NCBI GenBank assembly: GCA_958450365.1
Contig: CAUEEP010000757.1
Span: 1,359,501 to 1,423,500 of the forward strand
Source: Mesorhabditis belari
Taxonomy: Eukaryota > Nematoda > Chromadorea > Rhabditida > Rhabditidae
Direction of reading: 5' to 3'
Length of the DNA: 64,000 nt
Numbering within the stretch: the first letter of the stretch is position 1; each line of letters begins with the position of its first letter. The translations under genes were made by a program, and so were the position numbers. Shown here piece after piece: positions 1 to 64,000 of the stretch. A model generated the notes under the pieces. It had not been told where the DNA came from, did no database searches, and saw only the letters and a list, made by a program, of their open reading frames with translations.

Positions 1-13
1 TGGTCCCGTTTTT

Positions 14-316
14 GTGCTTGAAGACAACGCCCCTTCGAGCAAATCGAGCAAATCGAAGAATTTTATGGAAAACAATTTACACTGGGATGCACTTTCAAAT
101 CCCGCTTATAGCCCGGATATTGCTCCTGATTATTACTTATTTTTGTCGCTAAAGGATTTCCTTCGAGGCAAGCAATTCAACAACCAAGGTGACCTCGAGG
201 GCGAATTGGAGGACTACTTTCTTTCACGCCAACCCGATTTTTACAAGCGAGGACTTGAGAAGTTACCAAAACGTTGGTTAAATGTCTATAATAATCATGG
301 AAAATATATTGTATGA
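14..316 (+). pseudogene. mariner transposase, C-terminal fragment
   Basis: This is the last part of a mariner-type transposase; the 5' part lies outside the window or is lost. The frame carries YSPDIAPDYYLF, which matches the third catalytic Asp region of the mariner D,D34D triad, and a typical C-terminal tail (KLPKRWLNVYNNHGKYI) just before the stop. The upstream Asp block is degraded (LEDNAPSSK, where HDNARPH is usual). It runs directly into a second, different mariner fragment. Not expected to be functional. Confidence 0.8.
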
Positions 317-1298
317 TCTACGTTGTTACTTTTTATTTTGTGTTGAAAGCAAAAATTTTTGAAAAACGGCAATTTTTTATGGGACAATCTAATAGTATTA
401 GTGAGCGTCAATGTCAGAGATGGTTTGAACGTTTTCAAAATGGTGATGAAAGCTTTCACATTGAGCCAAAGGGTAGACCCCTGTCAAAAGTGCCCAACGA
501 ATGTTTGCTTCAAATTATTGAGGACAATTCAACACTAACTGTTCGTGAGCTAACAGAATTTTTTGAGGTATCTCATATGACAATCGAAAATGATTTGCAT
601 CAACTTAGTAACGCGTTGGAAAATGGGTTCCTCATGAACTGACCCAAGACAATAAAATGACACGTCTTAACGTTTGCTCAATCTTGCTTCAAAAGGGCAA
701 ATCACACGATTTTTTCAGTAGAATTTTGACTTCTGATAAGGCATGGATTAGCTATGAGAATGTAAAACGAAAAAACCAATGGCTGTCCATTGGGCAAACA
801 CCGCAAACGACTCCCAAACCCGAGATCCATGAGAAAAAGATCATGCTATGTTGCTGGTGGAATGTAAAAGGATTGGTGCATCATGAGCTGTTGAAACCTA
901 ACGAAACAGTTGATGCCGACCTCTACGCAAAGCAATTAATAAGAGTTAACGAAGCTTTGAACAAATTAGGGCTCAAATCGTCGAGAGTCCGACTCTTGCA
1001 CGAGAACGCAAAACCTCACACAGCAAAAATCACTCATGAGAAAATCGAGGAAATCGGCTGGAAAGTTTTGCCCCACGCGCCTTATTCACCTGATCTGGCT
1101 TCTTCTGATTACTTTTTGTTTCGATCATTAAAACAATTTCTTGACTGAGAAAAATTTGATTATCATGCTCAGATCATAAAAGCCCTCACTGACTACTTTA
1201 CATCCGAAACTCCACAGTTTTTTGGGAACGGTATCCGTGATTTGCGTCGAAGATGGGAACAAATCATCAATGATAATGGTGAATACCTTTCGGATTGA
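313..1298 (+). pseudogene. mariner transposase, frameshifted and with a nonsense codon
   Basis: A nearly full-length mariner transposase in pieces. The N-terminal helix-turn-helix region (ERQCQRWFERFQNGDESF, then LTVRELTEFFEVSHMTI) is in the first frame. A 1-nt shift near 620 leads into a second frame with TSDKAW (first Asp), LLHENAKPHTA (second catalytic position, Glu instead of Asp) and YSPDLASSDYFLF (third Asp). A TGA after KQFLD at about 1145 is followed by the normal tail (GIRDLRRRWEQIINDNGEYL) up to 1298. The terminal ~70 bp of this element also forms one edge of duplicon copies A and C. Confidence 0.88.
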
Positions 1299-1659
1299 AA
1301 CCTTTTCTTTCGGGTTTTTTAATAAATAATTTATCACCAAAAATCGACATTTCATTGTTGTCAATCTAATAGTTTGACGATTAAACTTACGAAGTTTTAA
1401 AGAGTAAAAAAATAGCAGCAAAATAGTTTTAGGTAGTCTGGCTATGAGATAGAAAAATCAATTCACATACTTGTTTTTGCATGTTCGCAGCAAGGAAAGA
1501 GGGATTGATGAGTATCAGTTTTCTGTCGTCCGCAAAAATGGTTCTGTGCTATACTTTCCTTGTACGTGTAACTCCAAAAAATAAACGCTCTTTTTTTGAT
1601 TTTATGCTACTGACTTCAACATAGGCAGCCAGAGAAGCTTTGATTAACTCACATATAAA

Positions 1660-2042
1660 TACAGAGTCGCGCACAATTACCCGCACACAGTTTAAATTCA
1701 CATTTTGAACTTTAGTCCCTAACCGAAATTCATTGTTTTCTAGTAAAAATGAGCTAGATTTTGAAAATAATGAGTAAAAATGAATAAGCTGGGTTTTGTT
1801 TTTGATTCTGAGGCCTTGAAACTAGTTACAAAAACCAGAAAATCGCGATTCCGCCGCAGGAAACGGATGTCACAACTTTGCAGCACTCTAGCAAAACTTT
1901 AGAAACTTTTCTGAGCCAGTTCAGAAAATACTTTGCAGAAGAAATATTCAATTTTATAATAAAAACCAATTAGGTCGACTGATTGACTCTTCGATAAGCT
2001 GAGAAGCAGAACTGAGTGCGGGTAATTGTGCGCCACCGTGTA
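1660..2042. mobile_element. MITE with CGCACAATTACCCGCAC terminal inverted repeats (copy A)
   Basis: The ends at about 1661 and 2041 are inverted copies of a repeat containing CGCACAATTACCCGCAC, flanked by TA on both sides, as expected for Tc1/mariner-type insertion. It has no coding capacity. The same element sits at the corresponding place in copy C (30803-31175). Confidence 0.75.
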
Positions 2043-2071
2043 CATTTTTTGAGCAACTCTTTATTCGTTTA

Positions 2072-2124
2072 TGCGTTTTTCGTTGGCTCTCTGAAAAACT
2101 TTCAGAGAGCCAACGAAAAACGCA
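2072..2124. repeat. Perfect 25-bp hairpin at an indel breakpoint
   Basis: Left arm 2072-2096 begins TGCGTTTTTCGTTGG; right arm 2100-2124 is its exact reverse complement; the loop is AAC. In copy C only one arm exists (around 30289) and it is followed by about 460 bp that copy A lacks. The hairpin therefore marks the deletion breakpoint in A. Confidence 0.85.
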
Positions 2125-2336
2125 GATGATTTTAAGATTTAATTGGAAATGGTGCCTAGGGGTGGAATTTTAGCAAAACTTTAAAGAAAACTGAAGACAT
2201 GAACAATTAATTACAAGAATTGCTTTTAGAAACCCTTAGAAGCGAAGTAAAAAACATTTTTTAAAAGAAAAACTAAAAATTCAAGTTTAAATTCAGTGGG
2301 TTTTCCCTTTTTTTCCTTGTTCCGATTTTCTCTTTC

Positions 2337-4474
2337 CTATTGACTTGTCGGTTGATTTGAGGCCAAATAGTCGGATGTTTGAATTCGGAGAATCCTCCGA
2401 CAGCTCCCTTTCAAGCATAGAATCTCGAGAATTCTCATACGATACGCCTGAAAAACGGTTATTGCATTCAAATTGAACTAAGAACTAAGTTCTCTTAAAA
2501 CGTGAACTTCAGTTAAACAATTTGATCATGAAGAACGAAGAAAAATCGTCCCTTTACCTTGAAGAGAAACAACGTCAACAGGGCATCTAACGGAGAATAA
2601 CTGGCAATGCATAGCGAAAGGTAGAAATCTTCTGGACGAGCCTTATAATCTGCAACAAACGTTATAAAACTTCTTGCTGATCCTACTCACTGAAGATCCA
2701 TCCAGTAGTCAGCATCGCAACTGGCAAAAACTCGCAGATCAATGGGGAGAACGCCTAAATATACTTTAATATCTCGCTTCTCATTAATATTTTCCAGCAA
2801 TTAGAAAGCAATCATAGTTACCAAAAGTAGTTTCCTTTCATTTTACAAAAAAAGAGCCTCAGTTTTGGTTACCTGAGCAAATAGGACATAAAATAGCTGT
2901 AGCTGTTTTCGTTTCATATTTTCCGGCATTAAAGCTCCTTTTACGTAGAAATATCTAAAGAAAACTAGTTATTGATTTAGACATTTAGACAACTAGACAA
3001 CTAGTTGTTTTCCTGAATTTACAATTTGATCCCGGTTCCACAAATTAACGCATAGAAAGCTCCACAAAATAGAAAGCAAGAAACACAGGTAAAAATTGCC
3101 TTCCACCCATATTTCATCGTCCCGTTTTCATCAGGGTACTAAAAATTCAATTTTTTTGTTAAGACTTTAAAAAATGAAGGCTCAATTTACCATAAATGCT
3201 GGCCCACAATAGTAGAGCTGATCATCCAATGTGAGATTGAAATATTTCTCCACGTCTCCGGCAGAAAGGACATTTCTTTCCGGTGTTGGCTAAGAAATTA
3301 AAGTGATTTGATCTTTATCCAAACAATAGACAAAATGCGTCATAATTACTCATAATCATAGCCAGTCTGTAACCAGAGATTTTTCCCGTAAACGATGACT
3401 GGAGGTTGAAAGATATCTTTCTGATAAATTTGGTTCGCATGTTTCCCAATGTCACTTTAAAAACCCCCAAACATGGCGCGTGCCATTGCGACTCCCGACT
3501 AATTGCGACTCCCGACTTTGAGAGCTTGTTTTAAAAAATTTGTGAGCTCCTATCGCTTAGATAATGGGCACAGCTCCAGGAGACCCACTCAAAATTTACC
3601 TGTAAAATTTTTGTTTGAATCGGTTATGCCTTAAGTGAGCTACACCCTCCAGAGTGATTATGAGTAACTATGACGCACCCTGTAGTTCAAAGTAAGCGTA
3701 CCGACATTCCAATGATACAGCAAAATAGATAAAAATTGGAGATGCAAAGGTGAAAGGCAAGGACACAAAGAATGCCCCAATAGGTGTCGAAGAGATGCTT
3801 GAATTTGCTGAAAAGTTCTTCATCTAGAGTCAAAACTAAAGAAGAATTTTGTTAAATCTTAACAAATTCTCCTTCAAAAGCTTTCTGCGAATCGAAAATG
3901 GCACTTTAATCAATCAAACATCTTCAGAGGTTGGCTAATATTGAAGTTCTGCATTTAAACTTAAAATTTAAACACACCCGGTGATCATTGAAAATCGATA
4001 AAGGCAATGAACGCCGAGAAGACTTAACGATTGGGCAAATGAATTGACGAAAAAGGAAATGGCCACAAAATTCACCCAATAACTTCCAGAAGGAGCCGCA
4101 TTTTTTGAGATAATAAAAAAACCCCATTTGTCTGCCAAGTACATCTAAACTTTCAAGCTTAAGAAAAAGAATTCAAATTGTGCGATCGGCTATCATTATA
4201 TTGCGATCATGACCATCTTCTTGTGCACTTTTATTGTTTGTTAAATCCTTTCAAAATGTTTTTTTAATTCAAAAGCGAAACTCACCGGCTGGACAATCTC
4301 GTGTATAATCGAGAAGTAGATATTATGAATAGCAATTATGATCAACATTTTCTTGTACTCTTTTGTTGTAGCCGTATGATCGGTGATGATCAAAGATAAC
4401 AATAACAAATTCGATAAAATCCCAGCCACCGTAATGGTATTTGTTCCGATATCGTGGATTCTCAATTGTTCCAT
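2337..4474 (-). CDS. str-family seven-transmembrane chemoreceptor (copy A)
   Basis: Predicted nematode serpentine receptor of the STR family: a plasma-membrane G-protein-coupled receptor, probably for chemical cues in sensory neurons (role by family). Exons, 5' to 3' on the minus strand: 4474-4286, 4144-3976, 3835-3702, 3289-3191, 3138-3023, 2954-2873, 2754-2691, 2649-2558, 2447-2337. Together 1056 nt, 351 aa, a usual STR length. All junctions are GT-AG and keep frame. Family marks seen: TM1 (AGILSNLLLLSLIIT); the TM3 end SLLGVHCLYRF, matching the STR sllaihFiYRY pattern; TM4 with FDTYWGI; TM7 with RPEDFYLSL then SYSPLDALL; and a short tail starting AYRMRILEIL. The exon 2/3 junction is the least certain. 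The copy appears intact. Intron 3 contains a MITE. Confidence 0.82.
3330..3684. mobile_element. Intronic MITE with GGGTGCGTCATA ends (copy A)
   Basis: Lies inside intron 3 of the receptor. The right end is GATTATGAGTAACTATGACG followed by CACCCTGTA; the left end is its degenerate inverted copy (GCGTCATAATTACTCATAATC). The same insertion is present in copies B and C, so it predates the duplications. Confidence 0.7.
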
Positions 4475-5374
4475 TGTTTACAGCACAAAAATAGGAAGTA
4501 GCTCTGAAAATCCGTTTTTCTGAAACCCAAAGAAATAGTTAAAAGATTAAAGCGCAAAGAAAATAATCTATGGTTCAAAATAGAAATAAAGAGTCAGAAA
4601 AAGCCAAAAAGTCTAATATAAAAGGACGCCTTCTTCTCCATTTAGTCAGAATTTTCTCGCATTTGGTCTTGTGAAAGTTGGTTTTTTTGTTTGAGATACT
4701 TCCACAATTTTTATTGAATTAATTACTTTTATCTCTGGGTCAAAGCATTGTTTTCTTTGAGCTTTGTTGGAACATTTTTCACACGCTTTGATTCACGTGT
4801 ATTGAATAAACTTGGTTTTGTCATTCATTCGAGTAAAAACGCACGGGTCTAGTCACATCTAGTAAATTCAAGGAGAAACACACTCATAATTCGTAATACA
4901 GAGGAAATTAGTTTTGATATAAACTTTGAAATATCAGTTTCGAAGTGATAAAGTATTCGTCAACAGTCGGGTGACGATGAGGAAGTGGGAAATGGACTAA
5001 AGTTTATTCGGAAGTCTAATTACTTGAGTAAACAAGAGGATCTATTTGGTTATTGTCTGACCTATCAAAATTGTTCCTTCTAAGACTCTAAAATTTTAAT
5101 TAAATCCCTTGAGATTCGATGTCAGATAACCATTCTTTTCAAGGAATCAAAAGAAAAAAATTCAAAAAGACCAATGTTCTAAGGAAAGTTTTATCTCAAA
5201 AATCAACAATTGTATTTTAAATATTCTCTTGATAACTACCGTATCATCTTGTAATCATTTTCAATAAAAATGTTAAACTTATTGAGTAAAGAGTTAAAAG
5301 AGGAAATTCCTAAGAGATTTTATAGTGATCACCGTCTCTCCTTCGAAACCATGTTTTTCTGAGCTATTAGGTTG
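4475..5374. other. Upstream region of receptor A; no gene seen
   Basis: About 900 bp of AT-rich sequence between the receptor start and the deleted mariner. It presumably includes the receptor promoter. Short open frames here have no family resemblance and are not preserved as protein. A 68-70 bp unit that is tandemly doubled in copy B is present once here (about 4617-4685). Confidence 0.5.
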
Positions 5375-5376
5375 AA

Positions 5377-5879
5377 CTGAATGAAATCGCCGTTTTCTTC
5401 ATAACAACTTTATTGCTAAAATACTGCGAAAAACAAGAATCATTCCAAAAGATGTTCCAATGTTCGCCATGGTCTTTCTCCACTTTTCCTTCAAATCTCG
5501 AAAAACTGAGGTGTTTGACTATCAAAGTATTGGCGCTTTGAGATCCTCATTCCCTTCATGAAATCTTTTGGAAACAAGCTCGACAATTGTCTTTCGGAAA
5601 TTGGTGATTGACCAAATACACTTGCAACGACTCTATGACAATCGGGTGCCCTTTTTCCTTGCTTCAAGTCATACAGCATGCGAATTCGATACTTTACATT
5701 GTTCATCCTAAAAAGTTAAAATTAAAAGGCTAGGAAGACAAATGAAGAACGAAGAAAAACAAGAAAGAAAACAGGTTTTACATAACATAAAAATGTATTG
5801 ATAGCAATCAACAATCAAAGTCAGCAATCAACATTTAATGACAAAGGATTTTGTAGCGCTTTCATTCGGTTCAACCTAA
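5377..5879. mobile_element. Internally deleted mariner (copy A)
   Basis: Ends are inverted copies of TTAGGTTGAACTGAATGAAA (left) flanked by TA, typical of mariner ends. Inside, on the minus strand (5706-5491), a residual frame joins the N-terminal transposase region (YDLKQGKRAPDCHR, a mariner HTH signature, then SPISERQLSSLF) to the C-terminal tail (YFDSQTPQFF) with the catalytic centre deleted. It is a non-autonomous derivative. Equivalent copies lie at 13866-14369 and 26471-26869. Confidence 0.82.
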
Positions 5880-6474
5880 GAAAATGAAACTTTGCCTAAA
5901 ATCATGACAAAGCTGTATTTACAGCTGACACTTATTGCTTTTTTACAAGAAACTTGGTAGAATAACCATAGATTCAAATAGATAGAACTAAAATTGATCT
6001 TCTTCTAACAAATCTTCAGTTTTCTCTCTTTCTGAACTCTCTCGTACTCTGTTTCTCAACAATTACTTTCTTAGAAGTGAAAACACGTCTGAAGATCTAC
6101 TAATTGTCCAACAAAGGTATAGTAAATTTCGTAGAAGAACTTTGCTTACCAGTTCAACCTATCATAATACGTCTAAAATGAAAAAAGTATGCCTTCTCAA
6201 CCTTTAAAATTGGTTTTTGCTTGATTTCTAAGTGTTTTGTTCGAATAACAAAAAATTTTGGCCATTTTTTGGACTCCCAAGAGAGTTTCTATTTTCATTT
6301 CAATCAAAGCATACTCGGAATCGTTCAGAATTCTGAGTGCACAGCCTCTAATCTCTGAAACTAGGCCGAAAGACTAAACAAAACAAACAAACATTGAAAA
6401 ATAAAACAAAATATCTGAGTGTAAGTGCTTAGGAAATAGGTTTTCAGTTTTTTTTCTAATTTTTTCAAACTGTT
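5880..6474. other. Non-coding duplicon spacer
   Basis: About 600 bp of AT-rich sequence shared with copies B and C. I see no exon, RNA gene or terminal repeat in it. Confidence 0.5.
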
Positions 6475-6630
6475 TACAGTGAAATCTCACTAGTAAACAA
6501 TTGAAGTGACCCCAAAAAACAAGTTCCATATTTATGCTGATTATTGTGGAGGTTCAATAATGCTATAATTTGACCTATTTCACTCCGAAAAACCAAGTTT
6601 ACTATTAAGTTGGATCTAGGTTTCACTGTG
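6475..6630. mobile_element. Short MITE with ACAGTGAAA ends (copy A)
   Basis: A 156-bp element. The left end TACAGTGAAATCTCACTAG and the right end (inverted, CACAGTGAAACCTAGATCC) form imperfect inverted repeats of about 30 bp, resembling pogo/Tc1-type ends. It is present at the same place in B (14966-15129) and C (25738-25881). Confidence 0.7.
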
Positions 6631-6721
6631 GAACAAAAAATAACTTTTGAGCTTTTAAAATTTCATTCAAAGATCCGAACAGCACCGAGATCGAGATCAG
6701 CAAGATTCGAACAGCATTTTG

Positions 6722-7104
6722 ATGTGATGTGAGGTCGGAGGAGATAAACGAGTCGAAGCTTTTGTGATTGCCGACAAGAGGCGCGCGTGATCCACGTCCG
6801 GCTCTCCATTGAAAAACTTGAAGGCGGCGATGTTTAAGATGATACTCGCTGGCCCCACAGATCCCGATTTGTGCAGAAGATAGATCAGCAAAGATGAGGC
6901 ATCTTGTGGATCCAACTTCACCTCTTCCGCAAATCCCCGGCGTGCTATTTCGGCTTTTGCGTACATCTTCATCGTTGAGGAGGCCAATTCGCTGGAGGCA
7001 ACGAGCGACACTTGATCTAGTAGGTAGGTGGGCATCTTTGACGAAGCGATCACATCCAGGACGGGCTTCCACTTCTCCAAACACAGCTCCTCTAAAATAA
7101 ACAA
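6722..7104 (-). pseudogene. DIRS-type tyrosine recombinase, N-terminal domain only
   Basis: About 125 residues resembling the helical core-binding domain of DIRS/PAT tyrosine recombinases (LASSTMKMYAKAEIARRGF, then LDPQDASSLLIYLLHKSG). The catalytic R-H-R-Y domain is absent because the element is cut at 6722, after PPTSHHI. It begins directly after the internal repeat, matching the place of this gene in PAT elements. The assignment rests on position and general resemblance, not on a catalytic motif. Confidence 0.6.
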
Positions 7105-7335
7105 TATAAATAATTTAACGACATTATCAAAGGGATTGGGTGAGTGGGTCTTATACTAAACTAAAAACTCTGCTAACGATTGAACCAGAATAGAAATTTT
7201 TGCTAAATTTTCTCCTTTTATACACTTTTCCAAGCCTACGGTAGTTCATCCATCCTATAATCCAAACACTCCAGCTGAATACTTTTTGTTACAGAACAAA
7301 AATGGTGCATCCTGAAAGAGCATAAAATCATATTT
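7093..7335 (-). repeat. PAT split direct repeat, internal copy
   Basis: About 240 bp nearly identical to 10120-10338, including CTCTGCTAACGATTGAACCA and CAAGCCTACGGTAGTTCATC. It sits between the RNase H end and the recombinase start. The unmatched stretch 7336-7445 would correspond to the copy of the missing right end. Confidence 0.85.
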
Positions 7336-7445
7336 TGTGCGTCGCTTTGAAAGCTTCATTTCATTACGCTATTTCTACGCTCATAGCACAAAATAGTATT
7401 TTATACTCCGAAATTTCAGGGTGATGGTTTATCGAATGAGCAGAA

Positions 7446-9617
7446 TTATAAAGCCCGCTGGGACATAAAATTAAACTTAAGAAATAGGAAAGGAAATTTC
7501 AAGAATTCCGAATCAAAAGTGCTATTGCCCGTTTGGGACGGAATTAAAATTCTCGCTCCCACCCCGAACTCCAGGTAGTCTTCTATAAAATCTTTCCAAT
7601 CTCCTTTATAATCAATCAGCAGAGGCCACATTGGGTGGGATGTCCATTTAGGCATGCCTAAGATTCCCCTGGACTTCATAAATTTTGCTAACCTGAGAGC
7701 CTTGCAGAGGCGACTTGGCGGCGGGACTCACCAGACTCGATTGGTCGGGTTCCATTGACTGATGCAAGCAAATGCGTTCTCACCAACTGCTTGAGCGTTC
7801 GGGAATCTAGAAATAAATACATCACATTGGCATTATAGTCGTTCGCAAACAAATCTATGTCTATCCCTCCAAATCTATTTTGCACTATGTTAGCCACCTC
7901 TCTTCTTATACCCCAATCTAGGTCAATTTCTCTACCCATGCCGTCAGCTTCTTCATTTAACCCTCTGGGGATCCAGTAAGCGATGAGCTCAACTCGTTCG
8001 CCAAGCGTAAAATCTCTAGACTTAGTGCTTGCAAATCCTCTTTCATACTACCTTTATTGACAATACTAACCGCGCCTTGGTTGTCGCAAAAAGCTTTTAT
8101 GCTTTGCCCGATGGGAAATTGCTTTCTAAATGATTCTATGCCAAAAAGAATTCCGCGCAACTCCCACTTAGTGCTTGATTCCGCCTGTTCCTTAAGTGAT
8201 AAATTGCGCGCTGCTTTTAGGGGCCCCAGGGGAGAATTAAAAACTGCACCCAGTGCTACCGCTGATGCATCGGTAAATAAATTCCACTCACCGGTGAACT
8301 CTCTGGCGTAAAGTGATCGCTTCATTGGTTGATTAAGGCGACGTGCCCATGCTTCCCATTCTTCTATCTCTTGAGGTGACGCCGCAATCTTCTTGTGCAC
8401 ACCTGCTCTGGATTCTTCTAGCATTGCCACCATCTGCGATGTGGACCTCGTTGATCGCACAGCATCTGGAACAACAAGATACATAGAAACCACATGACCG
8501 AGAAAACGTCTACGACTTAGTAAAGTGTTATGGCCTTCTAGTAACCTTTTTACCTCCGCCTTAGTCTTGTCTATTCGCCTTTGCGATATCGATACTGATC
8601 CATCTACTAGATCCACTCTGGTCCCTAGAAAATCCAACGCTTGGACTGGTTCCAACTCGCACTTGCCAAGTGCTAAGGTGATTCCGCACCTTTCCAATGC
8701 AGTCAACACTGCCTCTTTCATTCGCAAAATTTCTTGCCGACTCTCAGCGAAGACTAGACCATCGTCTAGATATAAACAAATATTCACTGCTTGCTATCTC
8801 AACAAAGCCACTAGGGGACGGAATAATTTTGTAAATACCCATGGTGCCGGCGAGAGGTCAAATGGTAAGACTGTAAACATGTAATACTCTCCTAGCCATA
8901 TAAATCCCAAAAACGGTTGACTTTCTGGGTGAATTTTAACATGGTGATAGCCGTTTTTAAAATCAAACTTAAACATATACCCTTGAAATGGTAAAACGTC
9001 GATCACGGAGGATAAATCCTCCAACCGAAATTTTGTACCAGGCAAAAACGTGTTAAGGTACGAGAGATCCAAAATTAGCCTAAGCTTTTTATCATTGGCT
9101 ACCACCATGAGGGGTGATACCCAACTTAAAGTGTCCTTTTTACTTTTAACACAGCTCTGCGAGACAGAAGGGAGTGAACCTCTTTACTCACAAACTCCTT
9201 ATGTTCAAAAGCTGTTGGACGGTTATTTTTCCAAGACTTACGGACTAATGGACTAGAGAACTGAATAAAATACCCGGACTTAATGACGCTACACCAAAAG
9301 GGGGAGACTCCCAGAAATGCCCAATACTCTACAGCCTTAGAAAAACGCTCCTGAATTAACTCACTAGTTTCTTGGTCCTGAACCTCCTTGACGACAATTG
9401 ACACGTGTGTGACCGTATTGAAAACAGTTGTAGCATTGAATACGTTTAGGCGCTCCTTGAAATCCAGCAGCGCCATATCCAAATCTATCGGCGGAGCGGC
9501 TTTGACCTCTGAGCTCGTCGATCGCGCGGAGCACATCGGCGTTAGAAGGGCCTTGTTGAAAGCGGGACGGAGCATAGCCAGCGGCTCCGCCCCGTTGGTG
9601 AAAGGGCTGCCTATCAT
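7446..9617 (-). pseudogene. PAT reverse transcriptase / RNase H (DIRS type), several breaks
   Basis: Conserved RT blocks are visible in order: KLRLILDLSYLN, then FKFDFKNGYHHVKIHP, FLGFIW, and the active-site motif CLYLDDGLVF (YLDD). RNase H follows (NLFTDASAVALGAVF, WELRGILFGI, FCDNQGAVSIVNKG) and then the DIRS-type tail (IDIDLFANDYNANVMY; WTSHPMWPLL). Breaks: a frameshift in an A-run near 9140, an in-frame TAG just before the YLDD block at about 8794, further shifts near 7985 and 7810, and a TGA near 7730. It is not functional. The frame overlaps gag at its start. Confidence 0.85.
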
Positions 9618-9993
9618 ACTTCCGCTTCATCGGTGGTTCGTCTTTCATTAGCTGCGTTGCAAGCAAGAGGCTACCCAGAGATGAATCTCCGCTGGCTTCA
9701 GATAATATTTTCATCCTTTGAGCCGTCTCCGCAATTTCGAAGGCTTTCGGGTTAGAGTCGGCAGCGATCAGGAGAGCGTTGCGTTCGTTGATCAACTTCT
9801 TGGCGTTGGCGAGACTCTCCTCGGTTTCTTCCTCAATCTGCTGGAGCACGTTAGTGTTGAATTCCAGTTGGATCGCGAACGGCTTCTTGGTCAATGTCGG
9901 GATACTCGGCTTTGTCTTCATCTTGGCAGTCAGCTTCTCGAGCAGAAGTTCCTCCAATCTCTCCAGCTCCTTTTTCTCCCTCTCATCACCCAT
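9364..9993 (-). CDS. PAT gag-like protein with CCHC zinc knuckle
   Basis: A 209-aa open frame. The N-terminal half is charged and probably helical or coiled (KELERLEELLLEKL). The C-terminal part is Gly/Arg/Gln rich and ends with a zinc knuckle CYNCFQYGHTRVNC (C-x2-C-x4-H-x4-C), a nucleic-acid-binding motif of retroelement Gag proteins. It would coat element RNA. It starts close after the left repeat and overlaps the pol frame at its 3' end. This is the only element gene without a visible break. Confidence 0.8.
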   Translation of the reverse strand: MGDEREKKELERLEELLLEKLTAKMKTKPSIPTLTKKPFAIQLEFNTNVLQQIEEETEESLANAKKLINERNALLIAADSNPKAFEIAETAQRMKILSEASGDSSLGSLLLATQLMKDEPPMKRKYDRQPFHQRGGAAGYAPSRFQQGPSNADVLRAIDELRGQSRSADRFGYGAAGFQGAPKRIQCYNCFQYGHTRVNCRQGGSGPRN

Positions 9994-10119
9994 TGCACTG
10001 ATCGAATCTAAATAAAGAAATACAGCAGCAAAAGAAAAGTGTTATAAAAGAAACACAAAATTTTTGTAATCTCGCTCAAAACTTAGACTAAACTTGAAAT
10101 AACTTCATGCTAAATTAAA

Positions 10120-10338
10120 ATAAACAACATAAATAATTTAATGATATAACTAAACTCTACTAAACTAAAAACTCTGCTAACGATTGAACCAGAATGAAAA
10201 TTTTTGCTAAATTTTCTCCTTTTATACACTTTTCCAAGCCTACGGTAGTTCATCCACCCTATAATCCAAACACTCCAGCTGAATACTTTTTGTTACAGAA
10301 CAAAAATGGCGCATCCTGAAAGAGCATAAAATTATATT
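10120..10338 (-). repeat. PAT left terminal repeat (A1)
   Basis: Direct repeat of 7093-7335 located upstream of gag on the minus strand. Its outer edge near 10338 marks the 5' end of the element. A few substitutions separate the two copies (for example GCATCCTGAAAG preceded by GGC here and GGT there). Confidence 0.8.
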
Positions 10339-10546
10339 AGTAGTTTTGCTTAAAAACTTTTGTGAAAACTCGTAAATTTAGCATTTCTTGTAAACCAGTT
10401 TTTGAATCGTTCTGAAAATTTGGATATAAGCTTCATTTTTGATTCTCTACAACTTTTCCAATGACACCAAAATGGGTTTCTTTTGAAGAAAGTGCTCAAA
10501 CTGTCACGTATGACAATAGCCAGCAGTTTTCAATTCACCATCCCAA
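10339..10546. other. Junction between PAT and duplicon B with a mariner-end remnant
   Basis: About 200 bp with no gene. At 10517-10545 is a short copy of the terminal repeat of the mariner seen complete at 19001-20252 (AGTTTTCAATTCACCA followed by TCCCAATA). Duplicon B starts immediately after it. Confidence 0.6.
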
Positions 10547-10651
10547 TAATTACAAGAATTGCTTTTCGAAACCCTTGAGTTTACACTCCGAAAAAATTTA
10601 TCTAAGAAAAAACATTTTTTAAAAGAAAAACTAAAAATTCAAGTTTATTGA

Positions 10652-12804
10652 CTATTGACTTGTCGGTTGATTTGAGGCCAAATAGTCTGATGTTTGAATT
10701 CGGATAATCCTCCGACAGCGCCCTTTCAAGCATAGGATCTCGAGAATTCGCATACGATATGCCTGAAGAAACGGTTATTGAACTGAAATTGAACCAAGAA
10801 CTAAGTACTCTTAAAACGTGAACTTTAGTTAAACAATTTGATCATGAAGAACGAAGAAAAATCGTCCCTTTACCTTGAAGAGAAGCAACGTCAACAGGGC
10901 ATCTAACGGAGAATAACTGGAAACGAATAGCGAGAGGTAGAAATCTTCTGGACGAGACGTATAATCTACAACAGGCGTTATAAAACTTCTTGCTGATCCT
11001 ACTCACTGAAGATCCATCCAGTAGTCAGCATCGCAACTGGCAAAAACTCGCAGATCAATGGGGAGAACGCCTAAATATACTTTAATATTTCGCTTCTCAT
11101 TAATATTTCCCAGCAATTAGAAAGCAATTATAGTTACCAAAAGTAGTTTCTTTCATTTTACAAAAAAAAGAGCCTCAGTTTTGGTTACCTGAGCAAATAG
11201 GACATAAAATAGCTGTAGCTGTTTTCGTTTCATATTTTCCGGCATTAAAGCTCCTTTTACGTAGAAATATCTAAAGAAAACTAGTTATTGATTTAGACAT
11301 TTAGACAACTAGACAACTAGTTGTTTTCCTGAATTTACAATTTGATCCCGGTTCCACAAATTAACGCATAGAAAGCTCCACAAAATAGAAAGCAAGAAAC
11401 ACAGGTAAAAATTGCCTTCCACCCATATTTCATCGTCCCGTTTTCATCAGGGTACTAAAAATTCAATTTTTTTGTTAAGACTTTAAAAAATGAAGGATCA
11501 ATTTACCATAAATGCTGGCCCACAATAGTAGAGCTGATCATCCAATGTGAGATTGAAATATTTCTCCACGTCTCCGGCAGAAAGGACATTTCTTTCCGGT
11601 GTTGGCTAAGAAATTAAAGTGATTTGATCTTTATCCAAACAATAGACAAAATGCGTTATAATTACTCATAATCATAGCCAGTCTGTAACCAGAGATTTTT
11701 CCCGTAAACGATGACTGGAGGTTGAAAGATATCTTTCTGATAAATTTGGTTCGCCTGTTTCCCAATCGGCTTTCCCTGTCACTTTAAAAACCCCAAAACT
11801 AGGCACATGCCAGGCTAAGTGTGACTCCCGACTTTGAGGGCTTGTTTAAAAAAAATTGTGAGCTCCTATTGGTTAGATAATGGGCACCGCTACAGGAGAC
11901 CCACTCAAAATTTACCTGTAAAATTTTTGTTTGAATCGGCTATTTTTTAACTGAGCTCTCCACCCTCCAGAGTGATTATGAGTAACTATGACACACCCGT
12001 TGTTGAAAGTAAGCGTACCGACATTCCAATGATACAGCAAAGTAGGTAAAAATTGGAGATGCAAAGGTGAAAGGCCAGGACACAAAGAATGCCCCAATAG
12101 GTGTCGAAGAGATGCTTGAATTTGCTGAAAAGTTCTTCATCTAGAGTCAAAACTAAAGAAGAATTTTGTTAAATCTTAACAAATTCTCCTTCAAAAGCTT
12201 TCTGCGAATCGAAAATGGCACTTTAATCAATCAAACATCTTCAGAGGTTGGCTAATATTGAAGTTCTGCATTTAAACTTAAAATTTAAACACACCCGGTG
12301 ATCATTGAAAATCGATAAAGGCAATGAACGCCGAGAAGACTTAACGATTGGGCAAATGAATTGACGAAAAAGGAAATGGCCACAAAATTCACCCAATAAC
12401 TCCCAGAAGGTGCCGCGTTTTTTGAGATAATAAAAAAGCCCCATTTGTCCGCCAAGTGCATCTAAACTTTCAAATTTAAGAAAAAAACATTCAAATTGTG
12501 CGATCGGTTATCATTATATTGTGAATAGCGATTATGATCAACATCTTCTTGTACTCGTTTATTGTTTGTTAAATCCTTTCAAAATATTTTTCAATTCAAA
12601 AGCGACGAAACTCACCGGCTGGACAATCTCGTGTATAATCGAGAAGTAGATATTATGAATAGCAATTATGATCAACATTTTCTTGTACTCTTTTGTTGTA
12701 GCCGTATGATCGGTGATGATCAAAGATAACAATAACAAATTCGATAAAATCCCAGCCACCGTAATGGTATTTGTTCCGATATCGTGGATTCTCAATTGTT
12801 CCAT
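10652..12804 (-). CDS. str-family seven-transmembrane chemoreceptor (copy B)
   Basis: Paralogue of the gene at 2337-4474 with identical exon sizes and phases: 12804-12616, 12461-12293, 12152-12019, 11605-11507, 11454-11339, 11270-11189, 11070-11007, 10965-10874, 10762-10652. Total 1056 nt, 351 aa; all junctions GT-AG and in frame. It shows the same TM1, HCLYRF, FDTYWGI and RPEDFYLSLFV / SYSPLDALL motifs. Differences from copy A are scattered substitutions (for example FVSSYS here where A has CIASYS). It appears intact, so A and B may both be expressed. Ligand unknown. Confidence 0.82.
11648..12001. mobile_element. Intronic MITE (copy B)
   Basis: Counterpart of 3330-3684, inside intron 3 of receptor B, with inverted ends around ATTACTCATAATCA and GATTATGAGTAACTATGAC. 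Internal sequence has several short indels relative to A and C. Confidence 0.65.
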
Positions 12805-13865
12805 TGTTTACAGCACAAAAATAGGAAGTAGCTCTGAAAATCCGTTTTTCTGAAACCCAAAGAAATAGTTAAAAGATTAAAGAGTAGGAAAAAATAATCT
12901 ATGGTTTAAAATCGGAATTAAACTGTGATGACGAGTCACCAAAAAGCCAAAAAGTCTAATAAGACACTAGAAATTCCGTACCCTAAGCATTATCGCGTTC
13001 ACAAGCTCAAAAGGACCCCTCATTTCCCAATTTTCTCTCATTTGTCTTGTAAGAAGTTGGCTTTTTTTTCACAAGCGTATAAAAGGACACCTTCTTCTCC
13101 ATTTAGCCAGAATTTTCTCGCATTTGGTCTTGTGAAAGTTGGTTTTTTTGTTTGAGATACTTCCACAATTTTTATTGAATTAATTACTTTTATCTCTGGG
13201 TCAAAGCATTGTTTTCTTTGAGCTTTGTTGGAACATTTTTCACACGCTTTGCTCCACGTGTATTGAATAAACTTGGTTTTGTTATTCATTCGATTATGGT
13301 TTTGTTATGGCTTTGTTATTCCTTCGAGTAAAAACGCACGGGTCTAGTCACATCTAGTAAATTCAAGGAAAAGCACACTAATAATTCGTAATACAGGGGA
13401 AATTAGTTTTGATATAAACTTTGAAATATCAGTTTCGAAGTGATAAAGTATTGGTCAACAGTCTGGTGACGATGAGGAAAAGGGAAATGGACTAACTTTT
13501 ATTCAGAAGTTTAATGACTTCAGGAACCTGAAGGATCTATTTGGTTATTGTCTGCCCTATCAAATTTCTCTTTCTAAGACTATAAAATTGTAATTAAATC
13601 CCTTGAGATTCGATGTCAGAAAAACATTCGTTTCAAGGAATCGAAAGAAAAAAATTTAAAAAGACCAATGTTCTAAGGAAAGTTTTATCTCAAAAATAAA
13701 CAATTGCGTTTTAAATATTCTCTTGATAACTACCGTATCAGCTTGTAATCATTTTCAATAAAAATGTTAAACTTATTAAATAAAGAGTTAAAAGAGGAAA
13801 TTTGTAAGAGATTTTTGCTTATAGTGATCACCGTCTCTCCTTCGAAACCATGTTTTTCTGATCTA
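12805..13865. other. Upstream region of receptor B; tandemly doubled unit, no gene
   Basis: Contains a unit of about 68-70 bp repeated in tandem (about 13000-13148; both units end in TCTTGT.A.AAGTTGG). The open frame that crosses it (12925-13155) is also open in copy C, but it translates the repeat and has no family resemblance. Copy A retains a single unit. The rest is AT-rich upstream sequence. Confidence 0.5.
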
Positions 13866-14369
13866 TTAGGTTGAACTAAATGAAATCGCCGTTTTCTTCA
13901 TAACAACGTTATTGCTAAAATACTGCGAAAAGCAAGAATCATTCCAAAAGATGTCCGCCATGGTCTTTCTCCACTTTTCCTTCAAAACTCGAAGAACTGA
14001 GGTGTTTGACTATCAAAGTATTGGCGCTTTGAGATCCTCATTCCCTTCATGAAATCTTTTGGAAACAAGCTCGACAATTGTCTTTCGGAGATTGGTGATT
14101 GACCAAATACACTTGCAATGGCTCTATGACAATCGGGTGCCCTTTTTCCTTGCTTCAAGTCATACAGCATACAAACTCGAATTCGATACTTTACGTTGTT
14201 CATCCTCAAAAGTTAAAATTAAATTAAAAGGGCAGGAAGACAAATGAAGAACGAAGAAAACAAGAAAGAAAAAAGGTTTTACATAACATAAAAATATATC
14301 GATAAGATAGTCAGGAATCAACATTTAATGACAAAAGATTTTGCGGCGCTCTCATTTGGTTCAACCTAA
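13866..14369. mobile_element. Internally deleted mariner (copy B)
   Basis: Counterpart of 5377-5879 with TTAGGTTGAACT ends. Its residual minus-strand frame (14209-13982) retains RVCMLYDLKQGKRAPDCHR, the clearest mariner HTH signature of the three copies, and the DSQTPQFFE tail, with the catalytic region deleted. Confidence 0.82.
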
Positions 14370-14965
14370 GAAAATGAAACTTTGCCTAAAATAGTGACAA
14401 AGCTGTATTTACAGCTGACATTTATTGCTTTCTTACAGGAAACTTGATCGAATAACCATAGATTCAAATAGATAGAACTAAAATTGATCTTCTTCTAACA
14501 AATCTTGAGTTTTCTCTCTTTCTGGACTCTCTCGTACTCTGTTTCTCAACAATTACTTTCTTAGAAGTGAAAACACGTCTGGAGATCTACTAATTGTCCA
14601 GCAAAGGTATAGTAAATTTCGTAGAAGATGTTTGCTTACCAGTTCAACCTATCATAATACGTCTAAAATGAAAAAAGTATGCCTTCTCAACCTTTAAAAT
14701 TGGTTTTTGCTTGATTTTTAAGTGTTTTTTCGAATAACAAAAAATTTTGACCATTTTTTGAACTCCCAAGAGAGTTTCTATTTTCATTTCAATCAAAGCA
14801 TACTCGGAATCGTTGAGAATTCTAAGTGCACAGCCTCTGATCTCTGAAACTAGACCGAAAGACTAAACAAAACAAACAAACATTGAAAAATAAAACAAAA
14901 TATCTGAGTGTAAGTGCTTAGGGAATAGGTTTTCTGTGTTTTTTTTCTAATTTTTTCAAACTGTT

Positions 14966-15129
14966 TACAGTGAAATCTCACTAGTAAACAATTGAAGTGA
15001 CCCCAAAAAAAGTCCCATATTTATGCTGCTTATTGTAGAGATTCAATAATGCTATAATTTGACCTATAATTTTTTTTTCCAATCCGAAAAATCAAGTTTA
15101 CTATTGAGTTGAATCTAGGTTTCACTGTG
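14966..15129. mobile_element. Short MITE with ACAGTGAAA ends (copy B)
   Basis: Counterpart of 6475-6630 with the same inverted ends. The interior differs by a short T-run expansion. Confidence 0.65.
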
Positions 15130-15293
15130 GAACAAAAAATAACTTTTGAGCTTTTAAAATTTCATTCAAAGATCCGAACAGCACCGAGATCGAGATCAGC
15201 AAGATCCCAACAGCATTTTGGCCAACGATGAGCTCCTCCGTTGATATAGCATTGAGAGGATTGACTACAACTTCCAACTCGTACACGAAATCA

Positions 15294-15316
15294 TATATAT
15301 ATATATATATATATAT
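15294..15316. repeat. (TA)n microsatellite at the edge of duplicon B
   Basis: About eleven TA units immediately after the last bases shared with copy C. It is a plausible breakpoint of the duplication. Confidence 0.85.
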
Positions 15317-15407
15317 TGATTCAAGATCACCAACGTGTTCTGACTTTCAAGTAAGCCCATGCAGTATAAAAGTGAAAGAAGCAGAAAAATCTAAACAATT
15401 TGGCAAA

Positions 15408-15775
15408 ATGTTGAGATTTGTGTTTGCTTTTACTCTGCTTTTTACTCTAACGGCAGCAAAGATTCTGTTCGGTATTAGGAAAAATGGAGTTGTGGTTGGT
15501 GACTGTTGTTAACTAGTGAAAACAGTAAGTAAAATTCAAAAATCAAATGCTCTGAACTATTGTTTCAAAATATAAGAAATAATAAGAATTCAAAAACAGC
15601 AGTTCAGGCTGAGGAGTGCGGTTGGCCATTTGAACCGCCTTGCCCAGATGGATAGCACTGTTGTATCGGATTCCCGTGGTCAGCTGGACATTGCATTCTC
15701 GATGCATATAACTGTTATTGGTTTGAATTTTTGAAAAAAATAACAATCAAACTCAAGCAAATCAATTTCAATTAG
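15408..15775 (+). pseudogene. Small secreted cysteine-rich peptide gene, apparently broken
   Basis: Exon 1 starts ATG at 15408 and encodes a clear signal peptide (MLRFVFAFTLLFTLTAA). A candidate second exon begins after TTCAG at 15608, in a frame with six cysteines spaced C-x7-C-x5-CC-x9-C-x6-C, the order seen in inhibitor-cystine-knot peptides. That frame has a TAG at 15653-15655, between the second Cys and the Cys pair, and closes at 15775. The exon 1 donor is not clear. The likely product would be an extracellular defence or signalling peptide; no specific family is recognised. The stop makes this copy non-functional unless splicing differs from my model. Confidence 0.4.
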
Positions 15776-16337
15776 AAATGTAGAAAATTGTATTGTAGAA
15801 ATGTGGAAAATTGTATTGTAGAAAATATCTAACACGACTTCTCAATAAAGCACAAACGAATAGTCAAAACATTCAAAAAGACTTTTGTGCACCCTGAAAA
15901 CAGGTCCTGATACTAGTCGTCTTCCTAAAACTTTCTTTGTCTTTTCTGATACTTTTCTGATACTAAAGTCTTCCTAAGCTTAATACATTAAGGCGCTTTG
16001 AACCTTTTGCAAAATATGGGAAAATAAAAAACTTTCATAAAAAATAAATGCTTTCCGATTTTTTTGTTTAGCTGCCCATCACGGCTTGATAAATCCTCTT
16101 CCACTGGAGAGACGGAAAGGATAGATAAAGAAAAGCGTACGAGGCAGGCGTCTTTTACGATTTTCTTTTGCGTTTAGTTTTTGAATATTTCTAGCTCGAT
16201 TTAAGTCAAGCTTCTAAAGTGCTGTTTTGCTTTAAAGGTTTTAATTATCTTTTTTCATTATTTCAGTTTTGATCAAGATCTTTTAAAGCATTCAAAACAA
16301 CTTTGACACCACTTTTTCTTAAAATTGTTTGTTTTAG
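15776..16337. other. Intergenic, upstream of kinase 1
   Basis: AT-rich with no exon or repeat recognised. It ends in TTTGTTTTAG directly before the kinase ATG, which could serve as a spliced-leader acceptor. Confidence 0.5.
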
Positions 16338-19300
16338 ATGGCCAGAGATGGAGTTGATATTGGAAGTGGCAGCTATGGATCGGTTCGTTTGCAAGATTGC
16401 GGGTGAGGAAATGCATTGTTTCAAAGTTTGCTTTTGCTTACAGAAAAATTGTGATCAAATATCCGTTGTCTCCCGATGAGCGAACGAAAGCATTATTCAA
16501 AAGGGAATGCCAAATCCTCGAGCCGCTGGATCACCCGAACATTGTCAAGTATCTTGGAATTCAAGATAAAGATCAGAAAGGGGAAGAGAAATTCGGCATT
16601 ACGATGGAGTATTGTGAACGAGGAGATTTAGAAAAAGGTTTCCTCCTTTTTGGTTTATTTATTGTTTTTAGTAATCTTTGCTCCGAAGATGACCTATTCG
16701 ATGAAATGGATTCTTAGTGGGGCAAGTCAGTTATTCGATGCTCTGGCCTATCTATCGGAGAGGAAACTAACCCATCGTGATATCAAGCCAAGCAAGTAAA
16801 TCCTTCTTTTGAAAAATTTATCAAAATACAATGGAAGGTTGCTAGATTTAAAAAGTAAACGTCTTCTGAATTTTCCTGAATGTTTCCTGAATCGCAAAAA
16901 TCACTTAACAATAGAAAATTATAGTACTTTTAGAAATGTTCCATTTGGAATCAATCACAGTAAAAAAAAAGTAATCCCCGTGGATTCCCCAAAAACAAAC
17001 CAATCTTATAGTAAACACCGATTTTAGAACCCCAAAGGTTTAAGTATCATTTTAGACCTCCATAACGAACGGTTGACCAGCTTCCATTTAAGAATTTACT
17101 AACGATGTTGCATTGTATTTGTTGTATATGTCGTAGCCGATTAAGGATTTCAGCCGAAGAAGTCTCAGACTTCTTCGGCTAGCCGATTAAGTCTCAAATT
17201 TTTTCGCTAGCGAAACCTTCTTCGGCTAGCCGATTAAGTCTCAGACTTCTTTGGCTAGCCGATGAAGTCTCAAAAATGAAATCTATGACTCAAGTCAATA
17301 CCACAAACTCAAGCTCTCTAAAAGGCGCTTAAAAGCTAAAAACGCATTCTAAAGAGTGCGCATTTTATCATACTGTAACCAAAGGCTATGAAAGGGCCCT
17401 TTTCGCCATTTTCTATCTGATTCGTCATTTATTTGAAATAGAATTGTTTGTTTTTGTAAGTCAATTTGACTCCTTTGTTGGATCATCGATAAAACTTATT
17501 TACCACTAATCTGTTTATAATCGAACATAACCCCTTATTTCAATCCTATTTTTTCTTTTTGTTACTGTGCATTTTTTGTTTAAGCTACACTAATTTCTGT
17601 TGATCGTTAACCGGCCAAAGAGCTCCTCGTTCTTGACGACTTTCTTGGGTTTGTCCAAATTGCCTTTGATCCCATGATTGTAAAGCACCTCTTGATTCAA
17701 TTCGTGTCGAAGAGAGAATAGCACTACAAGTTTTTAGTTTTTAGCGCCTTTTAGAGAGCTTTTAGAGAGCGTTTTTAGCTTTTAAGCGCTTTTTTGAGAG
17801 CTTGAGTTTGTGGTATTGACTTGAGTCATAGATTTCATTTTTGAGACTTCATCGGCTAGCCAAAGAAGTCTGAGACTTCTTCGGCTGAAATCCTTAATCG
17901 GCTAGGACATATATATGGCATATTTTGGCCTGTTTGTAGCATTTTTCTCAAAGAAGACTTCTCGCTGAAACTTGGTGACTTCGGCTGTGTAACGCTTGTT
18001 GCCGATCGAACAGCATCAGGAACATTTAATCGCGGAACGTTGCGTTATATGAGCCCACCACAATATGATATTGCAAAAGAGAACCCGAACGATGATCAAA
18101 GAATGGTTAGTTTTAAAAAACTCGTTTCAAACTTAGACTTTTAGATTTCACCCAAAAACGATATCTACAGTCTCGGTTTAACGTTATGGGAAATGGTTTT
18201 AAGAGAGTAGTTTTTTCCGTTTATTACAAGCGAATTTGTTTATTTAGAAAACCATTTGCCGAGTATATTAGGAAATTTCATCGAGGAGAGGACTTTGATC
18301 GAGAGAAATTTAACGCTGATATACAAGCAAAAAGGTTGACCAGAATCAGAGGAACACAATGTTGGCCGGAGTTCGAGGAGCTCATTCTCAGGTTTTAGCA
18401 TAGAAATCCTACAATTTTTAGATCTGAAGTCCTGAATCTTTCAGCTGTGTCAATTTTGATCGAAGCCTGCGACCAGAGGCAGACAAGGCTCTGCTTACTG
18501 TCAGAGCCCTTCAGGTCATTATTATGCTAACTCCGAATAATAATATACGGAGTGTTCAAAAAAGAGTTAGGTCCCTTCATTTTCCAAAAAATTTCTGGTG
18601 GCTCCTCGTGGTCGTCGCGGTGCCAAAGTGCATATTTTGTGCTGGAAAATTTTTGATAATTTCTCACTTTTTCCCGTTTTTATGACTCCCTTCTGCATGA
18701 AATTTCTGAGCTAGAGTGTGTTCCTCTCGGTTAATGCGTTTCCCGAAACGCGCACTCAAAAAAGACACGACGTAAATTTGACGCAAACTTTCCTTCGAAT
18801 TTGCATAAATCAATTTGTTTAACCGTCGCTTTAACCGCGTTTAACCGCCATTAACCGACCATTCATCGACTAAAAAACAATTGTGCAAATTTATTCGGTT
18901 AATTGTTTAACCGCAAGGAACACACTCTATTCTGAGCCATCACGGTCGCCACCACCATGAGATTTTTGCCATAAAATTTGCCATAAACACTATTAAGATC
19001 TTGGGTTGGTGAATTGAAAACTGCGGGACTTTGAACTAAAATTTATTCAACATAAAATCATAAATTCATTCCAAATAATTTCCATTATTATTGACGACTT
19101 CTGCCCATTTTACAGGCAATTTGCGGATTCCTCTTTCGTGGTAGGATTTTGCTTTTGAATCGAAAAACTTTTAAAGCCAATTTTTGACTGCTTCTTCCGA
19201 ATCGAAGTGTTCTCCCGCAAGCTCAATACTCATGATCCGGAATAAATAGTAATCAAAAGGGGCGAGGTCCGGATTGTATGGGGAATGCGCTAAAAGTTCC

Positions 19301-22300
19301 CAAACAAGGCTATTTATTTTAGAGCGAGTCAGTTTTGCAACATGAGGGCGCGCGTTTTCGTGGATGAGAACGATCTTTGACTTGGAGGGCCTATTCTTTT
19401 TTAGGGATTCATTCACCTTTTCCAACTGTTCACTGTATTTGATAGTATTAAGGGCCGTCTTGCTATCCAGCAACTCCCAGTACCCCACTCCCTCCATATC
19501 CCAGAAAACGCAGAGCATAAACTTCTTCTGGTGCAAATCGGGCTTAGGGTCACTTTCGGGTTTCTCGCCTGGCCCCACCCATTGCCACTTTCTCTGAAAG
19601 TTCACAGATAAAACCCATTTCTCATCTCCTATCACAATTCGAGAAAGAAAAGATTTCCTTTTGTATTGTGAGAGATGGACGGCACTGATCGAGGCGCGCT
19701 GTCACTTCTGGGGGTTATTGAGGTCATGGGGCACCCAAGCCCCAAGTTTCGATTTAAATCCAAGGGTATGAAGGTGCCTTAGCACTGTAGCATGATCAAC
19801 CCTTAACTCTTCTCCCAATTCACGCGATGGTCGTTGGTAATGAGTTCGAGTAATTTGGAATCATCCAGTTGGGGTGCCGCTCCACGGCCCTCGGCATCTT
19901 TCAAAGATTTATCCCCAGATCGAAACTTGGCAAACCATACTCGACACGTTCTTTCGGAAGGTGAGTCCTCCCCATATATCTTTTTAATATTAGCAGCTGC
20001 CAAGCCTGCACTGTGCTCTTGTAGGAACTCATGAAGCATGACATGACGAATATGTCCCAGTGGCAGATTGTCGAGTCCAATAGAAGAAGTGAAGAAAAAT
20101 ACCAAAAAATAAAAAGCTGGAAGTATAATTTTTTCGCAATAATTAGAGGAAATGTTGAAGTAAGCAAACCCCCTTTCAGCTGGTTCAATGCTGTTGTTTT
20201 TTTTATCTGCGAGTCCCGCGAAATAGCCCGCAGTTTTCAATTCACCAATCCAATAGCTACAAATTTAAACCATACACTTTAATGAGCAGCGTTTCCTTGG
20301 AAAAAGGCAACACTTCTTTAAAATCTCTTTTAAAAAATCGCGCCACCACCGTGAGATTTTTTTTTCCTTAAAATTAAAACTTTCTACCGGCATCATGGTG
20401 CATAATAACACTATTATGATAACTAAAAATTTAAGCCATACACTCTATTGATCAGCGTTTCCTTGGAAAAACGGGACACTTCTTTAAAAAAAGCGAATTG
20501 AAAATCTCTTACAGTGGTCCACAAATGTATTGTCCCATTGCCATCCAAAAGTTTCTTTCGTACGAAAATCTTGCAAAATAACGATATTCCCAAAAAGTGT
20601 AGGGTATTTTGCTTACCCATAATACTCTACTTTTCAGGATTATAAGATTTATCCGTATACATTGCAGAAAAATTAAAGTATAAAACAAAAACAATAAGTT
20701 ACTTAATAAATAGCTCCACAAAAGTAATGTCCCATTTGCAAAGAATTAATAATTTTTTCAAAAAATTAATATTCGCCTGGTCCTCCTTTTGCTTTTGTCG
20801 CTTCATTGAGTCGATCTGGCATGGAATCCACGAGATTTTTCAAAAGACTTGGGCGGATGGTGGCCCAAAGACGTTGAATGTCAACCCATGAGGCGGCTTT
20901 CGAATCGGATTTCTTTCCCTTGAGGCGCGACTTCACAAATGACCACAAATGTTCAATTGGATCGAGATCCGGTGAGTGGATTGATCAATTGATCAATTTA
21001 ACACGATTTTCCGCAAACCATCCGGGCAGACGAGCTCTGGTACAATTTTGAAGTGTCACCAACCGTCCCATCATCATTCTCGACTTGTGTTTCGGGTCGT
21101 TGTCCTGGTGAAGCATCCATCGGGGAGGCATCGTTTGATTGGCAAAGGGAAGCATTTGGGTCTCCATAATATTCTTGTAAGCCGCAGCATTCATCGTCGA
21201 GTTCACGTAGACTAACGGACCTACTGAAGTTCGAGACATCGCTCCTAAAGAAAAAAATTTAGGTAACAAAATACTAAAAAGGTTCTTACCCCAACACATT
21301 ATGTTTCCGCCGTTGAATTTCACGGTAGGCCGAATGTACTTGAGTGCGTATCGCTTTCCAGTCGGTCGCCGAATAAGATGGTTTCCATCCGCGTGAAATA
21401 AATTGATTTTTATCTCATCGGTAAATAACATTTTCGCCCAATCACGTGTCGTCCAACTTCGGTAGGTCCGTGCAAAGTCAAGGCGCTGCTTCCGGTGCTT
21501 AGATTTTATCAGAGGTTTACGGGCAGCCCTTCTTGCATATAATCCAGCTTGATTTAATCGTCGTCTAATCGTTTCCGGCGACACGATCTTGTTAAATTGA
21601 CCCCTCATCATTTGGCTTCCATCGGTTGGTGTTTTGTTAGGATCGTTTTTCACCATTTGGATCATGGCTCGATCTTCTTTTGTGGTTGTGATTGGTCGTC
21701 GGCCACTCTTGAGGCCTCGATGAAGGTTTCGGTCGACTTTTGATGGAGAAAGAATGCGGCGCACCGTCCTTCTCGAGCAATTGAAGGGGTTGGTCACATC
21801 CTTTTCCCGCATTCCATTTTCCCGGGCCTTGGCGATTCGGAGTGTCAAGATTTTTCTTGCCAGCCATCTAAATAATGAAATAAAATACATTTAATGTTCA
21901 TAGAACGCGAAAATAAAAAGAATAATCAAGGAAAACATCAATGGGACATTACTTTTGTGGAGCTATTTATTAAGTAACTTATTGTTTTTGTTTTATACTT
22001 TAATTTTTCTGCAATGTATACGGATAAATCTTATAATCCTGAAAAGTAGAGTATTATGGGTAAGCAAAATACCCTACACTTTTTGGGAATATCGTTATTT
22101 TGCAAGATTTTCGTACGAAAGAAACTTTTGGATGGCAATGGGACAATACATTTGTGGACCACTGTATGTACGACGACAGATTATCATATAATGTAGATGA
22201 ATAGAGTGTTTGGCTAAAAATCTTAGTTTATATATTAACTCTAAAATGACACTACGATGAAAGTTATAATTTTATAGCAAAAGTCTCATGGTGGTAGCCC

Positions 22301-23790
22301 ATATGGTGGTGGTGACCATGATGGCTCAGAAATTTCATGCATAGGGAGTCATAAAATGGGGAAAAAGTAAAAAATAGCAAAAATTTCCCAGCCCAAAATG
22401 ATGCACTTTGGCACCATAACAGCCAACAGGAGCCACCCGAAGCCTTTTGGAAAATTAAGGGAAACTGGCTTTTTTTTTTATCACCCTGTAATGTTTATAT
22501 TAGGTTACCGATTTTCTACAACCACTACCTGATCGACCTATCGTATCCCCAGACGGAAACGAGCTCACTCAGCCGGCTGGATTTACAAATAATACTGCCC
22601 AGCTCACGATCAAAGTTCGACCAAATGCTCTTCAATCCAAAGTACCCGAGCTAGAATGGGAAATCGATAACGAGATTTTTCCGTTCCACTTGGTCGACGA
22701 AAAAGTAGCTGAGCTAGAGAGAAACTCACCTAAAAATGGCGAAAACACGCCGCAATCCATTAAATGGGTCATGACGAATAGTTACCTATTAACAGTGCAG
22801 AGAATCGGCAGACATATCTGCGGGATTCAATACTGCACCCCAAATTTTGTCAACTATTACAACTATGTCCAAATCGAAAAACTGTTTCGACTTATCGAAA
22901 CCGATCAAACAAGTATGTCCATGAAGAAACTTCACTTCAACGTGCTCTTCTCCTCATCAAAAACGGTGGACGAATTTTTCTTGATCAAAGCCGATCCGGT
23001 AACGCCGACATTGCTGAAAAGTGACTTCACACAGCCAATTCGAAAAGGTCAATTGATAACAGAAGGAAACGAACGGTTTTGTTTGTTGGGAGAAGAGGAA
23101 CTATATCTAAGTGATGAAAATAAAATGTTAGAGACTGGAAAGATTCTGGAATTGCTGGAGAAAGTCAGAAGTGGAATAAAAGTCCAAACGCAACTTCAGC
23201 TTAAAAAGCTCATCCATGCCGATGAATCAGAGCAAAGAAGTGAAGAGGTCGGAATTGATGCTAGAGGTAAATATTTGTTCCAGTTAAGAAATCCACCTAG
23301 ACAACGATGTGCTCATCAACCAGTTTGCCCAAAGAAAACACTAGCTTTTGAAAATGCGGCGGCATTGTTTCTTTTATCGAACCAGGATGCGGCTCAGAGC
23401 GAATATATGAGAATCAAAGGGATTACCGTACCCGAAGAATTACAGATCACCTATTATTCTTGTTCGGAAGAATCCGATCCCAACTATACGGGCAGTAAAT
23501 CTTTGGAGCTATTGAGAAAATGGGCCAGTTTTTGTGTTCACTTACAACGCCATTGTGTGACGCCGAACACAAATGGATTTGATCATTCTGTTGCTGAACT
23601 AGAACTCATTAAAGTGCCAAAAACTGAGGACTCAAAAGATTATTTGATTTTACTCGATCATCCAACCAACTATGGGGATCGTGAAAAAATTTGGTGTTTG
23701 AACGAGTTGGGAGAACTCATAGAGCACCCGGTTTTGGAAGTAAAGAAATGGCTGGTAAAGCGTGGACTTAATGAAGCGACCAAGGAATGA
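16338..23790 (+). CDS. Protein kinase with long novel C-terminal region (kinase 1)
   Basis: Eight exons: 16338-16402, 16444-16637, 16672-16795, 17940-18105, 18145-18206, 18248-18391, 18445-18514, 22504-23790; 2112 nt, 703 aa, all phases consistent. The kinase domain (residues about 5-275) shows the glycine loop IGSGSYGSV, VAIK-type lysine in KIVIKYP, HPNIVKYLG, catalytic loop HRDIKPSNIFL, KLGDFG, and DIYSLGLTLWEM. The APE motif reads MSPPQ, so its Glu is missing, yet other catalytic residues are present. The last exon encodes about 428 residues with no family I recognise, rich in charged and hydrophobic stretches. ATG follows TTTTAG directly, suggesting trans-splicing. Intron 3 (1.1 kb) holds a foldback element; intron 7 (4 kb) is a transposon nest. 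It is a paralogue of 52167-56213. Substrate unknown. Confidence 0.8.
17134..17904. mobile_element. Foldback element in kinase 1 intron 3
   Basis: Ends are inverted copies of TAGCCGATTAAGGATTTCAG. The inverted arms extend about 170-200 bp, through CTATGACTCAAGTCAATACC and its complement. The left arm also contains a tandem array of CTTCGGCTAGCCGATTAAG-type units. The ~370-bp centre is AT-rich with no coding frame. Confidence 0.8.
18712..18929. mobile_element. hAT-like MITE with 8-bp target duplication
   Basis: Ends are TAGAGTGTGTTCC and its inverted copy GGAACACACTCTA. It is flanked by TTCTGAGC at 18704-18711 and again at 18930-18937, an 8-bp target duplication. The 8-bp duplication and TAGAG terminus fit the hAT superfamily. 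No coding frame in 218 bp. It interrupts the left arm of the host element. Confidence 0.85.
19001..20252 (-). mobile_element. Mariner element, near complete length
   Basis: A 1252-bp element, the usual mariner length. Terminal inverted repeats contain TTGGGTTGGTGAATTGAAAA on the left and the matching inverted sequence at 20226-20252. It encodes the degraded transposase on the minus strand. Confidence 0.82.
19066..20078 (-). pseudogene. Mariner transposase, frameshifted
   Basis: HTH region: IRHVMLHEFLQEHSAGLAAA, then ERTCRVWFAKFRSGDKSL. Catalytic region: IGDEKWV (first Asp), LIHENARPHVA (second position Glu where Asp is usual) and YNPDLAPFDYYLF (third Asp). Breaks: a shift near 19803, a TGA after the WVPHDL motif, and a stop after AVKNWL at 19171 before the tail (LPVKWAEVVNNNGNYLE), which ends at 19066. 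Not functional. It is a distinct lineage from the mariners at the left end of the window. Confidence 0.85.
20512..22164 (-). mobile_element. Tc1-type element with IR/DR ends, young-looking
   Basis: Terminal inverted repeats of about 220 bp appear identical between 20512-20735 and 21940-22164. Each arm holds an outer motif (CAGTGGTCCACAAATGTATT) and an inner related motif (GCTCCACAAAAGTAATGTCC), the inverted-repeat/direct-repeat design in which transposase binds two sites per arm. TA flanks the insertion. The near-identical arms suggest recent activity or gene conversion. Confidence 0.88.
20766..21867 (-). pseudogene. Tc1-type transposase with a single obvious nonsense codon
   Basis: DNA-binding region (NCSRRTVRRIL, RRLNQAGLYARRAARKPL) followed by the DDE catalytic core: MLFTDEIKINLF, HQDNDPKH and SPDLDPIEHLW. 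A 45-nt phase-1 intron (about 21245-21289) is in frame, so the protein reads with or without splicing. A TGA at 20985-20987 lies just before the SPDLDPIEHLW motif and is the main defect. The start is uncertain: ATG at 21867 is in another frame from the body, so a small indel near the N-terminus is also likely, while ATG at 21890 is in frame. Confidence 0.85.
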
Positions 23791-25556
23791 CAATATTTTT
23801 ATGTAAAAAAGTTTATCTTTTATGCTTTTTGAACTACCTCTGTTCATGCGGAAATTTTTGTTGATCTATTTTACCATCTCAAAGAATTAAAATCGACGTT
23901 GGCTTCTTATTTTTTTAAATCTTTTATCTCCTATTACACTAGATAAACTATTTTACTAAAACTTTAATTTTTGCCAAACAAAACTGGAATTCCTCAGCCC
24001 AAAAAAAAATAGTTTAGAGACTTTCATTTCGTTAGTTTTGTGCCTTGCTCAAATAGACTATTAATGAGCTTTCTCTATTGATTATTCATATCTAAACGAT
24101 ACATACGGTCGCATCCGTTTCCTTCCTATTTGCGTTCCTATTTTGCAATTATTCGCGTCGCATTTTTTCGTCTTTTTTTCCCTCTTCCCGAAATTCTTTT
24201 TTTTTCGGGTGGAGGGTTTTTGCCTTCGTTCTTGGGGGACTTTGATGTTTCTATTCATTATTCTATTCTATTCTATTCTGTTTTTGTAATGGGTATCGTT
24301 GCATTTTTGGTTCTGTATTAATAAACAGTAAAATTATAAATTCAATTTACTTTATGCTGCCCTTCAGGTTTTAAATCCTGTTTAGATAGCTGGTTTAACA
24401 TTGTAGAAAGAACTTACTAACATTTGTGTCGCCATCGACGAAGTATCAATCCGTTCTGTACTCTTATCACGAGTATTAACCTTATGTTGGATGCTGCGTG
24501 TTCTTGTTATGCGTTTTGGGGAAACCCTTTTAACCTTTTTGTGCTACTCGGCTATTCTGAAGCAAAATCATCCCCGATGATAAGGTTAAAGCGGGTCGCA
24601 CAAATTATACATACAACTCTCACTTGAAACATACAATCAAATGTATTTATTCAAAGTGATGTGCTCCTTTTTTAGATGAGATCATTAGTATAAAATTGAC
24701 AAAAAAAAATTTCTGAAACATTTCATCAAGATGTTGGAGCTTTTTTTCGCTTTTACTATACCTCTGGCTCTAACTGTAGCCGAGCCTGTGATTCAGCCTG
24801 TGGTTCTGTAAACGAGCAACTGCAACAAGCGAGAACTGCAAAAGTAAGAATACTTTATTTTCGATATTGATAAAACTGAAAAACTCGATTTTAAAGGCTC
24901 CTTTTTGGTCAAAAATGTCCCAATCAGCACACATGACGTACCAAAATGATCCTTGAACTCTTTTCTACAATTTTCAATCAGAAATTCTTGACGAAAATTT
25001 ATTTGAGTGAACTAAAATCCGGTCAGAAGACATCCAAATCGGTTCCTTATCCCAAAAGTGAGACTTTGACAACGTCTCTATCGCGATAGATTATTGTTCC
25101 AGACTCTTTTTATGATTAAAAAAGAGGAATTACACAAGATAATGGTAGATTACATTCAGACTTTTGTAAAGAATCTGGAATCGAATCGGAAGAGCTCAGA
25201 TTGATCGAAGCAATCCCAAAGCAATCCCAAAGCAAATGGATATGCTTATCAAAAATGGCGGAAAATCTATTAAAGACTAACGTTATCTTTTGTTGCAGGT
25301 TTTTTGTTGGAGTTTATTAGTTAAAATTATAAAATAAAGCTGTTAAATCAAAGTAGACCTATCATTTTGTTACGCGGGAGAAATGACGAAAATCATATAA
25401 ACATTTTTATAATCGCAATATCTTCCCGACTAAATAACATTTTGATGCAAATTGACTTAAAACTAAATTTTGAACTTGTTTTTGGTTAAAAGTTGAATTT
25501 TTATTCAAAATTCCTAGTTTTTGGGGCATATCATTTTGTTACACACTGTCTATATG
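23791..25556. other. Intergenic region between kinase 1 and duplicon C
   Basis: No confident gene. A pentanucleotide tract (ATTCT)n lies at about 24255-24279. At 24731 an ATG opens a short frame with a signal-peptide-like start (MLELFFAFTIPLALTVA) resembling that of the peptide gene at 15408, but the frame stops after 26 codons and I cannot join it to a convincing second exon. TCATTTTGTTAC occurs twice (about 25369 and 25530). Confidence 0.45.
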
Positions 25557-25737
25557 CTTTCGTGTACGAGTTGAAAGTTGTAGTCAATGCTCTCAATGCT
25601 CTCAATGCTATATCAATGGAGAAGCTCATCGTTGGCCGAAATGCTGTTCGAATCTTGCTGATCTTGATCTCGGTGCTGTTCGGATCTTTGAATGAAATTT
25701 TAAAAGCTCAAAAGTTATTTTTTGTTCCACAGTGAAA

Positions 25738-25881
25738 CCTAGATTCAACTCAATAGTAAACTTGGGTTTTCGGAGTGAAACAGGTCAGATTATAGCATTA
25801 TTCAACCTCTACAATAATCAGCATAAATATGGGACTTTTTTTGGGGTCACTTCATTGTTTACTAGTGAGATTTCATTGTAA
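25738..25881. mobile_element. Short MITE with ACAGTGAAA ends (copy C)
   Basis: Inverted counterpart of 6475-6630 and 14966-15129. Confidence 0.65.
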
Positions 25882-26470
25882 ACAGTTTGAAAAAACTTAA
25901 AAAAACACTGAAAACCTATTCCCTAAGCACTTACACTCAGATATTTTGTTTTATTTTTAAATGTTTGTTTTGTTTAGTCTTTCAGTCTAGTTTCAGAGAT
26001 CAGAGGCTGTGTACTTAAAATTCTGAACGATTCCAAGTATGTTATGATTGAATTGAAAATAGAAATTCTCTTGGGAGTTTAAAAAATGTTCAAAATCTTC
26101 TGTTATTCGAACAAAACACTTAGAAATCAAGCAAAACCCAACTTTAAAGATTGAGAAGGCATACATTTTTCATTTTAGACGTATTATGATAGGTTGAACT
26201 GGTAAGCAAACATCTTCTACGAAATTTACTGTACCTTTGCTGGACAATTAGTAGATCTTTGACGTGTTTTCAGTTCTATGAAAGTAATTGTTGAGAAACA
26301 GAGTACGAGAGAGTCCAGAAAGGGAGAAAACTGAAGATTTGTTAGAAGAAGATCAATTTTAGTTCTATCTATTTGAATCTATGCTTATTCGATCAAGTTT
26401 CTTGTAAAAAAGCAATAAGTGTCAGCTGTAAATACAGCTTTGTCATTATTTTAGGTAAAGTTTAATTTTA

Positions 26471-26869
26471 TTAGGTTGAACCGAATGAAAGCGCTGCAAG
26501 ACCCTTTGTCATTAAATGTTGATTCCTGACTTTGATTGTTGATTGCTATCAATATATTTTTATGTTATGTAAAACCTGTTTTCTTTCTTGTTTTCTTCGT
26601 TCTTCATTTGTCTTCCTACCCTTTTGATTTTAACTTTTTAGGATGAACAACGTAAAGTATCGAATTCGAGTTTGTATGCTGTAGGAAAAAGGGCACCCGA
26701 TTGTCATACTTTGATAGTCAAACACCTCAGTTTCCCTAGATTTGAAGGATAAGTGGAGAAAGATCATGGCGAACATTGGAACATCTTTTGGAATGATTCT
26801 TCTTTTTCGCAGTATTTTAGCAATAAAGTTGTTATGAAGAAAACGGCGATTTCATTCAGTTCAACCTAA
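26471..26869. mobile_element. Internally deleted mariner (copy C)
   Basis: Counterpart of 5377-5879, about 100 bp shorter. The ends (TTAGGTTGAACCGAATGAAA and its inverted form) are intact. The residual transposase frame is largely lost: ATGAACAACGTAAAGTATCG remains, then a deletion removes most of the HTH region. Confidence 0.8.
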
Positions 26870-27937
26870 TAGATCAGAAAAACATGGTTTCGAAGGAGAT
26901 ACGGTGATCACTATAAGGAAAATCTCTTAGGAATTTCCTCTTTTAACTCTTTACTCAATAAGTTTAACATTTTTATTGAGAATGATTACAAGCTGATACG
27001 GTAGTTATCAAGAGAATATTTAAAATTCAATTGTTGCTTTTTGAGATAAAACTTTCCTTAGAACATTGGTCTTTTTAAATTTTTTTGCTTTCGATTCCTT
27101 GAAACGAATGTTTTTCTGACATCGAATCTCAAGGGATTTAATTACAATTTTATAATCAAAAAGAAAAATTTGATGGGCCAGACAATAACCAAATAGATCC
27201 TTCAGGTTCCTCAAGTCATTAAACTTCTGATTAAACTTTAGTCCATTTCCCATTTCCTCATCGTCACCAGACTGTTGACCAATACTTTAGCACTTCGAAA
27301 CTGATATTTCAAAGTTTATATCAAAACTGATTTCCCCCGTATTCCGAATTATTAGTGTGCTTTTTACTTGAATTTACTAGATGTGACTAGTACCTGTGCG
27401 TTTTTACTCGATTGAATAACAAAACCATAACAAAACCATATTCGAATGAATAACAAAACCAAGTTTATTCAATACACGTGGAGCAAAGCGTGTGAAAACA
27501 AAGCTTTTTTCAACAAAGCTCAAAGAAAATAATGCTTTGCCCCAGAAACAAAAGTAATTAATCAATAAAAATTGTGGAAGTATTTCAAACAAAAAAAAAC
27601 CCAATTTTCACAAGACCAAATGCGAGAAAATTCTGGCTAAATGGAGAAGAAGGTGTCCTTTTATACGCTTGTGAAAAAAAAACCACCTTCTTACAAGGCA
27701 AATGAGAGAAAATTGGGAAATGAGGTGTCCTTTTGAGCTCGTGAGCGCGACATTGCTTAGGGTACGGTATTTCTAGTGTCTTATTAGACTTTTTGGCTTT
27801 TTGCTGACTCGTCATCACAGTTTAATTTCTATTTTGAACCATAGATTATTTTCTTTGCTCTTTAATCTTTTAACTATTTCTTTGGGTTTCAAAAAGACGG
27901 ATTTTCAGAGCTACCTCCTATTTTTGTGCTGTGAACA
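26870..27937. other. Upstream region of receptor C; no gene
   Basis: AT-rich duplicon sequence matching 12805-13865 in inverse, including the ~70-bp tandem unit (about 27596-27745). It presumably carries the receptor C promoter. Confidence 0.45.
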
Positions 27938-30067
27938 ATGGAACAATTGAGAATCCACGATATCGGAACAAATATCATTACGGTGGCTGGGATTTTAACG
28001 AATCTGTTATTATTATCTTTGATCATCACCGATCATACGGCTACAACAAAAGAGTACAAGAAAATGTTGATCATAATTGCAATTCACAATATCTACTTCT
28101 CGATTGTACACGAGATTGTTCAGCCGGTGAGTTTTGCTTTTGAATTGAGAAACATTTTGAAATGATTCAACAAACAATAAAAGAGTGCAATATTCTCAAT
28201 ATAATGATAGCCGATCGCACAATTTGAATTTTTTTTCTTAAACTTGAAAGTTTAGATGTACTTGGCAGACAAATGGGGTTTTTTTATTATCTCAAAAATT
28301 GCAGCTCCTTCTGGAAGATATTGGGTGAATTTTGCGGCCATTTCCTTGTTTGCCAATTCATTTGCCCAATCGTTAAGTCTTCTCGGCGTTCATTGCCTTT
28401 ATCGATTTTCAATGGTCACCGGGTGTGTTTAAATTAAGTTTAAATGCAGAATTTCCATATTAACCACCCTCTGAAAATGTTTGATTGATTAAAGTGGCAT
28501 TTTCGATTCGCAGAAACCTTTTCAAGGAGAATTTGTTAAGATTTAACAAAATTCTTCTTTAGTTTTGACTCTAGATGAAACTTTTCAGCAAACTCAAGCA
28601 TCTCTTCGACACCTATTGGGGCATTGTTTCTGTCCTTGCCTTTCACCTTTGCATCTCCAATTTTTATCTATTTTGCTGTATCATTGGAATGTCGGTAAGC
28701 TTACTTTGAACTACAGGGTGCATCATAGTTACTCATAATCACTCTGGAGGGTGTAGCTCAGTTAAAACATAATCGATTCAAACAAATATTTTACAGGTAA
28801 ATTTTGAGTGGGTCTCCTGTAGCGGTGCCCATTATCTAACCGATAGGAGCTCACAATTTTTTTTAAACAAGCTTTCAAAGTCGGGAGTCACACTTAGCCT
28901 GGCATGTGCCTAGTTTTGGGGTTTTTAAAGTGACATTGAAAGCTGATTGGGAAACTTTTGCATCAAAATTATCAGAAAGATTATCAGAAAGATATCTTTC
29001 AACCTCCAGTCATCGTTTACGGGAAAAATCTCTGGTTACAGACTGGTTATGATTAGTAATTATGACGCATTCTGTATATTTTTTTGATAAAGTTCAAATC
29101 GCTTTAATTTCTTAGCCAACACCGGAAAGAAATGTTCTTTCTGCCGGAGACGTGGAGAAATATTTCAATCTCACATTGGATGATCAGCTCTACTATTGTG
29201 GGGCAGCATTTATGGTAAATTGAGCTTTCATTTTTAAAGTCTTAACAAAAGAAATTAAATTTCTAGTATCCTGATGAAAACGGTACTATGAAATATGGGT
29301 GGAAAGCAATTTTGACCTGTGCTTCTTGCTTTCTATTTTGTGGAGCTCTCTATGCGTTAATTTGTGGAACCGGGATCAAATTGTAAATTCAAAAAACAGC
29401 TAGTTGTCTAGTTGTCTAAATGTCTAAATTAATAACTAGTTTTCTTTAGATATTTCTACGTAAAGGGAGCTTTAATGCCGGAAAATATGAAACGAAAACA
29501 GCTACAGCTATTTTATGTCCTATTTGCTCAGGTAACCAAAACTGAGGCTGCTTTTTTTTAAATGAAAGGAAACTACTTTTGGTAACTATGATTGCTTTCT
29601 AATTGCTGGGAAATATTAAGGGGAAGCGAAATATTCAAAGATATTTAGGCGTTCTCCCCATTGATCTGCGAGTTTTTGCCAGTTGCGGTGATGACTACTG
29701 GATGGATCTTCAGTGAGTAGAATCAGGAAGAACGTTTTATAATGTCTGTTGTAGATTATAAGTCTCGTCCAGAAGATTTCTACGTGTCGCTATTCGTTTC
29801 CAGTTATTCTCCGTTAGATGCCCTGTTGACGTTGTTTCTCTTCAAGGTAAAGGGACTATTTTTCTTGGTTCTTCATGATGAAATTGTTTAACTAAAGTTC
29901 ACGTTTTAAGAGAACTTAGTTCTTGGTTCAATTTCATTTCAATAACCGTCTTTCAGGCGTATCGTATGCGAATTCTCGAGATCCTATGCTTGAAAGGGAG
30001 CTGTCGGAGTATTATCCGAATCCAAACATCCGACTATTTGACCTCAAATCAACCGACAAGTCAATAG
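27938..30067 (+). pseudogene. str-family chemoreceptor (copy C) with 2-nt deletion
   Basis: Same nine-exon model as copies A and B: 27938-28126, 28256-28424, 28563-28694, 29116-29214, 29267-29382, 29450-29531, 29649-29712, 29755-29846, 29957-30067. Eight exons match the sibling sizes exactly; exon 3 is 132 nt instead of 134 because copy C reads GATGAAACTT where A and B read GATGAAGAACTT. That shifts frame before TM4. An alternative acceptor (CTCTAG before ATGAAACTT) with an earlier donor could restore frame at the cost of a few residues, so loss of function is likely but not certain. Other motifs (HCLYRF, FDTYWGI, RPEDFYVSLFV, SYSPLDALL) are intact. Confidence 0.75.
28712..29075. mobile_element. 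Intronic MITE (copy C)
   Basis: Inside intron 3 of receptor C. The left end TACAGGGTGCATCATAGTTA and the right end (GTAATTATGACGCATTCTGTA region) are inverted copies. It is the best preserved of the three equivalents at its left end. Confidence 0.7.
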
Positions 30068-30360
30068 GAAAGAGAAAATCAGAACGAGGAAAAAAAAAAA
30101 CGAAAACCCACTGAATTTAAACTTGAATTTAAAAAAATTTAAAAAAATGGTTTTTACTTCATTTCTAAGGGTTTCTAAAAGCAATTCTTATAATTAATTG
30201 TTCATGTTTTCAGTTTTCTTTTAAGTTTTTCTAAAATTCCACCCCTAGGCACCATTTCCAATTAAATCTTAAAATCACCTGCGTTTTTCGTTGGCTCTCT
30301 GAAAAATTGGTTCTTCAAAGTGAACAGTTTTTTTTGATCGATAACCATGACTTTTTATAA

Positions 30361-30516
30361 ATGACGACAGATCTTATGATTTATGAAACATCATTCTTAT
30401 TCTTATCGTTGTTTCTTGTTGTTGTAACCCTGCTAAATGTTTTTACTTTATGGGTGATTGTTAATGGATTGCCCGAATCAGCTAAAACCTATCGATGGCA
30501 TTTGGCCTGGTATCAG
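30361..30516 (+). pseudogene. First exon of a second chemoreceptor-like gene (fragment)
   Basis: A 52-codon frame from ATG to a possible donor (CAG/GTGGAT). It has one strong hydrophobic segment (LFLSLFLVVVTLLNVFTLWV) followed by polar residues and KTYRWHLAWYQ, the layout of TM1 and first loop in nematode serpentine receptors (sri/srh-like). No further exons follow before the MITE at 30803. It lies in the part of copy C absent from A, and I judge it a remnant. Confidence 0.4.
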
Positions 30517-30802
30517 GTGGATTGGTCAAAATTTGTTTCTGAAATAAGCGATTTCCCAAAAGAATTATATCCTTATTGCGACACTCGAACCAATTGACAA
30601 TAATCGTACGTACTCTCAGCCATTGATGAAGCCTCTCAGCCATGTATCTGATTGTTCTAAAGAAGCCTTTTAAGCTTCCCCATTACTTTTTAATGTTAAA
30701 TCATATTTATCAAAGAAACACTCCAGAATCTCTATAACTGATTCCTCCTTAACATTCCCTTTTGTGTTGGAATTTACGAATAAAGAGTTGCTCAAAAAAT
30801 GG

Positions 30803-31175
30803 ACACGGTGGCGCACAATTACCCGCACTCAGTTCAGATTTTCCAGCACAACGAAGCGTCAATCAATCATTCCTTATTATAAAATTGAATATTTCTTCTG
30901 CACTGTTTCTACTAAACTTGCCCAGAAAAGTTTCTAAAGTTTTGCTAGAGCGCTACAAAGTTTGACATCCGTTTTCTACGGCGGAATCGGGATTTTCTGG
31001 TTTTTGTAACTAGTTTCAAGGCCTCAGAATCAAAAACAAAACCCAGCTTATTCCTTTTTACTCATTATTTTCAAAATCTAGCTCATTTTTACTAGAAAAC
31101 AATGAATTTCGGTTAGGGACTAAAGTTCAAAATGTGAATTAAAACTGTGTGCGGGTGATTGTGCGCCACTCTGTA
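30803..31175. mobile_element. MITE with CGCACAATTACCCGCAC ends (copy C)
   Basis: Inverted counterpart of 1660-2042, at the same position relative to flanking duplicon sequence. Confidence 0.72.
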
Positions 31176-31621
31176 TTTAAATGTGAGTTAATCGAAACTT
31201 CTCTGGCTCCCTATGTTGAAGTCAGTAGCATAAAATCAAAAAAAAAGAGCGTTTATTTTTTGGAGTTACATGTACACGGAAAGTATAGCACAGAACCATT
31301 TTTGTGGATGACAGAAAACCGATACTCATCAATCCCTCTTTCCTTGCTGCGCACATGCAAAAACAAGTATGTGAATTGATTTTTCTCTCTCATAGCCAGA
31401 CTACCTAAAACTATTTTTTCGCTATTTCTTTTACTTTAAAACTTCGTAAGTTTAATCGTCAAACTATTAGATTGGCAACAATGAAATGTCGGTTTTTGGT
31501 GATAAATTATTTATTAGAAAGCCCGAAAGAAAAGGTTTCAATCCAAAAGGTATTCGCCATTATCATTGATAATTTGTTCCCATCTTCGACGCAAATCACG
31601 GATACCGTTGTTGTTCTGACT

Positions 31622-32390
31622 TCTATTAAATAGGAACATTACATTGCGTTAAACCCATTCAATGGTTGAAATTTAATGGTTGAATCGGATTAAGAGAAAA
31701 GTTTGTAAAATTCCCGAAATAGGTATTGTCTATTGAGACAATTTTATGGATTTACGAGCTTTTGAAATGTCACTAATAAAATGTAGATGTCAAAGAGTTT
31801 TCAGTAGACCGTTAAAGCAATTAGATGCTCAAAGCTATTAGTGAAAACTGTACTCGGTTGGGTAGAACAGAATGTTGAACTTACGATAACTTCTAGAAGT
31901 AATCTCGTTCCTGAATTCTTGGGACACTTCGAGATATGAGCACAAGTATTATCCTCTAATCGACCAAAATTCTCTGGGCAGAAGCGGCCTTTTTGTGGAG
32001 AAGTGGGACAACCGAACTGGAAATTTGATGAAACTTTTCAAACTTTTGATTTTTTGATGCATTACTTTTGATGTATTACACGCCTCTCATCGCTGGATCT
32101 TTGGGCATTCTTGCCATACAACTGTCACATCCACAACTCCCATTGGAAGACCTCATGCTTGAGACATTCGTCGGCTAAATGGGTATGATGATTGGTTTGG
32201 AAACGGGTAAAGCTTTCATTATCGTCAGTTTAACACTCATAGTATAAAATCATGCTATCTTTTGTATGGGGCAGTTTTAATCTGTAAAAAGTTAGAGCAT
32301 AGAGGTTTGCAAATGGTTCTAATTGCGATTTAAAAATTCATAGATTTTCTTGGAAAAAAGTGAAAAAAGGAAGTGGATGGGTTTTTGTCC
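31622..32390. other. Intergenic, no feature recognised
   Basis: About 770 bp of unique-looking AT-rich sequence after the edge of duplicon C. No exon, RNA gene or repeat seen. Confidence 0.45.
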
Positions 32391-33181
32391 CACTTTTTCA
32401 AGGGGACTTCCAAAAATTCATTGATACTCATAATTGTTCGTCTGCACGGAAATCTTTAGTAAAAGGCGAAAGATTTTCTCGGTCAAATGCAGACGAACCA
32501 GAGATGGTGAAAGGGGGGAAAGGGATCCCTATAGCTGGAGGCCCTTCGCCAGAAAGCGAGCGATTACGCACCCGCACAAAGAGCACTTGTTCATTAAGAG
32601 TTTAATCTTCTGCTACTTAAAATCTTTGGATCTGATTTCTAAGTAATCTTACGTTTTGATAACACCATGGCACAAAATAAAAGAATAGTGAAAGCGATGA
32701 GTTTGAAGTTAGGCATAGAGGCTTGCAAATGTTTCAATTCAATTCTTGGACAAAAACCACGGGAACAACCTTTGTGGATGAATTTTTGTCCCTTCATTGA
32801 ATAGAATTAACGGAACCGTTTGTTTCGCACAGATTTTCAACTTTAAATCAGAAACAAGCCGTTTATGAGCTTTTTGTCCCGCTTTTTCAAGGAGACCTCC
32901 AAAAATTGACTTAAACGCAGAACTGTTCGTCTGCACGGAAATCTTTAGTAAAGTCGGAAAGTCATTTTTGTCCAGCTCTTTCTTTTTAGCTTTACAGAGG
33001 CATCGTCATTGTTGAATCAGCCTTTATTCTTGACAAGTAGAAAACTGCAGACTCATTTTTGCCCCGCTTTTTCAAGGGGACTTCCAAAAATTCGTTGATA
33101 CTCATAATTGTTCGTCTGCACGGAAATCTTTAGTAAAAGGCGAAAGATTTTCTCGGTCAAATGCAGACGAACCAGAGATGA
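32391..33181. repeat. Three dispersed copies of a ~117-bp hairpin-bearing unit
   Basis: Copies at 32391-32508 and 33060-33181 are almost identical; a shorter diverged copy is at 32875-32955. Each full copy holds a stem of GTTCGTCTGCA and TGCAGACGAAC (arms 32436-32446 and 32488-32498; 33110-33120 and 33162-33172), with an inner pairing of AAATCTTT and AAGATTTT. The open frames that cross them differ, so protein coding is not the conserved feature. Confidence 0.75.
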
Positions 33182-34562
33182 AAAAAATGGCAATGGACGG
33201 GTATATGAAAAGGGAGTACGCCAGAAAGGGTGCGATTACGCTGGCTCACAGAGAACACACAGAGAACCTGTCCGTTGTGGGTCCAATCTTATGCTACAGA
33301 ATATAAAATGATTACGGTAATGAAATGACTATAAATAGCACAAAGTACATTAGAGTGTGCTCTTAATTAAATTACCCATTGACTTCTGAATAAATTAACT
33401 TTAGTTTGGTTGACTTTCCCAATCCATTCTCAGGATCTTTCCTCGTTTCATCTTCTCCTCTCTTTTCCACATTTAGATCCTATCTCCACAGTCTCTTTAA
33501 AGAATTGTGAGTTGAGAAATTATCTTTTTTTCTCATCTTGACTCGAGTTTTTTACATTTTAAGGGTCATTGATCATTTTGAGTCACGTGGTGGTGCGACA
33601 AAGTTTCAGATTCACATACAACAATTTATATTTGCTAATATCTTGTAACAAGTATGTCAAAATGTTAATCCTTTCTCTTTTCCAACTTCTTTATCAATTC
33701 ATAATCCAATTCCGGTTTTCATCATTCATTTCCTGTTCACAATTAATGCAGAATGTTAAACACAACTCTACAAAATTCTATTTATGAAATCGATTTGCTC
33801 ACAAATTTTTGGTAAATTTTAGTTTGTATCTTTCTTTTATACTTTTTTTATTTGTGACGTCAATTCTTTTAATAAACTCTGTTCCGTTCCACTCAACTCA
33901 TCCATTTCGATGTTTGATTCGACGTTGTTTACGATTTGATAGATTGTTTTTAACCATTTACTACTTTTTTTCAGATCAAAAACCTCCATATTGTTAATCT
34001 TTTTTATAATTTATATTGCGCTTTGTGTTCCTAGATGAAAACGACACAATAAACTGTTTACAAAGTTGACAAAAGACATTGTCAATCAGCTGATAAGTTA
34101 ATCTCGTTCATAGGTAATCAAAACAACTTGTAAATGAAGCAATTATTGAGTTACAACTCAGAAATATTATTTTGAAACTGAAAGCTTTACTTTAAAGCTA
34201 AATTTAAAGCTACCCAACGCTGCTCAAAGCAATCGAAAAGCGCACAATCGATCTCTCCCTCATTTCGAAGTCGCTCCAATCTTGTTATTCGACTTCTCTC
34301 TCCTCTCCATTTCAAGTTTTTATTGCTTGTCTAAACAAAGAATATTTCTGCTTTTATCATTTTTAGGGGTGGCTCAAAAATTAATCTTTTACATTAATGA
34401 AGCAAAAAAAAGGGGGCGGCTTGTAAGAGACAAATTTAACGATCTCGTGTCAGATTTTCCGGTAGTCCCCCTCCCACACAAGAATTCAAAACATTCAAGT
34501 CTGATTTGGAGACTGATCGGATTCTAAATATTTCTTTTCTAAAACATTTAAAAACTGTCACA
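33182..34562. other. Intergenic, no gene recognised
   Basis: About 1.4 kb, AT-rich, with pyrimidine-rich stretches. No convincing exon, tRNA or terminal repeat. Confidence 0.45.
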
Positions 34563-34823
34563 ATGGTGAGTTCAATTTCTATGTCAAATTAATAAACATA
34601 TGTCCTCATGATAAAATATAGACATCAATAACATGTTTTGCCTAAACTCTACAAGCCAATAAAATCTATTTAGCTGTTCGTCAGTCTGATAGTTGTAGTT
34701 GTAGTTGCTTTGTTAGCAACAACACAACAAGTTGTTAGCCAAAGCTTTGAGCCAAAGCCAAAGACTCAATGCTTGTTGATTTCTGAAAGTCTGAGTTTTT
34801 TGCTTTGGACAACTTTTCCCTAA
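34563..34823 (+). CDS. Candidate small secreted peptide (two exons)
   Basis: Model: exon 1 is only the start codon (34563-34565, ATG followed by GTGAGT), intron 34566-34673 ending TATTTAG, exon 2 34674-34823. The 50-aa product would begin M-LFVSLIVVVVVALLAT, a strong signal peptide, followed by a short mature part with one Cys. Strong points are the consensus donor right after ATG, the good acceptor and the hydrophobic run. Weak points are the length, the lack of any recognised family, and the single-codon first exon. I cannot assign a function. Confidence 0.35.
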
Positions 34824-36034
34824 CAGTAGTGCACCAGTTTCGTCTAAATTGCTCGAAATCTCGAAAAGCGCTTATCAGAACCTGTCGATGTGGGGTCGGA
34901 AAATGTAGCTGACGATGAGATCTTGTGGGGGATTAGAATCTTGAGCTTCTGTGAAAACTTGAAATCGTAAAATGGTCATCAACTCAGGGTGCGCTACTAT
35001 TAGGGGTACGGTATCTTCGAAAAAAGCTGCTGGAAGAGCTACAGTGGGCTGAACTTTCTCAAATCAGCCTTGATACTGTCAAAGAAGTATCTCTAAAAAT
35101 ATTTTAAGGGTGCTGAAAGTTGTTAATTTTGTTATTTACTGGCAAATTTTCAGTTTGAAAATATCCACTGAACAGAATTTAAAGTAAAAATTGATTTGAT
35201 TGAATGTACTGTTTCGAAAATGTACTGTACGTACTGTATGTACCGTACGTACTGTGTGTACTGTATGTACTGTACGTACTGTATGTAAGAATGTACTGTA
35301 CTTTGAAGCCACTTCTTCTAGGATAACTAGAAAATCAAAAACTCTTTACGATTTGATTCCTATTTGAGTAATCCAGAGATCAATTTTTACACAATTTTAC
35401 ACCAAACAACACTCAATATTGACTCAGATCTCGAAATTAGGCAAAAAAAAAAAAGGATGACAAAACATTGATTCCCCTGAAATTACCTCGAATTGACGAC
35501 AGCAATTCAAAAGGTTTAGTCAGAGTTGACTTCAAAATTTCCGCCCGAAATTTCCCCCTTTTTTTGAATCAATTCATAAAGTCTTCTTTTTGGCAGAACT
35601 AAATAGGCTTATCATCCCTTCTCTACCTTCTTTTCCCACTTTTTTTTCTCCAATCAAAAATTCCCAAATTTTCAAGCGAAAAGAGAGATTTTTCGACTGT
35701 AAAACGCGTAAAACAAGTCGTTACTTCGGGGGAAAAAAAATTTCACACTCTCCATTTCTTGATATGGTTCGATTTTGATCGCATTTTCTTTAAATTTCCT
35801 TTATTTCTCGAAACTCTTTTATTTTTGTAAGCTTGAAAAAACATTTTTATGATTGAATTTTTATAGCCTGGCCATGTCATCACGAGAGGGTTTTTATCAA
35901 AAAAAGCATTCAAAAAGAAAAAAAAAGAAAAGAAAATGATCTCGGGAAATGTTTATTATTTTTGACTCATTGGGTTTATTTCATTTTTCTTTTGCTTAAA
36001 TCAATAATTTATAAAAAAAAATTCTTTTTAGCCA
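34824..36034. other. Intergenic, upstream of the phosphatase-like gene
   Basis: About 1.2 kb without a recognised gene apart from the tandem repeat at 35207-35300. It ends in ATTCTTTTTAGCCA before ATG at 36035, a probable spliced-leader acceptor. Pyrimidine-rich runs are common at 35520-35700. Confidence 0.45.
35207..35300. repeat. Tandem GTACTGTA-type minisatellite
   Basis: About ten imperfect copies of an 8-bp unit (GTACTGTA, GTACGTAC, GTATGTAC variants). Many units are self-complementary, so the array can form cruciform-like structure. Confidence 0.8.
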
Positions 36035-38776
36035 ATGATCGATAAAATTTTGGATCAACTCTTTTTGAGTGGAGCGCTGGATGTGTATGGAGAAGCGGCT
36101 GGGGAAAAGCTACAATCATACAAGGTGAGTGGGGAGTGAGAATAGGAAATTAAAAATTCAATCACTTTTTCCTAAATTCCTGTTTCTAACTTTATCTCTT
36201 TTTTCTTTCAAATCAATCTTTCTACGTAGCTTTGTGCATTACAGACAAAAATTCGACTTTAGTTAGTGTTTGATGGCATTTTTAAGTTACTGTAAGAAAT
36301 ATATGTTTATATTTTATATTATATAATTTCTTGTGAGACCGTGTCTCGGTGTGGTTCAATAGTGGTCTTCTTGAAAACGCACAATTTATCAAAACTTTCC
36401 CTTATTAGGGCAAACTTGGCTCAAACTGGAGCAACCTGGCACTATTACAATTAATTCAACACTTGCATGTGAAAAAAAGGATGATAAAAAGCAAAAAAGG
36501 GAGAACAACAAACTCACTCAAAAAGCAAAGCTAAAAACGGGTTTTTAAGTAACAAGGACAGCTGAAACGTCTAGTGACTGATTACGGTAGTTTATCCATC
36601 AACTTTGAATTTTAACTTGTGTATTGAATTTTTGACTAACTGCAGAGCAGTGACAATTCGCCACAGTTACATAGCATCTTTCATTCTTTTCTTTCTTCAT
36701 TTCTAAAACTTTAGCCATTGAAAAGGATTCTAAAAATACCTTCTATTAACTGTCACAAACTCTTCTTGCTTATACCAAGAACAAATCTTATTGTTAGTCC
36801 TTCTAAAGTCGTTTTTAACTATAGCCTAATGAGCTACTACAAATGAATTTGAATTAAGGCAGCAATATTTGTTTTTCGATACTTTTTGACAAGTTTTTGA
36901 AGTAATTCTGTAATGATAATTTGAGAATTGTAGAAAAGACTGGAAAGCGTTAAGAGCTTAAGACCTTAAGACCTTAGGATTGCTCTAATAGCCTTGAGAT
37001 TTCTTTTACAGATCAGCCACGTGTTAACTCTTTCAATCAGCCCGATTCCCGAGGAGAGACAAGTCGATGGAGTCAGCTACACTTTTGTTCAAATGGCTGA
37101 CAATGCTGCACAAGTAAATTATTATAAATTATTGTTAGTGATGATGAAATGATAAAAAATTTAGCACATTAGCAAAAGAAATTTGAAGAAAACAGTACTT
37201 GAAAGAGCTGTCATTTCAGGATCTTATTGGCACAAATATCATCACCGACGCGATAATCTTGATTGATCAGGCGTTGAAAGATGGCGGGAATGTGCTTGTA
37301 CATAGGTGAGTCTTGGAAAATTGCGAAAAAAATCAATAAAATCTTTGTGCTTTTTCAGTGAAGAAGGGAATTCCCGTGCTCCGACGATTGTCGCCGCTTT
37401 CTTAATGCAGAAATTCAAATGGAACGCTGAGAAAGCGCTCACTTATGTGAAAATGAAGAGGCCGACAATAAAGTGAGTTTAGAAAAATGGAAATAACATA
37501 AAATTCTTAATTTAGCCCAAACAAAGGCTTCAATGAACAGCTGAGAATCTTCGCCACAATGCATTTCCATATCGCTCCTCGGGATATCGTTTGTTCCTCT
37601 GAATACAGATCCTGGCGAGCTCAACAAGCAAACAAGAATTTGGGTGAGAGTTTTATGACGACTAGAATTCTGAGGTCATCTTCACCAACAGATCTCTCTA
37701 ATCCATCTGAATGGGTTAGATTTGATTCAAAAAAATACATCTATTCACACGAATCATGTGGTAGAAACAATACACAAGCACAACTCCTAAATGTAGGGAA
37801 GAAAAACCCATATATACCGTATTTTCTGTAATAGTAGTGCAGTCTAAAATAGTAGTGCAGTCTGTAATAGTAGTGCAGGTAGGAGGGGGGTTGAAAAAAT
37901 AGTAACTACTATTACAGAAAATACGGTATATATAATACGTCCAAATCCGATCTAGCGTCCGGATCGAATCCGGACATCCGAATCCGATCTAAACTAAACG
38001 ATCATAACATTGGCGAGTGCCAACGGTAATCTAGCCTATTTGGTATATAGTTTAGTTATTTCTCAACAATTTCCTGTAAATTTAGTATTATTTTATAGAA
38101 AATTAAATTCTTCATTGAATGATATCAAAATCACAAGAATATGTTTAGAAATAATCAAATTAAAGCCAAAATAAGCTAGGTTGCCGTTGGTAAAACAATT
38201 AGGTTTAAATCGGATTCGGACGTCCAGATCTGATTCGGACGCCACATAAACCTTTTTCCAATATAAAAGAATCAATAATCTAACCGGCGGGATTGAATCC
38301 TTGACCTCTCCACTAGGAAAAAAGGCCCTTAGCCAGTCGACTATGAATGAATCGACCGTTTGAAGAGCATGTCCTCTGATCTCTGGTCTTTCGAATCCGC
38401 TTGTTTACAAGTTAAAAATTTCAAACTTAATTTTCATATATTATAGTAAACCATTAGATTCTAATGCTTTTATAGCTTTCTCTTTATGAGCCAAGCCAGC
38501 TACATAGCTATCAATAAGCTAGTGAAGGTCAGAAGCCAGGCCAAGACTTAGTTTTTGGGTCTAGTTATTCCCCTCTTGTAGCCTAAAAGAACTCTTTGAA
38601 GCGATTCTGTCATGGTAATTTGTGAATTGTAGAACAGATTTGATCAAAAAGTTAGCAAAGCAATAATTTCCTTTCCAGAAAGTTATATGGTTTCCCCACG
38701 CGAGCACCACTGGAACGCCCCACACCATCGACACCATCAAGATGACGGATTACCACATGTTTTCATTTCCGAGTAA
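36035..38776 (+). CDS. Dual-specificity phosphatase-like protein lacking the catalytic cysteine (predicted pseudophosphatase)
   Basis: Six exons: 36035-36124, 37012-37113, 37220-37305, 37359-37472, 37516-37643, 38679-38776; 618 nt, 205 aa, all GT-AG and in phase. The fold is a small DUSP domain over nearly the whole length: ILDQLFLSGALDV, HVLTLSISPIPEE, YTFVQMADNAAQDL (acid loop Asp present), DGGNVLVH, then SEEGNSRAPTIVAAFLM, and NPNKGFNEQLRIF. The signature should read HCxxGxSR; here it is HSEEGNSR. The Ser codon is split across intron 3 (AG/T). The P-loop Arg and downstream Ser are kept, so phosphate binding without catalysis is plausible, as in STYX-type pseudophosphatases. The C-terminus is His-rich. 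Intron 5 (1 kb) holds a MITE and a tRNA-like relic. It converges on the TACC gene 258 bp away. Confidence 0.85.
37811..37930. mobile_element. Palindromic MITE with TACCGTATTTTCTG ends
   Basis: Ends read TACCGTATTTTCTGTAATAG and its inverted copy; the interior has the short unit AATAGTAGTGCAGTCT repeated two to three times. It shares the TACCGTATTT terminus with the element at 45330-45617. It lies in intron 5 of the phosphatase-like gene. Confidence 0.75.
37935..38245. repeat. Inverted repeat with GGATTCGGACGTCC-type motif
   Basis: CGTCCAAATCCGATCTAGCG... at 37938 and its near-complement at 38205-38245 (AATCGGATTCGGACGTCC) form an imperfect palindrome, with a second inverted pair inside (GAGTGCCAACGGTAATCTAG against CTAGGTTGCCGTTGG). 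The motif recalls the CGGACGTCCGATTTAGAT units of the foldback at 47621-48047. Confidence 0.6.
38283..38348 (-). other. tRNA-like relic (SINE or tRNA pseudogene)
   Basis: On the minus strand a D-arm-like GACTGGCTAAGG and a T-arm/B-box-like AAGGATTCAATCCCGCC lie about 35 bp apart, as in a tRNA. No acceptor stem pairs, so it is not a working tRNA gene. Confidence 0.45.
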
Positions 38777-39034
38777 AGAAAAAAATTCTGTATCTTTAAA
38801 AATCCTTTCATTTGATTTATTTGATAAAAATCTGAATCAATTTCCATTTCCTTTTCCATTCAAGTGCTCAAACAATTGTAAACTCGGGTCATTTAAATGT
38901 GCCTTATTTACTTTAGTCTTGCAGATTCTTGTCTTGCTGATTTTTGTAAAGTTTTTTGTAATTTTAATAAACACTTTTGTGCACTAGAAGCAAGTATTTA
39001 CAAAAATTAAATAAAAAAACAAAAATATTGCGAA

Positions 39035-42000
39035 TCAAGCATCTGAATCGGATCCTATTTCGGCTTTCGCGAGCAGTGCTTGACAGATTTCATTGAGCTC
39101 TTGACATTCTTTTTTCTGAAAATGAAAATATTCAAAGTTTATTCTTTATTCTATTCTATATTCTTTGTTCTACATAATAGTATTAGGTTGATGCAAAAGT
39201 CTTTTTCATTTTTTCGTACTCTTTGAAAAATAACAAAGTCACAATTAACCTATGGTTTGCCTAAATGAAAAGTGTTTATTGTTCAATTTCCCATCTTTTA
39301 AGTCAATTTGGGTTCACTTTCAAGCAAATTCGCGAGTGAAAACGGGTTTTTCATAAAAATCTATAAAAACCTCTATAAAGAAATTGGCTGAATCAATTTC
39401 CTGAAAATCTGAAAAATATCTAACTTTTGTGCTCTATCTTTTATTTATTAACATCAAGATTGGTTTCCTTAGCAAAGCGTCTAAAATGCATCATCGAGCC
39501 GTCGCCTTTTGACTACCCGACTTCAGGCCCAAAACTAGACATAAGACATTTTAAACTCGTTTTAATGTCATTTTGCAGAAAAATAATTGGCCTTTCGAAT
39601 GCAATAAACCGTTGTTCAATTGGTGCATTTGTTACTTTTTAACGGAAGTACGAAAAAAATGAAAAGTTTTGCATCAACCTAATAGCTTTTAAAATGAACC
39701 TATTAGAGTTTATATTGCTCTAAGAGCTTAAGAAAGAGTTGGTTCGGCTAAATCAAGGAGATTGGATAACAACTCGTTATTCTATATTCTATTCTATATT
39801 TTCTTTTTCTCAAGCTTGTTTCGTGTTGTTGATGATGACTTTGCATCAATCCAGCCCATCACTCACCTTGATCTCCAATTGTTGCATCGTTGCATTCAGT
39901 TGCAGTTCGGTTCTCTTCAATTTCGCTCTCAATGTTATCGTATCATCTTCACTTCTCTTTTCCAATGATAAAATGCATTCATTTGCTCTAAAATCATTCG
40001 ATTACTTAAAGTTATTCATTTCCTCACTGATTCAATCGTTCTTTTGCTTGTTCCACCATTTTCAAATATTTTTCTTGTCCTTTCAAGAGTTGTTCCTTGT
40101 AAATGCCTTCGACTTCTCGGAGTTGATCGTTGTCCTGCAATTGATATTGACAATGGAAGGACAGCTGGCTGAGCCGGCTAAATGCTATATACCATTCGAC
40201 ACAATTTTAAGCTTATTCGATTTTTGCTAAATGACAATCTGCCAAGAGTTATAAGCGTCCAAAGTTTTGTTAGGCCTTATGTCGTCATTTAGGTGTTAGC
40301 GGCCTTCTTGCGGGTCCTATTTTGTTCAGATGTGGCCGAGTGGTACAGTATTTGTTTATGGAGCGGGGCTCTCACAATTTCGATCCCCACTTTAGATTTT
40401 TCTTTTGCTTTTTTCAAGAAACAAACGCTGTACCACTAGGCATTTAGCAATATATATTCAGAATGAGCATGAAATTCTGCGGTAGCATTTGGCCGACTTT
40501 GCCAGTTGACTTTCCCTCGGGAGTTGACTCATTTTGAACTTAAAACTGTGGTAAAATCTTAAAACAATGCCATTACACTAACCAAGAATAAAGATATTCA
40601 ATCAACAAAAAAGAATGCTTAAAGTTAAGCCAAAGAAACTAGTCTTACTGTTAAAAAGTTGTAAGCCTTTGATCAGAAAATCTTTATCTCCTCACCTCTT
40701 TCAAATCCCTATTCAGCGCTTTCAACTTGTCATACATATTGAACATATTTCGATACGCATCATGAACAGCTTTCAATTCCATCTCCAGCTGATCTCTCTC
40801 CTTTTTCAAACTTCTCGTATCATCCGGACTCATCAACGTCGATGCGGTCATTGTTGCTAAAATAATTGAAACATTTCATAATCTATCATATTGATTTCTC
40901 ACCCATATTCGGCATTCGATTCGCAAAATTCTCGATTTGTCGATGCAACTCTTGAGTGTTCAATTCGAGAGTTCGTTGATTCGCCTCTCCTTGTTCTTTC
41001 ATTCTTGCCAATTCTCGAGCCGAATCTTTCCGAATCTAAAAATTTCTATTTTCAATAGCTTCAATCGAATTTCAACCTTATCCAATTTTGTCAAAGTTTC
41101 TTTTTCGATTTTTGTGACAAGTGCCAACATTCGTCTTTCCAACTCATCCGAGTTGATCGGGTTCTCTGTCTGAAACTGTCTGTCTTTTTGATTTAGTGAG
41201 ACTATAGAAAGTAGAGAAAGCAATTCTAGTTTCACTTTTTCTTTTCTAGCTGTACAGAAAGCTGTTCTAGATTTACAAGCCATTAGAACCAGGCTTGAAC
41301 GCTGGACCTTCTAGCTGGACTTTTGTCTAGGCTAAGGTTACAGGCTCTAGGACTCGATTGGTAGGTTTCTCTTTTTACTTTACTGTAAAGATATTCAGCT
41401 AAACAAATGTAAAGTCTTACCGCTTTTAAAGCAGCAAATGCGGTTTTCACTTCTTGAGCGCCCGTTGAAAGAACTGTCACCGTGTGTTGGCGGGTTCGAA
41501 TCGGCGCATTCTCTCCTCTAGAATTTGTTATGAATCAATAAACCAATATAAAAGTGTTTTATCAAATTCTACAAAGTAACACAAACTTTGGCACGCTCAC
41601 AGTTGACGCTGTAGTCGATGAACTGGCCATATTCTGAAAGGCTCATTTATTTTTTCTAAAACACCGAAACCAACCGTTTTTTCGTCTAATCGAAGCGCAT
41701 TCTGGTTCGAATCCGATTTCTCGTTGTTGTTTAAGTTCTAAATCACAAGTTTTCAAATTTCCCTCTCCATTAACCTCTACTTTTTCAAGCTTCTCGATAG
41801 AGGAGCTTGAATTTTTCAAAAACCCGGTTGATTTCGGATCGATGGGAAGAGCTGGGAGTTGAATTGGCTGAAAATCGATTAGAGAAGAAGAGAATATTGA
41901 AAAATTACCAAGTTTTTAGAATTCTTGTCGGAATTTGCTCACCTGTGTGGATGAAAGAGGAGGTTTCGAAAGACTGGTCGCTGTGTGCACGGGTTGTGGC

Positions 42001-45000
42001 GTTTCTAAAACGATTTTTTTTGCAAGTTTGCAAAATTCAAAAGAAGTTTACTTAGAAATATCAAAATTTTCAACCTTTGCTTACCAATAATCGGCAGATT
42101 TCTCTTAACTTGCGAATGAGGCCGAGTGATCGTTTTGGTGATTTCGGATCTGAAATTTGTTCAATAATTAAGTGAAAATGAAAGGTTGAGTGTTTTATTT
42201 CAGCAGCTGATATTGAGAATTTGGAAAACACTTCATTCTGATGACTATTGGCCTTATAATGGCCTTATAAAGGCCTTATAAAGGCTCAGAAAAACAGATT
42301 TGAGTTCTCTAAAGCGCTGAAAACAAATGAAGACCAAGGAATTGTTTTGAAAGAAAGATAAAAGCAATTAAATTCTTGGTAATTTTCAATCTTTCCCACC
42401 CTTTTTCTTTAAATGTGAATTTCGTTCTTTTGGCAAACAATTAGCTTTCATTGTTTGTTCTCATTGGTGAATAATTTGAGCTTTAAAACAACTTTGATTC
42501 CAAGAAAAAAGTACTGAAAGTTAAAAAAGCAATATCAAGGAAATTGGATGACTAAACTACTCATAAAAGAAATAAAAAATCATTTTTATTTTTGAAACAG
42601 CGTAAATGCAAATTACTGTTTATTTTAAATTGAGGAAAATTAGTGGGATTGATTGAAATGATCAAAATGCCAACTGGGAAAGATTGGAAGCCTGAAATTC
42701 TTGTATATTCTGCATAAAATTCTTCTTTCAAACAATTTGAATACAACTTTAAACTTATTATTGTAAAATCATGTGAAAAAAAAACCCTGGGCGTGACCCC
42801 GTGCTCCCCTTTTCTCTCTTCATCCCCAAATTTCCCTTCTCTTTCTCCCCATCTCGACCTATCGACTATTTTTGGGTTTTTGCCTTTTCCATGCTTTTTG
42901 CTTTTTTTTGGTCAGTGCGCAAATTTACCCCTCTTCACTTTTTTTTCAGCTCCCAACAAGGCCAGTCCTACTTATTTAGCCCTCGTTGCGAAATCGATCT
43001 TTCATGTAAGGAGATTTTCGGTGAATCAGAAAGGCACAAAAAAAATTGAATCAACTGGGATTTAGGTTTCAATTGAAAACAAAGCATAACTTTCTAAAAT
43101 TCAATAAAAGCTTTCAAGTAAGGCAAGTCAGGTTTGAGCCAGGTTCAAGCATGACTTCTGTCGAGCTCAAGGACTTTTTGTGAGCCAGGCAAGATCATAA
43201 TTCTTAAAATCTTATGTCAGTTACAGTTTTTTATATTAGGTTTAGATTCTCGAGAAGTAGGAGAAAAATAGCGTCTCTTGTACAATAGTTGAGATTGAGA
43301 AACTCACAAGTTTGAGTACTCTCTATTGATTTTTGGGAGTCGAGTAGGATACATGGAAAAGCAATATAGTCAACAATAAGAGATTTAGCGTAAATGCATC
43401 ATTTTCAATTTTGTGGATTTGTCAGGTTTTCGAATTGAATGGAAACAAAAGGGGATCATTTACGCTTGGATGAAATGAGAAAATGTGAGGCTTTTAGAGT
43501 TAGAAAAATTGCAGGGAGATTGGATCGAAAAGGAGAACTAAAACAAGATTTTACTAGAATTTGCTGGATACGTTAGCAATGGAAATGCAAAGCAATGGAA
43601 AGCTTTAAGCCGAGTCATCATTTTTAGGGTTAGTTTTTGATTATTAATTCAATAAATCAATTAGCTTATAGTTAGAATGAAAAAGATTTACGTTACGATT
43701 CTTTAGAGAGCTGATATTGTTTAAATAATATACCATTCTTTCTAAAAATGAACCTAAATCTCATAGTTGTCTTTAAGAATCATAAGAAAGTCAAAGAAAA
43801 CTAGACGAAACTAGACGAAACTAGAGAAAACTAGACGATTTTCATGTTCAAACAAACAGCTGTAGTCTCTATGAAGCAATAACGAGTGTCATGCTCAATT
43901 TGGAAGAAAATAAACGATGAGAGAAAGGAAGATCCATGCATAAATAAATTGAAAAGCAAAAAGAGTGTATAGAGGATTGTATTGGAAAAAAAATAAGAAA
44001 AGGAAAGACGAAAGAAGGGAAATGCTGTCTTTTTAAAAAGGGAAAAGACGAAGAAAATGGGAAGTGAAGGCCAAAGGGCCAAAAAAGGAAAGGGGAAAAG
44101 GAGAACAAGGCAAAGAATCGATACAACAACTCTGGCACTTCTAACAACAAAAAAATTGATTGGGTAAGTGAACCGAAGCGTTTACTTATTGCCATTTTAA
44201 AATTAAGCCATGAGCGATTAGATTTCATTTTGTAAAATGATATCGAAAAGAAATTGGATATCATTTCCTTTCAAAAAGAACCTGAAGCTTTGCAGGCAGC
44301 TTTTCATCAAGCTTTTCATCAAACCAAATATCTACAATCAACATCCAATCTTCTAAAATATTTGATCTTGTTATATTTGACATAAGAAATGTTTGTGAAA
44401 CATAGCGTGAAAATTAGATACAGTCAAACCTCGTTAGTGAACTATGGAAGGGATTCTGAAAAAGCGTTCATTATCGAGTTTTTGATTAGTACTAAATCAA
44501 CTCAGAGAGATCCTAAAAAAATCGTTTTTCGTTTCGTTTACTATCAAGGTTAGTTCAATAACGAGGTTCGACTGTATCTAATTTTTACGCTTTATGTTTC
44601 ACAAACATTTCTTATGTGGTAGATAAAATATTTTAGAAGATTAGACGTTCCCAGAAACAAGAACACCAAAAAAACTACCCAAGTTGTTACCAATTTCAAA
44701 TATTTTCCAATGCACTGATGTAACTTGGTAACTGATATTTGCGAGCTTGAAAGTGAGTGATTTTAGAAAAGAATTAAAACCTGCACCGAATAACGAAAGA
44801 AAATTTTAATTCAAAGAAAAATATGATACAAACAATAAAGAGTATCTTGGGGAGTGGGACAAATGCGACCTTTTTTTTGCGCACCTGGACATTTGCGCAC
44901 CTTTTTTTTTTGCTAGAAAAGACCTTAGGAAAGGTCGTAGAGCTTCAAAAAAGTTTTCATAGAAGGGAATCGTATGCGTAGATTCCGAATTTCGACAAAT

Positions 45001-45923
45001 CAGATTTCGCTGACACGCCAAATTTGGACTAAAAGGCAAAAACTACGCAACTTAACGCTTTTCCGCAGTTTTTGCCCTTTAGCCCAAATTTGACGTGTCA
45101 GCGAGGTCTGATTTGTCGAAATTCGGAATCTACGCATACGATTCCCTTATATGGAAGTATTTTCGAAATATTTTCGCAGCTCTACGGCCTTGCCTAAGGC
45201 CTTTTCCAGCAAAAAAAAGGTGCGCAAATGTCCAGGTGCGCAAAAAAAAGGTCGCATTTGTCCCACCCCCAGTATCTTGTCGTTGGAAGAAGATCTTAAA
45301 TAGACCTTCTGGTTGTTAAAAGAAAAGATTACCGTATTTCTTCGAATAGAAGACCGGGTAAAGAGCATCATCGCGTACTCCTGCCTAGCAGCCCTTTTTA
45401 AAATTTCTTTTCTGCATAAAAGCTTTCAATGAAGTGCTATAGAGCTGGAAAATGACTCAAAAATACCACATGAGCTAACAGATTTTTAAGCCATTTTCCA
45501 GCTCTATAGCACTTCATTGAAAGCTTTTATGCAGAAAAGAAATTTTAAAAAGGGTTGCTACGCAGGAGTACGCGATCATACTCTTTACCCGGTCTTCTAT
45601 TCGAAGAAAATACGGTAAATCAAATCTGTCAACAACTCTAAATACAATTTGAACGAATAAAAAGAATAACCTTTACTTTTTTCGTAATAGCTTTTTAATT
45701 CTTGAAGAAAATTGTCATGAAATCTACAATTTCAGGGCAATCAAAACCCAATTTTCTCCATGGTAACTAAGGGAATCTTTGGGAAAAATCTCTGAATCTG
45801 CATCATAGAAAAATCTGTAAATTTATCATAAGACGCTTTTTTTAAGAAGTCACAAAATTAAGTATGATTTTACCTTCTGAAAGTCGTCGGTTCATCATCG
45901 CATTCATTTTCTTCTTCAGCCAT
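39035..45923 (-). CDS. tac-1: TACC-domain centrosomal coiled-coil protein (tac-1-like)
   Basis: Minus-strand gene of about 400 aa. Exons: 45923-45874, 42149-42085, 42004-41943, 41867-41675, 41633-41587 (frame uncertain), 41517-41421, 41169-41077, 41035-40903, 40856-40696, 40134-40028, 39987-39867, 39115-39035. The N-terminus is acidic (MAEEENECDDE). The C-terminal ~200 residues form a coiled coil that matches the TACC domain: KKERDQLEMELKAVHDAY, KYLKMVEQAKERLNQAN, LRAKLKRTELQLNATMQQLE and ECQELNEICQALLAKAE, the last matching the conserved end (E-L-x2-I-C-x2-L-x-x-K). TACC proteins bind XMAP215-type polymerases (ZYG-9 in C. elegans) and promote spindle and astral microtubules at centrosomes; that role is by family. 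The middle exon at 41587-41633 fits only with an imperfect donor, so that junction is unsure. Intron 1 (3.7 kb) is packed with palindromic elements. Confidence 0.82.
39183..39682. mobile_element. Mariner-type MITE in the last TACC intron
   Basis: 500 bp with ends TTAGGTTGATGCAAAAG and inverted GTTTTGCATCAACCTAA, flanked by TA. Inverted similarity extends about 35 bp (to CATTTTTTCGTAC). The TTAGGTTG start is shared with the deleted mariners of the duplicon. No transposase motif remains. Confidence 0.82.
40332..40392 (+). other. tRNA-like relic (Leu/Ser-like A box)
   Basis: GATGTGGCCGAGTGGTACAG resembles the 5' half of tRNA-Leu/Ser, and TTTCGATCCCCAC resembles a B box with the T-arm 3' side. 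The middle does not form a proper anticodon arm and the acceptor stem fails. Likely a tRNA-derived SINE or a pseudogene within a TACC intron. Confidence 0.45.
42150..44347. other. TACC intron 1, left part; simple repeats only
   Basis: No exon recognised. A short tandem tract (GGCCTTATAAA units) lies at 42251-42288 and another (AAACTAGACG units) at 43798-43838. The pyrimidine- and purine-rich open frames at 42793-43065 and 43831-44264 are low-complexity. Confidence 0.5.
44348..44642. mobile_element. Nested palindromic element with an inner CAGTCAAACCTCG MITE
   Basis: The outer palindrome pairs ATCTTCTAAAATATTT (44348) with its complement ending 44642, and continues inward through AGAAATGTTTGTGAAACATA. 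At its centre, 44421-44574, sits a unit whose ends are CAGTCAAACCTCGTTA and inverted TAACGAGGTTCGACTG with TA flanks, as in pogo/Tigger-type MITEs. Confidence 0.8.
44849..45270. mobile_element. Long palindromic element with 8-bp target duplication
   Basis: Flanked by AGTATCTT on both sides (44841-44848 and 45271-45278). Ends are GGGGAGTGGGACAAATGCGA and, inverted, GGGGGTGGGACAAATGCGA. The arms pair over about 200 bp, leaving only a short central loop near 45055. There is no coding capacity. An 8-bp duplication is used by hAT, P and Merlin-type transposases; the GG-start end fits none of these clearly. Confidence 0.85.
45330..45617. mobile_element. Palindromic MITE with TACCGTATTTCTTCGAATAG ends
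   Basis: 288 bp; the two arms (about 120 bp each) are near-perfect complements, for example TGCATAAAAGCTTTCAATGA and its inverse, joined by a ~45-bp loop. Shares TACCGTATTT ends with 37811-37930. Confidence 0.85.
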
Positions 45924-46267
45924 TTGAAGAAAACTAGTGAATCAATGAAAATCTATCAATTTTAGTTGTAAATTCCCGTTGGTCAGCTGAATATTTTATG
46001 AAAAGTGAAAAGGGAAAGAAAATGTAAGCATTGAGAAGAAAAATTGGGGAAAAGAGTGAAGAAATTCTTTGTGAATCATCACAGATTTTGGTCATTTCTC
46101 TTTAGATATGGCCTCGCTTGAGAAAACGTTTCAAAAAGGAGAATTTCAAATAGAAATTTTTACATTTAAAAGTTAACAGTTAAATTCAATTCAATTTGTT
46201 AAACTTACTTTAGTTTTTTAATATTTAGAACATTTAAAACATTTAGAGTTTAGAGACATTTAGAGAC

Positions 46268-46358
46268 AATACATGTAATATATGGGTAGCACAGATAACG
46301 TCAAGGGTCCACTAGAGCTTCAAGATCAAGTTTATCTACAGATAATTTAAAGGTTTCG
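46268..46358 (-). mobile_element. Non-LTR retrotransposon 3'-end fragment
   Basis: Matches the 3' end region of the element at 57081-57602 in inverse: GGGTAGCACAGATAACGTCA and CAAGATCAAGTTTATCTACA. Only about 90 bp remains. Confidence 0.7.
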
Positions 46359-46737
46359 AGACTAGTCATAACTCCAAAGTAATACAATTCGGTTTAGCAA
46401 AAGTTAATCTAAAAAATTTTTGTGGCATAGAAAATGAGCTATATCTAACTGGATTCTAAGGAGTCTTAAGGATTATTGTAGAATAAAAGGGATTATAATT
46501 TTTTTTGGGGGTTTGAATTAAAAAAAGATTTATTACCTTAAAGATTATTGTAGAATAAAGGGGATTATAATTTCTATTCAACTTAACTACAAATCATTTC
46601 ATTTCATGAAGTTTTTTTTGTTTTCCTTTCTTTAAAAGAACATTCGATTTAGCAAAATTTATAGTTTTTAGCTCAAAAACCGATTAAGAATATTGTAGAA
46701 AGGAAAAGATAAAAGAAAAACATATCTGAAAAACATA
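46359..46737. other. Intergenic with a ~40-bp tandem duplication
   Basis: GGATTATTGTAGAATAAAAG at about 46469 recurs as a near-identical unit at about 46542. No gene seen. Confidence 0.5.
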
Positions 46738-46970
46738 CACTACTGGACAATGAAATATGATATTTGAAAAAAGGTCGTCACTTTCGCGCGTCTGTAACTC
46801 CCTTGTCTTTACCGTATTTATAAATATTAATATTACCATTGTGTAGCCGTTGAAAAGAGCTTTCAGAAAATGTATAACACTAATAGTTTAAACTCAAAGA
46901 CAAGGAAGCTACAGACGCGCGAAAGTGACGATCGTTTTTCAAATATCATATTTCATTGTCCAGTACTGTA
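46738..46970. mobile_element. MITE with ACTGGACAATGAAATATGAT ends, copy 1
   Basis: 233 bp. Inverted ends of about 55 bp run through GTCACTTTCGCGCGTCTG and its complement near 46916. The centre holds CTTGTCTTTACCGTATTT. A second copy lies at 48051-48281. Confidence 0.82.
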
Positions 46971-47620
46971 GAAGAAAAACATATCAAAAACATTTAAAGG
47001 AAACTATTTAAAATCAATTTTCACGAATCCTTCAAATTTCATGGTTTAATTCTCATCAAAACTCAAGTTTTTAAAGGAAACGATTTAAAATTTTCGATAT
47101 TTTCTTGTAGTTAGATATTGTATTATTCAAATTGTAAAGAGTAATCTAATCTTTTACTCAAAATTTCCCCTGTCTAGCTGAATATCGATTTTCCAGGATG
47201 AAAAAAGGAGAGTTGTGATTGAAAGGCGTGGAAAATTATGGGCAATTAGGCGGTCAAGTGAAAAGGGAAACAAAAAAAAAGATGGGAAAAGTGATGGATT
47301 TAGAGAATTTTCGATTAGTAAAGTAATGAATAAGTAGTATATTACTAAGATTTCGAAAAATTAGTTTACTTACGATTAAAATGAATCTGATAAATGGAAA
47401 ATGGATAAAATCGACTATGAATTAAAGGATTTGAGATTTAGATTAATGAAGTAATGAATAATTGATTTGATTTGAGATTTCTGAAAATTTAGATCAATTT
47501 TCTTGTCTATGAATCCTTCAAAAGCCTTATCTTGATTTTGAAAAGTAGCGCGAAAAAAGGAGAATCTAAAAGTTTCAGTTTTTCAAATCAAAACTTAAAC
47601 ACAATAGATTTTAATGGTTT
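46971..47620. other. Intergenic, no gene recognised
   Basis: AT-rich. The last ~75 bp (47546-47620) are repeated at 48487-48565, bracketing the foldback/MITE/non-LTR cluster. Confidence 0.5.
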
Positions 47621-48047
47621 ATATGTTGTGTCCGATTTAGATTTCCGTTCGATTTGGATTGAACTTATCGCGGACGTCCGATTTAGATTACAGTCTATAT
47701 CGGACGTCCGATTTAGATTCAATCTAAATAGGACGTCTTATATAGATTGAACAATAATATAAACATGCTTAATATATGTTCTTAAGCGTTTTCTGTAGTT
47801 TTCTGCATTTTCAAAGGTCTTTTATTGATTATTTCATAGTTGGGTTTTCTTTTCAGAAAAAGACAGTAACAGACCTTTGAAAAATGCAGAAAACTACAGA
47901 AAACGCTTAAGAACATATATTAAGCAGGTTTATATTATTGTTCAATCTATATAAGATTTAGATTGAATCTAAATCGGACGTCCGATATAGATTGTAATCT
48001 AAATCGGACGTCCGCGATAAGTTCAATCTAAATCGGACACAACATAT
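47621..48047. mobile_element. Foldback element built of CGGACGTCCGATTTAGAT units
   Basis: The arms (about 190 bp each) are close complements. Each contains two or three copies of CGGACGTCCGATTTAGAT, then TTGAACAATAATATAAAC, then AACGCTTAAGAACATATATT in opposite orientation; the loop is about 50 bp near 47840. No coding frame. Confidence 0.82.
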
Positions 48048-48050
48048 ATC

Positions 48051-48281
48051 TACAGTACTGGACAATGAAATATCATATTTGAAAAACGATCGTCACTTTC
48101 GTCTGTAACTCCCTTGTCTTTACCGTATTTCTAAATATTAATATTACCATTGTGTAGCCCTTGAAAAGAGCCTTCAGTAAATGTAAAACACTAATAGTTT
48201 AAACTCAAAGACAAGGAAGTTACAGACTTGCGAACGTGACGATCGTTTTTCAAATATGATATTTCATTGTCCAGTTCTGTA
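48051..48281. mobile_element. MITE with ACTGGACAATGAAATAT ends, copy 2
   Basis: Second copy of 46738-46970, about 90% alike by eye, inserted directly beside the foldback element. Both ends are complete (TACAGTACTGGACAATG). Confidence 0.82.
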
Positions 48282-48285
48282 GATA

Positions 48286-48491
48286 CTTTATTCAGGACCT
48301 GAGATAAAGTGCGCTAGATTTAAGAGTAAAACACATGAATTCATACACATAACACGAAAAGGGCCGATAAAAAGCAACACGATATAATATATGTAATATA
48401 TGGGTAGCACAGATAACGTCAAGGATACACTAGAGCTTCAAGATCAAGTTCATCTACAGATAATTTAAAGGTTTCGAGAATAGCGTAGCGA
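48286..48491 (-). mobile_element. Non-LTR retrotransposon 3'-end fragment
   Basis: About 200 bp matching 57400-57600 in inverse, including ATACTTTATTCAGGACCTGA at its 3' terminus. 5'-truncated, as is usual for target-primed insertion. Confidence 0.75.
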
Positions 48492-48565
48492 AGCGCGAAA
48501 AAAGGAGAATCTAAAAGTTTCAATTTTTCAAATTAAAACTTAAACGCAATAGATTTGAATGGTTT

Positions 48566-49243
48566 ATCTAAAAGATTAAACTAAAAACAAAAAGATTCTG
48601 TGTTTTATTTAAAGAAAATCTTATAGCCAAATCCATTTTTCATAATTTAAATCAGAAAAAACAATATTCAAATAAAAATTTGATATTATAAAGCTCTCTC
48701 CTGCTGTTTAAAACACAAGAAATTCAGAAATTCGACAATTTTAGAGACAAAAAAGGGAAAAATGAGGCAAAAATTAGCAAATGTTGATAGTTCAAATGTT
48801 TTATGGATTTACTCACTCATTGCCTTGAATTTCCTATTAGTTTTGATCAAATTACTTTTATTAAATCACAGAAATAACCTATGAAAAAAAGTATAGAAAA
48901 ATTTGGGGTGAAGAATCTAAAGAAGGTAAACAAACATGCATGAAATAGAGGAAAAAGAAGGGAAATGATCACTTCAAAAAGGGCCCTTTTGAGGTAAAGC
49001 TTGTCCCCTTTCCTTTCCTTTTCCCTCAATGAGTTCTTTTCTTTACAATGTGAGGGCTGCCTGGTAACCCGATCTTCACGCTCTACACACAAATAATACA
49101 GACAAAGTAATGCGCACGAGATTTGTCAAACTTTTTAGGTGAAGCTCTCGAGTTTCAATGTTCGAAGGGTTCCAATTTCTAAATCAGATCGAGACAGGAA
49201 AAGCCAGTACCAGAACAGAAGGCAGATATTATCTCTGGTCCAA
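48566..49243. other. Intergenic, no gene recognised
   Basis: AT-rich. The open frame at 48847-49092 (minus) has no family resemblance and no splice context. Confidence 0.45.
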
Positions 49244-49602
49244 ATGCAGGGCCAGCGACTTCGCTAGATCTATCAAAATTTACTAGTTTCACCTCAAAAT
49301 TCGCAATCTTGAGCGAATAATTTCTTTAAAATTTGAATTTTTTCCTAGCTGTTTGTTTTTTTAGAAACTAGATCCAATTCTGCGTTTGGGGTGTAATTCC
49401 GGATTTTTTATAAATGTTTTATTAAAAAAATAAAATAGTAATATTTTAAGGATGGTCGATACATATAAAAATTCTTTTGACTAAATAATAGATCGGCGAG
49501 AAAAGCTGGGTAGTGGGTGATCAATGCTTAGGATTATTTTGAATAATTGAATCTACTAGTGAAACTAGTAAATTTTTACTGGATCTAGCAAAGTCTGGAC
49601 CC
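49244..49602. mobile_element. MITE-like inverted repeat element
   Basis: The left arm (CAGCGACTTCGCTAGATC then AAATTTACTAGTTTCAC) and the right arm (GTGAAACTAGTAAATTTTTA then GGATCTAGCAAAGTCTGG) are inverted copies of about 45 bp with TA/AT-rich spacer. The exact termini are uncertain. Confidence 0.65.
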
Positions 49603-50805
49603 GAGCCCAGATCTAGCCTGGCTTAAAGGCTTGACCACAACAGTTCTGAGGCCAACAGTCTGCCCTAGTCTGACAAAAGAAAAGTAATCCTGTTTGAAAA
49701 TTGATTACTATACATTATCTACTATTAGGTAAATGCATAACAAACAAATGCGAATTTCAACATTTTTATAAATTTCCAAATTTCCAATAGAAACGTGATA
49801 TCGATGAATGTTATAAACTATTTGAAAGTTGTAAATCTCCTCTACAAAATAGGCTAAAACGTGTTTCAATTGATCGAACGATTGAAGAAATTTCGAGGGC
49901 GAAATGCGAGTGACCAAAAAAGGAATCGAGTCACTTTAGGGACAAGTTTAGTGTGGTCAAAATAGAGTTAGCTTCCCAAAATTGAAGATTTAATAAAAAA
50001 GGATAACTATATATCAATTCATTAAAAAAGTCTAACGGAAATGCATTTACAGAAATTTAGATAGAGCGTAAGTTCAAAACCCTCAAAATTGTTAAAAAAC
50101 CGGCTTTTTCACAAAAAAGGAAAAATTATCAATGAAAGCCATCATCGAGTTGATGTTTTTGAAAGTGTATGCTAGGAAACACAAAGAAAGATCTGAATCT
50201 AACTGTCATAGATTCTGTTTGCAATCACGAACCGAGAATTACCAAGACACTTTTCAAAGAAATCTTTAAGAACTTTAACTTCTAGATTTTGAAGATAAAT
50301 TTCCCATAAATAAAGACATTTCCCATAAAACTTGATCAAGAAAAGCCAATCTTTATCTCAGAAATCTCTAGTTTTGTTATGCTTTTACAAATTTGAAATG
50401 AAAACAATAAGATTTATTGCAAATGTTGCACTCACCCTTTCGTCCCTTTTTCCTTTCCATCAAGTTTGTTCTTTCCGACTTGAGCGCCCATCTTTTCGAA
50501 TGAATCTTTCAAAATTTATGATTAAAAATAGACAAAAACTCAAGAAAGCTCAAGGAAATAAGAAAAAATATTATCTTAAAATGAAAATTCAAATTTTCCC
50601 ATGCTGTGAATTTCACTTTTTCTCCTAGTTGAAAGAACAATGCCGTGACCTATAAATCAACAGAGTGAAAGGATATCAATTTCATCGTTTGATTGATAAG
50701 ATTCAAGAAAATGTAGCCAACTTTGCAATGGAAATATTGGTACTTGACATTTTGCAAAATTAAGTTTAGTGTTTTCAAACGAATTCTCAATCAATTCCCC
50801 GTCTC
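49603..50805. other. Intergenic, no gene recognised
   Basis: About 1.2 kb of AT-rich sequence; short open frames only. Confidence 0.45.
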
Positions 50806-50940
50806 TTTCCACAGTTAATGCAAGTCAGATGTTCAAATAAAGCCAAAACGTTACCAAATTTATATCTCATTTTCGATTTCTGCATTAGAAACTTGTTTAT
50901 TTCAATAGTCAAGATAAAAAAGACATATTTTAAACACAAC

Positions 50941-51600
50941 GGGATGTGGACTTCCCTCTCGAACATCTTGATGGTGGTGGTAGCCTCCGTGTAGCAGTCT
51001 TGTATGGCGTGGATATATCCGAGGTCAATCCCTGCGTCGTGGAGGGCTTGTGTCACTGTGCCGTGTTCCACTGAGTCGAATGCCTTCTTGTAGTCGACGA
51101 ACACCAGGATGAGTGGCATTCGGAATTCTCGTGTTCTTTCGATCAGTTGGGTGACGGCTTGCATGTGGTCGATCACCGAGAAGTTCTTGCGGAAGCCGGC
51201 CTGCTCCACTGGCTGGTAGTCGTCGAGTTTCCGCTCTATTCGTTGTTGGAGAATCTTCGTGTAGAGCTTGTACAGGACCGATAGCAGAGATATTGGCCTG
51301 TAGTTTCCGATGTCTTCTTTGTCTCCTTTCTTGTAGAGCAGGATTGTCCTGCTTCTCGCCAGTGGTCAGGCATCCTCTGGTTGTGGAGGTAGGTGGTGAA
51401 GCGTTCGGCCAGCAGCTTGTGTATGTCTTCTCCTCCAGCCTTGAGTAGCTCTATCTTGATGTTGTCTGGCCCTGGTGCTGTTCCAGTCTTGGTGGTGGCG
51501 ATGGCTGCTCTGATTTCGGCTGGGAGAACTGTCAGTATTTCTTCTGTGGCAGCTGGCACTTGCGGTGGTGGGTCGATGAGTAGAGGTCGGTGTAGAAGTC
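50941..51600 (-). pseudogene. RTE-type non-LTR reverse transcriptase fragment
   Basis: On the minus strand: LPAEIRAAIATTKTGTAPGP then DNIKIELLKAGGEDIHKLL and MPDHWR, a 1-nt shift near 51357, then the continuing frame with EQAGFRKNFSVIDHMQAV and the RT core FVDYKKAFDSVEHGTV. These match RT motifs 1-3 of RTE elements. The coding sequence ends abruptly after REVHIPL at about 50941, and the YxDD part is missing. GC content is higher than the surroundings. The ~135 bp next to the break (50806-50940) recur with it at 59705-59940. Confidence 0.85.
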
Positions 51601-51800
51601 TATTCACTTTTATTGGAAGAAGATACCTACGATGAGTGTTCAGAAGACAATGACTCGAACCCTCGGGATCCAAAAGGGAATACGCTCGGCAGACGCGCGC
51701 ACTAACCACTACACTACCGAGGCCGTTCACTAAAGACAGTGCGTCGCCCTCATAAAGAGGCCCCAAAAACTTGTATGCCAAATATCTCGCGATAGAGAAG
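51601..51800 (-). other. tRNA-derived SINE, copy 1
   Basis: On the minus strand CCTCGGTAGTGTAGTGGTTA (tRNA D-arm/A box) and GAGGGTTCGAGTCA (B box) lie about 50 bp apart. The 5' flank (GAGGGCGACGCACTGTCTTT) is shared with the copy at 60900-61040. The acceptor stem does not pair. It abuts the 5' side of the RTE fragment. Confidence 0.65.
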
Positions 51801-52166
51801 CGTTTGGCAAAAACTGATTGCAGCTTCGGAATCAGCATGAAAAACTGCATTATATAGGCTATTTCCCGAGTCAAAAGCCACGATAAGTTAACAACATTCC
51901 CTAGTGAGTTGCTCCATATTGATTCTTTAGGACAATAACTTCCAAAAACAGCGGATTCAGTATGCAACAGTCGATTCAATTATTTTTATCTTTCGAATAA
52001 ATAAGCGAGCTTCTGGAAAAAAAAGAATCGAAAAACTAACGAAAGAACTGATAACGAGAATCGAATAAAAGATCAAATTCGGGTTTCTCTTTTGAGTCAG
52101 CAGATATTTTCAAACTATTAACTTCAGTTTTCTTAGTGGAACTTATTGAAAGCTAGCGAAAGTTCA

Positions 52167-55100
52167 ATGGAGGATGCCCAATTGATTGGAAGAGGAGCTT
52201 TTGGTTTCGTTGTTGTTCTTAATCAGATACCGTCGGTTTTTTTCGATTTTGTTCATAATTGCTCACTTGAATGCAATTTTTGGAATTAAATGACTTGAAC
52301 CAGTTTTAACTTTAAAGTAAAGAAAGTTTTAATATTGTATACGTTTTGTTCAGAAAAATAGCTGCCAAATGGATCCAGCAAAACGACGATCCAAAAGAAG
52401 AGGCAAAATTTGAGAGAGAATGGAGAATTCTGAAAGAACTTCATCATCCAAATATTGTCTATTTTTATGGAATTGAAAAAGCAAAAGATTGGGGTCAATG
52501 GTATCACGTCATTAAAATGGAATATTGTGAGAGGAATTCATTGAGAAAAGGTTAGTTCATGCAAATAGGCGTACAGACTCTACAAAGACTTACAACAGAA
52601 GGATCATTGGGTCCCTTGGCCTTTTCCGATCATTTATAGGCCTATTCGACGCAGAATTTTACGCTGATTCCAATGATGTAAAAAAATTAGCTGCCGAATG
52701 ACGGGTAATCACCACCAAACTGGCAGAAAAGTTTCGAGATGCATAAAGATACCTTTCCGTCGCATTCGGTTCCTTGTCACATTCGCCGTTAAAATTTCGG
52801 GCTCTAGAAAAAGAAGATTTACATCCTATAAATATAAAAACCGTAGCAAGGCAAATCGGGAAATTTCTGGGCCAAGTTGGTCTGTTCTTCATATCCAGTC
52901 TCTTGTCTAGGGACGCTGAGCTTGGGAGGGTCACTTCAGGGTCAAGAGTCGAGAAATTTCGTAGTTTCATAGTTCTAGAGCCTCTAGACATCAGTTTCAC
53001 AATCTGTCATGCTAGAAATATCATTTTCACAGATCTAGACATTCTAGACTTCATTCTAAGAGATCTAGACATTCTAGAGATCATTTTGAGAGATCTATTC
53101 GTTCTAGACATCATTTCCGAAGATCTAGACATCTCTTTTTAAGCTGATAAATTCACAAATACTTCTCATTTTTTCAGTACTTCCTGATCCCAAAATTCTT
53201 TACAACACAAAAACTGTTTACGTTTGGACGGAACAACTCTTTTCCGTTTTGAAATGCCTTGATGAGCATCAAGTCGTTCATCGAGATCTGAAACCAGAGA
53301 AGTACAGTTTATTAGCATAGTTTTTCTTGAGTTAAAACACTTTCAGTGTAATGGCCACTTATAATTTCATCTTGAAAGTCGGTGACTTTGGTCTGGTTCG
53401 TGACTTGAACAAGAGCTCAATGACGACGATGGCCGGAACACCGCTTTATATGAGCCCTGAACTTTTACGGGGAGTTGGAAATGAAAAGCCAGAAGTTGAC
53501 AAAGTTTTTCTACAATTTTCAACAACTTCTAGGCGACATCTCTAAGCGATCTTTATGCTGTTGGGCTAATAATTTGGGAAATCATCGAGAGAACGTAAGT
53601 TTTTCTTAATCTTTTTTGATTTTAATGTTAGTTATTACTTTGATCAACTTGAAAATTCAATTTTTATCACAAACGCTTCAGCCGTGTCTATCCCCAATTT
53701 GCTGCCAGTCCATCGGGTATTGGCGCTTTTTTGTTGAATATGGAGAAAGGGGAAATTCGAGTTCCTGTTCCGGATTGTGATGAAAAATTAAAGGGGATGG
53801 TCAGAAGGTATTTCAGAACTTACAGCAAAATTTATGCGGTTTTCAAAAAACACAGAAATCCTATTTAGTTGTACTGAAATAAATCCAACGGAAAGAATAC
53901 CTATTCAAGAAGTTTATCCGAAAGTTGTGGCTGCTAATAAGGTCGGTAAAACAAGTTTAAAATTTGAAGTTTTTTTAAAATGCTAAATGAATTTTCAAGT
54001 ACTGAATAAACTGCTGAATTTTCAAATATGATTTTGTGTTTTAAAAACTTTATTCCAGACCATCACCAAATACGACTTCACACCAATGGCCAAAGAGAAT
54101 CAAACGATTTTGATGAAACCAAAAGATGTGGATGAACTACTTGACAAAGAGTTCCTAGTTAAAATGTCAAGCAAGTTAGAGACTGAAATTTCTTTTCAAG
54201 AAAACTCTGTAGAAGTATTGACCAGCAATTCATCCAATTCATTACCATCCGATCCAAATCCTCTTTCAAAAGGACAAAGTTGGGTGAGATATCCAGCAAA
54301 AGGAGTGGATCCAGTGAAAAAAACGAATATTATTCATCAACAACTTGTGAAAGAACAATTGAAAGCAAAGGAAGATGATGTGGTTGAAGTTGGTGAGGAG
54401 ATGGTATCTAAAACTGGTACAAGTTCAAGTGATGTAGATAATGTAGAAGATGGGAATTGATAAATGTCCCACCAATGTAATGAAGCAGGATTCTTTGCCA
54501 TCAGATCCACAAGTTGAAACTGAAAGCCAAAAACTTGAGATTGAAGCCAGTGAGCCAATGAAACGAGAAGAAGGTGCTTTGGAAGAAGAGTCAAGTGATA
54601 AAATCGAAGTATCTTTACCAGAAGCTAATAGAAAAACTGCAAGTAAGCTTGTTTTAAAATTAAAAGAAATAAAGAAAATCTCTTTAAAAGCTGATCGAAA
54701 CGATCCCACAACCGATTGGAGACAAGCCAACAATGAACATGCTATAAAAGCCCGTAGAAATCTTTGTTACTTTGAAAGCAACTAGCAAAGGTGAAGAATT
54801 AATCAAAAAGACAGACTTTGATCTTGTAATCAGCTTTTTGACATTGGCCCCAGAAGCTGAGCCTTTTTTTAAACATTTTAAAGAAAAACAGCTCTTAATA
54901 CAAAAGTTTTTTGAAACACACAAGTTTTCTTTAGATCATAGCCTAACAAAATGTTTTCCAAAACTTGTCGGCTACTTGATCAAGTCAAGAATGAAAATGG
55001 CAAATCTTGATGATGAGACAAAAGAAATTTTACTTAAAGTCTTACGTGCTTGGGAAGAAAAAGCATTGAATGAAATCACAAGTCTTGATCAGGGACTCAC

Positions 55101-56213
55101 CCAAGCATTTAATAGTTTATTTAAAGGGATCGAAAGTGATCTTCTAACAGCAATTGAGAGGTTAGATTCATTGAAAAACAATTGGTTCAACGATTTTCAA
55201 ATCAGAGTCCCTATTTTTGAAAACAAAATCAATGAGAAATTTTATTTATTATCAAAAGAGCAAGTCTTTTTGCTGAAAGATGAAAAGGAGATGTTTACTT
55301 TTGAAGATTTCGATGGAAATTGGTGTAAATCTGGCGATGAAATTAGAGACAGAAGCAATTTTTCTTTTTTATTTAAACGAATAAAAGAGCTTTATCAGAT
55401 AAATTTAAAAGATTTGATTTTAAAATTGAAAGCAAGAAGTAAAATTGAACATAAACCAATCAATTTCCCGGTCACAATGCGTAAAAAGCTTAAGCCTGAA
55501 TTGGTAAAGTTTTGTAAGAAATCTGATTGCGATTTTGTTTACATATTTCTATTTCATTTTTCACCAATTGATTCAGAATGGGATTTGGAAAAGAAATTCT
55601 CTGAAATAGAGCAAAACAACAATCAAATCAATCATATGGCTTTTGAAGAAGGACTAAGATTCATGGCAAAAACCTATCACTTATTTCATCCAAATGAATG
55701 CCTTGATGAGGGAAATAAAATCCTTTCACAGTTCAAATCACTCACTGAGATTACATTCATCTTTTTAGAGAATAAATACGGTCTCTTACTTGAGTATTTT
55801 GAAATTGAAGAATCGAAAGAGCTCTTTCTGCACCTTAATATTTGGAATGGTTGCTTTAAAAGTCGACACTTTAGTTGTGAAAAGGGAAATACGTATGATT
55901 TTTACTTATTCTCGACGAAAAGAATGCGATTTATCTTTGAAGAATACATGAAATTTTTGAAGGGAATTGGTGAGTTTTTTACGCTTTTACATTGCTCTTT
56001 TTCATTTGGACTTTCACTGTCATAATTGGTCTTATTTAGTTCTATTAGTAAACTTCTTTACAAGCTGAACTTCTTAGAATTAATTTACTTATTGCCAAGA
56101 AAAAACTTTCTTATCAAATCAACTCAATTTCAGAAAGAATCCCAGTGCTTAAACGACGACAGGCACGTGCAGATTGCTTACAAAATGCTTTTCAGTTCAA
56201 TCTCGAAAAGTAG
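52167..56213 (+). CDS. Protein kinase with long C-terminal region (kinase 2), two 1-nt shifts
   Basis: Exons: 52167-52231, 52354-52550, 53178-53301, 53347-53494, 53533-53594, 53682-53807, 53869-53941, 54059-55969, 56134-56213. Kinase motifs: IGRGAFGFVVV (glycine loop), KIAAKWI (VAIK Lys), HPNIVYFYG, HRDLKPENVM, KVGDFGLV, GTPLYMSPELL, SDLYAVGLIIWEI, NPTERIPIQEV, so a catalytically complete domain. The large exon 8 is open except for two apparent single-base insertions, in a GGG run at about 54451 and an AAAA run at about 54746; ignoring one base at each makes the total 2784 nt (927 aa) and in phase throughout. The region after the kinase domain (about 650 aa) starts Ser/Glu-rich and continues with helical, Lys-rich sequence of no family I know. 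Exons 1-3 match kinase 1 in size and phase. Either it is a fresh pseudogene or the shifts are assembly errors. Confidence 0.78.
53020..53140. repeat. ~36-bp minisatellite in kinase 2 intron 2
   Basis: About 3.5 units built on GAGATCTAGACATTCTAGA with variation. Intron 2 (52551-53177) contains no other recognised feature; the open frame across it (52774-53142) mostly translates this array. Confidence 0.75.
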
Positions 56214-57080
56214 AAAAGTTTAAATCTTTCAATTTATTGATAAATATTTCAGAAGTTTTTATGTCTTTGAAGATTTTTGAACCTGGGGAACAAGTGGAGC
56301 CAACACTAGAGATCCAATAGGTGAAGTGATGACTGATAGTTGAGAAGTATTCTAGGACTTTTGATCAAGAATCGATAACAAAATTTCTAACTTGGAAATA
56401 TCTTGTGTAATCGTTGTTTAACAAATTTTCGATAAGGTGGATAGAGAATTGGAATGGGAACGGAATGATTGATCTCAGGCATTGACAGCATACATGGAGT
56501 CAAAAGGTTGAAATCCGAATTGGGATTTGATTAGGGAAATGTGATCTTTAATAGTAAAGCACAATCCAGCTCTCACCTAGACAGAATATTACTTAACTTG
56601 CTAAATGACTTTTGATATTGATTTGTTGTGCTTGATGGTAGCGAATGTTTGTTACAAAGCTCACCTTCCATTGATCTCAAACCGAAAATTAATAATGAGC
56701 ATACTGATGGAAACGGGCACAGTGATGAGTGATGAGTTGAAGGCGATACTTGACTGAAAGATTTGATATTGTTTCGTTTACTAGTTCAAGATAATGTTTG
56801 ATTTTATCATTTGATTTGTCTGATCATGCAAAAAGTGTAAAAACGCAGACTAGAGTGTCAACAGTCTAAAATATGTGGAAAACTATCGTAATCTTGCCTC
56901 TCTTTGATCTAATTGATCAATTTTAGTCTAATTCTGCCAAAGTTCACAAGATATAAAGATATAAAGATATAAAAAAATGCTAGATTTGATCAAAACTAGA
57001 GCCAAGATTACGGTAGTTTTTGAAGCTTTTCATGTTTTAGAAAATGCTCTACTCAAAGAGCTTGGTGAATTTTTTCAATG
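56214..57080. other. Intergenic, downstream of kinase 2
   Basis: No gene recognised. A small tandem (AGATATAA, three units) is at 56950-56973. Confidence 0.45.
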
Positions 57081-57602
57081 AAGGTAGCTCTATGGAAAAT
57101 AGATTTTTCCAAATTTGCATACTTTAGCTACACAGACAGACTCAAAATTTTTGATCTTAAATCTCTTAGACACCGCCGCTTGGTCACGGATTTAATAGAA
57201 TGTTTGAAAATTGTAAATGACAGGCAACCTATCCCTCTTTTTCGAGATTGATTCAAAGTTAATCCCACGGTTAGTTCAAGGAGAGGTTCTTTCGTTTTAG
57301 AGATTCCAGTCACCTCCAATAAGTTTGTTTATAACTCTTTTCCAATAAGAACTACCAGAATTTGGAATCGACTCCCCAGAGTTTTGAGAGAGTCCAATAG
57401 TCTCGAAACCTTTCAATTATCTGTAGATGATCTAGATCTTGAAGCTCTAGTGGATCCTTGACGTTATCTGTGCTACCCATATATTACATGTATTATATCG
57501 TGTTGCTTTATCGGCCCTTTTCGTATTATGTGTATGAATTGATGTGTTTTAATCTTAAATCTAGCGCACTTTATCTCAGTTCCTGAATAAAGTATCTATA
57601 TC
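57081..57602 (+). mobile_element. Non-LTR retrotransposon 3' end (CR1/jockey-like)
   Basis: Translates, with one stop/shift near 57250, to the C-terminal part of a non-LTR polyprotein: KVALWKIDFSKFAYF, then SLRHRRLVTDLIECLKI, then FPIRTTRIWNRLPRVL and NSLETFQLSV before a stop at about 57462. A ~140-bp 3' UTR follows, ending in a TATCTATATCTATA tail. It is the same family as 58761-59540 but a different subfamily, and it is the parent type of the fragments at 46268 and 48286. Confidence 0.82.
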
Positions 57603-58373
57603 TATAACGATGAATTTAAGTTGATTGAACTCAAGGTGACCAATAGATCCGGTCATCCGGCAAAGTTTCGTTTTTATAAACTTCAATGAAAGGAGGAACT
57701 TCTTGATGTGAAGAGAATCGAAAAAAGCAATGAAGGCAATGAAGGTTTAGGGGAGAAACGACGAGACACCTAAAAAAAACGCCAAGCTTCTGCAAGAAAC
57801 AAAAAAGTTAGAGTAGAAAAAGTCTAGAGTTGTAGATTGCGTTTAGCGCTGGCCTTTTTTAAAACAAGATTTTTATCACAAAGCTGTTAAAGAATTGTTT
57901 AAAAATTGTAAAGAAGCCTTACCTAAAGTCATTATTTTAGAATTTTTTTAATTTTCAGAGAATTTTCCATCGACAAATGAATGCTTCATTCACTTGTTTT
58001 AATGTAAAATATTTTTCTGTTAGATTTGATTAAGGTGTAGATCATACTTATCTCAACTATTCGTACATAAGATTTGGGGGTTTTTTTAATGAATGAAAGG
58101 CTCAGAGCTGACAGTTTTCACTATCTAATTGTAAATAAGCACTAATTGAAAGATTTGCATTTGTAAAACCAACTTTAGCCTGACAATAAAAACTGGTTTA
58201 AGCAATTGAAATTGAACCTTCATTAAAAAATTTATGAAATTAATTTCTAATCTTCAGATTTCTTTTTCTTGTTGCTTAACGTGAATGCAAGAAAACCGGG
58301 ACAACCTGAAATATTATTTCCACTAGCTTTTGTTAACTTTTGGGTCTCCATTGATTTTTCTTTGTGTTTAAAT
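57603..58373. other. Intergenic with copies of two dispersed repeats
   Basis: 58035-58115 (CATACTTATCTCAACTATTC) is repeated at 61636-61722, and 58204-58280 (AATCTTCAGATTTCTTTTTC) at 59940-60018. No gene. Confidence 0.55.
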
Positions 58374-58374
58374 A

Positions 58375-59704
58375 CAGGGTGCGGCAAAAGTTCCGACACT
58401 TTTTGTAAACGGGCAGTTTGACTTGGAAAAAACGTGATTTTTGAAAAACTAACACCGGATTATAAAAATTCAGATATTTTTACCCCCTAATAGACTTTTT
58501 TTACACAAAAATTGCCATCTAAACAACCTTTTGATGAGGATGTTTAAAGGTCGTTACAGCAGTTTTTTTGCTGTTGAGATTTGGGTGCCCTTCGTAGAAT
58601 CGCTTGAAAATCTTTCGTTTTTGAGATATAAAGTTTTTCTGTGGCTTGTTTTCAAGAAAAAAACTCAGTTCTATCAAATGATAACAGCAGTTTTTGGAAA
58701 AAATTTCATTCTGCAAAGTTTAAGTCAACTTTCGCAAAAATCTTCAGCGACCAGACCGGGATAATAATAATAATAATACTTTATTCAAACGATAAAGTGA
58801 AAGAAATCATAGAGAAATGCACAGTGATACTTAATCATACAATACATACTGAAATCAATAAGCCAATTACTTACGGCAAAGAGCCACTAGATCTAAAGCA
58901 TCGATACGTTTCTTGAATATGAAAAGCGACTGAATTTCTCGTATGTCGTTTGGGAGCAAGTTCCATAATCTAGCGGCTCTAACGGGAAATGAATTTGATA
59001 AAGAGGCATTGGAAGCAAAGGGAATTTGCAAAAGGAATGAGCCACTTCTGGGCCCTGACCGCGGTTTAAATTTGAAAAAGTCTATAAACAAAGGGCTAAT
59101 CTGTTTACAACGGAGGATTTTGAAAGTTTCGACTAAATCAATGACAAAGCGACGATGCTGTAAAGTTTTTAGTTCAAAAAAAGCAAGTCTCTCCTCATAA
59201 GTAAAGCTAGAATATTTAGAATAGTCAATTTTCCATAAAGCGACTTTTGTGAACCTCCTCTGAATTTTCTCCAAGCGTTCAATAAAGACTTGTGCGCGGG
59301 GAGACCAAACAATAGAAGCATATTCTAAGATGGGCCGGATATAAGTCGTCAAGCATTTGCGGTAAGAGTTTAGGTTAGGATGAACAATTGATTTGAGAAT
59401 ACGGCTAGAAACAAAAGAAGCTTTTCGACAAATGATTTCAATATGTTTAGTGAAATTAAAAGGGGGAGAGATGTGGACACCTAAATCTCTAACAAAATCT
59501 AATTTACTAATGTAATTGATAGGATATAAAAAATTCTCGTCAAAAAGTTATTGAGAGTTGAAATCTTTTTATGAAAATGGCTATATTGGGGGTGAAACTA
59601 CCTAAATTTTTAGAATCCGGCGTTAGTTTTTTTGAAATTCACGGGTTTTTGAAGCCAAGAAAATTACTGCTTACAGAAAAAGTGTCAGAACTTTTGCCGC
59701 ACCC
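58375..59704. mobile_element. DNA transposon remnant with CAGGGTGCGGCAAAAGTTCC ends, interrupted by a non-LTR element
   Basis: The left end (TACAGGGTGCGGCAAAAG) and right end (CTTTTGCCGCACCCT) are inverted, as are the adjoining CGACACTTTTTGTAA and TTACAGAAAAAGTGTCAG and AACACCGGATT/AATCCGGCGTT. The middle, 58761-59540, is a non-LTR retrotransposon. The last bases of the right end are cut by the RTE-derived segment at 59705. No transposase remains. Confidence 0.78.
58761..59540 (-). pseudogene. Non-LTR retrotransposon polyprotein C-terminus (CR1/jockey-like), 5'-truncated
   Basis: Minus strand, about 220 codons open: LDFVRDLGVHISPPF, then YIRPILEYASIVWSPRA, IERLEKIQRRFTKVALW, LKTLQHRRFVIDLVETFKIL, and FPVRAARLWNLLPNDI, ending at 58867. 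These are the standard motifs of the post-RT region of CR1/jockey-group elements. The 3' UTR ends in a (TTA)n tail at 58761-58780. The 5' part with the RT core is absent. The frame from 59352 to 58867 is undamaged, so the insertion is fairly young. Confidence 0.85.
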
Positions 59705-59940
59705 TCCACGACGCAGGGATTGACCTCGGATATATCCACGCCATACAAGACTGCTACACGGAGGCTACCACCACCATCAAGATGTTCGAGAGGGAAGTCC
59801 ACATCCCGTTGTGTTTAAAATATGTCTTTTTTTATCTTGACTATTGAAATAAACAAGTTTCGAATGCAGAAATCGAAAATGAGATATAAATTTGGTAACG
59901 TTTTGGCTTTATTTGAACATCTGACTTGCATTAACTGTGA
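59705..59940 (+). repeat. Second copy of the truncated RTE segment
   Basis: Near-identical, in opposite orientation, to 50806-51043. It covers the end of the RT fragment (AGGGATTGACCTCGGATATA) and the adjoining non-RTE sequence (TTGTGTTTAAAATATGTC). The same break after REVHIPL is present in both, so they derive from one rearranged source. Confidence 0.85.
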
Positions 59941-60018
59941 AAATTGAATCTTCATTAACAAATTTATGAAATTATTTTCTAATCTTCAGATTTCTTTTTC
60001 TTGTTGTTTAACGTTTCC

Positions 60019-60899
60019 ATAGAAATGACACAACGTTAAAGAACCATTAAATTCATTGAAAAAGTAGTAAAGAGTGTTCACATTGAATGTCCTTTTTCTC
60101 ATGGCCCTTTCCCCTCCTCTGAACTCTCGCCCCATTTTCTTCTTGCACGTAAAATTACCCCAAGAAAAGTAATTTTATCGAGTCGCTCCCCACCAATCCT
60201 CCGACACTCAATCATTTTATTTTTAGAAACACTCTTTCTACTCGCGTACGTTCAGTTGAAAAATTGCTTGAAGGATTTGGTTAACAATCAGATATTTAGT
60301 CATGTTTCTATTTTTGAGTTTTTTTTCAAATCTCTGCTAAAAAATTGTTTATTGTCTATTTTTTTGCCATTTCCTGGACAATGGACATATCAGTTTTTTT
60401 CTAAAAATAGAAATAAATATGATTGTTAACCAAATCCGCTTGTCCGTTTTGTCCATCAGCTTTTAGTAGAGCAATTATCCGTTCTCCCCCATTCTCTGCA
60501 AATTTACAAGCCTTTCATATATTTAGAACATACATTTATTTTTTTCAAATCAAGATTTCTTTGCCTTCCATTGTCGTTTTATCCATTCTGAGCTCGGATT
60601 CGTCTATTTCACTCAATTCTGGGTTCATTGTTTCACCTCTCATTTATTCTAAAGTACCATAGATTTCTACTAGACTGTAATAACTCTAGAATCTTAAAGA
60701 ATATGATAAGATTTCTTGTAGCTGTTCTTTTTATACAACAGTTATAGTTACAACAATTAAGGTTTCAGAATCCAGCGATATAAAGAACTGCAAGTGATCG
60801 TATATTATTGTGGTTTCGTTAACACCTCTTGGTTTCCCCGATAATAATAAATTGCGTAGGTTCGTGCTCATAAAATGGGCGAAAAAGAGTAAAAGAAAG
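60019..60899. other. Intergenic, no gene recognised
   Basis: AT-rich with pyrimidine-rich runs. No exon or inverted-repeat element seen. Confidence 0.45.
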
Positions 60900-61040
60900 G
60901 TTGCCTTATATAGACGGAGGACTCGAGCCAAAAGGGCATAAGATGCGTGCACTAACCAGTACACCACCGAGGCCGTTGACTAAAGACAGTGCGTCGCCCT
61001 CATACAGAGACCCAAAAAACTTGCATACCAAATATCTCAC
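60900..61040 (-). other. tRNA-derived SINE, copy 2
   Basis: On the minus strand CCTCGGTGGTGTACTGGTTA (A-box region) and a degenerate B box (GGCTCGAGTCC), with the same 5' flank as 51601-51800 (GAGGGCGACGCACTGTCTTT). It extends to a shared CCAAATATCTC near 61030. Confidence 0.62.
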
Positions 61041-61934
61041 GATATTTGATATGCAATAATATCAAAAGAACTGCAAGTGATCGAAAATTGTTTGAAATTA
61101 AATTACAATGATCACAATAATATTTATTTAAATGTTACAAAACCACTGTCTGCAAAGTAAATTTTCTTTGTTTAGTTATCTGCCTCATGATCCTTTCTTT
61201 TTTCCACGTTTACGTTTTGATCACTACAGCGTATCATTGTGATCCATGATCACCTCTTCTCTCTTTTTCTTTTTTTCTGTCATTCGTTGTCCAGTGAGAA
61301 TTGAATGCCAATGTTTGCCCCGTGGAAAGTCAATCCATCATTTGCTTTTCCATTCTTTTTTTCCACAACTGTATACAATTCACTCAAAAAAACTGACTCT
61401 CTTCGCGATTTTTCTTTCAATAAACGATTTCATTAAAAAAAAATCGATTAAGAATTGTTAAATAGAATTTTGTTAAATATTTTAGACGACTAAATTTATA
61501 GTTTAATTTTAAAAACAAAAACGTTTTCTTTTCTTTTTGATATTTAACAATTTTGAAGATTGTATTTTCTAATGAATTTCTACATTTTAAGTACTTTTAC
61601 ATACTTGAGCTTGCCTGTCCGGTATTAAGATTGGCATTAGATCATACTTATCTCAACTATTCGTACATAAGATAAGTGGGGTTTTTTTTAACGAATGAAG
61701 GGCCCAGAGCTGACAATTAGCTTAATTCAGATTATAGTTCCTCGTGTAAACCAAGTGTTACAAATATGGACTTGAGCTATGTGAAAAGTATGCTGTGGTG
61801 GCATTTTTTACAGTACTTTGACCCCAGCCTACCTTAAGTTGAATGAAAAATCCTGTTATTCAATGATCAATTGTTCATATTGGGTCAATGCATATGAAAT
61901 GGCTAAATTTTTCCAGATTTCCCTCAACCAAAGA
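61041..61934. other. Intergenic with one dispersed repeat copy
   Basis: 61636-61722 repeats 58035-58115. No gene recognised. Confidence 0.45.
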
Positions 61935-62152
61935 TCCTAAGAGTTCTTTTATGATTTGTTGCTAGTGAAAAGTTATCTTTTAGCTTTTTAACCAAAGATT
62001 CCTGTGGAAAAAAACTATTTAAAATCATGATTTTATAAGTGTTTACAATAAAGAGCTAATTCCCAAGCTTTTTTTTACTTCAAATTATTTTTAAAACTCG
62101 AAAAATATATTGATAAAAATTCAATGAAATCTTTGAATAGAATTATGTTGAT
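61935..62152 (+). repeat. ~205-bp direct repeat, copy 1
   Basis: Matches 62441-62645 at about 93-95% by eye, from TGATTTGTTGCTAGTGAAAA to CTTTGAATAGAATTATGTTG. The spacer of about 290 bp contains the left arm of the element at 62264-63975. Confidence 0.85.
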
Positions 62153-62263
62153 TATCTCTCTTTGAATAGACTTTGAATGTTGATTATCTATCTTTGAATA
62201 GACTTGAAAAGATAATCGGCAAGGCAAGATAAACGGCAAGATTTCCGTTAAACAGATTTGAAA

Positions 62264-63975
62264 CTATTCAAAAATTATGAAAAGATATGAATTGTGTAGA
62301 GTTAAGATTTAATGTTTGAAGAAAGCTAGCAAAATCTCAAAGTAAAATGAGTTAACCCGCTAAAAGGTTCTTCAATACGTTAACGACAGCGCCGTTTTTA
62401 CGCGCTTTGCGTTCTTTGGAACGAATAAACATTACCCTGATGATCTTTCATGATTTGTTGCTAGTGAAAAGTTATCTTTTAGCTTTTTAACCAAAGATTC
62501 CTGTGGAAAAAACTATTTCAAATCATGATTTTATAAGTGTTTACAATAAAGAGCTAATTCCCAGGCTTTTGTTAGTTCTAATTATTTTTTAAAACTCGAA
62601 AAATATATTGATAAAAACTCACTGAAATCTTTGAATAGAATTATGTTGTTTAAAAAAATATTGACCTAATAGAACTCAAAATAATAGACTCAAAAGAACA
62701 TCAAAGTTGAGTTGATTTTAATAATCAAAAAGTTTCTTGATTATTTCATTTCAAATAACAAATTCGTTAGCTTTATTAGCTTAAGTTTATAACTTTTTTT
62801 AAAACAAAGACAGAAATTAGCTGCTCTGGTGAAGAAATTTACTTTAGCTATTTCATATGCATTGATCCAATAGATATTGATAAAACAAGTATTGTTTGTT
62901 AAGCTATTAAACTTGAAAGGTAACCTTTAACTTGTCGATGATCTCCGTGAAGGTGAGCTGCGAGGTTTGGCTTTGACCATTCCTCAAAAATCTCTTTCCT
63001 CCACATCATCAACCATTGAAACAAAACATGTTTGTCCGAATTCACTATGCTCGTTATTTGCAAAGGTGTCCAAACAAAGATCCGCGGCAGAAATCTTTTC
63101 AAATGAACACTTTCCAAGGCTCACGTTGCTTCTCTGAATATTTAAACACCTTTGCCTAAACTTTTGAAATCATTTCATTCCCCCATTTGCTTTTAGATGG
63201 CTGAAAAGTTTTAGCCATTTAAAATGATTTTGGTAGGATTGCTGTAAAAAAAAGAATCTTTAACTTACTTTCTGAATTTTATAAAATTTGGATAACTAGG
63301 CTTTGGATAAACAAAAATGGCTTTCAAGTTATCCTTTCAAATTTTAATATTGACAACTTTGAAGTCAGGTATCTCAGATGTTTCTTTCTCAAAAAAAAGG
63401 GTTTATCCTCCAGGGATTTCTTCTCAGATTTGAGAAAAGTTCTAAAGCAACGAGGAAGTCGCACTTTAGTGCAAACTTTAGTCATTCTTCTTTCTTCAAA
63501 CCTTTTCCTCCTTTAGTTTCTCTTACTTTTTTCGAAGTTGATTGGCCACTAAAGCTTCCTTGTGTCTTCAATAATAAACCTACGAGAAATTTCCGAGAAT
63601 TCGCCTTTTTAGCAAAGATTGGATTCATTTTTCATAGCTTTTTCAGTTCTATTTTAATACTTTTAATAAGTGGAGCTTCATTGTATTCAATGAACCTAAG
63701 AAAAGATTTATATTTGAACAGAATTCTTTAGAAAAGCTTTCTGGTTTTGGGTAATTAAACCGGCTCAAATAAATGGACTATACTAAATATTAGACAGAGT
63801 AATGTTTATTCATTCGAAACGGCACAAAGCGCGTAAAAACCTCGTTGTCGTTAATGTATTCAAGAACCTTTTAGCGGGTACTTTTACTTTGACGTTATTT
63901 TGAGATTTTGCTAGCTTTCTTCAAACATTAAATCTTAACCATATCTAATTCATATTTTTTCACAGCTTTTGAATA
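62264..63975. mobile_element. 1.7-kb element with ~165-bp terminal inverted repeats
   Basis: The left arm 62264-62430 and right arm 63806-63975 are inverted copies sharing ATTTAATGTTTGAAGAAAGC, GCTAGCAAAATCTCAAA and AGCGCGTAAAAAC, with small indels. The interior includes two open frames: 62899-63117 (minus) and 63378-63731 (plus, 117 aa, with one hydrophobic segment FHSFFSSILILLISG). Neither shows transposase motifs, so autonomy is unlikely. The right end is close to the window edge. Confidence 0.7.
62441..62645 (+). repeat. ~205-bp direct repeat, copy 2
   Basis: See 61935-62152. This copy lies inside the inverted-repeat element, just after its left arm. Confidence 0.85.
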
Positions 63976-64000
63976 GTATCAGGTCTATTTAACGGAAATC

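Follow-up and report, generated by a model that had tools for sequence, protein, structure and literature searches.

Natural serine-for-cysteine replacements are already known among DUSP pseudophosphatases. STYXL1 (MK-STYX) is a natural serine pseudophosphatase (PMC3917250). Its loop, IFSTQGISRS, has serine at the cysteine position and has also lost the loop histidine (PMC3586659), and the protein carries an N-terminal CH2 domain (PMC8269279). STYXL2, also named DUSP27, has serine at the catalytic cysteine in human and zebrafish (PMC3917250, PMC11147509, PMC8269279). This protein of 121.6-130.2 kDa has a long C-terminal part (PMC3917250) and is specific to striated muscle (PMC11147509). STYX has glycine at the cysteine position (PMC8622459), and glycine is also read there in the loop alignment of STYX structure 2r0b. 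YVH1, considered below as a relative, functions in ribosome biogenesis (PMC9731860).

Published work bears on how such proteins may act. Changing cysteine to serine abolishes activity in several DUSPs and makes Dusp6 dominant-negative (PMC3917250). STYX competes by binding on ERK1/2, as do C. elegans EGG-4/5 on MBK-2 (PMC8622459). STYXL2 is reported to function independently of its own phosphatase domain (PMC11147509).

The free-living nematode Mesorhabditis belari has a gene that is a further case of natural cysteine-to-serine replacement. It was found in a 64-kb stretch of DNA, here called the window. Among the matches listed in searches of literature titles (pseudophosphatases, DUSP12/STYX, C. 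elegans phosphatome and Mesorhabditis phosphatase), none concerns this gene.

Gene structure and protein product

The gene occupies positions 36035-38776 (+) of the window. Its six exons (Table 1) form a 618-nt reading frame that encodes 205 amino acids and ends in TAA. All five introns, of 887, 106, 53, 43 and 1035 nt, have GT-AG borders. Re-reading of the DNA returned the same coordinates, exons, open frame and HSEEGNSR loop that an earlier, sequence-only reading had given.

Table 1. Coding exons and signature loop of the M. belari gene (window coordinates)
Feature	Position	Strand	Content
Exon 1	36035..36124	+	MIDKILDQ...SYK; open frame, donor AAG/GTGAGT; matched by M. spiculigera protein P0002
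Exon 2	37012..37113	+	GT-AG sites; putative general-acid Asp60 (GAC 37099-37101) within QMADN
Exon 3	37220..37305	+	ends with VLVH and AG, bases 1-2 of the Ser93 codon
Exon 4	37359..37472	+	begins with T, base 3 of Ser93, then EEGNSRAPTI; P-loop Arg99 at 37375-37377
Exon 5	37516..37643	+	NPNKGF...YRSWRAQQANKNL; end of DSP core, then a low-confidence modelled helix
Exon 6	38679..38776	+	short His-rich tail, terminal GLPHVFISE, TAA; pLDDT <50
Signature loop HSEEGNSR	37301..37377	+	split by intron 37306-37358

The 205 residues agree without exception with the deposited M. belari protein (P0001). The latter starts with an additional MP, a hint that its annotation includes a short exon further upstream. 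An acceptor-like TTTTTAG at 36025-36031, just upstream of the ATG, could alternatively be a trans-splice acceptor, and the 5' end of the gene model is provisional. In searches of the assembly (207.6 Mb in 714 contigs) the gene was found once, on contig C567, of which the window covers positions 1359501-1423500. No second haplotype copy appeared in the assembly search, in which six candidates were scored.

The serine codon

Serine lies at the nucleophile position in the context VLVHSEEGNSR. His92 is encoded by CAT at 37301-37303. The Ser93 codon AGT, which differs from TGT by one base, is divided after its second base by intron 3, with AG at 37304-37305 and T at 37359. The donor of this intron (TAG/GTGAGT) and its acceptor (TTTTCAG/) look ordinary for a nematode.

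Alternative junctions of intron 3 were enumerated over GT-AG, GC-AG and AT-AC borders, with donors at 37260-37344, acceptors no further than 37439, a spacing of at least 30 nt and all other junctions fixed. Fifteen combinations, the gene model included, are in frame and free of stops. The junction 37305/37359 alone yields VLVH followed by x-EEGNSR, and some other combinations retain EEGNSR behind different residues. Within the enumerated range, none of the 15 places cysteine after VLVH (VHC), so a splice error or an alternative junction that restores cysteine is ruled out there, and the earlier claim that the split AGT codon is no splice artefact holds. Nor is the serine an assembly or gene-model error, since the deposited protein is identical and HSEEGNSR is kept in Mesorhabditis spiculigera.

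Fold and active site

The protein matches Pfam DSPc (PF00782) with 80.5 bits (cut-off 33.5, E 1.2e-22); the other Pfam match, to Tc-R-P, is sub-threshold. AlphaFold2 models a DSP fold with a mean pLDDT of 72.9, residues 152-161 and 176-207 falling under 50. Profile and model together bear out the DUSP-family fold proposed from the sequence. NCBIfam returned weak matches only, far under cut-off, for P0001 and for its M. spiculigera relative P0002.

The cysteine nucleophile of HCX5R, by which active DUSPs are recognized, is absent from both Mesorhabditis species, which read HSEEGNSR. The two species agree in the acid-loop Asp, the His, the loop Gly, the Ser, the Arg and the NPN motif. These residues align with STYX, DUSP5, DUSP19, DUSP12 and DUSP22, with the exception that DUSP12 has no NPN; Asp60 aligns with the acid-loop D of all of these. 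The loop Arg and the acid-loop Asp are therefore kept, as had been proposed. The PTI reported after the loop is present in M. belari (RAPTI), but M. spiculigera has RAPAI. The residue after the loop Arg is Ala, as in DUSP19. The Glu-Glu pair is unusual among the loops compared, other M. belari loops reading, for example, HCLAG, HCMAG, HCEAG and HCNAG. Two glutamates beside the phosphate could weaken phosphate binding.

Conservation in Mesorhabditis spiculigera

The M. spiculigera relative P0002 also has 205 amino acids, aligns with no internal gaps and shares 146 of the 205 residues (71%). Counted by segment, the identities are 22/30, 25/28, 16/28, 15/15, 30/42, 22/35 (residues 146-180) and 16/27 (residues 181-207, the C-terminal tail). 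None of the other six segments is as well conserved as the loop (15/15). When P0002 was searched back against the M. belari assembly, each of the six exons of the locus was matched by one piece, and the sole other match, in L017, had an E value of 2.4 (six candidates scored).

In protein searches that scored 103, 1356 and 5 candidates, no close relatives appeared apart from the two Mesorhabditis proteins, and the search with 1356 candidates gave six further weak relatives. Such searches rely on shared five-residue words and do not imply that a C. elegans orthologue is absent. The alignment with nematode relatives that had been suggested as a check finds the serine common to the two species compared. 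M. spiculigera is sexual and M. belari auto-pseudogamous (PMC10456839), so the serine is not linked to how M. belari reproduces.

Subfamily placement

Against solved structures, a two-sequence profile ranked STYX first with 54.6 bits, a lead of less than 1 bit, and STYX, DUSP5, DUSP19, DUSP12 and DUSP22 all lay within about 4 bits. With a single-sequence query, STYX came eighth (48.4 bits), behind DUSP5 (54.7) and DUSP22 (51.6). A tree of 15 rows, in which 2 of the 12 inner branches are well supported and 9 are open, does not place the Mesorhabditis pair. The protein is best read as an atypical DUSP whose scores tie among several DUSP subfamilies.

The sequence-only reading had proposed a pseudophosphatase like STYX. 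The pseudophosphatase part of that proposal remains the likely reading: the DSP fold is kept, the catalytic cysteine is replaced and the gene is conserved in two species. The likeness to STYX does not reach the residue itself, which is Gly in STYX and not Ser. Precedents for the serine at residue level are STYXL1 and STYXL2/DUSP27 rather than STYX.

Ser-Glu-Glu loops followed by SRAPTI are also found in two fragments, P0005 (HSEEGLSR) and P0007 (HSEECLSR), from short contigs of 781 and 1200 bases. They differ from the Mesorhabditis protein in the segment that follows, which has several cysteines, and this segment makes them YVH1-like in our reading. The 15-row tree groups the two fragments in a clade apart, and no supported branch joins it to the Mesorhabditis pair. 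NCBIfam had no match for P0005 or P0007, and a comparison of P0005 with viral contigs gave no relative. The two fragments are possibly independent serine pseudophosphatases.

Other DSP and PTP loci in the M. belari genome

A DSPc profile run over the assembly gave at least 35 exon-level matches. One is this gene, 30 fall in 26 inspected loci (L015-L040) and four lie on C314 and C260; these four were left out as apparent duplicates of the loci on C564 and C680. Cysteine is at the nucleophile position in 26 of the 26 other inspected DSP/PTP loci, which include near-identical copies or possible alleles and are not 26 independent genes. The loop histidine is missing from five of them, which read FCAAG (L019, L020 and L038) or LCAMG (L026 and L037). 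Loops of more distant kinds are HCTHG, HCKAGKGR and HCSAGIGR, which from their motifs we take to be capping-enzyme-like, PTEN-like and classical-PTP-like, respectively. The HSILGMSR read in L030 is a chance occurrence on the opposite strand, far from the real match HCTHGVNR.

No close paralogue was found in the assembly searches (six candidates scored in each) or among the 26 inspected loci, where the best other exon, in L017, reached 28.1 bits. Origin as a recent duplicate of an active DUSP was rejected on these grounds. Contig C652 carries three near-identical HCEAGISR loops (L023, L039 and L040), similar to the YVH1-type loop on C691 described below, and this trio is possibly a local family expansion.

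Surroundings of the gene

In intron 5, two inverted repeats of 29 bp without mismatch, at 37810-37838 and 37905-37933, stand 66 nt apart, with three 18-bp direct repeats at 37825-37878 inside the element. The whole, 37810-37933, resembles a small element of the MITE type and is adjoined by another inverted pair (37950-37994 and 38203-38247, 82%). Upstream of the gene, a nine-base tandem repeat spans 35212-35296 (seven registers).

Of ten long open frames in the window that were compared with Pfam, three matched transposase or reverse-transcriptase families and seven had no match. The transposase frames are 19174-19701 (PF01359) and 20988-21890 (PF01498), both on the minus strand, and the reverse-transcriptase frame is 50790-51365 (-; PF00078). 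Two open frames on the plus strand, 32303-32602 and 33034-33303, share LFQGDFQKF[IV]DTHNCSSARKSLVKGERFSRSNADEPEM, a local duplication. A tRNA scan of the 64-kb window found none.

Predicted action and alternative readings

The gene quite probably encodes a conserved Mesorhabditis pseudophosphatase of the atypical DUSP type, one expected to be inactive, to bind phosphate without cleaving it and to have a regulatory role. The DSP fold is retained, and so is the cradle (His, loop, Arg, acid-loop Asp and NPN Asn) that would hold the phosphate. With serine as nucleophile the phospho-cysteine intermediate would not form, and catalysis would be lost. A phosphorylated partner would then most likely be bound in the pocket and thereby shielded, competed for or anchored. 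That a serine loop can hold a phosphoester is indicated by PDB 4woh, according to its title DUSP22 with C88S and three other substitutions bound to 4-nitrophenolphosphate. This ligand and the loss of activity in cysteine-to-serine DUSPs together point to binding without turnover.

A bolder version, which we put forward only tentatively, is that the serine and the Glu-Glu loop have been fixed in a natural substrate trap, a dedicated binder of a phosphorylated partner. P0005 and P0007 would then point to a recurrent type of inactive loop.

Binding in the pocket is not guaranteed, given that STYXL2 is reported to act independently of its phosphatase domain. On this precedent (PMC11147509), the Mesorhabditis DSP fold could be a protein-protein surface whose pocket has no role, and the segments outside the pocket, from residue 146 onward, are indeed partly conserved. 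However, the loop is the best conserved segment of all, which would be odd for an unused pocket, and we regard such a scaffold as unlikely. Slow hydrolysis by the serine or by another residue, or a change of substrate, might be imagined from the retained His, Arg and acid-loop Asp, but the loss of activity on the same exchange in several DUSPs makes this very unlikely, and the literature passages cited here describe no serine nucleophile in this fold.

An early idea was that the gene is a YVH1/DUSP12 orthologue that has lost its cysteine and its zinc domain. DUSP12 (4ki9) is the top Foldseek match, and chains of DUSP12 and YVH1 align beyond the core as far as query residue 169-172. Behind the core, the protein has a stretch with YRSW that resembles YKQY of DUSP12 and YKQW of YVH1 (a Y-x-x-[WY] pattern). 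In yeast, YVH1 reportedly has roles that are independent of catalytic activity. However, the match scores tie with those of other DUSPs and the tree gives no placement. The 205-residue protein ends without a Cys-rich segment and has no C-terminal zinc-binding domain. There are also no zinc-like motifs near the gene: three patterns run over the 64-kb window matched at three places, each at a distance of more than 13 kb.

A better candidate for this role lies elsewhere. On C691, a match to a human zinc-domain fragment (53171-53248, E 0.016, 50% across residues 65-90 of the query), weak alone and made with an approximate query, is found about 0.8 kb downstream of an HCEAGVSR DSP loop on the same strand. 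The frames at this site read RYRCIACRTDLF and LCPKCSSKLGSYCWGG. A yeast zinc-domain fragment, a query with no positive control, found nothing, and the P0004 query matched catalytic parts only. An HCEAGVSR loop with zinc-like segments behind it is the arrangement that a YVH1 gene should show, and M. belari therefore seems to possess a separate, cysteine-bearing gene of this type. The early idea was set aside because of this locus; the serine gene is probably not the YVH1 orthologue, and its descent from YVH1 by loss of both cysteine and zinc domain appears extremely improbable.

Equally hard to credit is a DUSP pseudogene in early decay, for although the catalytic residue is gone, the splice sites are intact, the frame is kept in all exons, as the sequence-only reading had maintained, and M. 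spiculigera has the same serine, the same length and a similar tail.

Comparison with known pseudophosphatases

The Mesorhabditis gene leaves the understanding of the pseudophosphatase class unchanged. If the favoured reading of a phosphate-binding pseudophosphatase is true, it adds a further lineage beside STYXL1 and STYXL2 and suggests that the cysteine-to-serine route to a pseudophosphatase has been used repeatedly. Should the protein bind phosphorylated targets, it would be a natural counterpart of the laboratory cysteine-to-serine trap and a handle on its partners, in a nematode group with both sexual and auto-pseudogamous species.

The protein resembles STYX as a DUSP pseudophosphatase with a similar acid loop (IADN in STYX, MADN here). 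However, it has Ser where STYX has Gly, and STYX ranks first with the two-sequence profile but eighth with the single sequence. With DUSP12 and YVH1 it shares the DSP core, the Y-x-x-[WY] stretch behind it and the first Foldseek match, but it lacks their zinc-binding domain. The natural serine at the cysteine position is shared with STYXL1, which in contrast has lost the loop His and carries a CH2 domain; the Mesorhabditis protein keeps the His and has no CH2 match in Pfam. STYXL2 likewise has a DUSP domain in which Ser replaces the catalytic Cys, but it is a large, muscle-specific vertebrate protein, whereas the Mesorhabditis protein has 205 amino acids. The Mesorhabditis protein also has the Glu-Glu loop.
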